Origin: Blastocatellia bacterium
GTDB lineage: Bacteria > Acidobacteriota > Blastocatellia > Chloracidobacteriales > Chloracidobacteriaceae
NCBI GenBank assembly: GCA_019695185.1
Contig: JAIBAN010000001.1
Coordinates: 248,001-312,000, forward strand
Direction: 5' to 3'
Length of the DNA: 64,000 nt
This document shows positions 1 through 64,000 of the stretch, piece after piece. The notes beneath the pieces are model-generated. The model made no database searches. It saw nothing but the letters and a program-made list of their open reading frames with translations, and was not told where the DNA came from. Position numbers and translations under genes: made by a program. Numbering within the stretch: position 1 is the stretch's first letter; each line of letters starts with the position of its first letter.

Positions 1-64
1 CCAGGAAACTGTGATGGTTTCAAGCCACTCCTCTCTTCAATTTTTTACGATTGGATGCTCTCTC

Positions 65-637
65 ATGAAACTTATCCTGGCTTCCGGCTCACCCCGTCGT
101 GCTGAAATTATGCGGGCAGCCGGTTACACGTTTGAAATTTCGGTGGCGGATGTGGATGAAACGCCGCTTTTGGGTGAAAATCCGGCTGACTATGTGGTGC
201 GGTTGGCCCGTACCAAAGCTGCTGCGATTGCTGCCGCCGAACCGTCTTTGGTTGTCGGGGCGGATACCACGGTTGTGGTGGACAATGAAATTCTGGCCAA
301 ACCGCTTGACCCGGAAGACGCAGCCCGGATGCTGCGGGCATTAAGCGGACGCAGTCACGAGGTGCTGACAGGAGTAGCCGTTTTTCATACCCAAACCGGC
401 GCGTTGCATTCAGGGCTGGAGCGCTCAACCGTTTGGTTTGACCAGCTTCCCGAAAACTGGATTGCTGAATATGTGGCCAGTGGCGAGCCGATGGACAAGG
501 CCGGTGCATATGCCATTCAAGGTCGTGCGGCACTGTATATTGACCGGATTGAAGGAAATTACCTTAATATTGTCGGATTACCGCTGCCCTTGGTGCGCCG
601 CTTGCTTGCGGTGGCGACTGAAAAAAACGCTGGCTGA
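65..637 (+). CDS. maf: Maf-family nucleoside triphosphate pyrophosphatase
   Basis: About 190 residues, the usual Maf length. The N-terminal ASGSPRRAEIM, the middle GADTTVVV...LAKP and the late EPMDKAGAYAIQG are the hallmark blocks of Maf/YhdE house-cleaning pyrophosphatases, which hydrolyse dTTP, UTP or modified nucleotides to monophosphates in the cytoplasm. The reading frame extends upstream to base 11, but the ATG at 65 starts the conserved MKLILASGSPRR block, so it is chosen; the ribosome site there is weak. The gene converges on the M14 peptidase, with a hairpin between the two stops. Family assignment is firm; the exact substrate is not readable from sequence. Confidence 0.95.
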   Translation: MKLILASGSPRRAEIMRAAGYTFEISVADVDETPLLGENPADYVVRLARTKAAAIAAAEPSLVVGADTTVVVDNEILAKPLDPEDAARMLRALSGRSHEVLTGVAVFHTQTGALHSGLERSTVWFDQLPENWIAEYVASGEPMDKAGAYAIQGRAALYIDRIEGNYLNIVGLPLPLVRRLLAVATEKNAG

Positions 638-659
638 AGGTTGATAACTTTCAGCCGGC
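629..659. terminator. Hairpin between convergent genes
   Basis: Imperfect inverted repeat GCTGGCTGAAGGTT / AACTTTCAGCCGGC with a short loop, between the stop of maf (637) and the stop of the minus-strand M14 gene (664). It overlaps the end of maf and has no clear T tract, so it is a plausible bidirectional terminator rather than a canonical one. Confidence 0.4.
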
Positions 660-663
660 GCGG

Positions 664-3090
664 TCACTGATGATTTCCGATGGCATTCAGGAACAGTCGG
701 AAAGTTGCGTGCGACTGACCCCGGAATTGTGGACGAAAGCCAAACAAAATGACATTGCCTGAGCCTTGTTTGATGGAAACCAAGGCTGCTTTCCCGGCCA
801 GGAACTGGTCTCCCCGCAGCCAACCGGAGCGCAACGGCTTGGTTTCGGCATACCGGGCGGCAATGTGAACCTGAGCAGTTGCGGAGGCCGGTTCAAAGGC
901 TTCGCCCTGCGCAAAAAAGGCATGTGAAGAGGCGGGCATTCCCTGTGCCAGCGGACTATCGGCGGTCAGGTCTATGGCCAGCAGAGAGCCTGGGCAAAAA
1001 AATTCGCTGGTCGGCAGTCCTTTCAGAACATTCCGCACCGGAAGCTCCAGTTGTTCAATGGCAAAATCAGTTGCCTGCCCCAGGCAAATCATGGTGCCGC
1101 CTTTGGCAATAAACGACTGCAAGGTGACAATTCCTGTTTTTCCAATTCCTTGCAGCCGATAGCCGGTCACGCTTCCATTACGCCAGCCATTCAGCAACCC
1201 AAAAGGCGACTGGCTGGGGAAGATGATTTTCGTGACACCAGCCAGATTTTTTTCATCCTGGAGCATTTCCGGGCGGATAATGCGATAGGGAATGCGCTCC
1301 ATGTCGAGCAGCCAACGGGTCCAGCCTTCATCTTCATTGGAGCCGTTTTGATAGATTCCCAGGGGAGCGGCAGCCTGTGCAGCCGCGACCAGTGGTTGTT
1401 TCTGCTCGACCCAGCGGGCGGCTTCAGGGAGTAAGGTCCGCCGGGGTTCGGTTTCAATCGCTGCAAGGGATTGGGTGGTTTCAAAGGCTTCGACACCCAT
1501 CAACAAGGGGAGCGTCCAGCCGGTGATGTCATAGGGTGGTTCGGCTGCGCCGGTCGTGGTGTTGCGGTCCGGATAACGTTGGATTTCAAGCAGTGCCTTG
1601 ACGCAGGCGCGATAGGGTTGGCGGAGCGGAATCACAAAACTGCCTGCCGGAATGAGTTTGTCACCCAGGGTACATTCACGTTGTACGGTCTGAATTTCGA
1701 TTCCCTGGGCAAGCAGCATGTTCATCATTCGCTGGGTTGCCTCCGGGTTGAGTTGAGGGGCTGGAATCACCCAGGCCGTGGGGCTTCCCGGTTCCGATGG
1801 GGCCACCGCCTGTTCACCCAGGCGGAGTTGCTGGTCCAGAATATCCCGGCGATAGTGGGCGGCATAGCGCAGAAGCGAAAGACAGGCGGTGCGCTCCATC
1901 GCCGCAATCGTTTCGGGTCGCCAGATACCACCGGTCCAGGGTTCGGGAAACGTCGAGGACCGCTCGGTGGCACTGGCAAATCCGCGACTGCGCTCAATCA
2001 ATTGAGCAGACTGGATTTCCATCGGTGTCATGAGATGGGCGCTGGCCACTTCACTAAGCAGTCCGATGGCGTTGTGATAATAAGGAGCCGTGCGCAATCC
2101 GCCATGCCACCAGGTGTCAAACTGTCCTCGGGTCAGCACTCCGGCAAAGCCTTCGGCGGAAAGGTCGGTGGCCATCTGCTCGCCAATCGCAGCCACCCGG
2201 CGCAGGATGACGCCCGGAATGTTCGGATTGGGCGGGTCATAAAAAGGCGGAAGGGTCATGCGGGCCCCGAAACTTCCTTGCTGGTGCAGGTCAAAAACGA
2301 TGTTCGGGAACCATTCCTGATAAAACAGCCGGGTCAGATGCTGGGTTTCAGGCTGGGTCAAGGCATACCAGTCCCGGTTGTTGTCGTGTCCGGCATAATG
2401 ATGATAGAGCTGGGGCGGATTGGTTCCTTCATCCTTGGTTCCCAGCGTGCGCCGATACCAATCGGCCACAATGTCAATTCCATCCGGATTGGGCGAGGGA
2501 ACCAGCACAACAATGGTTTGGGCCAGTATTTCCTTGATGTCAGGCCGGTTTTCCGAAGCCAGTTCATAGGCCAGTTTCATCGAAAACTGTGATGCCACGA
2601 TTTCAACCGAATGGAGCGAACAGGTCAGCACCACCACCACTTTGCCGTCCCGCAGGGCGGTTGTGCGTTGTTGAGCGGTTGTCAGTCGGCGCGGGTCGGC
2701 CACTTGACGCTGGATTTCCTTCAGCCGTTCCAGTTGCTGAAGGTTTTCCGGGGCTGAAATAAGGGCCGCGAAAAGTTCCCGCCCTTCTGCACTGAGTCCC
2801 AGTTTTTGCAATCGGACCCGGTTGGACGCCCGTGCCAGTTGTTCAAAATACTTTGTGATTTGTTTCCAGTCGGCAATCGTCCGGCTGGTGGCAGGTTCAA
2901 ATCCTAAAACGCTTTGCGGTGAGGGAATTTTTTCCGGACGTTTTTGCCCAATGGTTTTGAGCTCCGCCGGGGAGCGGCGTGGGAGCAAGCCGGACCTGGT
3001 TTGGACAGCCCAAGCCGGAAGATTTCCAAGCCAAAAACAAGTCAGGCAAGGAAACAGGGCGAACAGGAAAACGCGTCGGAAAATGCTCAT
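664..3090 (-). CDS. Exported M14-family zinc carboxypeptidase
   Basis: 808 residues with a signal peptide (residues 1-28, ending near AWA). The M14 zinc site is visible: HSVE (H160, E163), NPDGID near 201, the DNNRDW block near 236 and FDLHQQG with H269. These match metal-dependent carboxypeptidases that trim peptides or cell-wall material outside the cytoplasm. The C-terminal half (about 430-808) has no domain I recognise with certainty; its order recalls the glutamine-amidotransferase-like tail of other large M14 proteins. Start at 3090 gives a clean signal peptide though the ribosome site is poor. The cyclophilin gene lies 48 bp upstream on the same strand, so the two exported proteins may share a transcript. 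Substrate unknown. Confidence 0.85.
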   Translation of the reverse strand: MSIFRRVFLFALFPCLTCFWLGNLPAWAVQTRSGLLPRRSPAELKTIGQKRPEKIPSPQSVLGFEPATSRTIADWKQITKYFEQLARASNRVRLQKLGLSAEGRELFAALISAPENLQQLERLKEIQRQVADPRRLTTAQQRTTALRDGKVVVVLTCSLHSVEIVASQFSMKLAYELASENRPDIKEILAQTIVVLVPSPNPDGIDIVADWYRRTLGTKDEGTNPPQLYHHYAGHDNNRDWYALTQPETQHLTRLFYQEWFPNIVFDLHQQGSFGARMTLPPFYDPPNPNIPGVILRRVAAIGEQMATDLSAEGFAGVLTRGQFDTWWHGGLRTAPYYHNAIGLLSEVASAHLMTPMEIQSAQLIERSRGFASATERSSTFPEPWTGGIWRPETIAAMERTACLSLLRYAAHYRRDILDQQLRLGEQAVAPSEPGSPTAWVIPAPQLNPEATQRMMNMLLAQGIEIQTVQRECTLGDKLIPAGSFVIPLRQPYRACVKALLEIQRYPDRNTTTGAAEPPYDITGWTLPLLMGVEAFETTQSLAAIETEPRRTLLPEAARWVEQKQPLVAAAQAAAPLGIYQNGSNEDEGWTRWLLDMERIPYRIIRPEMLQDEKNLAGVTKIIFPSQSPFGLLNGWRNGSVTGYRLQGIGKTGIVTLQSFIAKGGTMICLGQATDFAIEQLELPVRNVLKGLPTSEFFCPGSLLAIDLTADSPLAQGMPASSHAFFAQGEAFEPASATAQVHIAARYAETKPLRSGWLRGDQFLAGKAALVSIKQGSGNVILFGFRPQFRGQSHATFRLFLNAIGNHQ

Positions 3091-3115
3091 AGGTGGAGGA
3101 AGGTCCTTTCGAAAA

Positions 3116-3138
3116 CAGCCGCCTGAAGGCGGAACTCA
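3116..3138. repeat. Single copy of GCCTTCAGGC palindromic repeat
   Basis: CCGCCTGAAGGCGGAACTC, one copy of the palindromic family seen doubled and inverted at 40.7 kb and 43 kb. It abuts the stop codon of the cyclophilin gene directly (minus strand reads TAA then TGAGTTCCGCC). No partner arm is seen nearby. Confidence 0.7.
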
Positions 3139-3834
3139 TTACTTTTCTTCGATTTTGACGGTTTTCATGACCACTGGCACCACTGGCCGGTCCTGAAAAT
3201 TGGTCGGCGTGGTGGCAATGGCGTCAACCACTTCCTGGCCGGAGATGACGCGCCCGAAAATCGTGTATTTGGGCGGCAGCGGATAATCCTTGTGCATGAT
3301 AAAAAACTGGCTGCCATTGGTGTTTGGTCCCCGGTTGGCCATGGCGACCACGCCGGTTCTATAGCCGGTTTGATAGATTTCGGAAGCTGGATTGATTTCA
3401 TCCTCAAAATCTCCGCCCCAGGCTGACTGGCCACCGGTTCCATTCCCGTTGGGGTCGCCGCCCTGAATCATGAACCCCTTGATGACGCGGTGAAATGTGA
3501 GCCCGTTATAAAATTCCCGGCTCGCCAACAGGCGGAAGTTTTCCGTTGTTTTGGGAGCGTCTTTGGTCAGGAGTTCAACTTTAATGGTGCCCAGGCTGGT
3601 TTCCAGTGTGGCGATATATTTGGCATTGGGATTGGCCTGGGTTGGGGTGGTGGTTGGCTGGGCGGTCGGAGTGGCTGGTTTAGTTGGAACGGTGGTTCGT
3701 TTCCGCCGGGTGGTTTTGCGCCGGGTGGTGCGGCGTTTGGTGCCGGTTTGGCCAAAAGCCGGTGAAAAATCGGTCAGGATGGTCAAGGCACAGAGCAGGC
3801 ACACAATTTTCAAGGCATTTCGCCAGGTAAACAT
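3139..3834 (-). CDS. Secreted cyclophilin-type peptidyl-prolyl isomerase
   Basis: Signal peptide (1-29), then a Thr/Lys/Arg- and Pro/Thr-rich linker (about 30-70), then a complete cyclophilin domain (about 75-230). Catalytic blocks visible are FHRVI, GFMIQGGDP, GVVAMANRG and GSQFFI. Cyclophilins catalyse cis-trans isomerisation of prolyl bonds; this one should act outside the cytoplasm. The ATG at 3834 is preferred over the longer frame because GGAGG lies 7 bases upstream and a signal peptide follows at once. The basic Thr/Arg/Lys linker is unusual and could bind wall polymer or nucleic acid (inference). Confidence 0.9.
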   Translation of the reverse strand: MFTWRNALKIVCLLCALTILTDFSPAFGQTGTKRRTTRRKTTRRKRTTVPTKPATPTAQPTTTPTQANPNAKYIATLETSLGTIKVELLTKDAPKTTENFRLLASREFYNGLTFHRVIKGFMIQGGDPNGNGTGGQSAWGGDFEDEINPASEIYQTGYRTGVVAMANRGPNTNGSQFFIMHKDYPLPPKYTIFGRVISGQEVVDAIATTPTNFQDRPVVPVVMKTVKIEEK

Positions 3835-4002
3835 TCGAATTCCTCCGGAAAAAATGAAAGAGAGTCGGGTAACTGAAAAAACAATATTGCATTTCCAAAG
3901 GCATTGAAACAAAAGGCTCTGAAATTTTCACCCCGAAACCGGAGCCGAATGGTTTTTCCCGGAAAAAAGCTGTGTGGCTTCAGACAACGAGCCAAAGACA
4001 AA

Positions 4003-4030
4003 GGGTCAGTTCCAGAGCTGAAACTGACCC
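4003..4030 (-). terminator. Hairpin downstream of di-haem oxidoreductase gene
   Basis: GGGTCAGTT...AACTGACCC inverted repeat with a 10-base loop, 25 bp past the minus-strand stop at 4055 and followed on that strand by TTTGTCTTT. It is a reasonable intrinsic terminator for the di-haem oxidoreductase. Confidence 0.5.
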
Positions 4031-4054
4031 CAGGCGGTGATTGGAAGTCGGTGC

Positions 4055-5299
4055 TTACAGCGAGTTCAGGAAGGCAAACAAATCCTGCCGTTGACGGCGG
4101 TCCAGTTGATTGAATCTGTCAGTGACAAACTGGGCCTCGCCCCGATGCCGCCGCAGTGCTTCATCCAGACTGAGGGAAGCTCCATCGTGCATGTACTGGT
4201 TGCGGGTGCGGAGGCCCCACAGCGGGGCTGTGCGGATTTTGTTCCGGGTGGCAGGCCCGCCGTTTTGTACGATTCCATCACCGCTGCCAATGTCATGGAG
4301 CAGGAAATCGCCAAACGGATGGATGATTTTATCGCCTAAAGCCTCAGGAATCACAAAGGTGCCACCGTTGATGGTGAAGCCGGTGGGCAAGGTGGTCATC
4401 GTGGGAACGTGGCAAATCGCACAGCCCAGCTCACCAAACAGACGTTCACCGTTACGGACTTCAGGCCGTCCGGCCATTTCCATGTCACGGGAAGGGGCTT
4501 TGGTCGAGCGCATGAATTTGGTGAAGATTTCCAAGTCGTCGTTATCACCTTCATCCGGGTCCGGAACCGGGTCAAAATCCCGGATGGGGCGTCCGTTGGA
4601 CGTATTCTCCGTGGGAAAGAGCGGTGTGGTAATGCCCATTTCATTCAGATAAGCATCACCTGAAAACGAAAACAGACTGGCCTGTTGGCATTTCCAGCCG
4701 AACCGTCCGACACGGGTTTCGCCGGGAGCCTCCTCAATCGGAACCAGAATGGCTTGCCCGTGAATTCGCCCTTCAGATTGGGACGGCTGGTCCTTGGCGA
4801 TTTTCAAAAGTGTATTGTCATCAATGGCTTCGATAAAACCGTCACCTAGAATACTGAGCGACATGCGGAAGGAACGGACTTCGTTTCCAGGTAAAATCCG
4901 TTCCTGAGCACGGGCATCAATGGCCCGGCTGTGAATCAGCGAGCCACCGGGATGTTCAATAAAGTTTTCTCCATCAAAGTGGCCGGCCCGCAGGACCGCC
5001 ACTTGGCTCGACCCACCGATAATCGGGTTGCCGTGGCATTCACCACAGGAGTTGGCGTTGTAAACGGGTCCAATGCCGTCTGCAATATCTTCCGCCGTCA
5101 GAAATCCTTTACGGGCTTCATCGTACTCGGCCTGTTCCAAAAATCCGTTGGTTTGGTTGTCAAACCCGGCTGCGGCTTCCGTTGGGCTGGTTTGCCGGTG
5201 CGGGGTGCTTTGAGCCTGGAGGGCAGGTTTAGGGGTGGCAAACAAGGCTGCAAAAGCGCATAAAAAAGCAATCAACAGAGTTCTTTTTACGGTTCTCAT
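4055..5299 (-). CDS. Di-haem c-type oxidoreductase (DHOR/thiol oxidoreductase family)
   Basis: About 414 residues with an N-terminal signal peptide and two haem c motifs, CGECH (C85-H89) and CAICH (C293-H297), the pattern of the DHOR family of periplasmic putative peroxidases or thiol oxidoreductases. The region between the motifs includes GWKCQQASLF and a DPVPDPDEGDNDD stretch typical of the family. ATG at 5299 is chosen because it starts the signal peptide (MRTVKRTLLIAF) and has GAGGA upstream. It stands alone between a secreted cyclophilin and a secreted Gly/Pro-rich protein. The electron donor and substrate are unknown. Confidence 0.85.
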   Translation of the reverse strand: MRTVKRTLLIAFLCAFAALFATPKPALQAQSTPHRQTSPTEAAAGFDNQTNGFLEQAEYDEARKGFLTAEDIADGIGPVYNANSCGECHGNPIIGGSSQVAVLRAGHFDGENFIEHPGGSLIHSRAIDARAQERILPGNEVRSFRMSLSILGDGFIEAIDDNTLLKIAKDQPSQSEGRIHGQAILVPIEEAPGETRVGRFGWKCQQASLFSFSGDAYLNEMGITTPLFPTENTSNGRPIRDFDPVPDPDEGDNDDLEIFTKFMRSTKAPSRDMEMAGRPEVRNGERLFGELGCAICHVPTMTTLPTGFTINGGTFVIPEALGDKIIHPFGDFLLHDIGSGDGIVQNGGPATRNKIRTAPLWGLRTRNQYMHDGASLSLDEALRRHRGEAQFVTDRFNQLDRRQRQDLFAFLNSL

Positions 5300-5659
5300 A
5301 CAGTGGTTGGTCCTCTCAAAAAAACAGGTAAGCAACGTGCCGGGATGCTTTGAGCAAGCTGGCACAGATGCGGCGTAACCGGTTGCAGGTCACATTCAGA
5401 ACGTGAAAGCAAGGCACGGCAAGGCTGTGCTTCGCCAAAAAATCTGGGAAAAAAGAAGGTGTGCATTTTGGAAATGCCGTTTGAAGAAACAGCAATTCCA
5501 AGCTCTCAGGCATCGCTGCCGACGGTTGGGGGGCAACCGTAAAGGGCAGCGTGCAGCCTGGAAAATGCAATTGAGGTCGAACGCTCTTGGCGGCGTTCTG
5601 TATGAGGTCCGGTTCTATCCGGTTAAAACGAACTTTTGAATAACATTGGGAAAGCCCGG
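5300..5659. other. Intergenic gap, no feature recognised
   Basis: About 360 bases between two minus-strand genes. I see no convincing reading frame, repeat array or terminator; short frames here lack ribosome sites and family resemblance. It probably holds the promoter of the di-haem gene. Confidence 0.4.
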
Positions 5660-6706
5660 TTATTCGAAACGGGGTTTGTCAGGGCGTGGGCGGCGTTCGT
5701 CTTTGTGCCGCTTTCCGCCCTGGCCGTCATCATCTTTGATGCGAAAGTCGGGTGGTACCGTAAACAAAGACGAATCAGGTTCTTTCAGGGAAAGATTGGT
5801 TAATTGAAAAACCGTTGCGCCAAGGCGCGGGTCTTTATGCGTGCTATAGACCAAGAGCTTGAGTGCTGGGGCGTACCAGCGTTCCGAAACAATTTGAATC
5901 GGGCGGTCATTGCCAATGGCACCTGCCGGAATGGTCGCCACCGTGCGCGTTCCTTCCACCTCGACTCCGTTCATGGATTTTTTACCCAAGGATTCGGTTT
6001 TTTCCTCGAACCCTTCGGGGTTTTGAGGCGGCGGCGGCGGCGCTTTTCGTTCGGTATCGGAAAACCGACGGCCTTTCATCTGGTTTGGATCCAAATGATA
6101 TTGCACTCCGGCCACCGGGTCGTTGATGACAATCACCTTGGTTTCAGTGCCATTGGTGGCAAAGGGGCCCAAAATGTCAAAGGAGCGTTCCCGCCGCGTC
6201 CGTCCGTCTTTGTCGCGGGCAATAAAGCCTTTGTTTTCACGGGTCAAAGTAGTTCCATCAGCTAATGTCTGAGTGATTTTGGTCACCACTTGGGCTGAAA
6301 AAGGCGCACCTTTGACGACTTCGCCGTCATACCGCATTTCAGACGAAAGAAACCTGAAGTCAGGGCTTCCCGGCGGGCCTCCGCCCTGCCGCGGGCCCCG
6401 GCGACCATCCGGCGGCGGGCCATCCGGCGGGCCGTCAGGTGGGCCTTCACCGTGAGGCGGTCGTTGACCCCGTCGGTCCTGACCACCGCCACCGCGACCG
6501 CCAAAGGGCGGCCCGCCGCCGTGGGGAGGACCCTGCGGAAAGCCAAAACCGGTCGGTTCCCTCCCAGCCATGACATCAGGTCGCATCGGACCCGAATCTG
6601 ACGGAGATTGACCGCCGGGATGTTGTGCTACGGCCATGCTTCCGCCACCAAGCAGAAGGGTGCAGCACAACAAAAATTGAAAACGCTGTTTCAGCGGCGT
6701 GCTCAT
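5660..6706 (-). CDS. Secreted Gly/Pro-rich protein of unknown function
   Basis: 348 residues: signal peptide (1-27), a low-complexity Gly/Pro/Arg stretch (about 30-115), then a folded region with DGTTLTRENKGFIARDKDGR and VEVEGTRTVATIPAGAIG, ending in a basic tail. The folded part resembles uncharacterised exported proteins common in Acidobacteriota, perhaps with a lipoprotein-carrier-like beta fold (inference). GAGGT lies about 9 bases before the ATG. Note the long antisense frames, a by-product of the GC-rich repeats. I do not know its function. Confidence 0.7.
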   Translation of the reverse strand: MSTPLKQRFQFLLCCTLLLGGGSMAVAQHPGGQSPSDSGPMRPDVMAGREPTGFGFPQGPPHGGGPPFGGRGGGGQDRRGQRPPHGEGPPDGPPDGPPPDGRRGPRQGGGPPGSPDFRFLSSEMRYDGEVVKGAPFSAQVVTKITQTLADGTTLTRENKGFIARDKDGRTRRERSFDILGPFATNGTETKVIVINDPVAGVQYHLDPNQMKGRRFSDTERKAPPPPPQNPEGFEEKTESLGKKSMNGVEVEGTRTVATIPAGAIGNDRPIQIVSERWYAPALKLLVYSTHKDPRLGATVFQLTNLSLKEPDSSLFTVPPDFRIKDDDGQGGKRHKDERRPRPDKPRFE

Positions 6707-6840
6707 AGAAAATTGACCTCGTTGGGAACAGCCAGTTGATCAACCGTTGCCAGCAGGGAGTCAGACTTGGGAAATTTGCATCGGTTGCTTTTATCTTGTT
6801 GTGTGGGCTGGCCTCAGGCATAGCAACTGGCTGCCGATTG

Positions 6841-7842
6841 TTAGGGATACCGAAACAGGTTGGAACTGGTGCCATCCGGGTTTTTAACCTGGAGAGTGAC
6901 AGATGCTCCGGCGGGGATTCGCAGCCCCGATTTTTTTGCAACTAAAACCGTAGTGGGGTTTGCCGTGTCATTGACCGTCTTTGGTTGAACCTCGCCATTT
7001 AAGAACAAAGTGGCACCGGTACCGAAATTGGTACCGGTGACGGTCAGTTTTTTACCTTGTACGGTGGCCCCCGTGATGGTGGGTGCCGCCGTGGCCGGTA
7101 CTCCCGTCAAACCGATGTCAAACACGGCCAGATACCCTTGCGCATCAAGCGTGACAGACGGCATGAGTTGTTCGCCGCTGTTTCTGAAAATTCCGTCGTT
7201 GCTGTTGCGGGTGTTCCGGGTGCCTTTTGCCACATAAGGCGTCTGGCCATGGATGATGTCTGTCAGTGAATCATCAAAATAAAGCTGTGAAGTAAACTCG
7301 AAGGTTCGCTGGGAACCGGCAAAGAGCCGGATTTTGAAATGGATATGGACCGTGCGCCCTGGATACCAGCCTGGGTAAATCGTGACAAATTCAGCCAGCC
7401 CGGTTTCGTCGGTAACCTGATAGCCGCGCAGGTATTTCAGGCCCCTCGTATTAAACATGCCTTCGCTAACGTCGGAATAGGTTCCCTGGGCGTCGCAGTG
7501 CCAGATATCCACAAAGGCTCCGGCCAGCGGGGCACAGGCCGCGCCCACGACCCGGCTGACCTGAAAACGCAGCCGCAAGGGCACACCTTCTTTGGTTTGA
7601 TTGTTGGTCGGGTCGGTCCGGATGTCAGACCGGTTGAGCATTTCGTCTACGAAATAAGGCCCTTCGGTTTGTGAGGGCCGCACAATACAGGAAAGTGAAT
7701 CCGCTTCCGTAATGGATTCCTTCCGGCCCAAAGAGGGAAAATCCAAATTTCCGAATCCGACCAGTGCTGTCGCACCAGCCGCCCCCAGCAGACGGAGCAT
7801 TCCCCGGCGACTGACCAGAATGCTTTGATTTGTTTTTGTCAT
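6841..7842 (-). CDS. Tat-exported intradiol ring-cleavage dioxygenase with C-terminal IPT/TIG domain
   Basis: About 333 residues. A twin-arginine-like signal (SRRGMLRLLG) opens the protein. The dioxygenase core follows with TEGPYFVDEML, DIWHCDAQGTYSD and GWYPGRTVHIHFK, which holds the Tyr and two His that bind ferric iron in protocatechuate/catechol dioxygenases. The last 80 residues (PTITGATVQGKKLTVTGTNF onward) form an IPT/TIG immunoglobulin-like domain, an uncommon partner. ATG at 7842 is chosen for the Tat signal and a GGGAG site. It is the third gene after an ECF sigma and its anti-sigma, 13 bp from the latter, so it may be a regulon output. The substrate is likely an exogenous aromatic, not readable here. 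Confidence 0.85.
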   Translation of the reverse strand: MTKTNQSILVSRRGMLRLLGAAGATALVGFGNLDFPSLGRKESITEADSLSCIVRPSQTEGPYFVDEMLNRSDIRTDPTNNQTKEGVPLRLRFQVSRVVGAACAPLAGAFVDIWHCDAQGTYSDVSEGMFNTRGLKYLRGYQVTDETGLAEFVTIYPGWYPGRTVHIHFKIRLFAGSQRTFEFTSQLYFDDSLTDIIHGQTPYVAKGTRNTRNSNDGIFRNSGEQLMPSVTLDAQGYLAVFDIGLTGVPATAAPTITGATVQGKKLTVTGTNFGTGATLFLNGEVQPKTVNDTANPTTVLVAKKSGLRIPAGASVTLQVKNPDGTSSNLFRYP

Positions 7843-7855
7843 TCTTTTTTTCTCC

Positions 7856-8674
7856 CTATTGAACCAGGCGAATTGCCCGTGCCACGCCGTCATCGCCCAC
7901 CATCACGTCTGCCGTTACATATTCGCCGCTCCGTTCAATATTGAGCGGCAACCCCATGGCAATCAGTTTGGTGCGTGCCACCTGAATCCGAACAACCTGA
8001 CTTGTATCAGGACCTTCCGAGCTGGCAATAAATGTCAACGGGATAAAATCGGTCGTGGTTTCGCTTTGCGGTTCTGTCACGACACGGCGAGAAGAAGGCA
8101 CCTGATTTGAATGTTTCTGTTTGTTCCGGTTGGAGCGGGCTGAGTTCGTCGCCTGCGAGCTGGAACCGGTCGGTGTCACCACGTTGTCTGGTTGAGGGCT
8201 GGAATTTGTCGAGACCTCTACTTTGGGTGGTACCGGAATCCGGCCAGCGTTGGCCGCCTGTCCTTGAGTGGGGTTCAGGTTCCGATTGGTCTGGAACATC
8301 ATCCAGGCCAGCCCCAGGCTGACCATCAGTAAAGCTGCTGAGGCAACCGGAATCAGCCAGGTGATTCCGGACCGCCGTAAGGCAGAAACTTTTGCTCTTG
8401 TGGCCATCACCGGTTGCACCGGCAAAGCCGGGGGCTGCATCTGCTGGCGAAATGCGGCTTGCAGATTCTGTTTGACACGCGCCGGAGCCTGGGCTGTTGC
8501 CGTGGCGGTCGCCAAAGTACGCAACCCTTCGCGGAGCGCCCGCTCGGTTTCCAGCCGGTTCCGGCACGACGGACAGCCTGCCGCGTGGGCCTGGGCCTGG
8601 GTTTGGGTGGATGCTTCCATCAAACCGGCAGCGGCTAATTCCGTAACGACGGTATGAAATTCCTGGCAATTCAT
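7856..8674 (-). CDS. Zinc-finger anti-sigma factor
   Basis: About 272 residues. The N-terminal anti-sigma zinc motif H-x3-C-x2-C (HAAGCPSC) sits in a helical domain, followed by a linker, one membrane helix (GITWLIPVASAALLMVSLGL) and an outer region rich in Ser/Asn/Gln ending in a small domain with a ...VADVMVGDDGVARAIRLVQ tail. This is the layout of membrane anti-sigma factors that hold an ECF sigma at the membrane. Start at 8674 begins the conserved MNCQEFHTVV. The partner sigma gene lies just upstream, and the dioxygenase gene follows 13 bp downstream. Confidence 0.85.
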   Translation of the reverse strand: MNCQEFHTVVTELAAAGLMEASTQTQAQAHAAGCPSCRNRLETERALREGLRTLATATATAQAPARVKQNLQAAFRQQMQPPALPVQPVMATRAKVSALRRSGITWLIPVASAALLMVSLGLAWMMFQTNRNLNPTQGQAANAGRIPVPPKVEVSTNSSPQPDNVVTPTGSSSQATNSARSNRNKQKHSNQVPSSRRVVTEPQSETTTDFIPLTFIASSEGPDTSQVVRIQVARTKLIAMGLPLNIERSGEYVTADVMVGDDGVARAIRLVQ

Positions 8675-8828
8675 ACGGGTTCTCTCGTGTTGTACTTGTT
8701 GGGGTGGTTCCCTGACTTCTGTCTTTCCAAAAGAACGGCCTGTTCTGTTTGACCGGTTGCCGTAGCCTTGTCCGAAAACAAACCGCAATTTCGAAAAAAG
8801 CGGCGGTAGGGAACCATATTTCAAAAAA

Positions 8829-9440
8829 CTAACGTTGGAGCCGAAACGCCGACTGGTCGGCAGCGGCAGGTTTGGCTTGCAGGCGTTTTAATAATTCCTC
8901 ATGGGCGCGATGCAGGCGGGAGCGGACTGTTCCGACCGGACAGCCAACCACGGCAGCCGTTTCAACGTAGCTCATTTCCTGCAAATCACACATGACGACC
9001 ACTTCGCGGTAATGGGGAGGCAGGCTCATGACTGCCTGCCGCAAGGTTTCAACCGACTCGCGCCGCAGGTATTCAGCCAGCGGGCCTTCGGCTTGAACCC
9101 AGCGTTCGTCTAATGTCCCGGTTTCTGAATCATCTTGCTCCAGGGTGACGAAACTGCGGTCGCGTTCCAGGCGGTGCAGGATTTGGTGGCGGGCAATTCC
9201 GTAAAGATAGGCCGCCACCGTTCCTCGTGCGGGGTCAAATTGAGCGCCGTCTCGAATCAACAGCAGAAAAACTTCCTGGGTCACATCCTCCGCCACTGCT
9301 TCGGAACCGCTCATGCGGAGGGCAAACCGGTAAATGGACCCTTGTCGTCGCTCATACAGTTCGGAAAAAGCTGCTTCATCGCCATTCAGCATGCGTTGCA
9401 GCAGTTCTTCGTCACTGAGTTGCGCCGAAACTGAAATCAT
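8829..9440 (-). CDS. ECF-type RNA polymerase sigma factor
   Basis: 203 residues, typical for ECF sigma factors. Region 2 is visible in AFSELYERRQGSIYRFAL and EDVTQEVFLLL; region 4 in MSLPPHYREVVVMCDLQEMS and GCPVGTVRSRLHRAHEEL. It directs RNA polymerase to a specific promoter set. It sits upstream of a zinc-finger anti-sigma gene (155 bp gap) and a Tat-exported dioxygenase, all on the minus strand. A composite heptamer array lies directly upstream (9458-9600), so any autoregulated promoter must lie in or beyond it. Confidence 0.93.
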   Translation of the reverse strand: MISVSAQLSDEELLQRMLNGDEAAFSELYERRQGSIYRFALRMSGSEAVAEDVTQEVFLLLIRDGAQFDPARGTVAAYLYGIARHQILHRLERDRSFVTLEQDDSETGTLDERWVQAEGPLAEYLRRESVETLRQAVMSLPPHYREVVVMCDLQEMSYVETAAVVGCPVGTVRSRLHRAHEELLKRLQAKPAAADQSAFRLQR

Positions 9441-9457
9441 GCGGTGAAGTCGCTTTC

Positions 9458-9600
9458 CAGGGTTCAGGGTTTTAGGGTTCAGGGTTTTAGAGTTCAGGGT
9501 TCAGGGTTTCTAAGTCTTGAGAGTCTTGGGAGTCTTGGGAGTCAAGCAGATTCTCAATTCTCAATTCTCAATTCAAAAAAACCGAACCCTAGACCCTATT
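9458..9600. repeat. Composite short-repeat array (GGGTTCA, CTTGGGAGT, TTCTCAA units)
   Basis: The gap holds, in order, several GGGTTCA units (9458-9508), three CTTGGGAGT-like nonamers (9512-9545), three TTCTCAA heptamers (9551-9575), and GAACCCTAGACCCTA (9584-9599), the reverse complement of the first class. The outer GGGTTC/GAACCC arms are inverted; the inner two blocks are each one-sided. It looks like one array interrupted by pieces of two others. It ends exactly at the stop codon of the DUF5666 gene. Confidence 0.85.
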
Positions 9601-10495
9601 CAAAGTCAGGCAAGCCGGAGCTGCGGATAAAACGGATGGTGAAATGACCAGCATCATCAAAGGTGCCGACCGCTTTAATCAGGTCGCCTTGCCGGAGCGC
9701 ATCCAGCCCGACAGGTTCACCGTTGCGATGAATCAACGCCTGCGGAGCCACGGTCACGGTTTGTTCAATTCCGTTTTGCCCGATGATAACCACCGTTCCT
9801 TCGACTGGGTTGACGCTGACGACATCACCAAACACCACCCGGCTGTTGGCTGCCATCAGATTGGTTTTGTCCGGCGGAGCATCGCCGCCATGCACGCGTT
9901 TGGCAACAAACTGTCCGCTTTCATTCGGGCGGCCCTCAGCAGCAATATGGTCACCGGCTTTGAAGTCAGCCAACGTGGCAGTTTGGCGGTTGCGTTCGAT
10001 CTTGGTTTCGGCGTCGGTCAACACGGTTTTGGTGCTGCCGTCTTTGACTTTGACTACGAAAGAACCGGCGCTGGTGTCAGCGGAAACAAATTCGCCTGCC
10101 GGGCCACGGCCTTTCGGCCCGCCACCCGGTCCGCCATCACGAGGAGCCTTGTCGCCACCAGATACTTTATCGGCAACCAGTTGCCCGGCTGAGTTGCGGG
10201 CTCCATCGGCCCGAACAAAGTCGTTGACCACAAAGGAAGCCAGGGTTGCGGCGGCTCGATTTCGATTATAGGTGGTTTGGGCGGTAACCAGAACGGTTTC
10301 CTGTTTGCTTTCGGGAGTGGTAATGGTCAGGCTGCTGGTGCCGACGGCAGTTAATTTACCGGCTACGGTTTTGGCCGGGTCCGGCGGTCCCTGCGGGCCA
10401 AACGGGCCTTGGGCAAGGACAGGTGCTTGCAAGGCAAGCGTCACAACAGCGGCACAAACCAGGCCGAAAAGAGATTTCCAAAGCGAGATTTTCAT
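9596..10495 (-). CDS. Secreted DUF5666 repeat protein
   Basis: 300 residues: signal peptide (1-28), then three tandem beta-rich repeats of about 75 residues, each with a G-x-(L/V)-x-x-V opening, a T/I-hydrophobic core and a closing D-x-I-x-A-x-G motif (FVRADGARN, HIAAEGRPN, LIKAVGTFD). This is the DUF5666 layout, found on exported proteins; function unknown. ATG at 10495 has a strong GAAGGAG site 7 bases upstream. The stop TAG is directly followed by the GGGTCTA array. Gly-rich linkers separate repeats 1 and 2. Confidence 0.8.
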   Translation of the reverse strand: MKISLWKSLFGLVCAAVVTLALQAPVLAQGPFGPQGPPDPAKTVAGKLTAVGTSSLTITTPESKQETVLVTAQTTYNRNRAAATLASFVVNDFVRADGARNSAGQLVADKVSGGDKAPRDGGPGGGPKGRGPAGEFVSADTSAGSFVVKVKDGSTKTVLTDAETKIERNRQTATLADFKAGDHIAAEGRPNESGQFVAKRVHGGDAPPDKTNLMAANSRVVFGDVVSVNPVEGTVVIIGQNGIEQTVTVAPQALIHRNGEPVGLDALRQGDLIKAVGTFDDAGHFTIRFIRSSGLPDFE

Positions 10496-10698
10496 GATGC
10501 ACTCCTTCGAAGTGTTGAAATGAATGTGATGTCTCAGGTTTTTCCGGAGCGACGGCGCTCCGTTTGATTTGCGCGAGTACACCGAAAAAATTTCGCCGGC
10601 GAGAGGTCAGTCGGTTGTTGTCGCACTCGTCCCCTAATGGAGCCGAGGCAGGGAAATGGTTCCACTATTTTTCAAAAAACTTCCGGAATGTATTTTTT

Positions 10699-10776
10699 GA
10701 ACCACAGAGGCGCACAGGGGCGCACAGAGGAAATTTTCAACCTCGTTGAGAACCTCTGTGCGCCTCTGTGGTTCGA
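10699..10776. repeat. Inverted repeat of CACAGAGG/CGCACAG units
   Basis: Left arm 10699-10731 and right arm 10752-10776 are inverted copies of GAACCACAGAGGCGCACAG..AGG, except that the left arm holds one extra 10-bp unit (GGGCGCACAG). A 20-base spacer separates them. The right arm begins 5 bp past the fabF stop. It follows the same arrangement as the heptamer arrays but with a 10-bp unit. Confidence 0.8.
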
Positions 10777-10778
10777 AA

Positions 10779-12089
10779 TCAGGTTGAGGAATGTGCTTCA
10801 TACCTTTTCACCACCAAGGCCGAGTTTTTCGAGCCAAAAGCAATACAGTTACAAAGGGCGGTGCGAATGATGCCGGAACGTCCCACATTCGGAATGTAAT
10901 CCAAATCACATTCGGGGTCCGGGTTTTCCAGGTTGGCCGTGGGGGGCAGGAACTGATGCTGCATGGCCAGGAGGGTGGCAGCGAGCCCGGCAGCTCCCGA
11001 TGCTCCCTGCGGATGGCCAACCAGGGATTTGGTGGAACTGCACGGAATTTGGTGGGCCTGTTCGCCAAAAGCCATGCGGACGGCTGCCGATTCCACTTTG
11101 TCATTGATGCGGGTGGCCGTCCCATGCAGGTTGATGTAATCAATGTCGGTTGTTTCCAACCCTGCATCATCCAGGGCAATCTGCATGGCACGGGCGGATT
11201 CGATGCCGGTTGGCGCAATCTGGACCCGGTGATAGGCATCACAGGTCGAACCATAGCCAACCACCTCCGCCAGAATCCGGGCCCCACGGCTTTGTGCCCG
11301 TTCCAGTTCCTCAAAGAAAAAAAGATATGCGCCTTCACCGAGCACAAACCCGTCACGGTCGGCATTAAAGGGCCGCGAGGCATGTTCCGGGTCGTGGTTC
11401 CAGCGGGTGGTAACGGTTCCCATCCGACAAAAGGCTGCCATCAGGCCGTAGGTAATGCAGGCTTCGACCCCGCCCGTCACCATGGCTTCCTGGCGGCCCA
11501 GGCGAATGGCATCAAAAGCATATCCCATGGCATCGGTCGAACTGGTGCAGCCGGTTGACACCACATGGCTGGGGCCATAGAGCCGAAACGCCATATTGAT
11601 TTCGCTCGAAACCATGCCGACCAGCGAGGCCACAATTGAATACGGGCTTACCCTTCGGTGGGCCGTATCGGAGTGCTGCCGGAAGAAGGCTTCATACTGG
11701 CGTTCGGCAAACTCGATGCCGCCCGCGCCGGTTCCAACCAACACGCCCCAGGCGCGGCGTTCTTCGTCAGAAATTGTTTCAAAATCAATGCCGGTCATCA
11801 ATGCTGCTTCCCGAACCGCAGCCAATGTCATGGGAACCGCCCGCTGCACCCGGTCCCGGTCTTTGTGGCCAATGCCCTCCGTGAAGGAAAAGTCTTTGAC
11901 TTCAGCCGCAACCCGGCAGGGAAGTCCGGCAGGCTGAAAGAGGGTAATCGGCCCGGTCCCGCTTTTCCCGACAGCCACGGATTCCCAAAAAGCCGGGCAT
12001 CCGATTCCGATGGGGCTGACGACGCCCATTCCGGTGATGACGACCCGACGGAGCTTTTCATTTGCCATTTGCCATTTGCGATCTGCCAT
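10779..12089 (-). CDS. fabF: Beta-ketoacyl-ACP synthase II
   Basis: About 430 residues. RRVVITGMGVVSPIG opens the thiolase-fold domain; the nucleophile cysteine is in VVSTGCTSSTDAMG, the first catalytic His in NLHGTATRINDK and the second in KSLVGHPQGASGAAG. It condenses malonyl-ACP with acyl-ACP in fatty acid elongation. The first residues, MADRKWQMANEK, are read from the GCAAATG heptamer array, which offers ATGs at 12089 and 12068 (and none has a ribosome site). Either may start translation; conserved sequence begins at LRRVV. No acyl carrier gene is adjacent, so a role in a secondary pathway cannot be excluded. Confidence 0.93.
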   Translation of the reverse strand: MADRKWQMANEKLRRVVITGMGVVSPIGIGCPAFWESVAVGKSGTGPITLFQPAGLPCRVAAEVKDFSFTEGIGHKDRDRVQRAVPMTLAAVREAALMTGIDFETISDEERRAWGVLVGTGAGGIEFAERQYEAFFRQHSDTAHRRVSPYSIVASLVGMVSSEINMAFRLYGPSHVVSTGCTSSTDAMGYAFDAIRLGRQEAMVTGGVEACITYGLMAAFCRMGTVTTRWNHDPEHASRPFNADRDGFVLGEGAYLFFFEELERAQSRGARILAEVVGYGSTCDAYHRVQIAPTGIESARAMQIALDDAGLETTDIDYINLHGTATRINDKVESAAVRMAFGEQAHQIPCSSTKSLVGHPQGASGAAGLAATLLAMQHQFLPPTANLENPDPECDLDYIPNVGRSGIIRTALCNCIAFGSKNSALVVKRYEAHSST

Positions 12090-12200
12090 TTTTGATTCCC
12101 GTTTCCATACTTCACTCTATGCTATGAGGCCGGAAAGCCTATGGTAGATGGCAAATGGCAAATGGCAAATGGCAAATGCCCGAAATGACAAATGGCAAAC
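12059..12200. repeat. Inverted heptamer array, GCAAATG class
   Basis: Left arm: three exact CATTTGC units at 12059-12079 plus two degraded ones to 12091. Right arm: four ATGGCAA units at 12148-12175, then further imperfect copies to 12200. The spacer is about 56 bp and lies between the divergent fabF and cytochrome c genes. The left arm is inside the fabF frame and provides its start codon. Confidence 0.9.
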
Positions 12201-12294
12201 GGCTGAAAAAATGGTATCTTTGCCCAACCGATGACAGGAAAAATGCGTCCTAGCCTTCATTCACACCATATCTTTTTTGCCGGAGTTCACACCC

Positions 12295-12648
12295 ATGAAT
12301 CGTTTCAAGAAATTGTCCTTTACTTTGGTTGTCTGCTTTGCTCTGTCCGTCTCACTTACTGCTTCCCATTCCTCTCAGGCTGCCGGAGTTGCCGGTGATG
12401 CCAAAAGCGGGGAGTCCCTTTTCAAAGGTTCGTGCAAACAGTGTCACATGGTAACGGAGGACGCCCTGGTGGGACCGGGACTGAAAGGGGTTCTTACCTC
12501 CAAGAAAAAACTGGAAAACGGCAAGGCGGCCACCGAAGCCAACGTCCGTTCCGTTATCAAAAAAGGCGGCGGCGGCATGCCCAGCTATGAAAAGAAATTC
12601 ACCGAAGCCCAGATTGATGATTTGATTGCTTACTTAAAAACCCTCTAA
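12295..12648 (+). CDS. Secreted mono-haem cytochrome c
   Basis: 117 residues: signal peptide (1-30), one haem motif CKQCH (C47-H51) and a likely sixth ligand Met95 in GGGGMPSYEKKF, the class I cytochrome c fold. It is a soluble periplasmic electron carrier. ATG at 12295 is chosen: GGAG lies 9 bases upstream and a signal peptide follows. The ankyrin gene starts 17 bp downstream with its own ribosome site, so the two are likely co-transcribed. The redox partner is not shown by context. Confidence 0.92.
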   Translation: MNRFKKLSFTLVVCFALSVSLTASHSSQAAGVAGDAKSGESLFKGSCKQCHMVTEDALVGPGLKGVLTSKKKLENGKAATEANVRSVIKKGGGGMPSYEKKFTEAQIDDLIAYLKTL

Positions 12649-12665
12649 GCCAAACAGGAGCCACT

Positions 12666-13499
12666 ATGAGGCGGTGCAGTTCCGGAATGATGACTGCGTG
12701 GCTGACTTTTACACTCGGAGTTGGCCTGACTGATGTCTGGACGACTTGCAATCCGCAGCCACCATTGCCATCACCTATCGTGATGGAACCAGTGTTGCCC
12801 TCCAGTGTAATCCCGTCACTGGTTCAGCCCTGTGTTGCCACGCCATCCGTGCCCAAAGAAATCCAGGAAGAAATCAGAAGGGAGGTTATTGAGTGGGATT
12901 TTGAGAACTGTGCCACCGGTCACATCATGGCTTATGAGGAGTATCACACCGATTTGATGGATGCAGCCGGAAATGGCGATATTCCCAAAATGAAAGTCTT
13001 GATGGCTGCGGGTGCAGATGTGAATGCCTCCCCAAGGTATGGCGAGACGGTTTTGATTTATGCCGTTCAACGCGGCAATCTTGAAGCTGTCAAACTGCTG
13101 TTGGAAAATGGTGCGAATATTCATCAGATGGGACATCAGTCAATGGATGCCCTCAACTGGGCAGCAACCGGAAAGAATACTGTCATCACCGAATACCTGC
13201 TTTCCAAAGGCGCAAATCCGTTTCATCAGGATAGTGTTGGGCGAACCGCTTTGATGCGAGCAGTACGTTGGGGAAACATTGAACAAATACACTGTTTGAT
13301 TCGATGGGGAGCCAATGTCAACGCCCGTGACAAAAAGGGGCGGACACCAATCATGTACTCCATGGACGCGAAAGTTCAGCAGCTATTGCTGGACCTCGGA
13401 GCAGACCCCAACCTCAAAGATATTCAAGGATACTGCTACCAAACCTATAATGAGGTTTTTCAAAGCTGGAAGAATCGTCCACCTGACCCAATTCAATAA
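12666..13499 (+). CDS. Ankyrin-repeat protein
   Basis: 277 residues. AGGAG lies 5 bases before the ATG. An N-terminal hydrophobic segment (about 8-24) suggests export or anchoring. Residues 95-260 hold four to five ankyrin repeats with the typical G-x-T-x-L-x-x-A and L-L-x-x-G-A-x-(V/I/P) pattern, for example ETVLIYAVQRGNLEAVKLLL and GRTALMRAVRWGNIEQ. Ankyrin repeats bind proteins; no enzyme domain is present. Pairing with a cytochrome c recalls ankyrin proteins beside periplasmic catalase or cytochrome genes, but a specific role is not readable. Confidence 0.85.
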   Translation: MRRCSSGMMTAWLTFTLGVGLTDVWTTCNPQPPLPSPIVMEPVLPSSVIPSLVQPCVATPSVPKEIQEEIRREVIEWDFENCATGHIMAYEEYHTDLMDAAGNGDIPKMKVLMAAGADVNASPRYGETVLIYAVQRGNLEAVKLLLENGANIHQMGHQSMDALNWAATGKNTVITEYLLSKGANPFHQDSVGRTALMRAVRWGNIEQIHCLIRWGANVNARDKKGRTPIMYSMDAKVQQLLLDLGADPNLKDIQGYCYQTYNEVFQSWKNRPPDPIQ

Positions 13500-13817
13500 T
13501 TTGTGTGAGACTGATTGCTTTATATTTACTGAAACCTCAACGCGCCGGTTCAACCGATGAATTCAGCCGGATGGCCGAACCCTGCAAGCTGATGCTGGTT
13601 TTGTTTAACGGCGTTTCTGTGGAAAGTCACAAAAACATCTTTCCGACGGTTCTTCCAACTGGCAGAGGATACTGACTCGACTTGTGACAAACACCCGCCA
13701 CAACTATGATGGGCCTTCCATTTTCTGAGGCACTGCTTCACCCGAAAACCGGACAAGACTGTTGCATTTCCAATCCAGTCCATCTTTTTCACATCTCCAC
13801 AGTTGAGGATTCCGACC
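13500..13817. other. Intergenic gap, no feature recognised
   Basis: About 318 bases between the ankyrin gene and the AAA gene. No array, hairpin or convincing frame was found; it presumably carries the promoter of the AAA gene, whose GAGG ribosome site lies just before 13818. Confidence 0.35.
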
Positions 13818-15527
13818 ATGTCCCCACAACGCCGTTTATTGACCCTTGATGAACTGAAACATCTTCCAAGCTGGGCGGCTGATATGGCCCGCAAATATTA
13901 TGCGGGCGAAGCTTCCCATTTTCTGCTGCACCACAACATTTATGATTTGGTGCGGGCGAAAGGGCAGTACGTCGGGCTGCTCAATTTTTTGCAGCAGGAA
14001 ATTCTGGGCACAAAAAACGTGGTGCTCTATAACCGCAGCGAAGGCATCACCTTTGGTTCGCAGGACGCCGAGCGCCAGTTCGAAGCCCAGGAACGGGTGG
14101 CCAACCCGCTTGTCAAACCGGCAAGTCTCCGGGGTTTACGCGACCCGATGCAGGCGCTGAATGCCATTGAACGCTTTTTGTACTATGGTGAACAGGTGGC
14201 CATCATCATCAATTTCATGGAAACGCTGATTCCGGCGGGAGATATGGGTTACATGAGCGCCGAGGAGCGCAACCTGCTCGTCATGTTCCAGCGCTGGATT
14301 ACCAATGCCCGGCTGCTCAATTCGGACAACATCGTCATTTTCATCACTGAAAACGTGACGGATGTCCATCAGCGGATTCGGGAAAACTCCCGCATGGTCA
14401 ACGTCAAAATTCCGTATCCGGACCATGAGGAACGGTTGCAGTTTGTCCGTTTCTTCAATGTCATGAATCCGGGACTCAAGATGGAAGTGACCGAAGAGCA
14501 ACTGTCACACATGACTTCGGGACTCAACCGGGTGCATGTTTCCTCGATGATGAAAAGCGCCTCCATCAATCCGGATGGGTTGACCTACGAAATCATCCGC
14601 AACAAGAAAAAGGAAATCATCGAAGCGGAATGTGTCGGGTTGGTGGAATTCGTGACACCAAAATATGGTTTGGAAAACGTGGGTGGTATGACCAAACCCA
14701 AAGAGTTTCTGAAAAATATTTCGGAAACCATTAAATCGGGTGAAACGGATGAGGCACCGATGGGGATTCTGCTGTCGGGGCCGGTCGGAACCGGAAAAAC
14801 CTTTCTGGCTGAAGCGTTTGCCAAGGATTGCGGTCTGAACGTCGTTGAGCTCAAAAATTTCCGCGACAAGTGGGTTGGTTCCACCGAATCGAACCTGGAG
14901 AAAATCCTGAATCTGATTCAGACACTGGCTCCGATTGTCGTCCTGATTGACGAAGCCGACGCCACCCTGGGAAATCGTGACGGCGGGGGCGACAGCGGAA
15001 CGGACCAGCGAATTTTCTCGAAAATCGCCAACGCCATGGGCGACACCGAAAACCGGGGCCGGATTTTGTGGATTTTGATGACCTGTCGTCCGGACCTGCT
15101 TCCGATTGACTTGAAACGCCAGGGACGTTGCGAAGAACACATCTCGCTCTTCTATCCGGAAACTGAGGAAGACCGGCAGGCAATTGTTGAAGCAATGATT
15201 CGCAAAAACAAAATTGCCCACAAGGTCGAAGACTGGAACCCGATTGTCAAAAGCATGCTCAAGCTTTCCGGGGCAGACATTGAGGGAATGCTCATCCGCT
15301 GTCGTCGGGTCGCCCGGCAGGCCGGACGCAAGGAAGTCCTGTTTGAAGACGTGGAAAAGGTGGCGCAGGAATTCACCCCGGCCCGTGATGAAGTGGCGGT
15401 CGAGTACCAGACACTGGTGGCTGTCCGGGAAGCCACGTCGCGGGATATGCTCCCCGAAGCCTATCGTCATGTCTCACCTGCCGAGGTTTCCCAGCGTATC
15501 GAGCAACTGCGCCCGATGGTCCGGTAA
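13818..15527 (+). CDS. Two-domain AAA ATPase, Ycf46-like
   Basis: 569 residues. The C-terminal AAA domain is intact: Walker A GPVGTGKT (321-328), Walker B VVLIDEAD (374-381), followed by the helical lid (to about 500). The N-terminal region (about 30-260) follows the order of an AAA module, with VAIIINFMETLIP at the Walker B position and NIVIFITENVTDV at sensor 1, but has no P-loop. A degenerate first AAA domain before an active one is the plan of the Ycf46 family of cyanobacteria and plastids. ATG at 13818 has TGAGGA upstream. Function unknown; a remodelling role is inference. Confidence 0.75.
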   Translation: MSPQRRLLTLDELKHLPSWAADMARKYYAGEASHFLLHHNIYDLVRAKGQYVGLLNFLQQEILGTKNVVLYNRSEGITFGSQDAERQFEAQERVANPLVKPASLRGLRDPMQALNAIERFLYYGEQVAIIINFMETLIPAGDMGYMSAEERNLLVMFQRWITNARLLNSDNIVIFITENVTDVHQRIRENSRMVNVKIPYPDHEERLQFVRFFNVMNPGLKMEVTEEQLSHMTSGLNRVHVSSMMKSASINPDGLTYEIIRNKKKEIIEAECVGLVEFVTPKYGLENVGGMTKPKEFLKNISETIKSGETDEAPMGILLSGPVGTGKTFLAEAFAKDCGLNVVELKNFRDKWVGSTESNLEKILNLIQTLAPIVVLIDEADATLGNRDGGGDSGTDQRIFSKIANAMGDTENRGRILWILMTCRPDLLPIDLKRQGRCEEHISLFYPETEEDRQAIVEAMIRKNKIAHKVEDWNPIVKSMLKLSGADIEGMLIRCRRVARQAGRKEVLFEDVEKVAQEFTPARDEVAVEYQTLVAVREATSRDMLPEAYRHVSPAEVSQRIEQLRPMVR

Positions 15528-15532
15528 TTTCA

Positions 15533-15692
15533 AGGACTGAGGGCGATTCAAAAGTGCTGAGGGCTGAGGACTGAGGACTGAGTGGTGGACTCTCCGCCGT
15601 TAAGGTGAATAAGTTTGGTCTTCCCTGACGGTTGGAGTTCTGCCGGGATTTCCCTGACGGTCGGGGTTGCAGTCACTCAGTCCTCAGTCCTA
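15533..15692. repeat. Inverted heptamer array, GGACTGA class
   Basis: Left arm 15533-15582 (GGACTGA/GGGCTGA units with an interruption), right arm 15672-15692 (TCAGTCC units), spacer about 90 bp. It begins 6 bp after the AAA gene stop. The spacer also holds two direct copies of TTCCCTGACGGT (about 15621 and 15650). The boundary GACTGAGTG is shared by both arms. Confidence 0.85.
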
Positions 15693-15798
15693 ATAAAGTG
15701 GCTTGCTTCATCAGCCTGAAATTGCATACTCTCCGGCTTCACTTTGTTTTCTTCACACCTTTTTTCTGGATACCAGCTTTCCAAGGAGCAAATTTCTT

Positions 15799-16902
15799 AT
15801 GTCCACTCCAGCCGTGAAACGGATTTTTAACTTTAGTGCCGGGCCAGCCGTGTTGCCCGTGCCGGTTTTGGAACAGATTCGGGACGAAATGCTGTCCCTG
15901 CCGGGTGTCGGAATGTCGGTGCTCGAAATCAGCCACCGTTCAAAAACATTTGACGACATCATCCAAACCGCTGAAGCCAAGCTGCGGAGTCTGATGGGGA
16001 TTCCGGAAAACTATCACGTGCTCTTTTTACAAGGGGGCGCGAGCTTGCAGTTTTCCATGATTCCGATGAACTTCCTGCCCGCTGGCGGTTCCGCCGATTA
16101 CATTTTGACGGGTGTCTGGGCGGAAAAAGCTTATAAGGAAGCCAAACGTTGCGGCACTATCAACGCGGCTGCCTCGACCAAGGAAGAAAACTTCACTCGG
16201 ATTCCCAAGCAGGAAGAGTTGAAGCTTGACCCGAACGCAGCCTATGTCCACATGACCTCGAACAACACGATTTACGGGACCCAATGGCATAATCCCACCG
16301 AACCCGAAGTTGGAAATGTGCCGCTCGTGTGCGATTCCTCGTCGGATATTCTGAGCCGCCCGGTTGATATTTCCAAATATGCGGTGATTTATGCCGGTGC
16401 GCAGAAAAACATCGGGCCGTCAGGTGTGACGCTCGTGATTTTGCGGGATGATATGCTGGCCAAAATTCCGGATGGGATGCACACGATGCTCGACTACCGG
16501 ACGCATACCAAGGAAAAATCGCTCTACAACACGCCGCCCACGTTTGGGATTTATGTCATCGGTCTGGTGGCCAAGTACCTGGAATCTTTGGGCGGATTGG
16601 CTGCGATGGAAAAACACAATCAGGAAAAAGCAGCGGTACTCTATGATGCAATTGATGCGTCTGAGTTCTATCGGGGCACCTGCCAGAAAGAAAGTCGTTC
16701 GCTGATGAACATTTGTTTCCGGTTGCCCAATGAAGACCTTGAAAAACAATTGATTAAGGAAGCGACTGCCGCCGGATTTGACGGCCTGAAGGGGCATCGT
16801 TCAGTGGGAGGTTTGCGGGCCTCAGTCTACAACGCCTTCCCGAAGGAAGGCGTTGTGGCATTGGTCGAATTCATGAAGGAATTTGAGCGGAAGAACGGGT
16901 AA
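15799..16902 (+). CDS. serC: Phosphoserine aminotransferase
   Basis: 367 residues. NFSAGPAVLPVPVLEQ opens the class V aminotransferase fold; LFLQGGASLQFSM, YAGAQKNIGPSGVT (the PLP lysine is in QKN) and GLKGHRSVGGLRAS are diagnostic of SerC. It converts 3-phosphohydroxypyruvate and glutamate to phosphoserine and 2-oxoglutarate in serine (and possibly pyridoxine) synthesis. ATG at 15799 has AAGGAG 9 bases upstream. No serA or serB is adjacent. It converges on the GX3-repeat gene with a heptamer array between. Confidence 0.96.
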   Translation: MSTPAVKRIFNFSAGPAVLPVPVLEQIRDEMLSLPGVGMSVLEISHRSKTFDDIIQTAEAKLRSLMGIPENYHVLFLQGGASLQFSMIPMNFLPAGGSADYILTGVWAEKAYKEAKRCGTINAAASTKEENFTRIPKQEELKLDPNAAYVHMTSNNTIYGTQWHNPTEPEVGNVPLVCDSSSDILSRPVDISKYAVIYAGAQKNIGPSGVTLVILRDDMLAKIPDGMHTMLDYRTHTKEKSLYNTPPTFGIYVIGLVAKYLESLGGLAAMEKHNQEKAAVLYDAIDASEFYRGTCQKESRSLMNICFRLPNEDLEKQLIKEATAAGFDGLKGHRSVGGLRASVYNAFPKEGVVALVEFMKEFERKNG

Positions 16903-16910
16903 TACTTTGA

Positions 16911-17035
16911 AGAACTGAGGATTGAGGATTGAGGATTGAGCTGTGTAATCGCGTTTCGAGACCCTTCTGAAAATTCCCGAAACTACGTATTTTCACTCGG
17001 AAGGCTTAAAACTCAGTCCTCAGTCCTCAGTCCTG
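16911..17035. repeat. Inverted heptamer array, GGATTGA / GGACTGA
   Basis: Left arm 16911-16940 is GAACTGA then three GGATTGA; right arm 17010-17035 is three TCAGTCC units (GGACTGA on the other strand). The arms therefore differ by a C/T transition in each repeat unit. Spacer about 70 bp. It fills the gap between convergent serC and the GX3-repeat gene. Confidence 0.88.
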
Positions 17036-17039
17036 GGAA

Positions 17040-17837
17040 TCAGTCTCTCCGGTTATAGTAGCCCTTATCAAAGCCTTCATTGTAGCCCTTGGTAAAGCCT
17101 CGCTCGTAATTGCTTTCCCGGTTGCTCCGACGGGACAGCACCCGGTCAGCTTCACTGCGCCCTCGGCCTGAGCGGGACATCCCGGTACCATCACTAAACC
17201 CCTGACGGAACCCATCTCGGTAACCGCGTTCAAAATCCCGGCTCTGGTCATTGTTATTGTTGCCTCCGCCCTCACGCAATCCCTTGTCAAATCCCTCTCG
17301 GTAACCGCGCACAAAGCCATCTTCATAGGCCCGTTGCAGTTTGTTCCGAAGATTGTTCTGGGGACGTTGGGCCCGCCGCATCATGGAATCCATGTCGCCC
17401 CGGTTGCGAGCCTGACGGCCATCACGCTGGCCGATATTGTACCCATCCCGGTAGCCCTGCTCGGTTTTTTCCCGGACCCCACGTGAGATTGCCTCATCAA
17501 ACCCTTCATTGTACCCGCGTTCGTATCCAGAGGTGTAACCTTCAGCATAGGCCCGTTCGGAGGCCGAAGGATTGCGCCGGAGGTCAAAGGTGCGTGGGTG
17601 CGGTTGTTTGAGTTCACGCTCGCCATCACGTTTCCCGTCATTATATCCGTCACGCCGACCTTCCCGATAACCCCGGTCATAGTCATTGTCATACAAATGA
17701 GCAAACCGGCTGTCTTCAACGGTTGAGTCAGGGCCATGGAGTTGGTCGGGTGGGTGGAAGGCCGCCTGGACATTGAAGGAAAAGCCAAATCCGGCCAGGA
17801 AAAGCAAGCTTAACAACGAGTTCGTAAGGCGTCGCAT
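17040..17837 (-). CDS. Secreted GX3-repeat protein
   Basis: 265 residues with a signal peptide (1-25). Most of the rest is runs of G-x-x-x-G with aromatic residues, such as GYREGRRDGYNDGKRDG, GYTSGYERGYNEGFDEA and GYREGFDKGLREG: at least six blocks, charged and Asp/Arg-rich. Such deca-GX3 motifs occur in the Yae1 N-terminal family and in glycine-zipper helices. A strong GGAGGA site precedes the ATG at 17837. The periodicity suggests helices packed through glycine faces, perhaps self-associating. Function unknown. Confidence 0.75.
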   Translation of the reverse strand: MRRLTNSLLSLLFLAGFGFSFNVQAAFHPPDQLHGPDSTVEDSRFAHLYDNDYDRGYREGRRDGYNDGKRDGERELKQPHPRTFDLRRNPSASERAYAEGYTSGYERGYNEGFDEAISRGVREKTEQGYRDGYNIGQRDGRQARNRGDMDSMMRRAQRPQNNLRNKLQRAYEDGFVRGYREGFDKGLREGGGNNNNDQSRDFERGYRDGFRQGFSDGTGMSRSGRGRSEADRVLSRRSNRESNYERGFTKGYNEGFDKGYYNRRD

Positions 17838-18196
17838 GATAGGTTCCTCCTGCAAAAAGCAACGGTTGATTTTGGTTTTTTCCGGTTCGCCGTTTCTTCA
17901 GATAAAAGCAGCCCGTGCAGGTTTTTACTTCCCAAATCGTTTCTGAAGAAGTGTTCCCGGTTTTTGCGCCCGTGAAATGCAGGACGCCGCTGAATAGTTG
18001 CTTATATGTATGAAAAAAAAGAGTTTATCCGAAATCGTGTGTGGGTTGTGCCCCGCTATACGAAACCGTGTAGGCTTCAGTTCGCTGAGACTGCTGAGAT
18101 GCCTTTGGGAAAAGCAGCATAGTACCAGAAACCGGGCGGATTTCATCCCCGAATTTTGAGGGGGTTCTGCCGCAGGCGGTCCATCTGCCTGCTTGA
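17838..18196. other. Intergenic gap, no feature recognised
   Basis: About 359 bases between two minus-strand genes. Short frames present have no ribosome site or family resemblance. I see no array or clear terminator. Confidence 0.35.
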
Positions 18197-19153
18197 TTAC
18201 AAATGATTCTGAGGAGGAAATGTGATGCGGAGATATTCCACCAGTTCCACAAAACTTTCCCCAAAAAAATCATGCGGAAACTGGGCCCGGATATCGGGTG
18301 AAGTAAAGGCAGCCCCGCCGATCATAATGCGGGTCCCCCATTTTTGAGCTACCGGCCAGCATTCGGAGTAATCCCGCCGAAGCCGCTCCAGATTTGAGAC
18401 AATCGTGGCCGAAATACACAACAGCTCCGGGCGAAACTGACGAATGGCTTCCGTGAATGAAAAAATCGGGGTGTTGGGGCCGGTGACAATGACTTTCCAG
18501 CCTTCGGATTCAAGAGTTTGTGCCAGCCAATGGAGGGGAATTTCATGCCAGTCGCCTTCCGGGCAACCGCAAACGGCAGTCAGCCCATTCCCAGTTTTGC
18601 CGGGGACCTGTCCGTGGAGCCGGTTTCCCGCCGCCAATGTAACCTGTGAAGCCAAATGCTCTTCGAAAACGCTCAAATCACCCTTTTGCCATAGATTCCC
18701 AACGCGATGCAGAACCGGTTTGACAATCGTTTCCTTAAATTCCAGCGGGGAAAATCCCCGCAGGTACGCACGATGGAAGATTTCCCGGACCTGCGCTTCC
18801 TCTCCCTTGATGGCTGCCTCAAAGTAAAGTTGCTGCAATTCCTCCGGATTGCGGCTACTAATGGCTGTTTCCAATTGAAGGGAAAATACAGCGGGAAAGG
18901 CTTCTTTGGTATCTGCTTCCGGAATGGTTGCGGAGGTCGGTTCCGGTGGCAGGTGCGGGAAGGACTCCAGCCAGCCGGTGCTGGTAAACCCATTTTGTTG
19001 TTGAAAAGCAAGCAATGCTTCAAGTCGGAATTTGCGATGTCCTCCTGGGGTTTTGACACAGGCAAGGTCACCACTGTCAGCCCACCGCTTGATGGTTGAC
19101 TCGCTCACGTTCCACATGCGCGAGACCTCAGCCGTCGAAAAGATTCGCTCCAT
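18197..19153 (-). CDS. CarH-like B12-dependent MerR-family photoreceptor regulator
   Basis: 318 residues. A MerR-type DNA-binding domain (IFSTAEVSRMWNVSESTIKRW, 4-24) is followed by the four-helix cap and Rossmann domain of cobalamin-binding proteins. The cap carries W155-x9-E165-H166, the exact W-x9-EH signature by which CarH photoreceptors bind 5'-deoxyadenosylcobalamin. The lower-ligand His203 lies in GDWHEIP, a variant of the usual E/DxHxxG. CarH proteins repress in the dark and release DNA in light. The gene is divergent from a likely RNA and a polyprenyl synthetase gene, a sensible target since carotenoids derive from prenyl diphosphates. Light response here is inference from the motif. 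Confidence 0.82.
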   Translation of the reverse strand: MERIFSTAEVSRMWNVSESTIKRWADSGDLACVKTPGGHRKFRLEALLAFQQQNGFTSTGWLESFPHLPPEPTSATIPEADTKEAFPAVFSLQLETAISSRNPEELQQLYFEAAIKGEEAQVREIFHRAYLRGFSPLEFKETIVKPVLHRVGNLWQKGDLSVFEEHLASQVTLAAGNRLHGQVPGKTGNGLTAVCGCPEGDWHEIPLHWLAQTLESEGWKVIVTGPNTPIFSFTEAIRQFRPELLCISATIVSNLERLRRDYSECWPVAQKWGTRIMIGGAAFTSPDIRAQFPHDFFGESFVELVEYLRITFPPQNHL

Positions 19154-19234
19154 AAACGTCTTTCAAAAAATCAGGATGGGCTTGGGGAAATTCAAGTTTG
19201 GTTGTTTTGATCGTTTTTTATAACAACCGTTAGG

Positions 19235-19264
19235 ACATTACCAAGAGATCATTGATTCGTCAAT
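19235..19264 (-). promoter_or_regulatory. Predicted minus-strand promoter with overlapping palindrome
   Basis: Reading the minus strand: TTGACG (19263-19258), 17 bases, TAATGT (19240-19235), a plausible sigma-70 promoter for the CarH-like gene starting at 19153. ATTGATTCGTCAAT (19251-19264) is an inverted repeat with 5-bp arms that overlaps the -35 box and could be an autoregulatory operator. Confidence 0.5.
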
Positions 19265-19330
19265 ATTTCCAATTGATTATGGGTAAAATTGACTATTCGG
19301 AAAAAATCATGGTTTTCCGTAAATTATGTA

Positions 19331-19359
19331 TTGACCGATTTGCACGTTTTATGTATAGT
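19331..19359 (+). promoter_or_regulatory. Strong sigma-70 promoter
   Basis: TTGACC (19331-19336), a 17-base spacer, TATAGT (19354-19359). Near-consensus boxes at ideal spacing, pointing at the structured region from 19366 and, beyond it, the polyprenyl synthetase gene. Confidence 0.7.
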
Positions 19360-19365
19360 GCCGAC

Positions 19366-19531
19366 ATCGAGTACATCGGGTGCCGGTGAGAAATGTCACT
19401 GTAAGTTGCGTCTGAGACTCGGCGGTCGGCGTACCTCTTTTTTGGTTGTAGGTTTGGAGTTATTACTCCGGGGGGAGACTTCAGCCTGCGAACGCTTGGG
19501 GGGCCTTTAGAGGTACGCTCACCGTTTTTTT
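19366..19531 (+). ncRNA. Candidate structured non-coding RNA with intrinsic terminator
   Basis: About 165 bases from a predicted start 7 bases past a strong -10 box to a run of seven T. Pairing visible: GCGTACCTCT (19429-19438) with AGAGGTACGC (19509-19518), extended by CGGTGA (19384-19389) with TCACCG (19519-19524) directly before the T run; inside, GGAGT-TATT-ACTCC. The plan (long closing stem, internal loops, own promoter, U tract) resembles a 6S-like regulatory RNA or an attenuating leader for the downstream gene. I recognise no named family, and no reading frame with a ribosome site fits. Confidence 0.5.
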
Positions 19532-19832
19532 ACAGATTTTGAAGGTAAATGGCGGAGCGGCGCATAAAAGCCTGCGACCGTCCTTTTTGTTTTTGGGCGT
19601 AAAAAAACCAAGTCTTCCTTCAATCCTGATTGAATGGGCGATTTGGGCGAATTAAAGGGCTGCAAATCGGTTTGGAAAAGGAGAAATCGCTCACCTGAAG
19701 GGAAATCGTCGGCTCAAAGGCGCGGAAAAAGCCGGACAGACCAACCACTTTGGTTGGCGCTTGGCTTGCGACGGCATCAGCCACAATGTAGGATGCGAAA
19801 TTCCATTCTCAAACCAGGAAATGTGGTGGACC

Positions 19833-20834
19833 ATGCGCGGATTGTTGGAAGAGCGGGGAGTCGAAGCCTTGGTGCAGCGCGCCGAAACGTTGGCCCGATT
19901 CATTGACCATGAAATCGAAAAAGATATGGCGGAGGTGCGACAACCGCTCCTGCGCGAAGCAGTCACATACTTGTTTACCGGCGGCGGCAAGCGGTTGCGT
20001 CCGTTTCTGGTTTTAACCTGCGCCGAGGCTATGGGGGCCGAGACGGAAATGGCAACCGCTCCGGCCTTGGCGGTTGAATATTTGCACAACCTGTCACTCA
20101 TCCATGACGATATGATGGACCTCAGCGACACCCGCCATGGTCGCCCGGCCCTGCATAAAAAATTTGGTGAAAAAACCGCTTTGCTGGTGGGAGATTTGTT
20201 GTATGCCAAAGCGGTTGAACAGACATCGCGGGTTCCCCGGCACGCCATAAGGATGGTGGATACACTCGCCAAAGCTGCGAAAGCCATGTGTTTCGGACAA
20301 TTTGAAGACATGAGTTTCGAAACTCGGCTGGACCTGGAAGTGGACGATTACCTGAGCATGGCCGTGAAAAAGACCTCGGCACTTTATCGGGCCAGTTGTA
20401 TTTGTGGAATGTTAGCTGGCGATGCCACTGAAGCCCAGCTTCAAGCCATGGCTGATTTTGGAGAGATGATTGGTACCGCCTTTCAGATTTGGGACGATGT
20501 GCTTGATTTGCAGGCTGACCCGTTGCGGTTGGGTAAACCGCTCGGACTTGATATTCGGGACGGCAAGAAAACCTTGATTGTCATTCATTTTCTCAAATGT
20601 GCGGCTCCCGCAGAGCGCGAACAGTTTTTGAAACTGCTTGGAAATAAAGAGATTACTGGGGAACCGCACGAAGCCGTTCAGTTGCTGGAAGCGACTGGCT
20701 CAATTTCCTACGCTCGAAATATTGCGTTAAAGTTTTTGGAAGAAGCAAAAACCCGGCTCCATGTTCTGCCGGATTCACCCTCCCGTGATTTGCTGTACCA
20801 GTATTCCGATTTTCTGATCCAACGTTCTTACTAA
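19833..20834 (+). CDS. Polyprenyl synthetase (trans-isoprenyl diphosphate synthase)
   Basis: About 333 residues from the start used. GGGKRLRPFLVL is followed by the first Asp-rich motif HDDMMD and by the second, WDDVLD, which bind the magnesium-diphosphate of the allylic substrate. Such enzymes add isopentenyl diphosphate to make geranylgeranyl or longer chains for quinones or carotenoids; chain length cannot be told from these motifs. The start is uncertain: ATG at 19821 and 19833 are both possible and neither has a well-spaced ribosome site; 19833 is used. A CarH-like regulator and a likely RNA lie upstream. The stop TAA runs straight into a GAATTGA array. Confidence 0.9.
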   Translation: MRGLLEERGVEALVQRAETLARFIDHEIEKDMAEVRQPLLREAVTYLFTGGGKRLRPFLVLTCAEAMGAETEMATAPALAVEYLHNLSLIHDDMMDLSDTRHGRPALHKKFGEKTALLVGDLLYAKAVEQTSRVPRHAIRMVDTLAKAAKAMCFGQFEDMSFETRLDLEVDDYLSMAVKKTSALYRASCICGMLAGDATEAQLQAMADFGEMIGTAFQIWDDVLDLQADPLRLGKPLGLDIRDGKKTLIVIHFLKCAAPAEREQFLKLLGNKEITGEPHEAVQLLEATGSISYARNIALKFLEEAKTRLHVLPDSPSRDLLYQYSDFLIQRSY

Positions 20835-20940
20835 TTGAGAATTGAGAATTGATGGGTGAAAGAGCAGACTGGTGCCAACACTCGGTATCTATCAGTTCCA
20901 ATTCTCAACTCTCAACTCTCAACTCTCAATTCTCAATTCC
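20833..20940. repeat. Inverted heptamer array, GAATTGA class
   Basis: Left arm 20833-20852 (TTGAGAATTGAGAATTGA), fused to the TAA stop of the polyprenyl synthetase gene. Right arm 20898-20940 has six units, TTCTCAA and TCTCAAC variants. Spacer about 45 bp. The right arm ends one base before the SpoIIM start codon. Confidence 0.9.
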
Positions 20941-20941
20941 T

Positions 20942-21895
20942 ATGGGTCGTGATTTTATTGACCGCCGACAATCCAACTGGCAGCGTCTGGAGGAAATGCT
21001 TTCTCTTGCAGTACGCGGACAACTGCGGATTTTGCATCGGGAACAGGTGCGCGAATTCGGACGCCTGTATCAGCGGACGGCGGCAGACTTTGCCATTGCC
21101 CGGCAGGAGATTCGGGATACCCGTCTGGTCAACTACCTGAATAATCTGGTGGGCCGCTCCCACGGAGCGATTTACCGTTCCAAATCGAGTGGTTTCAAAG
21201 GTTTTTGGGAATTTTACCGTTATTCAGGGCCAGCTCTTTTTCGGGAAACCTGGCGATACACCTTTGCAGCTTTTGCAATTTTCATGATTCTCAGCCTCTT
21301 TAGTGGTTTTTGGGTGTATCAGGACGATAATTTCGTCAATCAGTTTGCCCCCGGCATGCTTGATTTGGTCAAAAACAAGAAAAACTGGACCGACAGGATC
21401 AATACCGACAACCCAACCATGTCATCCATGATTGTCACCAACAATGCACGGGTGGCAGTTTATTCGTTTGCGACCGGAATTTTCGCCGGACTGGGGGCCT
21501 TGTTTTTTATGGCGCTCAATGGATTGCACATCGGCGGTATCACGGCACTCTGCATCAAATACAAGTTTTGGCCGATTTTAATTTTTATGTGCGGGCATGG
21601 GGTGTTTGAATTGACTGCCATTTTTATTGCCGGAGGGGCAGGGTTGCTGATGGGCGGGGCCATGGTCGTACCAGGGAACCTGACTCGTGGCGAAGCCCTG
21701 ATTGAGCGCGGTATCAAGGCAGTGAAGCTGATGTTGATTTGCCTGCCGATGCTGCTCTTTGCCGGAATTATCGAAGGATTCGTTTCGCCGGCGCACATTG
21801 CACCGGTTTACAAATATGCGGTTTCCACTGCAACCGCACTGATACTGATCTTTTACTTTTCAACTCCGGATCGGCGGGAAAAGCCGACGGTCTGA
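20942..21895 (+). CDS. SpoIIM-family integral membrane protein
   Basis: 317 residues: a charged N-terminal helix region (1-100), one membrane helix (WRYTFAAFAIFMILSLFSGF), an extracytoplasmic loop, then about five more helices, with the family blocks GIFAGLGALFFMALNGLHIGG and GVFELTAIFIAGGAGLLMG. This is the DUF95/SpoIIM family, widespread in non-spore-formers. A longer frame from 20849 reads through the repeat array and is rejected; ATG at 20942 starts the conserved region but has no ribosome site, because the array fills the upstream space. A ferritin-like gene follows after 25 bp. Confidence 0.85.
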   Translation: MGRDFIDRRQSNWQRLEEMLSLAVRGQLRILHREQVREFGRLYQRTAADFAIARQEIRDTRLVNYLNNLVGRSHGAIYRSKSSGFKGFWEFYRYSGPALFRETWRYTFAAFAIFMILSLFSGFWVYQDDNFVNQFAPGMLDLVKNKKNWTDRINTDNPTMSSMIVTNNARVAVYSFATGIFAGLGALFFMALNGLHIGGITALCIKYKFWPILIFMCGHGVFELTAIFIAGGAGLLMGGAMVVPGNLTRGEALIERGIKAVKLMLICLPMLLFAGIIEGFVSPAHIAPVYKYAVSTATALILIFYFSTPDRREKPTV

Positions 21896-21920
21896 AAATC
21901 TCTTGAAACGGGAACGATTC

Positions 21921-22358
21921 ATGGAAGAACTGAACCTGCACGCCACCGGCGAATTGCTCAAATCCATTATGGAGTATGAACTGGCCGGTGTGGTCCGTTA
22001 CACCCATTATGCCCTGATGGTAACCGGCCCCAACCGGATTCCCATCGTTCAATTTCTCAAAGCCCAGGCCACCGAATCTTTGCTGCATGCCCAAACTGCC
22101 GGGGAAATTCTGACCGGACTTGAAGGACATCCCAGCTTGCGGATTGCTCCGATTGAAGAAAGCCATCAGCATTCAGTCAAAGCCATTCTGACCGAAAGCT
22201 TGGCGCATGAACGCAAAGCCCTGGACCTCTACAAAGCACTCCTGGATGAAGTGAAAGACCGGAGCGTGTATCTGGAAGAATTTGCCCGTACCATGATCGG
22301 CCAGGAGGAAATGCATGTCCTCGAACTGAAGAAAATGCTGCGGGACTTTGCGGGATAG
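21921..22358 (+). CDS. Ferritin-like / bacterioferritin-type protein
   Basis: 145 residues forming a four-helix ferritin-like bundle. Ligand-type residues visible: E20 in helix A, H56 in ATESLLHAQ, E97 in LAHERKA, E129 and H132 in GQEEMH. In bacterioferritin the first E-x-x-H motif reads D-E-x-x-H; here the Glu position is Ser (E-S-L-L-H), so one di-iron ligand may be missing. It would store iron, or have lost ferroxidase activity. ATG at 21921 has GGGA upstream. It likely shares a transcript with the SpoIIM gene. Confidence 0.75.
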   Translation: MEELNLHATGELLKSIMEYELAGVVRYTHYALMVTGPNRIPIVQFLKAQATESLLHAQTAGEILTGLEGHPSLRIAPIEESHQHSVKAILTESLAHERKALDLYKALLDEVKDRSVYLEEFARTMIGQEEMHVLELKKMLRDFAG

Positions 22359-22364
22359 CAAATC

Positions 22365-22481
22365 AAGGACTGAGGACTGAGGACTGAGAAATTTTTTCTT
22401 TGCCGGATTACTTCTGATTTCCACAGGATGAGATATGATCAATCAGAAACCTCAGCCCTCAGTCCTCAGCCCTCAGTCCTT
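22365..22481. repeat. Inverted heptamer array, GGACTGA class
   Basis: Left arm 22365-22388 is three GGACTGA units; right arm 22450-22481 is four units alternating TCAGTCC and TCAGCCC. Spacer about 60 bp. It separates convergent genes, and the right arm runs into the Nudix gene: the last codons and TGA stop of that gene are read from repeat units. Confidence 0.92.
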
Positions 22482-23032
22482 GAAAAAAGGTGGAGCCGGT
22501 GAAACGCCACAATCACCAAGGCATGGGTGATGTGCCCCTGCTGAATGAGGTTCGGAATTTCAGTCAGTGGCACCAGCTTCATGGCAATATCCTCCGTCCC
22601 GTCAAAATGTGGTTCCCGCACCTGCCGCACATTCCTGGCTAAAAGTGAATAACAGACATTGTTTTGGATAGCCGGATTCGGATGGTTGACACCGAGTAAA
22701 ACCATTTCTTCGGCTTCGTAGCCGGTTTCCTCAAGCAGTTCACGGGCCGCCGCCGTTTCCGGTGAAGGGTCGCCGGGGTCAATCATGCCGCCCGGAATTT
22801 CAAGCGTGATGGCCTCCGTCCCATGCCGAAACTGTTCAATCAGCAGAACCTGTCCGTCAGGTGTGACAGGAATGACATTGACCCAGTTGGTGGGCTGAAT
22901 CACATAAAACGTGTGGGCTTTTTCATCCGGTTCATCCGGTGCGCAGGACCGCTGTTTGTGAACGGAAAAGACTTTGCAGTCGGCGATTTGCTCGGAAGAA
23001 AGTTTTCGCCAGGGTTTTACCGATTTGCTCAT
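22466..23032 (-). CDS. Nudix hydrolase, ADP-ribose pyrophosphatase-like
   Basis: About 188 residues. The Nudix box is clear, GGMIDPGDPSPETAAAR with ELLEETGYEAEE next, but carries one extra residue between the glycine loop and the catalytic helix compared with the canonical spacing. VNVIPVTPDGQVLLIEQFRHG is typical of ADP-ribose/NDP-sugar pyrophosphatases. Start at 23032 (MSKSVKPWRKL) is chosen because conservation begins there. The last five residues (SRTEG) and the stop are encoded by GGACTGA-class repeat units, so the array has replaced the original end. Confidence 0.88.
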   Translation of the reverse strand: MSKSVKPWRKLSSEQIADCKVFSVHKQRSCAPDEPDEKAHTFYVIQPTNWVNVIPVTPDGQVLLIEQFRHGTEAITLEIPGGMIDPGDPSPETAAARELLEETGYEAEEMVLLGVNHPNPAIQNNVCYSLLARNVRQVREPHFDGTEDIAMKLVPLTEIPNLIQQGHITHALVIVAFHRLHLFSRTEG

Positions 23033-23147
23033 AAGTGGTGACAAGAAAAGGTTTGCGTGGGTGGTACGGCAGGCGAACACCAAACCCTGCCTTGGGCGGG
23101 GGCAAAGCAGACAGTTCAATCAGTTGTGAAAGCGGCATGTGCAGCCG

Positions 23148-23387
23148 TCAGGCATTGGCTGTGCGAACCTCGGAAAGTTCGGCTTTTTCAGCTTTGCCAG
23201 GAACGGAATTGGGTAAAATTTGTTTTAAGGCTAACGAGACTTCGACGTGCATCAGAACGTCATAGCCGTCTGCTCTGATGGATTGAAGCGCCTGGGCGAC
23301 ACGGGGGGATTCCGCAATCACATCATTGAGCAGTTTTCCCAGATGACGTGTTGTGATTTGCAGCATTTGATCGTTATTCTGGCTCAT
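23148..23387 (-). CDS. Small protein of unknown function
   Basis: 79 residues, mostly helical with no Cys, signal peptide or membrane segment: a helix around MLQITTRHLGKLLNDVIAES, then SIRADGYDVLMHVEVSLAL. AAGGGG lies 6 bases before the ATG at 23387, which favours a real gene. It is divergent from the GT87 gene and 115 bp upstream of the Nudix gene on the same strand. I do not recognise a family. Confidence 0.55.
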   Translation of the reverse strand: MSQNNDQMLQITTRHLGKLLNDVIAESPRVAQALQSIRADGYDVLMHVEVSLALKQILPNSVPGKAEKAELSEVRTANA

Positions 23388-23409
23388 GTAGGCCCCTTGT
23401 CCGATTGGG

Positions 23410-24726
23410 ATGGATTGGGAAATTCGGAAGGCATCGCACATCGTAAGAATGCCCTGTGGAAATGTCAAACAAAATAGACTGAGCCTTTTGCTCCGGTGGC
23501 CATACGGGTTCCTGACCGGATTGGGAAGTGTCTGGGCGCTTTGGTTTTGTGTCGTCAGTGCCGGGCGGGCGGGGACTTCCGGCCAGGCTTATGGCAATGA
23601 TTTCACGGTTTTCTATGTGGCAGCCCGCAGTTGGTGGCAAACGGGTGACCCCTATCACCATGCCTTGGCTGAAACCTGGCCCTATTTATATCCGCCATTG
23701 TTTGCCCAACTGCTCACTCCGTTGACCTTTCTTTCATTGCCACAGGCAGCTTTCCTGTGGGCGGCGGGAAATGTGGCATGTACGATTCTGTTGTTTGAGT
23801 TTTGCCGCCGCTGTTTGTTTTCGGATTGGTCGGCTGTGAGGCTGGAATTGTGTGGCGCAGTGCTGTGGTGTCTGTGTCTGCAACGGCTGGTAACGGGAAA
23901 TATTTCCCTGGGACAGGTCAACTTGTGGGTGACGTTTCTGGTTACGGCGGCTGCCATGTGGGAACCTCTTTCCCACAGGACCAAATGGGCTGGGTTGGCT
24001 TTGGCTTTGGCCATTTCCATCAAGCTGACACCGGCGGTTTTTCTGTTTTATTTTTTTGCAAAACGGGCTTGGCGCATGGTCGGCTGGACGGTCCTCTGGG
24101 GGCTGGTCCTCAATCTTGTCTCACTGGCGGCCTTGGGTGTGCGGCGGTTTGAACTCCTGGAAGAGTGGTTTTCAACGGTGGTGGTGCATGGTTGGAAATT
24201 TAACTGGGCGACCGCCAGCAATCAGTCGTTGCGAGGAGCTTGTGAGCGGTGGCTGGCTCATGGGGTCACCGACCTGCCCGGATTTCCGGATGTGACCGTG
24301 ATTTCATTGCCAGCCCAGGCCTTATGGGTTTGGCGTGGTTTGGTGGCGTGCCTGATGGGCGGAATGATGTTCCTGGCCTGGAAAGAAGGGAGGGACCCTG
24401 CCCCCAGCCGGTTTCCTGGTCGGGCCTTTGCGGCAGCAGCCTGTACTTGTGTGCTCGTTTCGCAGTTGAGTTGGGAAATTCATTTTGTCATGCTGGCATT
24501 TCCGGTGGCCTGGGTGGTTCGTGATATGCTGAACCGGAAGCCGGCCCGGCAGACCGCCTTTGCTTTTGCCCTGCTGCTGCTGACCGCCCTCGTTCTGGGA
24601 ACCGGAAAGTATCTGTTTTCCCAAACGATACAGGCAGCTTTGGCGGCTTATTCCCTGGTGACTGTGATTACCCTGGGATACTTTTTTTATTTTTTCTTCC
24701 TGAAGGACAGCCCACATTATGAGTGA
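23410..24726 (+). CDS. GT87-family membrane glycosyltransferase (DUF2029)
   Basis: 438 residues with about ten membrane helices. The first extracytoplasmic loop has GNDFTVFYVAARSWWQTGDP and later YLYPPLFAQLLTPL, the D-F and Y-P-P hallmarks of the GT87 family of polyprenol-phosphate-dependent mannosyl/arabinosyl transferases. It would add a sugar to lipid or wall glycan on the outer face of the membrane. The start is uncertain (23410 or 23449, neither with a good ribosome site). The stop overlaps the next start as ATGAGTGA, so translation is coupled to the hydratase. Confidence 0.82.
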   Translation: MDWEIRKASHIVRMPCGNVKQNRLSLLLRWPYGFLTGLGSVWALWFCVVSAGRAGTSGQAYGNDFTVFYVAARSWWQTGDPYHHALAETWPYLYPPLFAQLLTPLTFLSLPQAAFLWAAGNVACTILLFEFCRRCLFSDWSAVRLELCGAVLWCLCLQRLVTGNISLGQVNLWVTFLVTAAAMWEPLSHRTKWAGLALALAISIKLTPAVFLFYFFAKRAWRMVGWTVLWGLVLNLVSLAALGVRRFELLEEWFSTVVVHGWKFNWATASNQSLRGACERWLAHGVTDLPGFPDVTVISLPAQALWVWRGLVACLMGGMMFLAWKEGRDPAPSRFPGRAFAAAACTCVLVSQLSWEIHFVMLAFPVAWVVRDMLNRKPARQTAFAFALLLLTALVLGTGKYLFSQTIQAALAAYSLVTVITLGYFFYFFFLKDSPHYE

Positions 24727-25129
24727 AGCAACAAGCAGAATATTTACTGTTGGGGAACATGCGAGCGTTTCCAAAACCATTACTGAAGCTGATGTGGTTT
24801 TGTTTGCCGGGGTGACGGGTGATTTTAACCCAGTCCACCTGGATGCCGAATTTGCCAAAGGGACCCGCTTTGGGGCCCGGATTGCTCATGGCATGTTGAG
24901 CGCAGGACTGATTTCAGCCGTGTTGGGAATGAAACTCCCTGGTCCCGGAGCGATTTACCTGGGACAGGAAATCAAATTTCTGAAGCCGGTTTTCATTGGC
25001 GACACCATCACTGCTCAGGTCGAAGTGCTTGAATTTGACGCAGAAAAGCGCCGCCTGACCGCCAAGACCGAATGCCGCAACCAGCGGAACGAAGTGGTTT
25101 TGACCGGAACGGCAAAGTTGTTGGTTTAA
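24719..25129 (+). CDS. MaoC-family (R)-specific enoyl-CoA hydratase
   Basis: 136 residues, a single hot-dog domain. The hydratase motif GDFNPVHLDAEFAKGTRFG with catalytic Asp and His, then RIAHGMLSAGLISAVLG, identifies the MaoC/PhaJ group, which hydrates trans-2-enoyl-CoA to (R)-3-hydroxyacyl-CoA. It overlaps the end of the GT87 gene by 8 bp. Its TAA stop is fused to the first GGTTCAG unit of an array. Confidence 0.9.
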   Translation: MSEATSRIFTVGEHASVSKTITEADVVLFAGVTGDFNPVHLDAEFAKGTRFGARIAHGMLSAGLISAVLGMKLPGPGAIYLGQEIKFLKPVFIGDTITAQVEVLEFDAEKRRLTAKTECRNQRNEVVLTGTAKLLV

Positions 25130-25234
25130 GGTTCAGGGTTCAGGGTTTTCGAATCCCGGAAAAAGAGAAGCTCTGAAGAGGAAATTGATTGTCAATTGCC
25201 CACTCAGTATAACTCTGAACCCTGAACCCTACCC
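25130..25234. repeat. Inverted heptamer array, GGGTTCA class
   Basis: Left arm 25130-25148, right arm 25211-25234 (TGAACCC units), spacer about 62 bp. It lies between convergent genes; the left arm begins at the MaoC stop and the right arm contains the stop of the small Cys-rich gene (TAG within GGGTAGGG). Confidence 0.9.
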
Positions 25235-25396
25235 GCCAGACTCTGTCTTTTTCCGCCGCTCTTTCGCCTGTTTTTTCCGATTTCCCGACTTGGGAGGCTC
25301 CGGCTTGTAATCACCAATGATGCTTTTGGCAGGGCAGACTGAAACAATCGGGCATTTCTTACATCCAACGGCCATGGCGACCAGACACAACGTCAT
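25229..25396 (-). CDS. Small Cys-rich protein, possibly an iron-sulfur or lipid-anchored peptide
   Basis: 55 residues from the ATG at 25396, which has AAAGGAG 8 bases upstream; a longer frame starts at 25432. Near the N-terminus is GCKKCPIVSVCPAKS, a C-x2-C-x5-C-P cluster, followed by a Pro/Lys/Arg-rich tail. The hydrophobic start LVAMAVGC could be a lipobox, or the cysteines could hold a metal or half an iron-sulfur site. It lies downstream of the molybdopterin oxidoreductase gene on the same strand, which would suit an electron-transfer accessory (inference). Confidence 0.5.
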   Translation of the reverse strand: MTLCLVAMAVGCKKCPIVSVCPAKSIIGDYKPEPPKSGNRKKQAKERRKKTESGG

Positions 25397-25543
25397 AAGG
25401 CAGGCTCCTTTGCTGTGATTTTGCCTTGCCATGAAACCACAAAATCAACAGGAGTCCAGTCTTTTGACTGTTTCAGGCTAAACCTCATGGGCTCTTGGCA
25501 ACCCTCACAAATAAAAATCAGACTCAGCCCTCAACCTCGTTTC

Positions 25544-27811
25544 TCAGGCCAGTTTTTCCAACCGTACCGGAACATGCTTGTGGTAGGGCGTTCCGGCAAT
25601 TGGGTCCATCTCTGCTGTTGAGGTCAATTCATTGATACGCGGACCGTTCCGTAACCGTCCGGCTCCGTTGGCGGGATGTTCCAGGCCATATCCGTGCGGA
25701 AGCATGACCACGCCCCGGCACATGGAATCCGCCAGTTCCACCTGCACTGTCACCGTACTTCGCTTGGAAGTGCAGGTAACTTTGTCTCCGCTGACAAGTC
25801 CTAACGTAGCCGCATCTTCCGGGTGAATCCGCAATGCGCCTTCACGGTCGTTTTTACGCCAGTCAGGGTCACGGAAAATAGTATTGGCATTGTAGGAACG
25901 CCGTTCCCCTGCCACCAAAACAAACGGAAATCCATTGGTTTCAACCGGTTCTTTGGGGTCGAGCTGATTGAATGCTTCCACCATTTCAGGAATTTCAAGG
26001 TGGATGCGTCCGTCTTTGTGGCGGATAAAATCCCACGTATCTTCATATTCATTGACGCTGATGAGCGTGCCGGAATGGGATGAAAGAATGGCTGCAAAGA
26101 GCGATTCGCCCAACATTGGACCATCGCCCTGATGCCCGGCTCGGCGCACGGCTTCTGGATATTTGGCCGCAAACTGATGTGCCGAAGCCCACAAAAATGC
26201 AGCACTGGCGGCTCCGTCCGGGAGCGTTGGACCCAATGTCTCGTACAAAATCACCGGTGCCAGATCGAGCAGTTCAGGATGGGTGGCCAGCAGTTTCTGA
26301 AACATCATGGCAAAGGGCAAACGGCCCTTTTGAGCAGCGGCTTTCAGGTCGGGAAAGTCCGGCAACGCACCCATCGCATGAATCAGACGGGTATAGATTT
26401 CCGCCTCCGGCAACGTGCCCGGCAATGGGTCAAAGAGCGGTTTGCGCAGGTGAAAAGCGTTTTTCGGGAATTCAAGATTGAAAAAGGTTGCTTCCCACTT
26501 CTCAAACTGTGAAGCGGCAGGCAACACATAATGGGCTTCGCGGGCGGTTTCCGTCAGTGCGACATCAATCACCACCAGCAGGTCGAGCTTGGCAAAGGCT
26601 GCGCGATAGGCGTTTGTGTCAGCGGCAGAAACCACCGGATTGGCACTGTCCACCACCAGTCCGCGAATACGCTGCGGGTGGTCGGTGTCAATTTCGAGCG
26701 GTAAAATGTTGGGTGGCAACAGGTTGGTAATGAAGGGGAACCCTGTCACCGCCGAGCGCATCTGCTTTTCGCCTTCCTCCGAATGTCCAATCAGCGGTAC
26801 CAGATAGGTATGAAACGTATTGCCGCCAGGTTTGCCGAAATTTCCGGTCAGCAAAAAGAGCAAGGACCGCAACCAGGCATTGAGGGTGCTGTTGAGGGTC
26901 TGTTCAATGCCAAGGTCTGTTCGCACGGCACAGCTTTTGGCCTGGGCCATCAGGCGGGCGGCTTCTTCCACGGCTGCGAGGGAAATCCCGGCCCGTTTGG
27001 CAAACGCCTCAATGGGAATTTTTTCCAACATGGTGCGAACCGTTTCAAATCCGGTGGTGCGGGCTGCCAAAAATTCATGGTCAACCCAGTCTTCGCGCAC
27101 CATCACAGCCAGAATTGCCCCCAGCAGAAACGCATCCGTCCCAGGCCGCACCTGCAAATAGAGGTCCGCCAGGGCAGCGGTTTCCGTCCGGCGCGGGTCA
27201 ATCACAATCATTTTCCGGTTGGGGTCTTTTTGAATTTCGATGAGGGTGGTGCGGGCATTGCGGATGCCGTGTGACTGCCATGGATTGGTACCAATGAAAA
27301 CTACCACTTCAGCCTGTTCCACGTCTTCGGTTGGATGGCAGTTTTGCCGTCCATACAGCCGTCCATCCACCCAAAAGCCGCCGGTTTTTTCCTGCGCCAG
27401 CGCCGAATAGTAATTCGCCGTTCCCATTGCGGTTCGGAACGCCTTGCCGTAAGGCCCGCCCAGGTGATTTCCCTGTCCGCCTCCGCCGTAGTACGCCAGG
27501 CTCTGCCCGCCATGGTTTTCACGCAACGCAACCAGTTTGGCGGCGATTTCGGCAATCGCTGTCTCCCAGGAAATTTCCTCAAACGTACCGTCCGGACGCC
27601 GCCGGAGTGGTGAGGTCAGTCGGTCGCTGTGATTTTGATAAAAATTGAGCCGCTGGGCTTTTTGGCAAAAGTACCCGGTTGAAACCGGATGGGCTTTGTC
27701 GCCCCGGATTTTCACCAGTTCACGGTCACGGGTTTCGACTTCGATGCCGCAATTGCGGCTGCACAAAATACAGGCGGTCGGTTGCCAGACGGCGGTTTCA
27801 GGACGGCTCAT
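25544..27811 (-). CDS. Molybdopterin oxidoreductase (formate dehydrogenase/nitrate reductase type)
   Basis: 755 residues. The N-terminal iron-sulfur site is C14-x2-C17-x3-C21-x27-C49, followed by the molybdopterin domains (ISWETAIAEIAAKL, GTNPWQSHGIRNA, VIDPRRTETAALADL) and the C-terminal dinucleotide-binding domain (EDAATLGLVSGDKV, HGYGLEHPANGAG). The sequence QNCHPTEDV sits where formate dehydrogenases place the metal-binding Cys or Sec before His-x-Pro. No signal peptide, so cytoplasmic. AAAGGAG precedes the ATG. The TetR gene is 19 bp upstream and probably controls it. Substrate not assigned. Confidence 0.88.
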   Translation of the reverse strand: MSRPETAVWQPTACILCSRNCGIEVETRDRELVKIRGDKAHPVSTGYFCQKAQRLNFYQNHSDRLTSPLRRRPDGTFEEISWETAIAEIAAKLVALRENHGGQSLAYYGGGGQGNHLGGPYGKAFRTAMGTANYYSALAQEKTGGFWVDGRLYGRQNCHPTEDVEQAEVVVFIGTNPWQSHGIRNARTTLIEIQKDPNRKMIVIDPRRTETAALADLYLQVRPGTDAFLLGAILAVMVREDWVDHEFLAARTTGFETVRTMLEKIPIEAFAKRAGISLAAVEEAARLMAQAKSCAVRTDLGIEQTLNSTLNAWLRSLLFLLTGNFGKPGGNTFHTYLVPLIGHSEEGEKQMRSAVTGFPFITNLLPPNILPLEIDTDHPQRIRGLVVDSANPVVSAADTNAYRAAFAKLDLLVVIDVALTETAREAHYVLPAASQFEKWEATFFNLEFPKNAFHLRKPLFDPLPGTLPEAEIYTRLIHAMGALPDFPDLKAAAQKGRLPFAMMFQKLLATHPELLDLAPVILYETLGPTLPDGAASAAFLWASAHQFAAKYPEAVRRAGHQGDGPMLGESLFAAILSSHSGTLISVNEYEDTWDFIRHKDGRIHLEIPEMVEAFNQLDPKEPVETNGFPFVLVAGERRSYNANTIFRDPDWRKNDREGALRIHPEDAATLGLVSGDKVTCTSKRSTVTVQVELADSMCRGVVMLPHGYGLEHPANGAGRLRNGPRINELTSTAEMDPIAGTPYHKHVPVRLEKLA

Positions 27812-27825
27812 AACACTCCTTTAAT

Positions 27826-27858
27826 AGGGTCTAGGGTCGAGGGTCTAGGGTCTGGGAG
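27826..27858. repeat. One-armed heptamer array, GGGTCTA class
   Basis: Four units (GGGTCTA, GGGTCGA, GGGTCTA, GGGTCTG) between the TetR and oxidoreductase genes. There is no inverted partner, probably because the gap is only 19 bp. On the minus strand the units encode the TetR C-terminus and stop, and the next ribosome site begins immediately after. Confidence 0.85.
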
Positions 27859-28436
27859 GTTGCAATACAGGTGCGAAGTGCAGAATTGCGGACAGCTTCC
27901 AGCACTTCGTTGGAAAAACCAAGGTCGTCAAGCGCCCGCGCCAGCATCAGCCCGCCAATAAGTTGCGCCAGCACACCCATCGCCCGTTCGCGGGCAGGTG
28001 GGTTGCCCTCCGGCATCTGCGCTTCGATTTGACCGAGGAATTCCTTGACGACGTGTTCATAGAGGCGCTTGGCCTCGGCACTGCTGCGGGTAACATCGGG
28101 CGTCAGGGCGGGCATGGGGCAGCCCTCAGTGACCAAATCGCGGTGGACTTCGCTCAGGTAGCCAAAAATCAGGGATTGCAGCCAGTCCAGCCCGGTCTGT
28201 TTTTTCATGCGGTCAGCCAGTCTGGTTCCACTCTGCTTGAAGGTGGCCCCCAAGGCTTCGACAAAGAGTGCTTCCTTCGACGGGAAATGGGCGTAAAAAC
28301 CGCCTGCTGTCAAACCAACCTCGGCCATGACGGCATCCACGCCAACCCCGTTATAGCCCCGTTCCCGAAAGAGCCTTCCGGCAGCTTCCAGAATTTTCCG
28401 GCGGGTTTCCTGTTTATGTTCGGATGAATAGCGCAT
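27831..28436 (-). CDS. TetR-family transcriptional regulator
   Basis: About 201 residues. N-terminal HTH: RRKILEAAGRLFRERGYNG, VDAVMAEVGLTAGGFYAHF, then an all-helical ligand domain. ATG at 28436 is preferred because the longer frame runs through the operator palindrome. The last residues (QTLDPRP) and the stop are read from the GGGTCTA array. A 14-bp-arm palindrome lies directly upstream, so it is almost surely autoregulated, and the molybdopterin oxidoreductase gene 19 bp downstream would be under the same control. The HTH recalls AcrR/NemR-like repressors of electrophile responses (inference). Confidence 0.9.
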   Translation of the reverse strand: MRYSSEHKQETRRKILEAAGRLFRERGYNGVGVDAVMAEVGLTAGGFYAHFPSKEALFVEALGATFKQSGTRLADRMKKQTGLDWLQSLIFGYLSEVHRDLVTEGCPMPALTPDVTRSSAEAKRLYEHVVKEFLGQIEAQMPEGNPPARERAMGVLAQLIGGLMLARALDDLGFSNEVLEAVRNSALRTCIATSQTLDPRP

Positions 28437-28440
28437 GAGC

Positions 28441-28470
28441 GTTTTTATATTACGTTCGTAATATAAAAAC
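28441..28470. promoter_or_regulatory. TetR operator palindrome
   Basis: Arms GTTTTTATATTACG and CGTAATATAAAAAC are perfect 14-bp inverted copies around a 2-base centre, 4 bp upstream of the TetR start codon. The AT-rich arms can also serve as a -10 region, so binding would block the TetR/oxidoreductase transcript. Confidence 0.85.
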
Positions 28471-28665
28471 AAGAAAAAAATCTCTTTCTCAAAATATCCG
28501 ATTCACAAAACCGGAACTGCAAGTTGGAACCTTGTAACGTTTTTGATTTTCTGACACCTGTTATTAAGTAAGGCTTGGCGTTCATATTTCACCAATCCAC
28601 TCAAAAGGTCCTTTTGAGGGAACTTCCTTACCGTTACTTTTCTGCAACCAGGAGATTTCGATTTT

Positions 28666-31335
28666 GTGAAAGCCCAATTCATTCATCGCGGTTTCGTTTT
28701 CTTGTCTTGCTTTCTCATGCTGTGGGGAACGTCAGCTTTGTTGTATCAGCGGGCAAATGCGGCTCAGTCGCTGAAAGTCGTTCCCCATCAAAGTTCCTGT
28801 CCAACCGGCATTCTCAACAATTTGGCCCAAGCTGGAACTCCCGGTGCGAATGGCAGTTTTCTCTTTCCCCTGGCTCTCAATGGACTTGGTTCAAACGAGA
28901 CATCGGATATTCTGGCTGGAGACTTCAATGGTGATGGGAACCAGGACGTTTTGATTGGTTCCCTCCGAAGCGACGAGGTGGCGCTTTTCCTGGGCCGAGG
29001 AAATGGAGGGTTTACGCGCGCCCCACTTGGCATTCTGTTTTTTGGAACTCAAGTCAATTACAGCGACTCAATCGCCTTTGTCCAAGGAACTGCCGTGACC
29101 GCCTCAGCCGGAACGGTGGTTTCAATGGCAACCGTACATGAGTTCAGGTCAGTAATTAACTACAGTCGGGTGGCGATTGCTATTGATTATGCAGCCAATG
29201 CAGGAAGTTTGACTCCTCCTCCAGATGGGGATGCAGTTCTTTACCTCGACATCAATGCAAATGGCTATGCCATCAATAACACTGCTTTCTATCCTGGCTC
29301 CGGTGGTACAAGCATCTATATCAGTGATCCAGTGGCTGTAGCGGTTGGAAAACTCAATACAAATGGAACCCCGGTCGTAGCTGTTTCCTGTTCCGGCGTA
29401 AGCAACAATGGGGGGGGCAGCGGTGGATTTCTTGCGATTGACGTTCAAGTGAACACCACTATCGATCAACGAATTGGAGGAGGTATCAATGCCTCTTCGG
29501 TTGTCGTACCAGAGGATAACACTCGCCAATCCGGCAGTCTGTTCGACTGTCGTTCCTATGGCAACGCTCCCGGACCAAGTCAGGTAAACAGCAACACTTA
29601 CAACTTGGGAACTGCCCAGGGAAATCGCCGGTTGTTCTCTATCCCGCCCCGAACCACTTATCCAGCAGGAATTGCACCGCGTGCGATTGCCTTTGGGAAC
29701 TCTGCACATCGATCTGACGGGGTGGGCGATTTGTTTTTTGTCGCCCAGGATTGGGGCTCGGCGGGTGGCAGTTCTTCAATCGCCGTTCCCGCACCAACCA
29801 AAACCACTCCTGAAAACGCTATATTCTGTTTGGTCAGCAACAATCATCCCACCACGCCCAGGTTGCTTCGCAATGCCCGTAGCCGAACCGAACCGTATGA
29901 TTTCGGCACGTCCAGTCCAAGCTCCCAAGGGCAGCAGGATGGATTTATTCTCAGAACTTCCGGAATTCCAGCCGGGGTCGCACTGGGAGATTTCAATCAG
30001 GACACTCAACTGGATGTCGCCTGCGCCACCAACTCAGGTTTGGTCAGTATCAGCCTTTCAGGGCAGATTTCTTCGTTTCAGGACAGTTCCGGGCAGTCGT
30101 CAGGGCCACAAATTTCCGGATATCCGGACAATTTGACTTCTTTCACACAGGTTGGCGGCACCCCCAACACAGTCTATGTCCAGGATTTGAATAACGACCA
30201 AAGGCTGGATATTTGTGGAACCAACAATTTGACCGAAGGTGGCTTTGCACTGCTTTCCGGTATCACCCCTGGCCTGTTTCAACCCGGACAATTGACCGGT
30301 GCCGTCACACCCGAAGACCAGCTTGGTGCCACCCGCGCTCTGGCGGTGACACCCGTTCCCCTCACTGGAATACCAGGAAATCAACCTGAGGGAAGAATGG
30401 TCAATTTTAACGGCGGGCCGGCGGATATTGTGTTTTCCCGCACAGCTTTGGACAGCAATGTTGCGGTTCGTTATGACGGCACTCCAAGCCCCAATCAAGG
30501 AATCGCCTATGGCTTGATATATAACTTGAGACAGCCGAATCCAATTATCATTTCCGCTGGCAGCAGTGTGATCTTGCCTTTGGCTACGGCTTGTAGCCCT
30601 GACATTATTGGGCCCAACCCGACTATTGGCGCTTTCTTTTCGAACAACCTGCTTGTCAACAATTTCACAGTCAGTAATCAGACCGTGTTTGGCAGGGTAA
30701 ATGCCCCTTGTGCTGCCGGGATAGGCACTTTTCGAGGAACCTTCTACATCTATAGCAATAACCCGCCTATGCTGGCCTCAACCGCTCTGGAAATTCAGAT
30801 TGTGGCCAACAACGGACCGACATTAGGAAGCTATCCTGAAACCTCCACCACAGCGGGAACCCTGGTAACGGTGTCTCCGACGGCTCCTCCAGGTGATGGC
30901 GGAACAGTGGCATCGGTGACGGCGACAGCCTCTCCAGGGTTTGCAGGCAACCTTTCCATTCATCCGTTGACCGGGGCTGTCTCTGTAAATACTCCGAACC
31001 AAGGCACTTTTACCATTACGGTGACAGCCACCAACAACTGCGGCAGGGCAACTGTCCGGACCTTTACCCTAAATGTTCTATCTTACGGAAAATCACCGGT
31101 TGTGACTTCCGTCTCCCCAAATGTGGGGCCGCAGGGAACCAGCGTAACCCTCACCGGTTTCAACCTCAACACCGTCCAAGCGGTCACTTTTAATGGAACA
31201 GCAGCATCGTTTACGATTGACTCACCAACCCAAATCACCACCGTGGTGCCGCGTGCCACGACTGGACCGATTTCGGTTTCTGGACCGACCGGAACCAGCG
31301 TTGGCCCCGTTTTTACGGTGATTCGAACCAAATAG
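28666..31335 (+). CDS. Secreted FG-GAP/VCBS repeat protein with C-terminal IPT/TIG domain
   Basis: 889 residues starting at GTG, with CAGGAG 12 bases upstream and a signal peptide (1-33). FG-GAP calcium-binding motifs of beta-propellers are seen in AGDFNGDGNQDVLIG (about 85), GDFNQDTQLDVACAT (about 440) and QDLNNDQRLDICGTN (about 510). Then come Ig/cadherin-like repeats (TFTITVTATNNCG) and a final IPT/TIG domain (SPNVGPQGTSVTLTGFNL). It is a cell-surface or secreted adhesion-like protein; ligand unknown. A strong terminator follows. Confidence 0.82.
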   Translation: MKAQFIHRGFVFLSCFLMLWGTSALLYQRANAAQSLKVVPHQSSCPTGILNNLAQAGTPGANGSFLFPLALNGLGSNETSDILAGDFNGDGNQDVLIGSLRSDEVALFLGRGNGGFTRAPLGILFFGTQVNYSDSIAFVQGTAVTASAGTVVSMATVHEFRSVINYSRVAIAIDYAANAGSLTPPPDGDAVLYLDINANGYAINNTAFYPGSGGTSIYISDPVAVAVGKLNTNGTPVVAVSCSGVSNNGGGSGGFLAIDVQVNTTIDQRIGGGINASSVVVPEDNTRQSGSLFDCRSYGNAPGPSQVNSNTYNLGTAQGNRRLFSIPPRTTYPAGIAPRAIAFGNSAHRSDGVGDLFFVAQDWGSAGGSSSIAVPAPTKTTPENAIFCLVSNNHPTTPRLLRNARSRTEPYDFGTSSPSSQGQQDGFILRTSGIPAGVALGDFNQDTQLDVACATNSGLVSISLSGQISSFQDSSGQSSGPQISGYPDNLTSFTQVGGTPNTVYVQDLNNDQRLDICGTNNLTEGGFALLSGITPGLFQPGQLTGAVTPEDQLGATRALAVTPVPLTGIPGNQPEGRMVNFNGGPADIVFSRTALDSNVAVRYDGTPSPNQGIAYGLIYNLRQPNPIIISAGSSVILPLATACSPDIIGPNPTIGAFFSNNLLVNNFTVSNQTVFGRVNAPCAAGIGTFRGTFYIYSNNPPMLASTALEIQIVANNGPTLGSYPETSTTAGTLVTVSPTAPPGDGGTVASVTATASPGFAGNLSIHPLTGAVSVNTPNQGTFTITVTATNNCGRATVRTFTLNVLSYGKSPVVTSVSPNVGPQGTSVTLTGFNLNTVQAVTFNGTAASFTIDSPTQITTVVPRATTGPISVSGPTGTSVGPVFTVIRTK

Positions 31336-31367
31336 CACCAGCACACCACTTGCTTTCCTGGCTTAAG

Positions 31368-31408
31368 AAAACCCGGAGCCTCATCTTTGGACGAGGCTCC
31401 GGGTTTTT
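31368..31408. terminator. Strong bidirectional intrinsic terminator
   Basis: AAACCCGGAGCCTC, a 10-base loop, GAGGCTCCGGGTTTTT: a GC-rich stem of at least 11 bp with A and T tracts on both sides, between the convergent FG-GAP and beta-barrel genes. Confidence 0.92.
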
Positions 31409-31410
31409 GG

Positions 31411-31908
31411 TTAAAACCGAAAAGTTATTCCTGCTCCGACGCGGCCATTATGAATTGTCCCATTATCAAAACGAATGGGAACATAATCCGCCTGAAGCGC
31501 CCGCACCGACACCTTGTCGTTGATCTTGATGTCAATTCCGCCGCCAATTGCCATGGCAAAACCATTTCTGCCGAACTCATCCTCAATATTGATATGCCCG
31601 CCGCCCAAAAGCACATGGGCAAAGGCCGAAACCCGCTTATTTCGGTCGGTGGTAACTTGTGGGCCAAACAAATAGGTGACCGTGTTGGCTCCGGTGGTGA
31701 AGTTGGCTCCAATCTCGGCCGTCAGACCGACATGATTGTTCAGGTAACGGGTGTAGGAAGCATTAAACCCATTGAAATTTGTGTTTAATTCGTTGCCTCT
31801 GAGGTAGGTATAGCCAGTGACAACTTCATTTGCAGGCGGTTTTTGGGCCATTGCAGGAAGACAGGTGGCGCACACCAATCCAGTCATGAGCAGCAGTTTT
31901 TTGAACAT
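31411..31908 (-). CDS. Outer-membrane beta-barrel protein
   Basis: 165 residues: signal peptide (1-22), then alternating hydrophobic/polar strands (VGLTAEIGANFTTG, NKRVSAFAHVLLGGG, GRVGAGITFRF) ending in a C-terminal Phe, the insertion signal of outer-membrane barrels of the OmpA/OprF-like eight-strand type. No peptidoglycan-binding domain is present. ATG at 31908 starts the signal peptide. The stop lies within the T tract of the shared terminator. Confidence 0.8.
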   Translation of the reverse strand: MFKKLLLMTGLVCATCLPAMAQKPPANEVVTGYTYLRGNELNTNFNGFNASYTRYLNNHVGLTAEIGANFTTGANTVTYLFGPQVTTDRNKRVSAFAHVLLGGGHINIEDEFGRNGFAMAIGGGIDIKINDKVSVRALQADYVPIRFDNGTIHNGRVGAGITFRF

Positions 31909-32122
31909 ACGGGTTTCTTTCTCCAATTCTTGTTAGGGTGTTTAACTGAGATTCACATTTTTTGTTGGTGCCGGGATGTGAATGACCTGCTACGACATCC
32001 GAATCTGTGCCCTGGTTGCCTGACATCCCAAATCCCCAAATCCGTTTGACACCATGCGCCGAACTCCTGTAGCGTGGCCGGTTGCGAAACAACCTCTGTT
32101 TTTCCGCAACCTATTCCAGAAA

Positions 32123-32167
32123 GGCTTCCTCATTCCATCCCAAACACATATTCCGCGTGAGGAATCC
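32123..32167 (+). promoter_or_regulatory. Leader hairpin upstream of metK
   Basis: GGCTTCCTCA (32123-32132) pairs with TGAGGAATCC (32158-32167) with one mismatch, 26 bases before the metK start. It could be part of a regulatory leader. I could not match it to a known SAM or SAH riboswitch, so it is only a hairpin. Confidence 0.3.
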
Positions 32168-32192
32168 GAACGTCACTTTTGGAGGCAATCTC

Positions 32193-33344
32193 TTGAGCAG
32201 TCACGGTAATTTTTTGTTTTCTTCAGAGTCGGTCACTGAAGGCCATCCCGATAAAATGGCGGATCAGATTTCCGACGCGATTTTGGATGAAGTGCTTCGT
32301 CAGGACCCCACCGGTCGCGTTGCATGCGAATCCCTTTTGGCCACCGGCCTGGTTCTCATCGCCGGTGAAATCACCACCACGGCCTATGTGGATTTTCCGA
32401 GCGTCGCCCGTAATGTGGTGAAAAAAATCGGCTACACGGATGCGTCCTATGGTTTCGATTTTCACACTTGCGCCGTCGTTTCAACCATCAATTCCCAGTC
32501 ACCCGACATTGCAATGGGCGTGGACACCGGCGGAGCCGGCGACCAGGGGTTGATGTTTGGCTATGCCTGCAATGAAACACCGGAACTGATGCCGCTGCCG
32601 ATTCAATTGGCCCATCAACTGACCCGCCAGCTCTCGCAGGTCCGCCGCGAAGGCGTGCTTGATTACCTGCGTCCGGACGGCAAGTCCCAGGTTTCCATCG
32701 AATACCGCAACGGTCGGCCCCACCGGGTTGAAGCCGTCGTCATTTCGACCCAGCACAGCAACGATGTCAAAACCGAAGACCTCCGCCGCGATATCATGGA
32801 ACATGTCATCAAGCCGGTGGTTTCGCCGGAATGGCTCGACAAGGACACCAAATATCACATCAACCCGACGGGTCGGTTTGTGGTCGGTGGGCCGCAGGGC
32901 GATACCGGTCTGACAGGCCGCAAAATCATTGTGGACAGCTACGGCGGCTATGCTCCGCACGGCGGCGGCGCATTTTCGGGCAAGGACCCGACCAAGGTGG
33001 ACCGCTCGGCGACCTACATGGCGCGCTACGTGGCGAAAAACATCGTGGCGGCTGGTTTGGCAGATAAATGCCAGGTGCAATTGGCCTATGCCATCGGCGT
33101 GGCCGAACCGGTTTCGGTCTATGTCGAAACCTTTGGCACCAGCAAAATCAACGAAGAAAAACTGTCCGACCTGGTTCGCGCCCATTTCCGTCTGACCCCG
33201 CGCGGCATCATCGAATCGCTCAATTTGCAACGCCCGATTTACCTGCCGACCGCGACATTTGGTCACTTTGGCCGTAACGAAGAGGGCTTCTCGTGGGAAG
33301 TCACCGACAAGGCTGCCGAATTGCGCAAAGACGCAGGACTGTAA
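32193..33344 (+). CDS. metK: S-adenosylmethionine synthetase
   Basis: 383 residues. [48 protein letters not shown] and [17 protein letters not shown] are diagnostic for MetK, which makes SAM from methionine and ATP. The start is TTG at 32193: GGAGG lies exactly 7 bases upstream, and [14 protein letters not shown] is where the family begins; the in-frame extension to 32082 has no ribosome site. It lies immediately upstream of ahcY, so the methyl donor is made and its by-product recycled by neighbouring genes. Confidence 0.96.
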
Positions 33345-33350
33345 TCTTTA

Positions 33351-34779
<1,429 letters not shown>

Positions 34780-34780
34780 T

Positions 34781-34964
34781 CATTTGCGATTTGCGATTTG
34801 CCATTTGGCAGCAGAAATCGCTAGAAATGAAAGTCACACGGATATTTGTTCGTGTGACTTTTGTTTTTGACTAAAAAAAGTTCCCATCTCCATTTTTGCC
34901 AAAAGCCAGACAGCGAATAACCGCTGTTTTCCTTGGCAAATGGCAAATGGTAAATGGCAAATGC
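34781..34964. repeat. Inverted heptamer array, GCAAATG class, enclosing a terminator
   Basis: Left arm 34781-34808 (CATTTGC and GATTTGC units), right arm 34934-34964 (GGCAAAT units, one GGTAAAT). The spacer, about 125 bp, contains the ahcY terminator at 34830-34868. The right arm supplies the start codon of the next gene. Confidence 0.9.
34830..34868 (+). terminator. Intrinsic terminator of ahcY
   Basis: AAAGTCACACG, a 10-base loop, CGTGTGACTTTTGTTTTT: an 11-bp stem and a T-rich tail. It sits inside the spacer of the heptamer array, about 50 bp after ahcY. Confidence 0.9.
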
Positions 34965-35760
34965 AATGATTCAACTCCGCAGCATTTCCCTCAAAACCGC
35001 CATCCGCACAGCGGGGCAGTACCCCTTTACCCTGCCGCTCATTCAACAATTCCAACCCCTTGAATTTACTGCTCCGGTGACGTTTTTGGTGGGTGAAAAC
35101 GGTTCCGGCAAATCAACCCTGCTGGAAGCCCTGGCCGCCGCCGTCAATCTGCCGGTCATTGGTGGCGACGACATCCGCCGCGACCCCAGCCTGGAACCGG
35201 CCCGGAACCTGGCCAAACACCTCAAACTGGTCTGGGGCAAACGCACCCATCGCGGTTTTTTTCTGCGGGCTGAGGATTTTTTCAATTTTTCCAAACGGAT
35301 GAAAGAAACCTCTGACGAACTGGAGGACATGGCCAAGGATTTCGAGCAGGAATTGAGCGGCTATGCCCTGCGTCTGGCCCAGGGCGTGGTGCGTGGGCAG
35401 CGGCACGGTTTGGTGGAAAAATACGGTGAAGACCTGAATGCCAACTCCCACGGCGAAAGTTTCCTCAAACTGTTTCAGGCTCGGTTTGTGCCGGATGGAT
35501 TCTACATTCTGGACGAACCCGAAGCACCCCTTTCACCCCAGCGGCAGATTGCCTTCCTGATGACGCTCAAGGATATGGTGGGGCAGGGCTCCCAGTTTAT
35601 CATTGCCACGCATTCGCCCATCATCATGGCGTTTCCAGGGGCGAAAATCCTGAGCCTCGACAGTTTGCCCATCCAGGAAGTGGCCTATGACGACCTGGAG
35701 CATGTCCGCCTGACCCGTGACTTCCTCAATCAGCCCGAACGGTTTTTACGACATCTTTAG
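34954..35760 (+). CDS. AAA-family ATPase, RecF/ABC-like
   Basis: 268 residues, a compact P-loop ATPase: [18 protein letters not shown] (Walker A, about 45-62), [15 protein letters not shown] (Walker B with D-E-P-E) and [16 protein letters not shown] (sensor). No coiled coil, membrane segment or partner subunit is visible. Homologues of this size are stand-alone cytoplasmic ATPases of unknown function. ATGs at 34954 and 34966 are both possible; the first is inside a GGCAAAT unit and neither has a ribosome site. The 3' end overlaps the convergent propeller gene by 15 bp. Confidence 0.82.
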
Positions 35761-36675
35761 CAAAATTCCGTCTCCGCACATAGTTCCCACCACAATATCG
35801 CCTCCAGCCAGAAAGCCCGCACAGCGGGAACCTTTCTGTGCTGCCAAAGGCAATCGCAGACAGCTTTGGTCGGCCAGATTCCAAAGTTCAAAAGCTTTGG
35901 TTTCGTCCGCCGCCAACAGGTGTTGTTCATTGGGTGACAGGTCGTAAAGCACCCGCCCCGGCTTGCGGTCGTTTTTTTTCTCGCCAAAGACCGTTTCTCC
36001 GGTGGCAACATCCAAAACCCTGGCATTGGTCAGCAGGCGGGTTGGCCCGACCCGCAATCCTTCCTCAAACCCCAGTGGGAGTGAGCGCAGGCATTTTTTC
36101 AGGGCTTCACGGTTGCCGCCATCAAAAGGCGAGGCCCACGGCGCTCCGGGTGCAGGCAGCACATGCGCCCGGCCAAAAGGGGAATAGTCCTCCCGCAAAC
36201 GCCTGCCGGAAGGGAGTTCCAGATGCCGCCAGAGGTCCGTGTAGACCGGTTCCGACCAGCCATGCCCGTCATCCCGGTCAGTTGCCATCAACAACGCTTC
36301 GAAACCGGAAGGAAGCAGCAGCGCCAATGGTTCCAGCAGCGAAGACCCCTGAATTTCCACCCAGCGGGCAGCTTCGGTCAGGCCCTGTCCGGTCAGGTCA
36401 CAACGGACCACCTCAACCCCTTCGTAGGCGCGGACGGTTGTGAAACAGGTTCCGTCGTCCAACACCATGAGGTTATGGGCAGCCACAGGCAACTCACCCA
36501 GGTTGACGAAGGTGTGACCTTCCCGGCGGAACAGCCAGGCACCAAACCCCCAGTCAGTTCCAAATTTCCGCCATTCATCAGCAACCAAAGCCAGATGGCT
36601 TCCATTGGGTGAAGGCACAATGTTCCGAACCGGAACCCCGGTTCGGCTGAAAAAGTGATGGGTTGTGAAATTCAT
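35746..36675 (-). CDS. Hypothetical protein, possible WD40/beta-propeller fold
   Basis: 309 residues, no signal peptide. Repeated strand patterns such as [40 protein letters not shown] and [14 protein letters not shown] resemble degenerate WD40/YVTN propeller blades. No catalytic motif is seen. It overlaps the AAA gene end by 15 bp tail to tail. Function unknown. Confidence 0.65.
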
Positions 36676-36724
36676 CCGGTTTCAACTTTCCGGCAGGCAG
36701 CCATTGGCGATATGGGGAGAAAAA

Positions 36725-36810
36725 GTCAGAGTTACGCCTTTAGGCGTGAGCTTTCTTTTCTTTATTTTCAAAGAATTACAAGACATCACGCCTAAAGGCG
36801 TAACTCTGAC
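36725..36810. repeat. Long perfect inverted repeat, ACGCCTTTAGGCGT family
   Basis: Arms 36725-36749 and 36786-36810 are perfect 25-bp inverted copies (GTCAGAGTTACGCCTTTAGG...), each with its own ACGCCTTTAGGCGT palindrome. Spacer 36 bp. It is related to the GCCTTCAGGC repeats at 3.1, 40.7 and 43 kb. It lies between divergent genes. Confidence 0.92.
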
Positions 36811-36974
36811 TTCAACTAAACCGAGAATTGCTGAGATGGTAGCGCACGTGGCCACTTTGGCAACAATGCAACCGAATTGTCGGTTGTGAACGGGTCAGTG
36901 TGATAGGTCACAGGCACGTCCGTATATTTTGCCGGTTTCACGAAATTTATACAGAAGGTGAGGATTCACCCGGC

Positions 36975-37937
36975 ATGTCGCCTGAACTTGCACTTAAAAC
37001 CTACGACCTGAGCAAACAGTACAAAGATGTCACAGCTGTTCAGCGGTTAAACCTGGAAGTCCCCAAAGGTTCGGTTTTCGGTTTTCTCGGTCCCAATGGA
37101 GCCGGTAAGACCACCACCATCAGGATGTTTTTGGGATTGGTCAAACCAACCGGCGGAACCGCCGAAATTGTCGGTTGCGATATTATCCGCGACCGGCACC
37201 GGCTGGCTCAAAAAATCAGCGCCATTGTGGAAACACCAGCCTTTTATGATTACTTGACCGGTCTCCAAAACCTGGAGGTTTTTGCCCGTTTCTCCAATCT
37301 CCCGCTGGGGAAAAAACAACTGGGCGAATTGATTGAACAGGTTGGTTTGACCGGACGCGAAAAGCACAAGGTCAAAACCTACTCGCTTGGCATGAAGCAA
37401 CGGCTCGGCATTGCCGCCACGCTGCTCAACAACCCGGAAGTCATTTTCCTGGATGAGCCCACCAACGGACTGGACCCTGCCGGAACCGTCGAAATGCGCA
37501 GCACCATCGCCGGGATTGCCCAGGCCGGGCGGACGGTTTTTCTCTCCAGCCATTTGCTGAATGAAGTCGAGCAAATCTGCACCGAAGTGGCAATCGTCCA
37601 AAAAGGCGAAGTCAAACTGCATGGAAAAGTGCAGCACCTGCTCGCTGGAGGCAGTACGTTCCGACTGAAAACCAGCAGTCCGGAACGGACGCTGGGCATT
37701 CTGAGCAGCCATCCGGGACTCAGCCCCGTGCGGGAAGATGCCGTCTGGATTCGCATTCAGGCTGAAGAAACCCAGATTCCCTGGCTGATTCGCACCCTGC
37801 AAAAAGCTGAAATTGACCTTTTTCAGATTCATCAGGAGCGCAACTCGCTGGAATCATTGTTCCTGGAATTGACCGGCCCGGCCCCCGCCGTGCCCCAGGC
37901 AACCGCACTCAATCACAAAGGAGAACAGGCAGCATGA
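36975..37937 (+). CDS. ABC transporter ATP-binding protein
   Basis: About 320 residues. Walker A GPNGAGKTTT, signature YSLGMKQRLGIA, Walker B EVIFLDEPTNGLDP and the H-loop FLSSHLL identify an ABC-2/CcmA-type exporter ATPase; a C-terminal extension (about 220-320) is typical of this group. ATG at 36975 is preferred (AGGTGAGGA upstream). The stop overlaps the permease start as ATGATG, so the two are translationally coupled. Likely exports a drug, lipid or peptide. Confidence 0.93.
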   Translation: MSPELALKTYDLSKQYKDVTAVQRLNLEVPKGSVFGFLGPNGAGKTTTIRMFLGLVKPTGGTAEIVGCDIIRDRHRLAQKISAIVETPAFYDYLTGLQNLEVFARFSNLPLGKKQLGELIEQVGLTGREKHKVKTYSLGMKQRLGIAATLLNNPEVIFLDEPTNGLDPAGTVEMRSTIAGIAQAGRTVFLSSHLLNEVEQICTEVAIVQKGEVKLHGKVQHLLAGGSTFRLKTSSPERTLGILSSHPGLSPVREDAVWIRIQAEETQIPWLIRTLQKAEIDLFQIHQERNSLESLFLELTGPAPAVPQATALNHKGEQAA

Positions 37938-38758
37938 TGGTATTCAATCTTTTACGGGCGGAGTGGCACAAAACCTTGCGAAATCCGGCCAATTGGGGAT
38001 TGCTCGGAGCCACGGTGTGCATTCTGGGAGGCGGTCTGGCTCTGGTCACTCTGGCTGGTTTCAAAGGTCCGGAACAACTCGCACGGGCTCAGGATGTACT
38101 GCCTTTTCCCAACAACCTGCGCATGACGCTCCAGGTTCTGTCAGCCATCAGCGGCATGCTGGCCGTTATTTTTGTGGCAAACAGCGTGGGCGGTGAATAT
38201 GCCCGCGATACCTGGAAAATGATTATTCCCCGCAATCACCGGCGTCCGGCGTTGATTGGCGTCAAATTGTTGAGTGGGCTGGCCGGTATTTTCATTCTGC
38301 TGGCGGCATCTGTTTTGGTGGGCGGGCTGGTCGGGATGCTGGGCGCGGCAGTTCTTAAAATCGGGCCGCTGGGAGCTTTCAAACCTGAAATTCTCAAGGC
38401 CCAGGCGGGTGCGCTTTCCGGCATGGGAGTGGAAATGCTCTGTTACGGAATGCTGGCTCTGATGGCGACGGTGGCTGCCCGTTCGACCATCGGAGGGGCT
38501 ATGGTTGGGGTTTTGGCTATCCCCATTTCAACCGTGGCCGTGTTCAGTTCGCAATTGGCTGCGAACGTTCTGCCAGCGCTGCACCTGAACAACATCATCG
38601 GCCATTGGTCAGGCAACAACCGGACGCTGGCCATGTGTCAGGCTGCCTTTGGCGGCGAGGTGCCACCCACAACCAGTTTGGCCATCATTGCAGCCTACAC
38701 GATTGTATTTGCGGTTTGTGGCTTTGTGCTCTTTCAGCGAAGAGACCTGGCCGGTTGA
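37934..38758 (+). CDS. ABC-2 type transporter permease
   Basis: 274 residues with six predicted membrane helices, for example GLLGATVCILGGGLALVTLAG, GIFILLAASVLVGGLVGMLGA and IIAAYTIVFAVCGFVLFQR. MVFNLLRAEWHKTLRNPANWG is the usual opening of ABC-2 permeases. It overlaps the ATPase gene by 4 bp and forms an exporter with it. The substrate is unknown. Confidence 0.9.
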   Translation: MMVFNLLRAEWHKTLRNPANWGLLGATVCILGGGLALVTLAGFKGPEQLARAQDVLPFPNNLRMTLQVLSAISGMLAVIFVANSVGGEYARDTWKMIIPRNHRRPALIGVKLLSGLAGIFILLAASVLVGGLVGMLGAAVLKIGPLGAFKPEILKAQAGALSGMGVEMLCYGMLALMATVAARSTIGGAMVGVLAIPISTVAVFSSQLAANVLPALHLNNIIGHWSGNNRTLAMCQAAFGGEVPPTTSLAIIAAYTIVFAVCGFVLFQRRDLAG

Positions 38759-38809
38759 GGTGGGAAGTCCGTTTTTCAGTTTTAATTTGTATTGTTTGCC
38801 CAAAAAAAT

Positions 38810-38844
38810 CCTCAGAGGTCGGGTGGGTGCCAGACACTCTGAGG
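38810..38844 (-). terminator. Intrinsic terminator for the S41 peptidase gene
   Basis: CCTCAGAG/CTCTGAGG stem, followed on the minus strand by ATTTTTTT. It sits 26 bp past the minus-strand stop at 38870. Confidence 0.8.
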
Positions 38845-38869
38845 AGAGGCAGATGCAAACGTCCAAGGA

Positions 38870-39979
38870 TTATTTTTTCTGTTTCAAATCGTCGAGTTCT
38901 TTTTGCACCGTTGTCAGAGCCCGCTGGAGCGGTTCATTCAGTTCCTCATCCTTGTTTTGCTCAATGACTTTTTTGAGCGCTTCCAGATGAGCGGTTTTCA
39001 GCGCAAGGTCAGAGGGCACCTCAATGTCAGGTTTGACGCCGGTGCCTTCCCAATTGGTTTTTGAAATCGGGTTAATGGCCCGCCCGGTCGGGACAAACAT
39101 TTGAAAATGCTCTGATAAACGAACTCCGCCGCCGGGATTGGCCCCACCGCCGGTGGTTTCCCCGACGATGGTCGCCCGTTTCAGGTTTTTCAGGTTGTAG
39201 GTAAATTCCTCCGCTGCTGAAAAAGTCCGCGAGCTGGTCAACACATACACATCTTTTCCCGCCAACCGTTTGCCCGGAACATAGGGCAAAGTCCAGAACT
39301 GTTCCGTCCGGTCGCCTTCACGCCAGTAGAGGTCATTGAGATGGACCCGTTCCTGGGCATCGAACAGATATGAACAGAGTAGCGCCACCATACCGGGTGA
39401 CCCGCCGCCATTGCGCCGCAGGTCAATAATGACCGCGTTTGAATTGCTCAAAAAGGTCATGGCCGCCGCTGCGGTTTCCCCAGCCAAATCGGCGGGCAAA
39501 AAGCCCCGCAAATCCAGATAGCCGATATTGCCAGGCAATCGCTCCACTTTTTCAAAACCAAAATTGGTTCGGGCCAGTTCCCGCCGGAAGTCCTCGATTT
39601 CTGCCGGAGTTGGTCCGTGGTTGTCCGATTCTGTCGGAATCGGTTTGACACTGAACCGGACCCGGATGTGCTTGTCGTGACTGACTTCCTGCAAATGTTT
39701 GGTCAGGGCATCGGCAAAAGGCTGACCGGTGGTCAAGGTGTCGTATTCTTTTTGCTCCTGTCGTTTGCGGAGCGACTTTTCCATTTCCTTGGCGACTTCG
39801 GGGAAAACGTAGCTTTTGTTGAGGGCAGCACAAATAGCGTCAATGGCCTCGGTTCGTTGTTTGGCATCAATCGGGGCATCAGGGCGTGGCGGAGGTTCCT
39901 GTGCGAAAAGGCTTCCGGTTCCAAGCAGGAACCCACAAGCCAGAAGCAGTAACGTCAGGTGGCGTGTAAACGGTTTCAT
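38870..39979 (-). CDS. Secreted S41-family peptidase
   Basis: 369 residues: signal peptide (1-27), an N-terminal helical cap (about 40-105), and the S41 core with VIIDLRRNGGGSPGMVALL, VYVLTSSRTFSAAEEF (nucleophile near S254) and VGETTGGGANPGG. No PDZ domain is apparent, as in the IRBP/tricorn-like branch. It hydrolyses peptides outside the cytoplasm. GGAG lies 9 bases before the ATG at 39979. It is 4 bp downstream of a TetR gene, so likely one transcript. Confidence 0.9.
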   Translation of the reverse strand: MKPFTRHLTLLLLACGFLLGTGSLFAQEPPPRPDAPIDAKQRTEAIDAICAALNKSYVFPEVAKEMEKSLRKRQEQKEYDTLTTGQPFADALTKHLQEVSHDKHIRVRFSVKPIPTESDNHGPTPAEIEDFRRELARTNFGFEKVERLPGNIGYLDLRGFLPADLAGETAAAAMTFLSNSNAVIIDLRRNGGGSPGMVALLCSYLFDAQERVHLNDLYWREGDRTEQFWTLPYVPGKRLAGKDVYVLTSSRTFSAAEEFTYNLKNLKRATIVGETTGGGANPGGGVRLSEHFQMFVPTGRAINPISKTNWEGTGVKPDIEVPSDLALKTAHLEALKKVIEQNKDEELNEPLQRALTTVQKELDDLKQKK

Positions 39980-39983
39980 TGGA

Positions 39984-40631
39984 TTATTCTCCGTGGGGAT
40001 TGGTCGTTTCAGCCAGCCCTGAGGAACCTGGTGCTTGCACCAGACCATACAAAAGCACCTGCGCCAGGCATGCAACCTGCTGTTCGATGGTTGCGCGCAA
40101 GCCCAGTTCCTTTGGACTCAAGCTATAAGGTAAAAACGAGTTCGTCGCATGAATCAGTGCTGCAGCCGTTGTTTGGGGGTCTTCACAGGCAAAGCTGCCG
40201 CGCTTTTTTCCCTCGCCCAGCACGGAGGCAAAAAGCGCGGCTTCTGCCGCAAAGTGATTTTCATGGCGGACCAGCAGATTGCTGCGGACGGCGGTTAAAA
40301 GATCATTCAGGCTTTGGGAGTAATGCTGCACGCTGTCAAACCGAAGGAGGACACGAGCTTGCAGCATGGCCGCAATTTTCTGTTCGGGTGACAGGGACGA
40401 AGCCGCAATGCGTTCGAGTTCGAGTTTCACTCGGTCCACAATCCGGTCAATATGGGACAAAATCAGGTCTTCCTTGCTGCTGAAATGCAGATAGACCGTT
40501 CCTTTTCCAATCCCAACGGCTCCTGCCACATCATCAATCGTCATTTTTTTATAGCCGTAACGGGCCAGCAGTTCGGCGGTGGCATCCAGAATCAGGTCCC
40601 GGATGTCAGTCCGCTGGGCAATTTTTCGCAT
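39984..40631 (-). CDS. TetR-family transcriptional regulator
   Basis: 215 residues. HTH: RDLILDATAELLARYGYKKMTIDDVAGAVGIGKGTVYLHF (11-50), then a helical ligand-binding domain. It is 4 bp upstream of the S41 peptidase gene on the same strand and probably represses that pair. The region upstream carries a GCCTTCAGGC inverted repeat rather than an obvious operator. Confidence 0.9.
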   Translation of the reverse strand: MRKIAQRTDIRDLILDATAELLARYGYKKMTIDDVAGAVGIGKGTVYLHFSSKEDLILSHIDRIVDRVKLELERIAASSLSPEQKIAAMLQARVLLRFDSVQHYSQSLNDLLTAVRSNLLVRHENHFAAEAALFASVLGEGKKRGSFACEDPQTTAAALIHATNSFLPYSLSPKELGLRATIEQQVACLAQVLLYGLVQAPGSSGLAETTNPHGE

Positions 40632-40690
40632 GATTTGAGTGACTTATGACTGAATTTGAATTTTGGTCATTTGCGGTACGTGCAAATTGA

Positions 40691-40780
40691 GTTTGGAGTT
40701 CCGCCTTCAGGCGGCAGGATTTTGTTTTGATTGAGAAAAAACGAAGTCAACGGCTGCCGCCTGAAGGCGGAACTCCGAAC
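40691..40780. repeat. Inverted repeat, GCCTTCAGGC family
   Basis: Arms 40691-40717 and 40754-40780 match at 26 of 27 positions (GGAGTTCCGCCTTCAGGCGG core), each with its own palindrome. Spacer 36 bp, the same length as in the 36.7-kb member. It lies between divergent TetR and PQQ dehydrogenase genes. Confidence 0.92.
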
Positions 40781-40904
40781 TGAAAAGACGCACCTTTGAG
40801 CCGTCTTTCCACTGAATTGCGTGTTTCAAAGTGCAGGTTTCAGAGTATGCTTGAGGCTGTCTCATCGCAGAGTGGCTCAATCCGAAAAAATCTATGGAGG
40901 CGAT

Positions 40905-42965
40905 ATGGCAAGCCAACGAATTTCCATGTTGCTGCTGTTGGTTCTGGCGCTGATATTTGGGATGAGTACGGTTGGTGTTCATCCGGTTGCGACGACCACA
41001 GGCGCAATACATTTTGACCAGGAGGATGAACAGACCCTTTCCGTCACCCTTGAACCATTTATTTCGAATTTGAGTAGTCCGGTTTTCCTAACCCATTCCC
41101 GTGATGGCAGCGGACGACTGTTTTGTGTTGAACAGCCTGGACGCATCCGCATCGTCCAGAACAACACACTGCTTGCGACCCCCTTTCTGGATATTTCCGC
41201 CAAAGTGCTTTTTGGCGGGGAACGGGGACTGCTGGGGTTGACCTTTCACCCGGATTTCAAGACCAACCGCCGGTTTTTTGTGGATTACACCCGCCAAACC
41301 GACGGGGCAACGGTGATATCGGAGTTTACGGCCTCGGAGGCCAATCCCAATCTGGCGAGTTCAACCGAACGCGTACTGCTGACCATTGCGCAGCCATTTG
41401 CCAATCACAATGGAGGCTGGATTGATTTTGGGCCGGATGGTTTTCTCTATATTGGAATGGGAGACGGTGGGTCTGCCGGTGACCCGCAAAACAATGCCCA
41501 GAACCTGGAAAGCCTGTTGGGTAAAATGCTGCGGATTGATGTGGACCGGGGCTCCCCTTACGGCATTCCGGCTGACAATCCTTTTGCCGGTTCACTCCCC
41601 GGAAGAGATGAAATTTATGCTTATGGGCTGCGCAACCCCTGGCGCTGTGCCTTTGACCGAAAAACCAACGAGTTGTACGCCGCCGATGTCGGCCAGAACA
41701 AACTGGAAGAAGTTGACCTCATTACCAAAGGCGGGAACTATGGCTGGCGCTTAATGGAGGGCTCGCAATGTTTTAACCCGGCCACGAATTGCAGCCAGAC
41801 GGGCTTGATTCCGCCGATTTTGGAATATGGGCGCAGCGAAGGTTGTTCCATTACCGGTGGATACGTGTATCGCGGAAAATCCTACCCGGCTTTGGATGGA
41901 CTGTACCTCTATGGCGATTATTGCCAGGGGACAATCTGGGGTTTTGCCGCCGGAAAAAATACGGTATTGGCAAGAAGTGGTCTCCGCATCACGTCTTTCG
42001 GTGAGGATGAAACCGGCGAACTGTATGTTGTGGCTGCCAATGGAACCGTTTCCCGGTTGGTTGGGCCGGCTGCCCAGCAGGGCTGTGTGTTGACCTGTCC
42101 GGCCAATATCACCGTGACTGATGCGGATGGGGACGGGTTTGAAACGGTGAGTTTCCCCGAACCGGGCAAGGAAGGGCCCTGTGGTCAGATAGAGGCCGAA
42201 CCGGCTTCGGGAACACGGTTTCCGGTTGGAACCACAACTGTGACCTGGCGGTCCCGGAGCGTGGTTGGAAATGCCACCTGTACCTTTACCGTCAGGGTCA
42301 ATCCAGGTGCAGGAGGAAGTGATACGACCCCTCCGGTGGTAACGGTGCTTTCGCCCAACGGAGGTGAAGTCCTGATTGTGGGCTCAGAGGCGACCATCAA
42401 GTGGACTTCATCGGACAATGTGGCTGTCACCAGACAGAATGTTCTGGTGGTCAGCGAATTTACGGACATCGCTCCGCTTGTGGTCGCCAGCGGGCTGAAC
42501 GGAAGCGCCCAAAGCTTCACCTGGAAAGTAACAGGATTTCCTTCACCGGCACGGGTTCAGGTACAAGCCCAGGATGCGGTTGGAAATATGGGCAGTGATG
42601 TTTCCAATTCAACCTTTGGAATCGCCACTCCGGATACCATCGCTCCCACGGTGCGGGTGCTGACGCCCAATGGAGGCGAAAAGGTCCGGGCCGGGAATAT
42701 TTTAACCGTTACCTGGCAGTCTGCCGACAACATCGGGGTTGTTTCCCAGACCGTCGCCCTGTCAGCCGATGGCGGAGTGACCTTCCCGAATATTCTGGCA
42801 ACCGGGTTGCTGGGGAACATCCAGACCCTGGCCTACTCGATTCCCGACACCCAGGGTAAAGTAAAAACCGCCCGGATACGGGTGACCGCCCAGGATACGG
42901 CGGGAAATCAGGGCAGCGACACCAGTGACGCCAATTTTGTCATCAAGAAAAAGAAACCCCAATAG
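40905..42965 (+). CDS. Secreted PQQ-dependent sugar dehydrogenase with HYR and Ig-like domains
   Basis: 686 residues. GGAGG precedes the ATG at 40905, followed by a signal peptide. Residues about 40-385 form the soluble PQQ glucose/sorbosone dehydrogenase propeller (GLLGLTFHPDFKTNRRFFV, EIYAYGLRNPWRCAFD, AADVGQNKLEEVDLI). Then comes a HYR domain (CPANITVTDADGDGFETV...) and two repeats opening with PNGGE (VLSPNGGEVLIVGSEATIKW, VLTPNGGEKVRAGNILTVTW), Ser/Thr-rich Ig-like modules of secreted enzymes. It would oxidise aldoses at the surface with PQQ. Confidence 0.85.
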   Translation: MASQRISMLLLLVLALIFGMSTVGVHPVATTTGAIHFDQEDEQTLSVTLEPFISNLSSPVFLTHSRDGSGRLFCVEQPGRIRIVQNNTLLATPFLDISAKVLFGGERGLLGLTFHPDFKTNRRFFVDYTRQTDGATVISEFTASEANPNLASSTERVLLTIAQPFANHNGGWIDFGPDGFLYIGMGDGGSAGDPQNNAQNLESLLGKMLRIDVDRGSPYGIPADNPFAGSLPGRDEIYAYGLRNPWRCAFDRKTNELYAADVGQNKLEEVDLITKGGNYGWRLMEGSQCFNPATNCSQTGLIPPILEYGRSEGCSITGGYVYRGKSYPALDGLYLYGDYCQGTIWGFAAGKNTVLARSGLRITSFGEDETGELYVVAANGTVSRLVGPAAQQGCVLTCPANITVTDADGDGFETVSFPEPGKEGPCGQIEAEPASGTRFPVGTTTVTWRSRSVVGNATCTFTVRVNPGAGGSDTTPPVVTVLSPNGGEVLIVGSEATIKWTSSDNVAVTRQNVLVVSEFTDIAPLVVASGLNGSAQSFTWKVTGFPSPARVQVQAQDAVGNMGSDVSNSTFGIATPDTIAPTVRVLTPNGGEKVRAGNILTVTWQSADNIGVVSQTVALSADGGVTFPNILATGLLGNIQTLAYSIPDTQGKVKTARIRVTAQDTAGNQGSDTSDANFVIKKKKPQ

Positions 42966-43116
42966 GTTCAGAGTTCCGCCTTCAGGCGGCAGTTTAGAGT
43001 TCCGCCTTCAGGCGGCAGAGTTTGATTTCAGATTGGGGAACAGACTGAAATCACAAACCGCAGCCTAAAGGCTGTACTCCGAACTGCCGCCTGAAGGCGG
43101 AACTCTGAACTGAACC
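42965..43116. repeat. Cluster of GCCTTCAGGC-family repeats
   Basis: Two direct copies (42965-42992 and 42993-43018, core GAGTTCCGCCTTCAGGCGGC), then an inverted divergent copy AGCCTAAAGGCTGTACTCC (43062-43080) and an inverted close copy 43084-43116. The outer arms pair through GGTTCAGAGTTCCGCC. It follows the PQQ gene stop within 3 bp. Confidence 0.9.
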
Positions 43117-43202
43117 TTTTGCAGGGTATCTGCGTTTGGGCGACGTTCCATTTTCAACGAATGATTTCGTAATTTTTCTTTCCCCTCTGAAAGGTAACTG
43201 CA

Positions 43203-44369
43203 ATGAAAAAAGCAATCTGGTTGGCATTCGTGTGCTGGTGCGTCGGTGTAGGTTTGAATGGTCAGGCAAAGGCCCAGACGGCGGCTTTCCGGTACGTTCC
43301 GGAACGAAATGAGCCGGGTGTCGTGTACCACTACACCAAGTCAAACCGGGATGGTTCCAAGCCCTGGAATTTCGATATGTATGTCGCCTCCAGTTCCCAT
43401 GTGGATGTGGTCAAATACGACCCGAAAGGCCCTGGCCACGTGAATGTGGCCGCCGATATGGATTGGGCGCGGATGATGCCGGACCATCTGACTCAGTATA
43501 ATATCGAGGCTGGAAAACTTGGCATGACCCGTTCCATGCAATTGGCACGGGATGCCAAATCCTTACAGGTGGCAGTTGGGCAAGGAACGCTGGCGCTCCC
43601 GCTTGAGTCATTGCCGACACACATCTACGGATTTGACTTGGTCAGTCTGAATTTGACGCTCCGGCATCTGGCCAACCCGGCGGGCGATTTTGAGATAGGT
43701 CTGATTCAGCCCAATAAACCGGGGGAAAACGGGCTTCCGGTTGCCATTGGAAGGGTGAAATTCACCTATGTGGGCGAGGAAACCTGTCAAAAATTTGCCT
43801 GCCGCAAATATAAATTCACCGGGGCTGTGCTGGAAAACAAGGAAGGCTGGATTTGGGTTGAAAAACAACGTGGCTTTTTGGTCAAGGCGGAGCATCCTAT
43901 TTGCACCAGTACCGATTGGACCGACTGGAAACTGGAACTTGGTTCGCTTGAGCCGATGAATGGCTTCGACTGGAACACCTTCAAGGACAAGCTGGTGGCG
44001 GAACGGTCCGGACCAACTGCGGTACCCTTAAACAGCCGGTTGAAAACAGCATTTGAAAAAGGCGGTATCGGGCTGGCTCTCAAAGAATACGGACAGGCCA
44101 AAAAAGATACTGGCAAGGTCACTGAACAAAACCTGAATACTTTTGGTTATACCTTGCTTGAAGCCAAAAAACTGGATGACGCCATCGAGGTATTCAAACT
44201 TATCGTGGCCGAATTCCCTGAATCGGCCAATGCCTATGACAGTCTGGCCGAAGCCTACGCCGCTGCCGGGAAAAAAGAACTCGCCATCACAAATTATGAA
44301 AAGTCGCTTGAAATTGACTCTTCGAATTCAAATGCAGAAGCCCAAATCAAGAAACTGAAAGGGAAGTAA
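43203..44369 (+). CDS. Secreted protein with C-terminal TPR repeats
   Basis: 388 residues: signal peptide (1-24), a beta-rich region (about 30-250, with TRSMQLARDAKSLQ and KFACRKYKFTGAVLENKEGW), then TPR repeats (about 290-385: NLNTFGYTLLEAKKLDDAIE, SANAYDSLAEAYAAAGKKEL). AAGGT lies about 7 bases before the ATG. The beta region is unknown to me; TPRs suggest a protein partner. The next gene begins about 100 bp downstream past a degraded array. Confidence 0.72.
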   Translation: MKKAIWLAFVCWCVGVGLNGQAKAQTAAFRYVPERNEPGVVYHYTKSNRDGSKPWNFDMYVASSSHVDVVKYDPKGPGHVNVAADMDWARMMPDHLTQYNIEAGKLGMTRSMQLARDAKSLQVAVGQGTLALPLESLPTHIYGFDLVSLNLTLRHLANPAGDFEIGLIQPNKPGENGLPVAIGRVKFTYVGEETCQKFACRKYKFTGAVLENKEGWIWVEKQRGFLVKAEHPICTSTDWTDWKLELGSLEPMNGFDWNTFKDKLVAERSGPTAVPLNSRLKTAFEKGGIGLALKEYGQAKKDTGKVTEQNLNTFGYTLLEAKKLDDAIEVFKLIVAEFPESANAYDSLAEAYAAAGKKELAITNYEKSLEIDSSNSNAEAQIKKLKGK

Positions 44370-44376
44370 AGGCTTT

Positions 44377-44474
44377 CATTTGCGATTTTCCATTTGAGAT
44401 TTGTGACTGAAAGCAATCATCAGGTTGAAACCCGTTGACAAACCCGCTCAACCGACAAATGGCACATCGCACAT
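44377..44474. repeat. Degenerate inverted heptamer array, GCAAATG class
   Basis: Left arm 44377-44404 (CATTTGC-GATTTTC-CATTTGA-GATTTG), right arm 44455-44474 (ACAAATGGCACATCGCACATG). Several units carry substitutions, so this looks like an old, decayed copy. The right arm touches the ATG at 44473. Confidence 0.65.
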
Positions 44475-45333
44475 GATCCTGACCATCCGCAAAGAAAACT
44501 TTCCCACCCGGTGTGACATCTGCCATCAGTCGGACCGGTTTAACCCGGCAACCGGCACCTGTCAGCGTTGTCTTCTGGTCTTTGAAAACAAGTCTGTCTC
44601 AGCGCCGCGAGCAGTAAAGGAATTGCCAAACGGGAGATGGTTACGGCAGGGCATCCGATTGAGCTGGGTGGCTTTGGTGACAATTCTATCCATCTGTCTG
44701 GTTGGTTGGTTGGGTGTTTCAATGCTGGGTAGCAGTTTCAGGCCAACGCGATTGATGGTTCAGTTGGGTATTATCTGCCTGGTGACCGCTCTTGTCGCCC
44801 TTCGTTTGTTGTATCTTCCGGTTTTGTATGCTCCGATAGCAAACTCGCTCAAACGGGATGTTGGCAGCAGCTTTCTCTGGATTGCTGTGTTTTTATCCAG
44901 CCTGGGGGTCTCAGCTCAATTCGCTTTTTACCTGCGGCCAATCGAGCCCACCAAATCGGGCAGTGGCCCGGTGCAAACGCTCCGGAATGTATACTCCGCA
45001 GAGGTTTCCTATTCGCTTGGCAGCGGGAAAGGAAATTACACGGCTGATTTAGAATGCTTGGGCGGCACTACGGCAACCTCTGTGGGATTTTTGGATAATA
45101 CCGTGACCGCTGCGCAGACCACTCCCAAAAGCGGCTATCTGCTGGGGCCGGTTCACGTGACCCTGGCTGAAGGAAAAACTCCAGGAAAATTTTCGATGAC
45201 AGCCTTTCCCTCGGTTGCCAAAGGGGAATACCAGACCGGGGATGATTGTTATTACCTTGACGAGACCGGAATCATCCGGCATTCAGGCAGACCGGATGTC
45301 ATTCCGGATGCCCACAGCCAACCAATTCAATAA
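44473..45333 (+). CDS. Zinc-ribbon membrane protein with pseudopilin-like outer domain
   Basis: 286 residues. An N-terminal C-x2-C...C-x2-C zinc ribbon (CDICHQ, CQRC; residues 15-40), three to four membrane helices (about 65-165), then an outer domain opening LRNVYSAEVSYSLGSGKG and closing DDCYYLDETGIIRHSG. That outer domain has the order of the globular part of Acidobacteriota type II/IV pseudopilins (alpha start, sheet, ...Y-F-x-D-x-x-G-x-I-R end), but the usual pilin leader is replaced by a polytopic anchor. The frame runs upstream to 44425, but the ATG at 44473 starts the zinc ribbon. Function unknown. Confidence 0.65.
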   Translation: MILTIRKENFPTRCDICHQSDRFNPATGTCQRCLLVFENKSVSAPRAVKELPNGRWLRQGIRLSWVALVTILSICLVGWLGVSMLGSSFRPTRLMVQLGIICLVTALVALRLLYLPVLYAPIANSLKRDVGSSFLWIAVFLSSLGVSAQFAFYLRPIEPTKSGSGPVQTLRNVYSAEVSYSLGSGKGNYTADLECLGGTTATSVGFLDNTVTAAQTTPKSGYLLGPVHVTLAEGKTPGKFSMTAFPSVAKGEYQTGDDCYYLDETGIIRHSGRPDVIPDAHSQPIQ

Positions 45334-45377
45334 ATTTTGACAGAAGCCTTACCAATCACAGAAAGGCCACACACACT

Positions 45378-48161
45378 ATGAAATTCTCTGAACGGACGCT
45401 CCTGATTTTCTGGCTGGCATTTTTACTGTCCACCTCCGGTGCGCTGGGCGCGGTTCCCGATTATTTCGGAACTCCTCCGGCCGTTACCCAAAGCGCAACC
45501 GTTTTGCCCAAGGGAATCGAACGGGTGACCTCGGTTGAGGGCATTACCGAGTATCGGATGAATTCCAATGGGTTGCGCATCCTGCTCTTTCCCGACCCTT
45601 CGAAACAGACCATCACGGTCAATCTGACCTATCTGGTGGGCTCCCGGCATGAGAATTACGGCGAGACCGGCATGGCGCATTTGCTTGAACATCTGATGTT
45701 TAAGGGTTCAAAGAAACATTCCGACATCCCCCAGGAGATGACCGCGCGCGGGGCGGTGTCGAATGCTTCGACCTGGCTGGACCGGACCAACTATTACGAA
45801 ACCTTTGCGGCAACGGAAGACAACCTGACCTGGGCGCTGGACCTGGAAGCTGACCGCATGGTGAATTCCTTTATTGCCAAAAAAGATTTGGATTCAGAGA
45901 TGACGGTGGTTCGCAACGAATATGAGATGGGAGAAAACGACCCGCTGGGAATCCTGATTGAACGGGCCACTTCAACGGCATATTTGTGGCATAACTATGG
46001 GAAATCAACGATTGGGGCACGTTCGGACATTGAGCAGGTACCGATTGAGCGGTTGCAGGCGTTCTGGCGGAATTATTACCAGCCGGACAACGCCATTTTG
46101 CTTGTGGCCGGAAAGTTTGACGAAGCCAAAACCCTGAAACTTATCCAGGAAAAATTTGGTTTGCTGCCCAAACCGAAACGACAGCTACAAAATACCTACA
46201 CGGTTGAACCCACTCAGGATGGCGAGCGTTCGGTGACGCTGCGCCGGGTGGGGGATGTGCAGGCCGCCTGTGCCCTGTATCACATCCCGGCTGGCTCCCA
46301 TCCGGACTTTGCCGCGCTTGAAATCCTGACCCTGATTTTGGGAGACACGCCTTCGGGACGCCTGCATAAATCCCTGGTTGAAACCGGCAAAGCGGCTGGC
46401 ATCCTGGGTGACAGCACCCAACTGCGGGACCCGAGTGTCGCCACCTTTGCCGCCCAGGTTCCCAAAGAACAGTCCCTCGATGAAGTCCGCGACCTGCTGT
46501 TAAAAACCATCGAAGGGGTGACAACCAGCCCTGTCACCAAAGAGGAAGTTGAACGAGCCCGCACAAAACTGCTGAAACAGTTTGAGTTGGCGTTCAACTC
46601 TTCGGATGAAATCGGCCTTGAATTGAGCGAATGGATTGCCATGGGTGACTGGCGGCTGATGTTTTTGCACCGGGACCGCCTGCGCTCAGTGACGGTGGAT
46701 GATGTGCAGCGGGTCGCCCGGACCTATCTCAAGCCGTCCAATCGAACCGTCGGCAGTTTTATCCCGACCGACCAACCGGACCGTTCCGAAATTCCGGCGG
46801 CTCCGGACGTGACGGAAATGCTCAAGGGATATAAAGGCGATGCGGCGGTGGCCACTGGCGAAGCTTTTGAGGCGTCACCGGAGAACATTGACAACCGGAC
46901 CGTGATTCCGGCTCCGGTCGGTGGCCTCAAGCTGGCGTTACTTCCCAAGAAAACCCGTGGTGGAGCCGTGGTGGCCCAGCTTCGCTTGCGGTTTGGAGAT
47001 GAAAAAAGTCTGCTGAACCGGTCGGTGGCCGGCTCGTTGACGGGGGAAATGCTCCGGCGCGGAACCGCCAAACATACCCGCCAACAGTTGCAGGATGAAT
47101 TCGACCGCCTCAAGTCAGCCGTGCGGGTGACCGGTTCCCCGACTGCTGCGGTGGCAACCATTGAAACCACCAGGGACAATTTCCCGGCGGTGCTCCGGCT
47201 GGTAGCTGAGGTTCTGCGCGAACCGGCTTTTCCTGCTGCCGAATTCGAACAACTCAAACAACAACAGATAACCGGTGTTGAACAACAGCGCAGCGAACCC
47301 GAAGCTGTGGCCGGGGTGAATTTCGGACGGCACATGAGTCCCTATCCCAAAGGGCATGTCCGCTATGTTCCTACTCCTGAAGAGCGGATTGCCGAGTTGA
47401 AAGCCGTGACGTTGAATGATGTAAAAAATTTCTATGCGGATTTTTACGGTGCTTCCGTAGGTGAGATGGCCGTCGTCGGCGATTTTGACGAAGCCGCCGT
47501 CACCAAACTGACAGCCGAGCTTTTGGGTGATTGGAAAAGCAAACTTCCTTTTGCACGGCTGACTGACACCTTTGCCGAAATTCCGGTTGTGAATCAGTCC
47601 TTTGAAACTCCCGATAAAGCCAATGCCATGTTTCTGGCTGGGCAAAAGCTGAAATTGCGGGACGATGACCCTGATTATCCGGCGTTAATCATTGCCAATG
47701 AAATTTTTGGCGGCGGTTTTTTGAATTCCCGGCTGGCCACCCGCATTCGCCAAAAAGACGGACTCAGTTACTCGGTTGGCTCGGGCTTGAACGCCGGTGC
47801 CATTGACCAGGTTGGCAGTTTTACGGTGTATGCGATTTGTGCGCCGCAAAATGCCGCCAAAGTTGAAACAGATTTCAAAGAGGAACTGGTCCGGGCACTT
47901 AAAGACGGTTTTACCGCTGAGGAAGTGGAAGCCGCAAAAAATGGACTGTTACAGGCTCGGCAGGTTGGTCGGGCTCAGGACAGCGAATTGGTTTCCCAGT
48001 TGGCCGACTATCGGTTTTTGAATCGTAATCTAGCCTGGGATACTGGGTTTGAACAGAAAATCCGGGCCTTGACGCCGGAACAGGTGGTTGCCGCCCTGCG
48101 CAGACATCTGGATGTCAGTAAAGTATCGGTTTTCAAAGCCGGTGACTTTGCCAAAAAGTAA
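45378..48161 (+). CDS. M16-family zinc metallopeptidase (two-domain insulinase type)
   Basis: 927 residues: signal peptide (1-25), then an active M16 domain with the inverted zinc motif HLLEH (101-105) and the third ligand E181 in RNEYEMGEND, exactly 76 residues on as in pitrilysins. The second half (about 480-927) holds the paired domain, lacking HxxEH but with DGLSYSVGSGLNAGA. Both halves in one chain is the large-peptidase plan. It degrades peptides in the periplasm. AGAAAGG lies before the ATG. Confidence 0.93.
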   Translation: MKFSERTLLIFWLAFLLSTSGALGAVPDYFGTPPAVTQSATVLPKGIERVTSVEGITEYRMNSNGLRILLFPDPSKQTITVNLTYLVGSRHENYGETGMAHLLEHLMFKGSKKHSDIPQEMTARGAVSNASTWLDRTNYYETFAATEDNLTWALDLEADRMVNSFIAKKDLDSEMTVVRNEYEMGENDPLGILIERATSTAYLWHNYGKSTIGARSDIEQVPIERLQAFWRNYYQPDNAILLVAGKFDEAKTLKLIQEKFGLLPKPKRQLQNTYTVEPTQDGERSVTLRRVGDVQAACALYHIPAGSHPDFAALEILTLILGDTPSGRLHKSLVETGKAAGILGDSTQLRDPSVATFAAQVPKEQSLDEVRDLLLKTIEGVTTSPVTKEEVERARTKLLKQFELAFNSSDEIGLELSEWIAMGDWRLMFLHRDRLRSVTVDDVQRVARTYLKPSNRTVGSFIPTDQPDRSEIPAAPDVTEMLKGYKGDAAVATGEAFEASPENIDNRTVIPAPVGGLKLALLPKKTRGGAVVAQLRLRFGDEKSLLNRSVAGSLTGEMLRRGTAKHTRQQLQDEFDRLKSAVRVTGSPTAAVATIETTRDNFPAVLRLVAEVLREPAFPAAEFEQLKQQQITGVEQQRSEPEAVAGVNFGRHMSPYPKGHVRYVPTPEERIAELKAVTLNDVKNFYADFYGASVGEMAVVGDFDEAAVTKLTAELLGDWKSKLPFARLTDTFAEIPVVNQSFETPDKANAMFLAGQKLKLRDDDPDYPALIIANEIFGGGFLNSRLATRIRQKDGLSYSVGSGLNAGAIDQVGSFTVYAICAPQNAAKVETDFKEELVRALKDGFTAEEVEAAKNGLLQARQVGRAQDSELVSQLADYRFLNRNLAWDTGFEQKIRALTPEQVVAALRRHLDVSKVSVFKAGDFAKK

Positions 48162-48177
48162 GACTTTGTCAGCAAGG

Positions 48178-48211
48178 GGGCAACCGGTTGTCTCGGAAGA
48201 TTCGGTTGCCC
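48178..48211 (+). terminator. Hairpin after the M16 gene
   Basis: GGGCAACCG / CGGTTGCCC, a 9-bp stem with a 16-base loop, 17 bp past the stop. There is only a weak T-rich tail, so it may be a terminator or an mRNA-stabilising hairpin. Confidence 0.5.
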
Positions 48212-48469
48212 ATCCTTCCTCAAGTTGTTTATTGTCGAGATTCTTTTCACCCAAACCGATGTGGGGTGACCCACCGGCAATGTCTCGTCTTTCCTCTTTT
48301 ATTTAGACCTCCTTTCCAAGAGCTGTTTTTGGGAGTTGATTCCATTACCGCCTGTCTGTCGAGAAACTCCACCCTTTGCTTTTTTTGCGGAAAAAGAGCA
48401 TGGAGGTTTCAGAAATAGTTTTATTCAAAAAATCAGTGATGAAAAAAATGGAGTAAAGGTGATTGAACT

Positions 48470-50083
48470 ATGCATGTAAAACAAAACCCTCTGGAGTTTC
48501 AAAACCATCCGATTGAAAATCTGAAGGCTGACATTCCCGCCGGCTTGGTCGTGTTTCTTGTGGCATTACCGCTTTGTCTGGGAATTGCCCTGGCCTCAGG
48601 GGCACCGCTTTTTTCGGGAATCATTGCCGGCATAGTTGGAGGCGTTCTGGTTGGGATGCTTTCCGGTTCGGAAGTCAGTGTCAGTGGGCCGGCCGCTGGC
48701 TTGGCGGTCATTGTAGCCAGTTCCATTCAAAAACTGGGTGCCTTTGAAACCTTTCTGGCCGTAGTTGTGTTGGCAGGAATCTTCCAGGTCATTTTTGGCA
48801 TGCTGAAATTCGGAGGGATTGGCGATTTTGTACCAGTCTGTGTCATCAAGGGAATGCTGGCAGCCATTGGGATTGTCATTATTCTGAAACAAATCCCCCA
48901 TGCTCTGGGTCGGGATGATGATTACATTGGTGATTTTGAATTTTTGCAAAAGGTGAATGGTGACAATACGTTCGGGGCGATTATTCATTCGGTTTTCAGC
49001 CTAAACGGAGAGGCTGTCATTATTACGGTGGTTTCTCTGATTATTTTGCTGGCCTGGGAACGTCCCTGGGTCAAAAACAATCCATTCTTGCGATATATTC
49101 CCGGTCCGTTGCTGGTGGTTGCCATCGGAATCGCCCTGAACGAGTCATTTCGGGTATTTTTTCAGAATTTTTATCTTAAGGCAGAGGATGGGCACTTGGT
49201 TCAACTGCCCGTTTCAAACAACGTAAGCAATTTCTTTGGCCATTTCACGTTCCCCAGCCTGAGTGCTTTTACCAATCACAAGGTTTATCTGGCTGCCGTG
49301 ACGATTGCTGTGGTTGGGAGCCTGGAAACGCTGCTTTCCGTTGAGGCGTCCGAAAAAATTGACCCCTACAAACGAATTGCCGATACCAACCGTGAGCTGT
49401 TGGCCCAAGGTGTGGGAAATATTGCTTCCGGGCTGGTGGGCGGGTTGCCAATTACCTCTGTGGTCGTGCGAACTTCAGCCAATGTCGCCGCTGGGGGCCG
49501 AACCCGTCTGTCATCCATTGTTCATGGCGCATTGCTACTGATAGCCGTTTTATTGGTGCCCACCTTGCTAAACCGGATTCCACTGGCTTGTCTGGCGTCA
49601 ATTTTGCTTATGGTGGGATATAAATTGGCTCAGGTTAAATTGTTCAAGGATATGTACCGACAGGGGGGAGAACAATTTATCCCCTTCATTATCACGATTT
49701 TAGCCATCGTTTTCACTGATTTGTTGATGGGAATTGGAATCGGAATGGTTTTTGGCTTGTTTTTTGTCATTCGGGCCAATCATCACGCAGCGCTGACCGT
49801 GGTCAATCAGGACAACTATTACCTGCTTCGGTTCAATAAAGACCTGTCTTTTTTCAACAAATCTGTGCTCAAAGATCATCTTCTGGAAATCCCTGATAAT
49901 GTCCATCTCATTATAGATGGTACCAAAGCCATGTACATTGACCATGATATTTACGAGGTGATTGAAGAGTTTCAGGCAGCGGCCAAGTATCGAAATATCA
50001 CGGTTGAAACCAAACACCTGTTTTATAAAACACCACCGCCCCCCCGGTGGGCTCGTTTTGGGAGGTCAAATGGAGTCATATAA
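48470..50083 (+). CDS. SulP-family anion (probable bicarbonate) transporter
   Basis: 537 residues with 11-12 membrane helices: [37 protein letters not shown] and [21 protein letters not shown] are SulP signature regions, and a STAS domain closes it ([21 protein letters not shown] to the end). AAGGTG precedes the ATG. It overlaps the carbonic anhydrase start by 14 bp, which strongly suggests bicarbonate as the substrate rather than sulfate. Confidence 0.9.
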
Positions 50084-50699
50084 GAAACTGTTGTTGGAAA
50101 ATAAAGCCTGGGTGAAGGAAAAGATGGATTTGCGTCCAGATTTTTTCCTTCGGCTGAAAGATGAACAAACCCCGGAGTTTCTCTGGATTGGATGTTCTGA
50201 CAGCCGCGTTCCGGCGGAGGATATTACCGGCACGGAACCAGGTGAGTTATTTGTCCATCGGAATGTGGCCAATCTGGTCGTGCATACCGATTTGAATCTT
50301 TTGAGCGTTTTGCAATATGCAGTTGAGGCGCTCAAAGTCAAACATATCATCGTCTGTGGGCACTATGGATGCGGTGGGGTCAAAAACGCACTTTCCCATA
50401 AAAGCCTGGGTTTGATTAATAAATGGCTGCGGAACATTAAAGATGTGTACCGCATTCACAAAGCTGAATTGGATAACATGCCGGATATGGACGCACGTTA
50501 TCGCCGGTTGATTGAGTTAAACGTCGAGGAGCAGGTGAAAAATCTGTCTGAAACCTCAATTGTGCAGTACGCTTGGTTCAAAGAACAACGTCCTTGTTTG
50601 CACGGTTGGGTCTACGACTTGCATAGCGGGTATCTGAAGGAATTGACGATGATTAAACCAGGGGAAATGCCAGACGATATTTACCGGTTCGAATTTTAG
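50070..50699 (+). CDS. Beta-class carbonic anhydrase
   Basis: 209 residues. Zinc ligands C42, H98 and C101 ([20 protein letters not shown]) with the D44-R46 dyad define the beta class. The ATG at 50070 has GGAGGT 4 bases upstream and lies inside the end of the SulP gene. The pair interconverts and moves carbon dioxide and bicarbonate, for carboxylations or pH control. A heptamer array follows the stop. Confidence 0.95.
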
Positions 50700-50722
50700 G
50701 GAGTGACTGCCCGCCTCAATAG

Positions 50723-50812
50723 AACTGAGAATTGAGAATTTTTTGTTTGAACAATTCGCCATGTCAAAAAATGATGACTGTTCAATAATTCCCAATTCTC
50801 AATTCTCAATTA
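50723..50812. repeat. Inverted heptamer array, GAATTGA class
   Basis: Left arm 50723-50741 (GAACTGA, GAATTGA, GAATT), right arm 50788-50812 (TTCCCAA, TTCTCAA, TTCTCAA), spacer about 46 bp, between convergent genes. The right arm ends in the TAA stop of the NtrC-like gene. Confidence 0.9.
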
Positions 50813-51901
50813 TTCAAAGCGAAGGGTCCGGGCATCAATGCCAAAACGGGCCAGTTTCATATTCAGCGTGGAAAGTTTGATGCCAAGCAATTTGGCCGCA
50901 CGGGTCTGATGCCCTCCGGTGCGGCGCAGTGCTTCGGTAATGATTTGCTTTTCATACGCCTCGACTGCTTCCTGGAGTGACAGATTTTTCTGGGTCAGTT
51001 CTGTCAGGGAAGACGTTGGCGTGGTGGGGTCGCTCTTGCCCAAGGGCGGCGGCAAATCAGGCAATCCCACTGGGGTTGCCTGCACGTGATGCACAGCATA
51101 GAGCATCGCGTTTTTTAATTCCTTGATGTTTCCCGGCCAATCGTAATCACGCAGCCGACGGCGGGCTTCGCTGGTCAAGGCGCGGGGTTCGCGTCCCAAA
51201 GCCTGCAAAAATTCAACCAGAAAATGCTCTGCGAGCAGTTCCACATCGGCAGCCCGTTCCCGGAGCGGCGGCACATACAGCCGGTCAGCCTGGGCCATAT
51301 ACCCTTGGACGGTGGTGAATTCGTCCTCCGGCAAAAGGCCAAAGACCAGACGCACGTCATATTGTGACGCCTTGATGGCAGTCGTGTGCGGGAGCGGCGG
51401 CGGCGATTGAGGTCGGGGCAGCGGCATTAACGTATTGGTCAAATCAAGCTGGGCCAGCAAGGACGATAATTCTTCCGGGCAGGTCTGCAATCCGCCCAAA
51501 TAGAGGGTTCCACCCCGTGCCAGCTCAAGCAATCCCTGCCCAGTGGTGCTCAGGCCTGTAGCCGACAGGCCCAGCAACGCTGAACGTAAGGAAGCCGGGG
51601 ATAAGGTTTGGCATTCAATGGCAATGAACGGCTGGCGACTGCGATGGCTCAGGTGATGAATCTGGCGAGCCAGAAACCGACGTCCGGTTCCCCGTTCACC
51701 AATTAAAACCAGCGGGCGTTCGTGGGTGGCATGCGCGTGCAGAATGGAACGCGCTTCCTGGGCCCAGGTACTCATTCCAATCACGGTTTGAGGGGTGACA
51801 TAGGTGGTTATCTCTGGTTTGGGCGTCGCCGCCCATGGGGTCGGACTGGTTGCAGCAAGACGAATAGGGGGTTGTTCTGATGTCAGCGGAAATTGGATCA
51901 C
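50810..51901 (-). CDS. Degenerate NtrC-family regulator (AAA domain plus Fis-type HTH)
   Basis: 363 residues with the layout of a sigma-54 activator: AAA domain (about 40-275) and Fis HTH (320-357, GGHQTRAAKLLGIKLSTLNMKL). The catalytic residues are gone: Walker A GETGTGKE has become GERGTGRR (68-75), Walker B GGTLFLDEI has become GGTLYLGGL (130-138), so the lysine, Asp and Glu are lost, and the GAFTGA sigma-54 contact loop is absent. PPLRERAADVELLAEHFL and DWPGNIKELKNAML are kept. It is probably a DNA-binding protein that no longer hydrolyses ATP or activates sigma-54. AT-rich DNA with a palindrome lies upstream. Confidence 0.8.
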   Translation of the reverse strand: MIQFPLTSEQPPIRLAATSPTPWAATPKPEITTYVTPQTVIGMSTWAQEARSILHAHATHERPLVLIGERGTGRRFLARQIHHLSHRSRQPFIAIECQTLSPASLRSALLGLSATGLSTTGQGLLELARGGTLYLGGLQTCPEELSSLLAQLDLTNTLMPLPRPQSPPPLPHTTAIKASQYDVRLVFGLLPEDEFTTVQGYMAQADRLYVPPLRERAADVELLAEHFLVEFLQALGREPRALTSEARRRLRDYDWPGNIKELKNAMLYAVHHVQATPVGLPDLPPPLGKSDPTTPTSSLTELTQKNLSLQEAVEAYEKQIITEALRRTGGHQTRAAKLLGIKLSTLNMKLARFGIDARTLRFE

Positions 51902-52027
51902 GATACACCTCCGGGTCGTACAGTGGTGGAGTGCCTGGAGCTTCTTGTTGTTATGCTGGGAGTTTGTGACGAAAGTGTGAGTTTAGTTTCAGCAAAATAC
52001 GCCCGAAGTTGACCTATGTTCCAAAAA

Positions 52028-52047
52028 AATTTCGAATTTTCGAAATT
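52028..52047. promoter_or_regulatory. Palindrome upstream of the NtrC-like gene
   Basis: AATTTCGAA-TT-TTCGAAATT, 9-bp inverted arms, about 130 bp before the start of the minus-strand NtrC-like gene, in a notably AT-rich stretch. It suits an operator, perhaps autoregulatory. The rest of the gap from 51902 to 52310 shows nothing else I can name. Confidence 0.4.
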
Positions 52048-52310
52048 ATTTCCAACAACATTTCCCAACTTTTTGAAGATATTTCTCAAAGTAATACACC
52101 TTTGGGGCCTGTAAAAGGGCTGTAAAAAGTGCTTGAGTTTCGAGTTTTTCCTTGAAAAATCAACAGAATCGTGACGAAGAGTGGGAAAAAAGGGATGAAT
52201 CGTTCTTCCTGGGGGATGAAATAAAACGTTTCAATCAGTTGAATTTATTTTTGTATTTTTGTTGGAATTTTGCAGGTAGAAATATTTCTTTTTGGAAGGA
52301 TTGGTAAACA

Positions 52311-52433
52311 GGTTTTGAGTTTTGAGTTTTGAGTTTTGTGTCCTGGAACCGCAAGCCTTGTTTCAACAGGTTTGTGCCGGGGACGCCTACATCAAAACTC
52401 AAAACTCAAAATTCAAAATTCAAAATTCAAAAC
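52311..52433. repeat. Inverted heptamer array, TTTTGAG class
   Basis: Left arm 52311-52338 has four TTTTGAG units; right arm 52393-52433 has two ACTCAAA and three ATTCAAA units (TTTTGAG then TTTTGAA). Spacer about 55 bp. It ends one base before the stop codon of the minus-strand TPR gene. Confidence 0.92.
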
Positions 52434-52434
52434 G

Positions 52435-53829
52435 CTATCTCCTGGTACGGGCGTCAATCACCCACCTTTCAAACGGCGGTGCGGCCTGACGCGGAACAGC
52501 ATTGCGCAGTTGCAGTTCCACGGCCCCGGCCTGTGTTTTTTTCCCTTCCTGGTGCAGAAGGCAGGCCAGGTTTTTGAGGCCTGCCACATATTCCGGGTGC
52601 GTGCGGCCCACCGTTTTTTCCCATATCTCAAGGGCTGTTTTTTGATGGGCTTCTGCTTCAGCAAACTGGCCTTGGATCCGTTCGACAACCGCCAGATTGT
52701 TGAGCGTCATGGCCGTCATCGGATGGGCTGCGGCAAAAAGCTGCTGCTCGATGTGCAATGCCTGTTCGTAATGGAGTTGTGCCATTTTGTAATTTTTCCC
52801 GGCAAATGCAATCGCACCTAAAGTGGCATAGGTTTTGGCAACTTCGGGATGAATTCGGCCATATTTTTTTTCCAGAATCTGCTGGGCCTGCTGAACCAGT
52901 CGGGTTGCTTCCGCAGGGTTGCCGGTGAAGGCTGAAAGGTCAGCCAGATTATTGAGGGCGGCTGCCACGGTTGGGTGTTCACTGCCCAGGGTTCGTTCCC
53001 AAAGGTACAAAGCCCGTTTGTAATAGGATTGGGCTTCATGGATCCGGCCTTCGAAACGATAGAGTCCCGCCAGGTTGTTGAGCACGGCGGCCAGTGCGGT
53101 CGGGTTGGCGGCTGGGTTGGCCTCCAAAAGCCGAAGTGCCCGCCGGAACAATGGTTTGGCGGCTTCCATTCGGCCACAGGCTTTATGGCATTCAGCCAGA
53201 TTGTTCAAGCGCAGGGCGAGGTCCGGGTGGTTGCCTCCGATAACCCTTTCGAGCAATCGGATGCTTATGGAAAACCCTTGTTCGGCTTGCCCGAAATGCC
53301 CTTGGGCAAAAGCCACCATGGCAATGATATTGCGGGCTGCGGCCTGGGTTTCCGGAGCAAGAGCAGTCAAGTGAGTGTCAAGCACCGCCTCCAGCCGGAG
53401 TGCAGTGGTTTCCGCTTGGGCGTAATTGCCTTGCAGGCGATATACATCGGAGAGGGCTGTCAGGGCAGGGACCAGACCGGGATGGAGTGGGTCTGTATCC
53501 GCCTCCTGAGTTGCCACCAATTCGGTCAGCAGGGCGGCGGCCTGCGTCAAATTCCCTTCTTTTTTATAAGTTAAGGCTGATTGGAAACGTTGGTCTAAAA
53601 CAGTTTCAATGGTGGTTGCCGTCGGTTGCGGGGAGACGGACGGACGGCGAACCAGGGTTTCGGCTTCTTCGTAGGTGGGAAGTGGAACGGTCGCTGACCC
53701 GGTGGAACAGCGTTCCGCAAGGGGCAATTCCTGAGCAAACGTCCAATCCGCCGAGAGTAGCAAAATCAGAAACAACCACCAAATCAAGAAATTTCGAGTT
53801 GAGAACGTTTGCGGGCGAGGGACAAACAT
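52435..53829 (-). CDS. Secreted kinesin-light-chain-type TPR protein
   Basis: 464 residues: signal peptide (1-32), then seven or more 42-residue TPRs of the kinesin-light-chain type, with repeating blocks such as HPDLALRLNNLAECHKACGR, HPTVAAALNNLADLSAFTGN and HPMTAMTLNNLAVVERIQGQ. GGAGG precedes the ATG at 53829; the much longer frame upstream is not coding. It is likely an extracytoplasmic scaffold. It is divergent from the winged-helix/TPR regulator. Confidence 0.85.
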   Translation of the reverse strand: MFVPRPQTFSTRNFLIWWLFLILLLSADWTFAQELPLAERCSTGSATVPLPTYEEAETLVRRPSVSPQPTATTIETVLDQRFQSALTYKKEGNLTQAAALLTELVATQEADTDPLHPGLVPALTALSDVYRLQGNYAQAETTALRLEAVLDTHLTALAPETQAAARNIIAMVAFAQGHFGQAEQGFSISIRLLERVIGGNHPDLALRLNNLAECHKACGRMEAAKPLFRRALRLLEANPAANPTALAAVLNNLAGLYRFEGRIHEAQSYYKRALYLWERTLGSEHPTVAAALNNLADLSAFTGNPAEATRLVQQAQQILEKKYGRIHPEVAKTYATLGAIAFAGKNYKMAQLHYEQALHIEQQLFAAAHPMTAMTLNNLAVVERIQGQFAEAEAHQKTALEIWEKTVGRTHPEYVAGLKNLACLLHQEGKKTQAGAVELQLRNAVPRQAAPPFERWVIDARTRR

Positions 53830-54073
53830 CGGAGCCTCCTGGTGTGCCGATGGGTGTCGGCACCGAAAAATTGCCCGGCTCGGAACCCACGTGTTAGAGT
53901 GGCAGACCGGGCCGGGACCAAGTGAACCAAACCTGCCTAAGCAGTTCAGTTCGAAAAGACAGAAGCAAACAAAATGCGCAACCGAAATGTGCCGGAAAAG
54001 GCGGATGAAAATCGTTAAGCCGGTGCTGAAATCTTCTGAAAAGTTCTGAGAGCTTCTGAAAACGCAAGGGGAT

Positions 54074-55846
54074 ATGAACGAATTACGCAAGTATGTCTTT
54101 GAGTTCGACCAGTTTCGGATTGACCCGGTCAAGCGGCGTCTGCTGCGTGATGGCGCACCGGTTTTGCTCACCCCCAAGACCTTTGACACCTTGATTGCAC
54201 TGGTGCAAAACAGCGGGCGGGTGCTGGGCAAAGACGAGTTGCTCAAGACGGTCTGGCCCGATACGGTCGTCGAGGAAAACAACCTCACCCAAAATATTTC
54301 GGCGCTGCGCAAGGTGTTTAATGACAGCCCGAATGAACATCGGTATATCGCCACCATTCCGGGGCGGGGCTATCGCTTTGTGGCGGATGTGAAGCAACTG
54401 GCGTTTGACCGGTTGGAGCTGTCTCCGGCAGATGAATCAACCCCGGTGGAGCCGCAGCCCGTGCGGCAAAGCCTGGCGGTTTTACCTTTTAAAGTGCTTG
54501 GCAAAGAGGACGCGGATGAGTACCTCCGCGTTGGGCTGGCGGATGCCCTGATTACTCGTTTAAGCAACCTCGAACAAATCACCGTGCGCCCCACGAGCGC
54601 GGTGCTCAAATATGACCTCTGCCCCAAGGACCCGGTGGCAATTGGCCGGGAACTGGGGGTTCATTCCGTCATCGAAGGGAGTTTGCGCAGGGTCGGAGAC
54701 CGGATTCGGGTCACGGTCCAGATGGTTTGCACCTCCGCCGGGGCATCCTGGTGGGCCGATAAATTTGACGAACAGTTCACCAATATTTTTGCAGTGGAAG
54801 ACTCGATTTCCGAACAGGTCGTACAGGCGCTGATGCTCAAGCTGTCAAGCGAAGAAGAAACACAGTTGAGCAAACGCTACACGAACTCGACGCTCGCTTT
54901 TCAGGCTTACCTGATGGGACGGTATTTCTGGTCCAAGCGCACCCGGAACGGATTCGAAAAAGGGATCGAGTATTTTGAACAGGCCATTCGGTATGACCCC
55001 GATTATGCACTGGCCTACGTTGGTTTGGCAGACTGTAATACCTTGCTGGGCGAGTATGGATTGATACCGCCGGGCGAAGCCTTTCCCAGGGCGGAAGCCG
55101 CCGTGCGGCGGGCGCTGCATTTGGACGACAAACTGGCTGAAGCCCACGCCTCGCTTGGGGCCCTGCGGGCTGCCTGTTGGGATTGGACGGGTGCCGAGTT
55201 TCAATTTAAGCGAGCCATTCAGCTTAATCCCAACTACCCCACTGTTCGTCAGTGGTATGCGGAATTTCTCACCGCCATGCGGCGGTTTGAAGAGGCATTT
55301 GAGCAAATCAACCATGTTCTGACGGTTGACCCGCTCTGTTTAACCAACAAAACCTGTGAAGCCTGGATTTTCTTTCATACCCGTCGGTATGCAGAAGCCC
55401 TCACGCGCATTCAGTCCGTGATTGCGATGGATCCTGAATTTGCCCCGGCCCGCTTGTGCTCGGCGGCAATTTACGAACAGCTTGGCCGGTATCCGGAGGC
55501 CCTGGATGAGCTGAAGCGGGTTCAGAACTGTTCCGGGCTGGTCTGTGGATATATGAGTTGCCGCATCAGTGTCGGGTATACCTATGCCTTGGCAGGGCAA
55601 CCGGACGAAGCCCGCCGGTTGTTGGCCAAGCTGCAAACCCTGGCAGCCACCCAATATGTCCAACCCACCGACTTTGCCATGATTCATGCCGGTTTGGGGG
55701 AGGCCGACCAGATGTTTCACTGGCTGAACCAGGCCTATGAAAAACAGGCTGAGTGGTTTTACTGGTTGCAGGTTGACCCCAGAATGGACCGCTACCGCTC
55801 GGACCCCCGATTCAGTGATTTGTTGGAGCGGTTGGACCTGATGTAG
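54074..55846 (+). CDS. Winged-helix regulator with TolB-like and TPR regions
   Basis: 590 residues. Residues 5-105 are an OmpR-type winged helix ([50 protein letters not shown]). Residues about 135-270 match the TolB-like/adenylate-cyclase-associated region ([39 protein letters not shown]). TPR repeats fill the remainder. There is no membrane helix, so unlike CadC it should be cytoplasmic. This architecture is abundant in Acidobacteriota; ligands and targets are unknown. AAGGGG lies just before the ATG. Confidence 0.85.
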
Positions 55847-55857
55847 CTGGGGTGGGG

Positions 55858-56000
55858 GCTAGGGGTTCGGGTCTAGGGTCCAGGGTTCAGGGTATCAAGA
55901 CAATGTACCGGATAAAGTTTCACTAACAAGAACCTGGATGGAAACAGAGTCAGGTAGGGTTGTAGAAACCCTGAACCCTGGACCCTAGACCCTGAACCCT
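55858..56000. repeat. Inverted mixed heptamer array (GGGTTCA, GGGTCTA, GGGTCCA)
   Basis: Left arm 55858-55893 reads GGGTTCG-GGTCTA-GGGTCCA-GGGTTCA-GGG. The right arm 55967-56000, read on the other strand, gives GGGTTCA-GGGTCTA-GGGTCCA-GGGTTCA-GGG. The variant units are in the same order in both arms. Spacer about 73 bp, between two plus-strand genes. Confidence 0.95.
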
Positions 56001-56022
56001 GTTCTTGCCACCGAGGTACCTT

Positions 56023-56514
56023 ATGGATGCTCTCTTTTTTGTGGGAACACTTGCCGTTATGGCTTTGTTGGCCTGGCATGAGTTGAACGTGTACACAAGA
56101 CTGAAACTGCAAAAAAAAGATTCTCAGCCGGTTCGGGCCCGGCTTGGTCGTCGGTTACTGGGCTTGGTTGTTTTATTTGTGGTGGTGACGATGACCTACG
56201 TAGGGGTTCGCAATCTTCGCTCGTTTCCTTCCCCTTCTACCTTTATTACTTACTGGACAATTTGCTTTTTTTTATTGGTTTTTTTAATGGTGTTGGTGGT
56301 TTTTGATTTACGGGCGGTTTATAAACAAGTTCTTCGTTCAATGATTGACGAAGCGGCAGAAGAACGGCGGTTTCAGGAGTTTTTGGAACGGCAGGTTCGC
56401 CTTGAAGCCCGGAAACAACAAAAATCAGCGGGAACACCTCCGGAAAAATTGGGGAACCTTCATCCAGCCCAAGAGTCAAGGGGACAAAGCAACAAGACGG
56501 GCCGCAGTTCGTAA
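56023..56514 (+). CDS. Small membrane protein of unknown function
   Basis: 163 residues with three membrane helices (about 1-18, 45-62 and 75-95: LLGLVVLFVVVTMTYVG, TYWTICFFLLVFLMVLVVF), then a charged cytoplasmic helix (EAAEERRFQEFLERQVRLEARKQQ) and a polar tail. GAGGT lies 6 bases before the ATG. The Ser/Thr kinase gene starts 53 bp downstream, so they probably share a transcript. No family recognised. Confidence 0.7.
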   Translation: MDALFFVGTLAVMALLAWHELNVYTRLKLQKKDSQPVRARLGRRLLGLVVLFVVVTMTYVGVRNLRSFPSPSTFITYWTICFFLLVFLMVLVVFDLRAVYKQVLRSMIDEAAEERRFQEFLERQVRLEARKQQKSAGTPPEKLGNLHPAQESRGQSNKTGRSS

Positions 56515-56567
56515 TCGGTTGTCTTGTGCCGGAGGTTTTCCCATAGATTCTTTCATCTGGATCCATT

Positions 56568-58706
56568 ATGAAAATTTGCCCTGCCTGTAGTACCCAATTT
56601 GACGATACCATGCTTTCCTGTCCGCGCTGTCAGGCTGCGCTTGCTTCGGCGCAAACCATTCCCGGCACGGAACAAATACCTGGAGTTATGCAAAATACAG
56701 ATCAATTAATTGGACAACTGGTTGATGGACGGTTTCAGATTCTCAGTAAACTCGGTGAAGGCGGCATGGGTGCCGTTTTCAAGGCCGAACATACGAAAAT
56801 GAATCGGCTTTGTGCCATTAAGATTATGAGTGCTTCCATTGCGGGCGATAAAGACTCCTATGCCCGCTTCATTCGGGAAGCACAGATGTCGAGCAAACTT
56901 GACCACCCACATGCGGTGATGATTTATGATTTTGGCGAAACCGAAAACGGTTTGGTTTATCTGGCGATGGAATATGTTGAGGGGGAAATGCTCTCGACCT
57001 TGCTGCGGCGTGAAGGAGCGCTGCCGATTGACCGGGTTTTGTTTCTGGCCCGGCAGGCTGGTTCTGCTCTGGAAGCTGCCCATAAATTGAGCATCATTCA
57101 CCGCGACCTCAAACCCGATAACATCATGATTGGCAAAAAGGATGGGCGGGATTGGGTGAAAGTGCTGGATTTCGGAATTGCCAAAGTCGCCACCGAAGAC
57201 CAGCGTCACGATTTGACGGCTGCCGGAATGGTCATCGGGACACCGCTTTATATGTCTCCCGAACAGTTGGCCGGGGAAAAACTTGACGCCCGTTCCGACA
57301 TCTACAGTTTTGCTCTGATTATCTATCAAATGTTGACGGGGGTTTTGCCATTTCAGGGGGAAAACACCCAGGCCATCATGGTCAAACGGTTGACGGAAAA
57401 TCCCATGCCCATCCGGTTTGCCAACCCCAACGTGCGGATTCCCGAAGATATGGAAGCTGCTCTGTTGCAAGCGCTGGCCCGTGACCGGAATCATCGCCCG
57501 CAAAACATGACTGCGTTGCTGACCATGTTGGAAAGTGGTGCTGCCCAAACCGGCCAAGTGGCTCCGGGCGGAGCGGTCAACCCAACTCTGAGGCCGATGG
57601 CCCCTGGCGGGACCAATCCATTTCCACCGGCAGCCTCCTATCAAACCGCCGGCAACGCTCCGGTCAGCACCGGTCAGCCTTCCCAGCGTGGACCGGCCAC
57701 TCCGGGACAGTTTGCCCCGCCACCCACCGTTGCGGCACCAATGGCAAATACCCCCGGTCAACCCATGCCGCCGATGCCTGGAGGGAATTTCCCACCTGGA
57801 CAGCCGCCCATGCAACCGGGATTTCAGCCTCAACCCCAACGTCCGCCCATGGGTGGACCAGGGATGCCGCCCATGGGTGGGCCGGGCATGGCACCGGCTG
57901 CCGGACCGGGAACCAAACCGATGGGCGGACCGGGGATGCCTCCGCCCCCGATGCCTAATCAACCTCCGGCTAAGAAAGGCGGCGGGTTGGGAATTGTGAT
58001 TGCCCTGGTCCTGGTGTTGATTGTTCTGGGCGGGGGGGGGTTGGTGGTTCTTGGCATTATGGCAACCAAATCCAAAACGGAGCCGGTGGTAACGGAGAAC
58101 CCACCTGATACCAAGCCGGAGAAAAACACCAAAACCGATAAAACTGAAAAACCAGAGACGGACAAACCGGTTGCAAATTCTTCTGGCCCGAGTGCCGAAG
58201 CGCAGGCTGCCTATGATGATGGCGTGGCACTCATGCAGAAAAAACAATACCGGGATGCAGAAAAAAAATTCCGGGAAGCTGTCGCGTTTGACCCCAATTA
58301 TGCGGATGCCCATTACAACCTCGGGGTGGCACTGTTTAACAATTACAAGCTGGCGGATTCGGTCGAGGAACTCAAACAGGCGGTTCGCCTGAGCGACAAC
58401 GATGACCGGAAATTCAAAGCCTACTATGCCCGTGGTTTGGCCAACTGGGAATTGAAACGCTATGACCAGGCAGAAGAGGACTTTGCCCAAGCCTCCAAAC
58501 ACAAATCCGACAACCAGGAGGTACTGGCCTATCGCGGTTTTGTGTTGCAACTGGCAGGGCGTCAATCCGAAGCCAATCAGGTGTATGATGACTTTTTGGC
58601 AAAAAACAGTATCGGGACACTGACCGATATGGTCAAACAATGCCGGGACGGTTCGGCTGTTCCACCTAAAACTTTGAAAGAAGGTGGGTTTAATCCTTTG
58701 GAATAA
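56568..58706 (+). CDS. Membrane Ser/Thr protein kinase with zinc ribbon and TPR domain
   Basis: 712 residues. N-terminal C-x2-C...C-x2-C zinc ribbon (CPACS, CPRCQ; 4-21). Kinase domain about 54-320: GEGGMGAVFKAEH, K85 in LCAIKI, D180 in IIHRDLKPDN, D201 in DFGIAKV, GTPLYMSPEQ. A Pro/Gly/Met-rich linker (about 325-460), one membrane helix (GLGIVIALVLVLIVLGGGGL) and an outer TPR region (about 540-690) follow. It is a PknB-like receptor kinase; the outer TPRs may sense a partner. Long antisense frames reflect its base composition and are not genes. Confidence 0.92.
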   Translation: MKICPACSTQFDDTMLSCPRCQAALASAQTIPGTEQIPGVMQNTDQLIGQLVDGRFQILSKLGEGGMGAVFKAEHTKMNRLCAIKIMSASIAGDKDSYARFIREAQMSSKLDHPHAVMIYDFGETENGLVYLAMEYVEGEMLSTLLRREGALPIDRVLFLARQAGSALEAAHKLSIIHRDLKPDNIMIGKKDGRDWVKVLDFGIAKVATEDQRHDLTAAGMVIGTPLYMSPEQLAGEKLDARSDIYSFALIIYQMLTGVLPFQGENTQAIMVKRLTENPMPIRFANPNVRIPEDMEAALLQALARDRNHRPQNMTALLTMLESGAAQTGQVAPGGAVNPTLRPMAPGGTNPFPPAASYQTAGNAPVSTGQPSQRGPATPGQFAPPPTVAAPMANTPGQPMPPMPGGNFPPGQPPMQPGFQPQPQRPPMGGPGMPPMGGPGMAPAAGPGTKPMGGPGMPPPPMPNQPPAKKGGGLGIVIALVLVLIVLGGGGLVVLGIMATKSKTEPVVTENPPDTKPEKNTKTDKTEKPETDKPVANSSGPSAEAQAAYDDGVALMQKKQYRDAEKKFREAVAFDPNYADAHYNLGVALFNNYKLADSVEELKQAVRLSDNDDRKFKAYYARGLANWELKRYDQAEEDFAQASKHKSDNQEVLAYRGFVLQLAGRQSEANQVYDDFLAKNSIGTLTDMVKQCRDGSAVPPKTLKEGGFNPLE

Positions 58707-58826
58707 AGTCTTGGGGGGCTTGGGGGCTTGGGAGTCTTGAGCGTCAAAATCCTGATAAGGTAACAGACAGCACTGTGACAGGGAGACTCCCAAGACTCCC
58801 AAGCCCCAAGACCCCCAAGACTTTTG
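58705..58826. repeat. Inverted array, CTTGGGAGT/CTTGGGG units
   Basis: Left arm 58705-58741, right arm 58780-58826, spacer about 38 bp, between the kinase and PyrC genes. Units are 7-9 bp. Read on one strand, both arms run CTTGGGG(G), CTTGGGG(G), CTTGGGAGT, CTTGRG in the same order, differing by small indels. The right arm ends 6 bases before the PyrC start. Confidence 0.92.
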
Positions 58827-58832
58827 AATCTT

Positions 58833-60107
58833 ATGTCCTCACTTTTCATTCGTAACGGTCGTTTGATGGACCCGGCGCAAAATCTTGATTCGCCGGGTCA
58901 TTTGTTGATTGAGCAGGGGAAAATTGCTGCCTGGGGGCCGGATGTAGTTGCTCCCGCAGATGTTACGGTCTTTGATGCGACCGGATTGGTGGTTGCGCCC
59001 GGTTTTATTGACCTCCATGTGCATTTGCGCGAACCGGGACAAACCCACAAGGAAACCATTGCCACCGGCACTGCCGCTGCTGCTGCGGGAGGGTTCACTG
59101 CCGTGTGTTGTATGCCCAACACCGCACCGGTTAATGACTCGCCCCTGGTGACCCGGTTTATTTTGGACCGGGTAAAAGAATCAGCCTCCGTGCGGGTCTA
59201 TCCGATTGGTGCCATCACCAAGGGGTTGCAGGGCGAGGTTTTGGCCGAAATTGGCGGAATGCGCGAGGTCGGGATTGTGGCCATTTCCGATGACGGTCAC
59301 TCGGTTTCCAATGCTCAGGTGATGCGGCGGGCCATGGAATATGCCCGTGATTTCAACCTTCCGGTAACTGACCATTGTGAAAACAAGGATTTGGCTGCCG
59401 GAGGAATCATGAACGAAGGGCTTTACTCGACTTTGCTGGGTTTGCGGGGCATGACCCGTGCCGCAGAGGAGGTTGATGTGGCCCGTGATATTGTGCTTTC
59501 GGAATTGACCGGTGCGCATGTTCATATTGCCCACCTCAGCACCGCCGGGTCGGTTGAAATGGTTCGCTGGGCGCAATCACGAGGAGTCCGGATTACCTGC
59601 GAAGTTACCCCGCATCATTTCAGCCTGACCGAAGCCGCCACTGATGGGTTCAATACCAATGCCAAGATGAATCCGCCGCTCCGCACCGAACGCGATGTGG
59701 CCGCATTGCTTGAAGCGCTGGCCGATGGCACGGTGGGGGCCATTGCAACGGACCATGCACCACATTGTGGTACGGAAAAAGACCAGGATTTTGAAAATGC
59801 CCCGTTTGGCATTTTGGGCCTCGAATCAGCTCTCAGCCTGGCTTTGGACCGGCTTTACCATTCCCGCAAGGTTGGCTTGATGCGGCTGGTTGAGTTGTTT
59901 TCAACCGGCCCGGCCCGGCTGTTTAACCTCCCTGGCGGCTCGCTCAAAGTTGGGGAGCCGGGAGATGTGACCATCTTCGACCTGGAAAAGCCGGTTACGC
60001 TCAAGGTTTCCGAATGGCGTTCCAAAAGTCGGAATTCTCCTTTTGAGGGCTGGGAATTGAAGGGCGGTCCGGTGGCTACAGTGGTGGGCGGGGTGAGGGT
60101 TTTTTGA
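58833..60107 (+). CDS. pyrC: Dihydroorotase
   Basis: 424 residues. H62-x-H64 in GFIDLHVHLREPG, the TDHCENKDL and CEVTPHHFSLTE histidines and the late TDHAPH aspartate are the metal ligands and catalytic residues of type I dihydroorotase, which closes carbamoyl-aspartate to dihydroorotate in pyrimidine synthesis. The ATG at 58833 opens MSSLFIRNGRLMDP, the family start; there is no ribosome site because the array fills the space. No pyrB is adjacent. It converges on the zinc-ribbon gene. Confidence 0.95.
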   Translation: MSSLFIRNGRLMDPAQNLDSPGHLLIEQGKIAAWGPDVVAPADVTVFDATGLVVAPGFIDLHVHLREPGQTHKETIATGTAAAAAGGFTAVCCMPNTAPVNDSPLVTRFILDRVKESASVRVYPIGAITKGLQGEVLAEIGGMREVGIVAISDDGHSVSNAQVMRRAMEYARDFNLPVTDHCENKDLAAGGIMNEGLYSTLLGLRGMTRAAEEVDVARDIVLSELTGAHVHIAHLSTAGSVEMVRWAQSRGVRITCEVTPHHFSLTEAATDGFNTNAKMNPPLRTERDVAALLEALADGTVGAIATDHAPHCGTEKDQDFENAPFGILGLESALSLALDRLYHSRKVGLMRLVELFSTGPARLFNLPGGSLKVGEPGDVTIFDLEKPVTLKVSEWRSKSRNSPFEGWELKGGPVATVVGGVRVF

Positions 60108-60146
60108 AACCGAGGACCGAGTGGTGGGGACTGAAGACCGAGTTTT
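60108..60146. repeat. Decayed one-armed GGACCGA/GGACTGA array
   Basis: Right after the PyrC stop: GAGGACCGAGTGG...GGACTGAAGACCGAG. It resembles a worn GGACTGA array; no inverted arm is seen before 60420. Confidence 0.5.
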
Positions 60147-60190
60147 GATTGCCGTTCTGATGCCGGTTGCTTCAAAACCTGGGTAGAAAA

Positions 60191-60265
60191 GAAAAGAGGC
60201 CGTGCGAGTCGTATCACTCTCGCACAGCCTACGGCTGCGATTTCATTTGCACGCCTCTCCTTTTC
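60191..60265. other. Structured region between convergent genes
   Basis: An outer stem (GAAAAGAGGCCGTGC with GCACGCCTCTCCTTTTC, imperfect) encloses a GTGCGAG/CTCGCAC hairpin and a short AGCC-TA-CGGCT. It may be a terminator, an mRNA 3' structure or a small RNA. No promoter or T tract settles it. Confidence 0.35.
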
Positions 60266-60419
60266 AAAATTGAGGATGAGAGTTACCCGGCACTGTGGTG
60301 AGTGCTCCTTGAAAACCGCTTGGCGTGCCCGCTTGTCTATAATCCTTTGCTTGTGACCTTATTTCCAAAAACTGAGAGTCCCGTTTGTCGACCGTGGTGT
60401 CAAGGCTGATGTCTGAAAC

Positions 60420-60785
60420 CTAGGCTGCCGGTGGTGCGGCAACTTTGGCGATATTGACCAACTCGACCGGTTGCATTTTTAAGAAGCATTCCCGGCAATA
60501 TACCGGACGCCCTTGCGTCGGAAGAAACGGGACGGTTGTATTGACTCCGCATTGGGCGCATTCGACAGCCACTTGAATTCGTGGTTTGCTGCCGTCGGTG
60601 CTCATCATGCTGAGAAGGGCATTGAATCGTTCGTTCTTCTTGATTTTGCAGGGCTTGCAGCGCTTGGGCGAATTTTTGAGCCCTTTGTCCGTAAAAAAGA
60701 GTTGTTCCCCGGCTGTGAAGACAAACTCACAACCACATTCGATGCAGTTGAGGGTTTGGTCAACATATTCCTTTACATCTTCCAT
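60420..60785 (-). CDS. Zinc-ribbon domain protein
   Basis: 121 residues from the ATG at 60785, with AGGAG 11 bases upstream. Two zinc ribbons: C-x2-C...C-x2-C in CIECGCEF and KRCKPCKIKK (about 13-50), and CAQCG with YCREC later (about 80-107). The block QTLNCIECGCEFVFTAGEQ with FTDKGLKNSPKRC is typical of a widespread bacterial zinc-ribbon family of unknown role. A GTG at 60920 would add 45 residues; the family usually begins near YVDQTL, so the short form is used. Confidence 0.78.
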   Translation of the reverse strand: MEDVKEYVDQTLNCIECGCEFVFTAGEQLFFTDKGLKNSPKRCKPCKIKKNERFNALLSMMSTDGSKPRIQVAVECAQCGVNTTVPFLPTQGRPVYCRECFLKMQPVELVNIAKVAAPPAA

Positions 60786-60920
60786 GACAGTATCTTCTCC
60801 TCTGAGGTAGTGGTCCTGTATGCGTTCGGGCGTGAGCGCAGTGGGATGGTGGCCGCAAACAGGCAGGCTCGCGCCCTGGATTGAAGAGCTTCTTCCTTTC
60901 AGAAAACTGAAAAAAGACAC

Positions 60921-61205
60921 ACCGCAACCGGAGCATCCAAATCCTGTTTGGACACGTCGTTGATTCCCCTGGTTCGTTACTTTGTTTGGATTTGAAAACC
61001 GACAAGATGTCTATTGACAATCATTTGTGTATCCGAAGTTAAAGTAATTGTCAAGCTCTTTGTCCTCCATAAAAACACGCTCATAACTGCAAAAAGCCGC
61101 AACTTATTGATTTTTCAGGAAAATAAAGTTGCGGTGAGCTAACATCTTTTTTTGTAGATATTTAGTTTGTGTGACCTCGTGTGGCACTTGAGATGTTGTT
61201 TTTTG
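60921..61205. other. Upstream region with a hairpin
   Basis: AT-rich gap upstream of both the zinc-ribbon and NfeD genes. It holds CCGCAACTT (61097-61105) / AAGTTGCGG (61126-61134), a perfect 9-bp stem with a 20-base loop. Nothing else was recognised; the longer frames here are unsupported. Confidence 0.35.
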
Positions 61206-61322
61206 CAGGTTGTCGGTTGTCGGGCGTGGGTTGTTTCTTGTGCCGGTTTCGTTTTATCCCAGGTTCAGGTAGGCCCCAACAAGCAACATCTCACAACCAG
61301 TAACCGACAACCAACGACCTGT
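61206..61322. repeat. Degenerate inverted heptamer array, GGTTGTC class
   Basis: Left arm 61206-61240 (GGTTGTC, GGTTGTC, GGGCGTG, GGTTGTT), right arm about 61280-61322 (on the other strand GGTCGTT, GGTTGTC, GGTTACT, GGTTGTG). Units correspond by position with substitutions, so this looks like an older array. Both ends keep matching flanks (CAGGT... and ...CTTG). Confidence 0.75.
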
Positions 61323-61458
61323 AATTCGAATGATTGACGCCCTTCCCGCAAGGTCGGCATAATGCCAGGAGCATTTGTTTTCATCCGGTTTTTCCCAACG
61401 CTTTGATTCCTGCTTTCGGAACGACAGATTCCGAACTCTCAGACCCAACAGGCTTGTC

Positions 61459-61950
61459 ATGCTCAATCATCTGTGGGTTATCTGGACGGTACTGGCAGTG
61501 GTTTTTGTGGTGGCCGAAGTCTTTACCACCGGGTTTGTGCTGCTCTGGTTTGGCATCGGAGCCGGGCTGGCAGCTCTGGTGGCCGTGACGGGTTTGGGCG
61601 GTATCGGTGCCCAGGTCGCCGTCTTTTTGATCGCTTCGATCCTCTTAACCATTAGTTCTCGCACTATTTTTGAAAAATATCTGGCTCCCAACAAAGAAGT
61701 TTCCGACCACCAGTTCGGTATGAAAAGCCTGCCGGGACAAATCGGAATGGTCGTGACTGCCAGCCACGGTCCGCGCCACGAAGCCGAAATCAAGGTTTAT
61801 GGTTCGATTTGGAAAGCCTTTCCACTCGATGGACGGGAACCGTTGGAAGAAGGTCAGGAAGTCGAAATTGCCCAAGTGGATGGGAATATTCTGTACGTCC
61901 GTCATGCCCGGCGCGAATTGCCTTGGCGTGCGAGCGGAATTGAGAATTGA
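61459..61950 (+). CDS. NfeD-family membrane protein
   Basis: 163 residues: three to four membrane helices (LWVIWTVLAVVFVVAEVFTTGF, ALVAVTGLGGIGAQVAVFLI), then an OB-fold domain (LPGQIGMVVTASHG, DGREPLEEGQEVEIAQVDG). NfeD proteins pair with slipins in membrane-domain complexes, and here a slipin gene lies downstream. The last residues IEN and the TGA stop are read from the first GAATTGA units of the array, so the true ancestral end is lost. ATG at 61459 has only a weak ribosome site. Confidence 0.88.
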   Translation: MLNHLWVIWTVLAVVFVVAEVFTTGFVLLWFGIGAGLAALVAVTGLGGIGAQVAVFLIASILLTISSRTIFEKYLAPNKEVSDHQFGMKSLPGQIGMVVTASHGPRHEAEIKVYGSIWKAFPLDGREPLEEGQEVEIAQVDGNILYVRHARRELPWRASGIEN

Positions 61951-62056
61951 GAATTGAGAATTGGGTTTCTTGTCTTTTGATTGACCATCAAGCCAGCCAT
62001 ATTGTCAGGTACAGTCTGCCTTGAGACAAGGTTTCACTTCTCAATTCTCAATTGAA
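61935..62056. repeat. Inverted heptamer array, GAATTGA class
   Basis: Left arm 61935-61963, four GAATTGA units; right arm 62037-62056, two to three TTCTCAA units; spacer about 73 bp. A piece of a different class (CCCTGGACCCTG, 62060-62071) follows before the slipin start. The left arm contains the NfeD stop codon. Confidence 0.92.
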
Positions 62057-62074
62057 AAACCCTGGACCCTGCTT

Positions 62075-63181
62075 ATGGAACCCTTCATTATTTTTTTGCT
62101 CATCATTGCCATCATCGGCGTGCTTTCAATTTTGAAGATGTCAATCCGGATTGTGCCGCAAATGAGCGTGCTCATCATTGAGCGACTGGGCTCCTTTGCC
62201 AAGATTGCCGACAGCGGATTGCATTTTATTGTTCCGTTTTTCGAAGCTCCCCGTGCGGTTTACTGGACGGGCGTCCGTCCGGGAACGACCTTGATTGAAC
62301 TCCGGGAGCAGTTTACGGACCTTCCCATGCAACCCTGTATCACCCGCGACAATGTGACGGTCGGGGTTGACTCGGTGATTTACTGGCAGATTACCGACCC
62401 CAAGCGGGCACTCTATGAAGTGGCCGATTTAACCGGGGGCATCATGCAGTTGACCACGACTTCATTGCGCAGTGTGATGGGTGAAATGGACCTTGACCAT
62501 ACGCTTTCCTCCCGCGATACCATCAACAGCAAATTACGTCTGGTTTTGGATGAAGCCACTCATAAGTGGGGCGTCAAGGTCACACGGGTGGAAGTTCGCA
62601 ACATCAACCCGCCGGAAGATGTCCGGATTACCATGGAAAAACAAATGACCGCCGAACGGAACCGGCGTGCTCTGGTCTTGCAAGCCGAAGGCGAAAAACA
62701 GGCGGCGATTGCCCGTGCCGAAGGTGAAAAGCAGGCTGCCATCACCCGTGCCGAAGGGGACAAGCAAATGCAAATCCTGCGGGCTGAGGGTGCGGCTGAG
62801 GCCCGGTTGCGTGCCATTGAAGCAGAGTCGGTGGCCATCCAAAATATTTCCGCCGCGCTGGGCGGGCAGGGCAATCCGGCCAATTATCTGATAATGGGGC
62901 GTTATATCGAGTCGCTCCGGGATATGTCGCTGGGCCAAAACAGCAAAGTTGTCTTTATGCCGGTGGAAAGCTCAAACGTGCTGGCTTCCATTGGGACCTT
63001 CAAAGAAATGTTTGCCGAAACCGGCCAGACGGCGCAAAATTCACAAACTCCAGCCCAATCACAAGCGGCTGACGTTCGCATTCCGATTACACCCCAAATC
63101 ACTGCCCAACTGGCTCCGCAGGTGCGCTCCACCCGCGAACTGGTTCCAACCGGAAAGTTGCGGGCGGATGATTTGAAATAA
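62075..63181 (+). CDS. SPFH/stomatin-like slipin (paraslipin type)
   Basis: 368 residues: one N-terminal membrane helix (PFIIFLLIIAIIGVLSIL), the SPFH domain (VLIIERLGSFAKIADSGLHF, TRDNVTVGVDSVIYWQITDP), a helical region with repeated AEGEKQAAIARAEGEKQAA units (about 210-250), and a Gln/Pro-rich tail. It would form oligomers organising membrane domains with NfeD, encoded just upstream. The ATG at 62075 begins the membrane helix; upstream is array DNA. Confidence 0.93.
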   Translation: MEPFIIFLLIIAIIGVLSILKMSIRIVPQMSVLIIERLGSFAKIADSGLHFIVPFFEAPRAVYWTGVRPGTTLIELREQFTDLPMQPCITRDNVTVGVDSVIYWQITDPKRALYEVADLTGGIMQLTTTSLRSVMGEMDLDHTLSSRDTINSKLRLVLDEATHKWGVKVTRVEVRNINPPEDVRITMEKQMTAERNRRALVLQAEGEKQAAIARAEGEKQAAITRAEGDKQMQILRAEGAAEARLRAIEAESVAIQNISAALGGQGNPANYLIMGRYIESLRDMSLGQNSKVVFMPVESSNVLASIGTFKEMFAETGQTAQNSQTPAQSQAADVRIPITPQITAQLAPQVRSTRELVPTGKLRADDLK

Positions 63182-63296
63182 TTGAGAATTGAGAATTGAG
63201 AATTGAGAATTTTTCAAAATCAGGACAACAGAAGTAAACTCACAAGAAGCAACTCGTTGGATTTCTTCAATTCTCAATTCTCAATTCTCAATTCCC
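63177..63296. repeat. Inverted heptamer array, GAATTGA class
   Basis: Left arm 63177-63210, four GAATTGA units fused to the slipin TAA stop (TAATTGAGAATTGAG); right arm 63265-63296, four TTCTCAA units; spacer about 54 bp with no obvious similarity to other spacers. The GGAGG ribosome site of the next gene follows at once. Confidence 0.95.
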
Positions 63297-63311
63297 CATT
63301 GGAGGATTGTC

Positions 63312-64000
63312 GTGACCCAGAAAATCGTGCGTTGGATTTTGGTAAGCGTGTTTTTGGTCAGTATCGCCGTTTTTGTCGCCGGACGGGTTCACCCTGCCGC
63401 AGCCGATACGATGCCTCTCTCACGGGTGATGCCACGGGGCGCGCTAGCCTATGTGCAGGCACGAAATCTGGGGGAAATGCTGGGGAAATGGCGCACTTCA
63501 TCAACGGCGGCGCAGTATTTCAAAAGCAAAAGCTATGAGTCGTTCACCCGGTCCCGGCTCTATATCAAGTTGCAGGAGCGCACCCAGGAATTTGAGCAGG
63601 GCTTGGGGTTCAGTCTGACCGAAGACAAAGTGCTCAATCTGGCAGGAGGCGAGTCGGCGGTCACGATGTATGACATGGGCAAACTGGAATTGGTCTATGT
63701 CACGGAAATGCCTGCGGCCCAGGCCATGGCCACTGTTTTGTACAAGCAATCCGCTCGCTTTGAGGCCCGCAAACGTGGCACAAGTGAATATTATGTCCAG
63801 GAACTGGCCACCGACGCCGGGCGGATGCGCCAGGGGCTCTGCTTTGCCGCCGCCGGGGGCAAATTTATCGTCACCACCACCGAACCGCTCATGCAGCGGT
63901 CGCTCGACAATCTGGCCAATCTCACCGGCAAGGAGAATCCTGACCGCCTGTCTGATTCGATGGCTGCCACGCTGGCTGCTGCCGAAGGTTTCACTGCGCA
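63312..64000 (+). CDS. Secreted protein of unknown function, cut by the window end
   Basis: A GTG start with GGAGG 6 bases upstream opens a frame that is still open at base 64000 (229 codons seen). An N-terminal signal peptide (MTQKIVRWILVSVFLVSIAV) is followed by LSRVMPRGALAYVQARNLGEML and GGKFIVTTTEPLMQRSLDNL. Layout recalls DUF3352-like exported proteins (large beta/alpha domain), but I am not sure. The frame continues beyond the window. Confidence 0.75.
   Translation, partial: MTQKIVRWILVSVFLVSIAVFVAGRVHPAAADTMPLSRVMPRGALAYVQARNLGEMLGKWRTSSTAAQYFKSKSYESFTRSRLYIKLQERTQEFEQGLGFSLTEDKVLNLAGGESAVTMYDMGKLELVYVTEMPAAQAMATVLYKQSARFEARKRGTSEYYVQELATDAGRMRQGLCFAAAGGKFIVTTTEPLMQRSLDNLANLTGKENPDRLSDSMAATLAAAEGFTA

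Follow-up and report, generated by a model that had tools for sequence, protein, structure and literature searches.

Inward-facing hairpins of short tandem repeats at gene ends in a Blastocatellia bacterium genome

Introduction

Rehm et al. (2015) described GGGAATC and GGGGAYT heptamer repeats in Xanthomonas and Nostoc and linked them to G-quadruplexes (PMC4692102). Two Xanthomonas genomes carry 70 and 75 convergent inverted pairs of such repeats (PMC4692102). Of the Xanthomonas repeats, 83% are conserved from one species to the other, but these species are more closely related than the two genomes compared below (PMC4692102). These paired GGGAATC repeats are the closest precedent for the elements analyzed here, which are likewise arrays of about four tandem 7-nt units, form convergent inverted pairs, are found close to stop codons when on the sense strand and close to start codons when on the antisense strand, and are under-represented between divergent genes. 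Unlike the Xanthomonas repeats, they comprise several unit families per genome, some of which are unable to form quadruplexes, their copy number is far higher, and their unit families differ at most of the orthologous boundaries that are occupied in both genomes.

REP elements and REPINs form a second related class (Bertels and Rainey, 2011, PMC3116915; RepRanger, 2025, PMC12306157). Some REPs are no more than 15 nt away from a stop codon and are able to cause ribosome stalling (PMC12306157). Our hairpins resemble REPINs as inverted doublets that pair across a spacer and are extragenic, dispersed, and present in high copy number. They differ, however, in that their arms are tandem 7-mers instead of single palindromes, that spacers are not conserved in four of six families, and that the number of Y1 transposases in a genome does not follow its hairpin content. 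The TAACTGA repeats of Beggiatoaceae are also intergenic heptamer arrays with a fixed orientation relative to genes, and they too occur in distant phyla, but they are direct repeats upstream of start codons with only one inverted case (MacGregor, 2015, PMC4679880). The octa- and heptanucleotide sites of Geobacter metallireducens share short tandem units, pairs on opposite strands, a variable distance between partners, and many copies; in contrast, they number in the tens, have other sequences, and were read as regulator binding sites (PMC2700814). A literature search by unit sequence gave no match.

Results and Discussion

The window analyzed is a stretch of 64,000 nucleotides from the genome of a Blastocatellia bacterium, hereafter G000, and contains about 20 hairpins, one of which was picked out for closer study. 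It follows a plus-strand gene (54074-55846) whose TAG stop codon occupies positions 55844-55846. After 16 bases, that is 17 nt on, the left arm begins on the plus strand (55863-55893) with the units GGGTTCG (55863-55869), GGTCTA (55870-55875, 6 nt), GGGTCCA (55876-55882), and GGGTTCA (55883-55889), and it ends with GGGT at 55893. A sequence-only reading had named these units correctly and placed the start of the arm at 55858 instead of 55863. A spacer of about 70 bp (55894-55966) without homology to the remaining GGGTTCA spacers separates it from the right arm on the minus strand (55967-56001), the reverse complement of which reads GGGTTCA-GGGTCTA-GGGTCCA-GGGTTCA-GGGTTTC. According to a simple gene caller, the ATG of the downstream plus-strand gene (56023-56514) starts 22 nt past the right arm. 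RNA folding of positions 55840-56023 yielded -103 kcal/mol (z = -8.9), and a search of positions 55000-59500 against Rfam returned no family above the gathering score.

To place this locus in context, we sampled approximately 1.15 Mb of the 8.33-Mb genome, part of it picked from contigs listed for GGGTTCA matches. The sample contained 185 hairpins, which scale up to about 1,300 for the genome. They belong to the AGGACTG (49), AATTGAG (41), GGGTTCA (40), AGTCTTGGG (20), TTTTGAG (19), and ATTTGCS (16) families; the units of the AGTCTTGGG family, hereafter the 9-mer family, are 9 nt long and those of the others 7 nt. A typical hairpin consists of two facing arrays of about four units each around a spacer of near 65 bp (quartiles 53-80). 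Four units are the modal arm length for AGGACTG, ATTTGCS, TTTTGAG, and the 9-mer, and are common in GGGTTCA. Further examples in the window are a 9-mer hairpin that the sequence-only reading had also named (left arm 58705-58745, plus strand; right arm 58785-58824, minus strand), an ATTTGCC/ATTTGCG hairpin (12059-12199), and a TTTTGAG hairpin (52312-52433). At 9459-9590, one gap holds three families: GGGTTC arms are outermost, the inner array on the left is AGTCTTGGG, and the inner one on the right is AATTGAG. At 16903-17039, the left arm reads AGGATTG and the right arm AGGACTG, so that the arms of a single locus have drifted apart.

All 185 hairpins point inward and none outward. The AGGACTG pattern gave 237 inward and 0 outward matches, several of which are possible per hairpin. 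Across 20 genomes, GGGTTCA hairpins were inward in 137 cases and outward in none; most of these genomes were taken from a scan with exact patterns, which had been chosen for its inward pairs, whereas no such choice had been made with regard to outward pairs. Arrays detected de novo run from the edge of a gene toward the intergenic region rather than the opposite way at ratios of 246:3 in G000, 141:4 in G003, a relative from another genus that is the richest in such arrays, and 21:1 in G021. Single arrays obey the same orientation rule (59:4 at stops and 26:1 at starts). With gene ends taken from a purpose-written simple caller, the median distance between arm and stop codon was 3-5 bp for AGGACTG, GGGTTCA, ATTTGCS, and the 9-mer, -2 bp for AATTGAG, and 8 bp for TTTTGAG. 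Read inward, the arms of the GGGTTCA, ATTTGCS, and 9-mer families contain no stop codon and thus are not the source of the stops. Of 43 hairpins between convergent genes, 27 had both arms near both stop codons, and hairpins were rarer between divergent genes (13/177 vs. 115/688). Hairpin ends were followed by at least five T in eight positions in 17.8% of cases, compared to 8.9% of random intergenic positions. Since T-tracts follow only a minority of hairpins, most are probably not classical intrinsic terminators.

GGGTTCA hairpins turned up across many phyla in the exact-pattern scan; they are always inward and are present in Planctomycetes, Gammaproteobacteria, Cyanobacteria, Verrucomicrobia, and further groups, and the polarity rule is therefore not local to this organism. 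A search of 296 other genomes of the phylum with exact AGGACTG patterns, which would miss degenerate copies, detected no hairpin of this family. At least this unit family looks private to the genome, and it is probably young because its sequence is near-perfect. G000 and G003 both have arrays at nine orthologous boundaries, and the units differ at eight of them. The AGGACTG hairpin at 33350-33484, for example, corresponds to an AGTCAGT hairpin with the same short flanks in G003, whereas the orthologous gap of the AATTGAG hairpin at 63180-63294, which has the same architecture, holds no array. In a first, smaller count, seven boundaries were occupied in both genomes, four in G000 only, none in G003 only, and eight in neither, and co-occupancy appeared strongly conserved. 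In the larger but still small sample (9, 9, 2, and 5, respectively), co-occupancy did not clearly exceed chance. G021 and G029, considered as a possible close pair for tracing joint changes, proved too distant, with little conserved gene order and a DNA identity of about 74% in the most similar stretch.

Taken together, we tentatively propose, at slightly below an even chance, that the hairpins are REP-like stem-loops at transcript ends that would be maintained at gene boundaries, with unit families that amplify within a lineage and arms that slip independently. The observed part of this proposal comprises the architecture, the fixed polarity, the anchoring at stop codons, the independent arm lengths, the same unit family on both sides, and the existence of several families. 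We infer a boundary function from the position, the symmetry, the rarity between divergent genes, and the twofold enrichment of T-rich tails. Once transcribed, a hairpin would affect the 3' ends of RNAs in both directions in the fashion of a REP element; it might stabilize the transcript, end it, or influence ribosomes that have reached the stop codon. Unit families would arise anew, amplify inside a lineage, and take over boundaries, and each arm would then lengthen or shorten separately by slippage. Counting against the proposal, unequal arm lengths and 15 mixed-family loci among 168 show that exact pairing is not strictly maintained. The question raised by about 1,300 one-polarity hairpins at stop codons is what keeps architecture, position, and direction while the sequence changes between genomes.

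The sequence-only reading had started from the order of variant units in the two arms of the GGGTTCA hairpin at 55863-56001. Direct reading bears this observation out: the order is identical, and the arms are one substitution and one deleted base apart. Under the proposed REP-like stem-loop, the match would be left over from the founding of both arms together, stem from an infrequent conversion, or be due to chance, and would not signal general copying. There is about an even chance that it is coincidental, in arms that draw on a small set of common variants (GGGTCCA, GGGTCTA, GGGTTTA); this reading bears on nothing but the order match and can stand alongside the proposed stem-loop. Among 186 GGGTTCA-type arms from the 1.15 Mb, the best match to the left arm was its own right arm with a score of 56, and two unrelated loci reached 55; the agreement exceeds that of a typical pair, but by a narrow margin. 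Comparing order agreement within and between loci, as the sequence-only reading had suggested, gave a divided answer in the sampled 1.15 Mb. In the GGGTTCA family it was at chance, with 25 variant sites common to both arms of a locus and 25.0 ± 3.9 after partners were shuffled inside the family. The total over six families was above expectation (63 vs. 38.9 ± 5.5), an excess that comes from the 9-mer, TTTTGAG, and ATTTGCS subfamilies. Against coincidence, the exact 24-mer GGTCTAGGGTCCAGGGTTCAGGGT occurs only four times in the 8.33-Mb genome, and two of these copies are the arms of this locus.

A strong rival to the proposed stem-loop is a selfish miniature element, in which the hairpin or its arms spread in a transposition-like manner and prefer stop-proximal sites without any host function. 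We regard this as a serious possibility, though probably not the correct one; much of the same pattern could come from a purely selfish element limited to safe sites. High copy number and dispersal fit such an element, as does the lack of exact AGGACTG matches in the 296 other genomes of the phylum. Spacers are homologous in 30 of 40 GGGTTCA and 14 of 20 9-mer hairpins and almost never in the other four families. Judged by these spacers, spread of the whole hairpin as a unit, which the sequence-only reading had offered as an option, appears to hold for the two families, but the hairpin that prompted it has a spacer outside the homologous group. In the AGGACTG and AATTGAG families, whose hairpins are near-perfect, spacers are mutually unrelated, indicating that the spacer was not carried along and, for AGGACTG, arguing against insertion of a complete element. 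The flanks revealed no clear target-site duplication (z at most about 2 compared to shuffled flanks). Y1_Tnp is present in 47 of 58 genomes, and across these 58 its counts showed no association with hairpin content. The empty orthologous gaps of G003 are mixed: those of -4, -4, and 9 bp are tight and fit insertion, whereas those of 62, 65, and 81 bp are nearer to the spacer length than to the residue outside the hairpin and fit arms placed around existing DNA. The intergenic DNA of G003 at orthologous boundaries is strongly diverged from the spacers of G000.

Less probable, and in our view unlikely, is an active process that writes lineage-private arrays inward onto both intergenic edges, without the intervening DNA, and replaces older, different arrays. 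The AGGACTG family, with its seemingly private occurrence, near-perfect units, and unrelated spacers, points in this direction.

The sequence-only reading had also suggested that one arm is rewritten with its partner as the template, through template switching or through repair templated by the hairpin. Such quasi-palindrome correction is a known mutational process (PMC8794818), and two counts are consistent with it. Within the GGGTTCA family, 18-mers with at least three variants common to both arms occurred at 3 of 44 loci, among them the one at 55863-56001 (0.67 expected, p = 0.02), and a k-mer test that included 7-nt flanks gave a small excess (15 loci vs. 7.8, p = 0.005). With arms only, 18-mers with at least two common variants were not in significant excess (9 vs. 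7.4, p = 0.28). In none of the six families did the unit number of the left arm correlate with that of the right arm (r between -0.08 and 0.11), and mean complementarity of the outer flanks was no higher than in shuffled pairs (2.40 vs. 2.42 of 8 nt). Thus, the arms mostly change independently. Apart from the weak excess of order agreement at a few loci, including this one, arms agree neither in length, nor in order, nor into the flanks, and copying between arms is rare at most. As a general process, arm rewriting is already mostly refuted, has left little trace here, and appears improbable. The arms are coupled at the family level only: the unit family is identical on both sides at 153 of 168 loci (37 expected), reflecting a joint origin of the unit family on the two sides.

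A role as G-quadruplex elements, as proposed for the GGGAATC and GGGGAYT repeats, would suit the G-triplets of the GGGTTCA arms and the common arm length of four units (PMC4692102), and quadruplexes are possible by sequence for GGGTTCA and the 9-mer, but we consider it very improbable, since AATTGAG, ATTTGCS, and TTTTGAG lack G-triplets, AGGACTG has G-pairs only, and these families share the same architecture and polarity and in three cases (AGGACTG, ATTTGCS, TTTTGAG) the four-unit mode, so that quadruplexes are not the common cause and the quadruplex account is weakened as a general one.

Several further repeats were observed. In G000, G003, and G021, nearly all units contain more G than C on the strand that runs from the gene edge toward the gap, with ATTTGCC as the exception. 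The GGGTTCA and 9-mer spacers of G000 and the GGGTTCA spacers of G003 often carry additional short repeats (TTGTCAC, TTGTCCA, AAAAGGACRW), as if hairpins were nested or the spacers themselves built from repeats. Hairpins with longer units, about 26 nt around GTTCCGCCTTCAGGCGGC, lie in the window at 42966-43110, 40695-40776, and 36723-36812, and similar sequences occur in G021. A ACCACAGAGGCGCACAGAGG-type hairpin is located at 10699-10774, and loosely similar strings (CTCACGCAGAGACGC, TCTCACGCAAAGGCGC, and AACCGCAGATGAACGC) form hairpins at Wenzhouxiangella and Lacipirellula loci.
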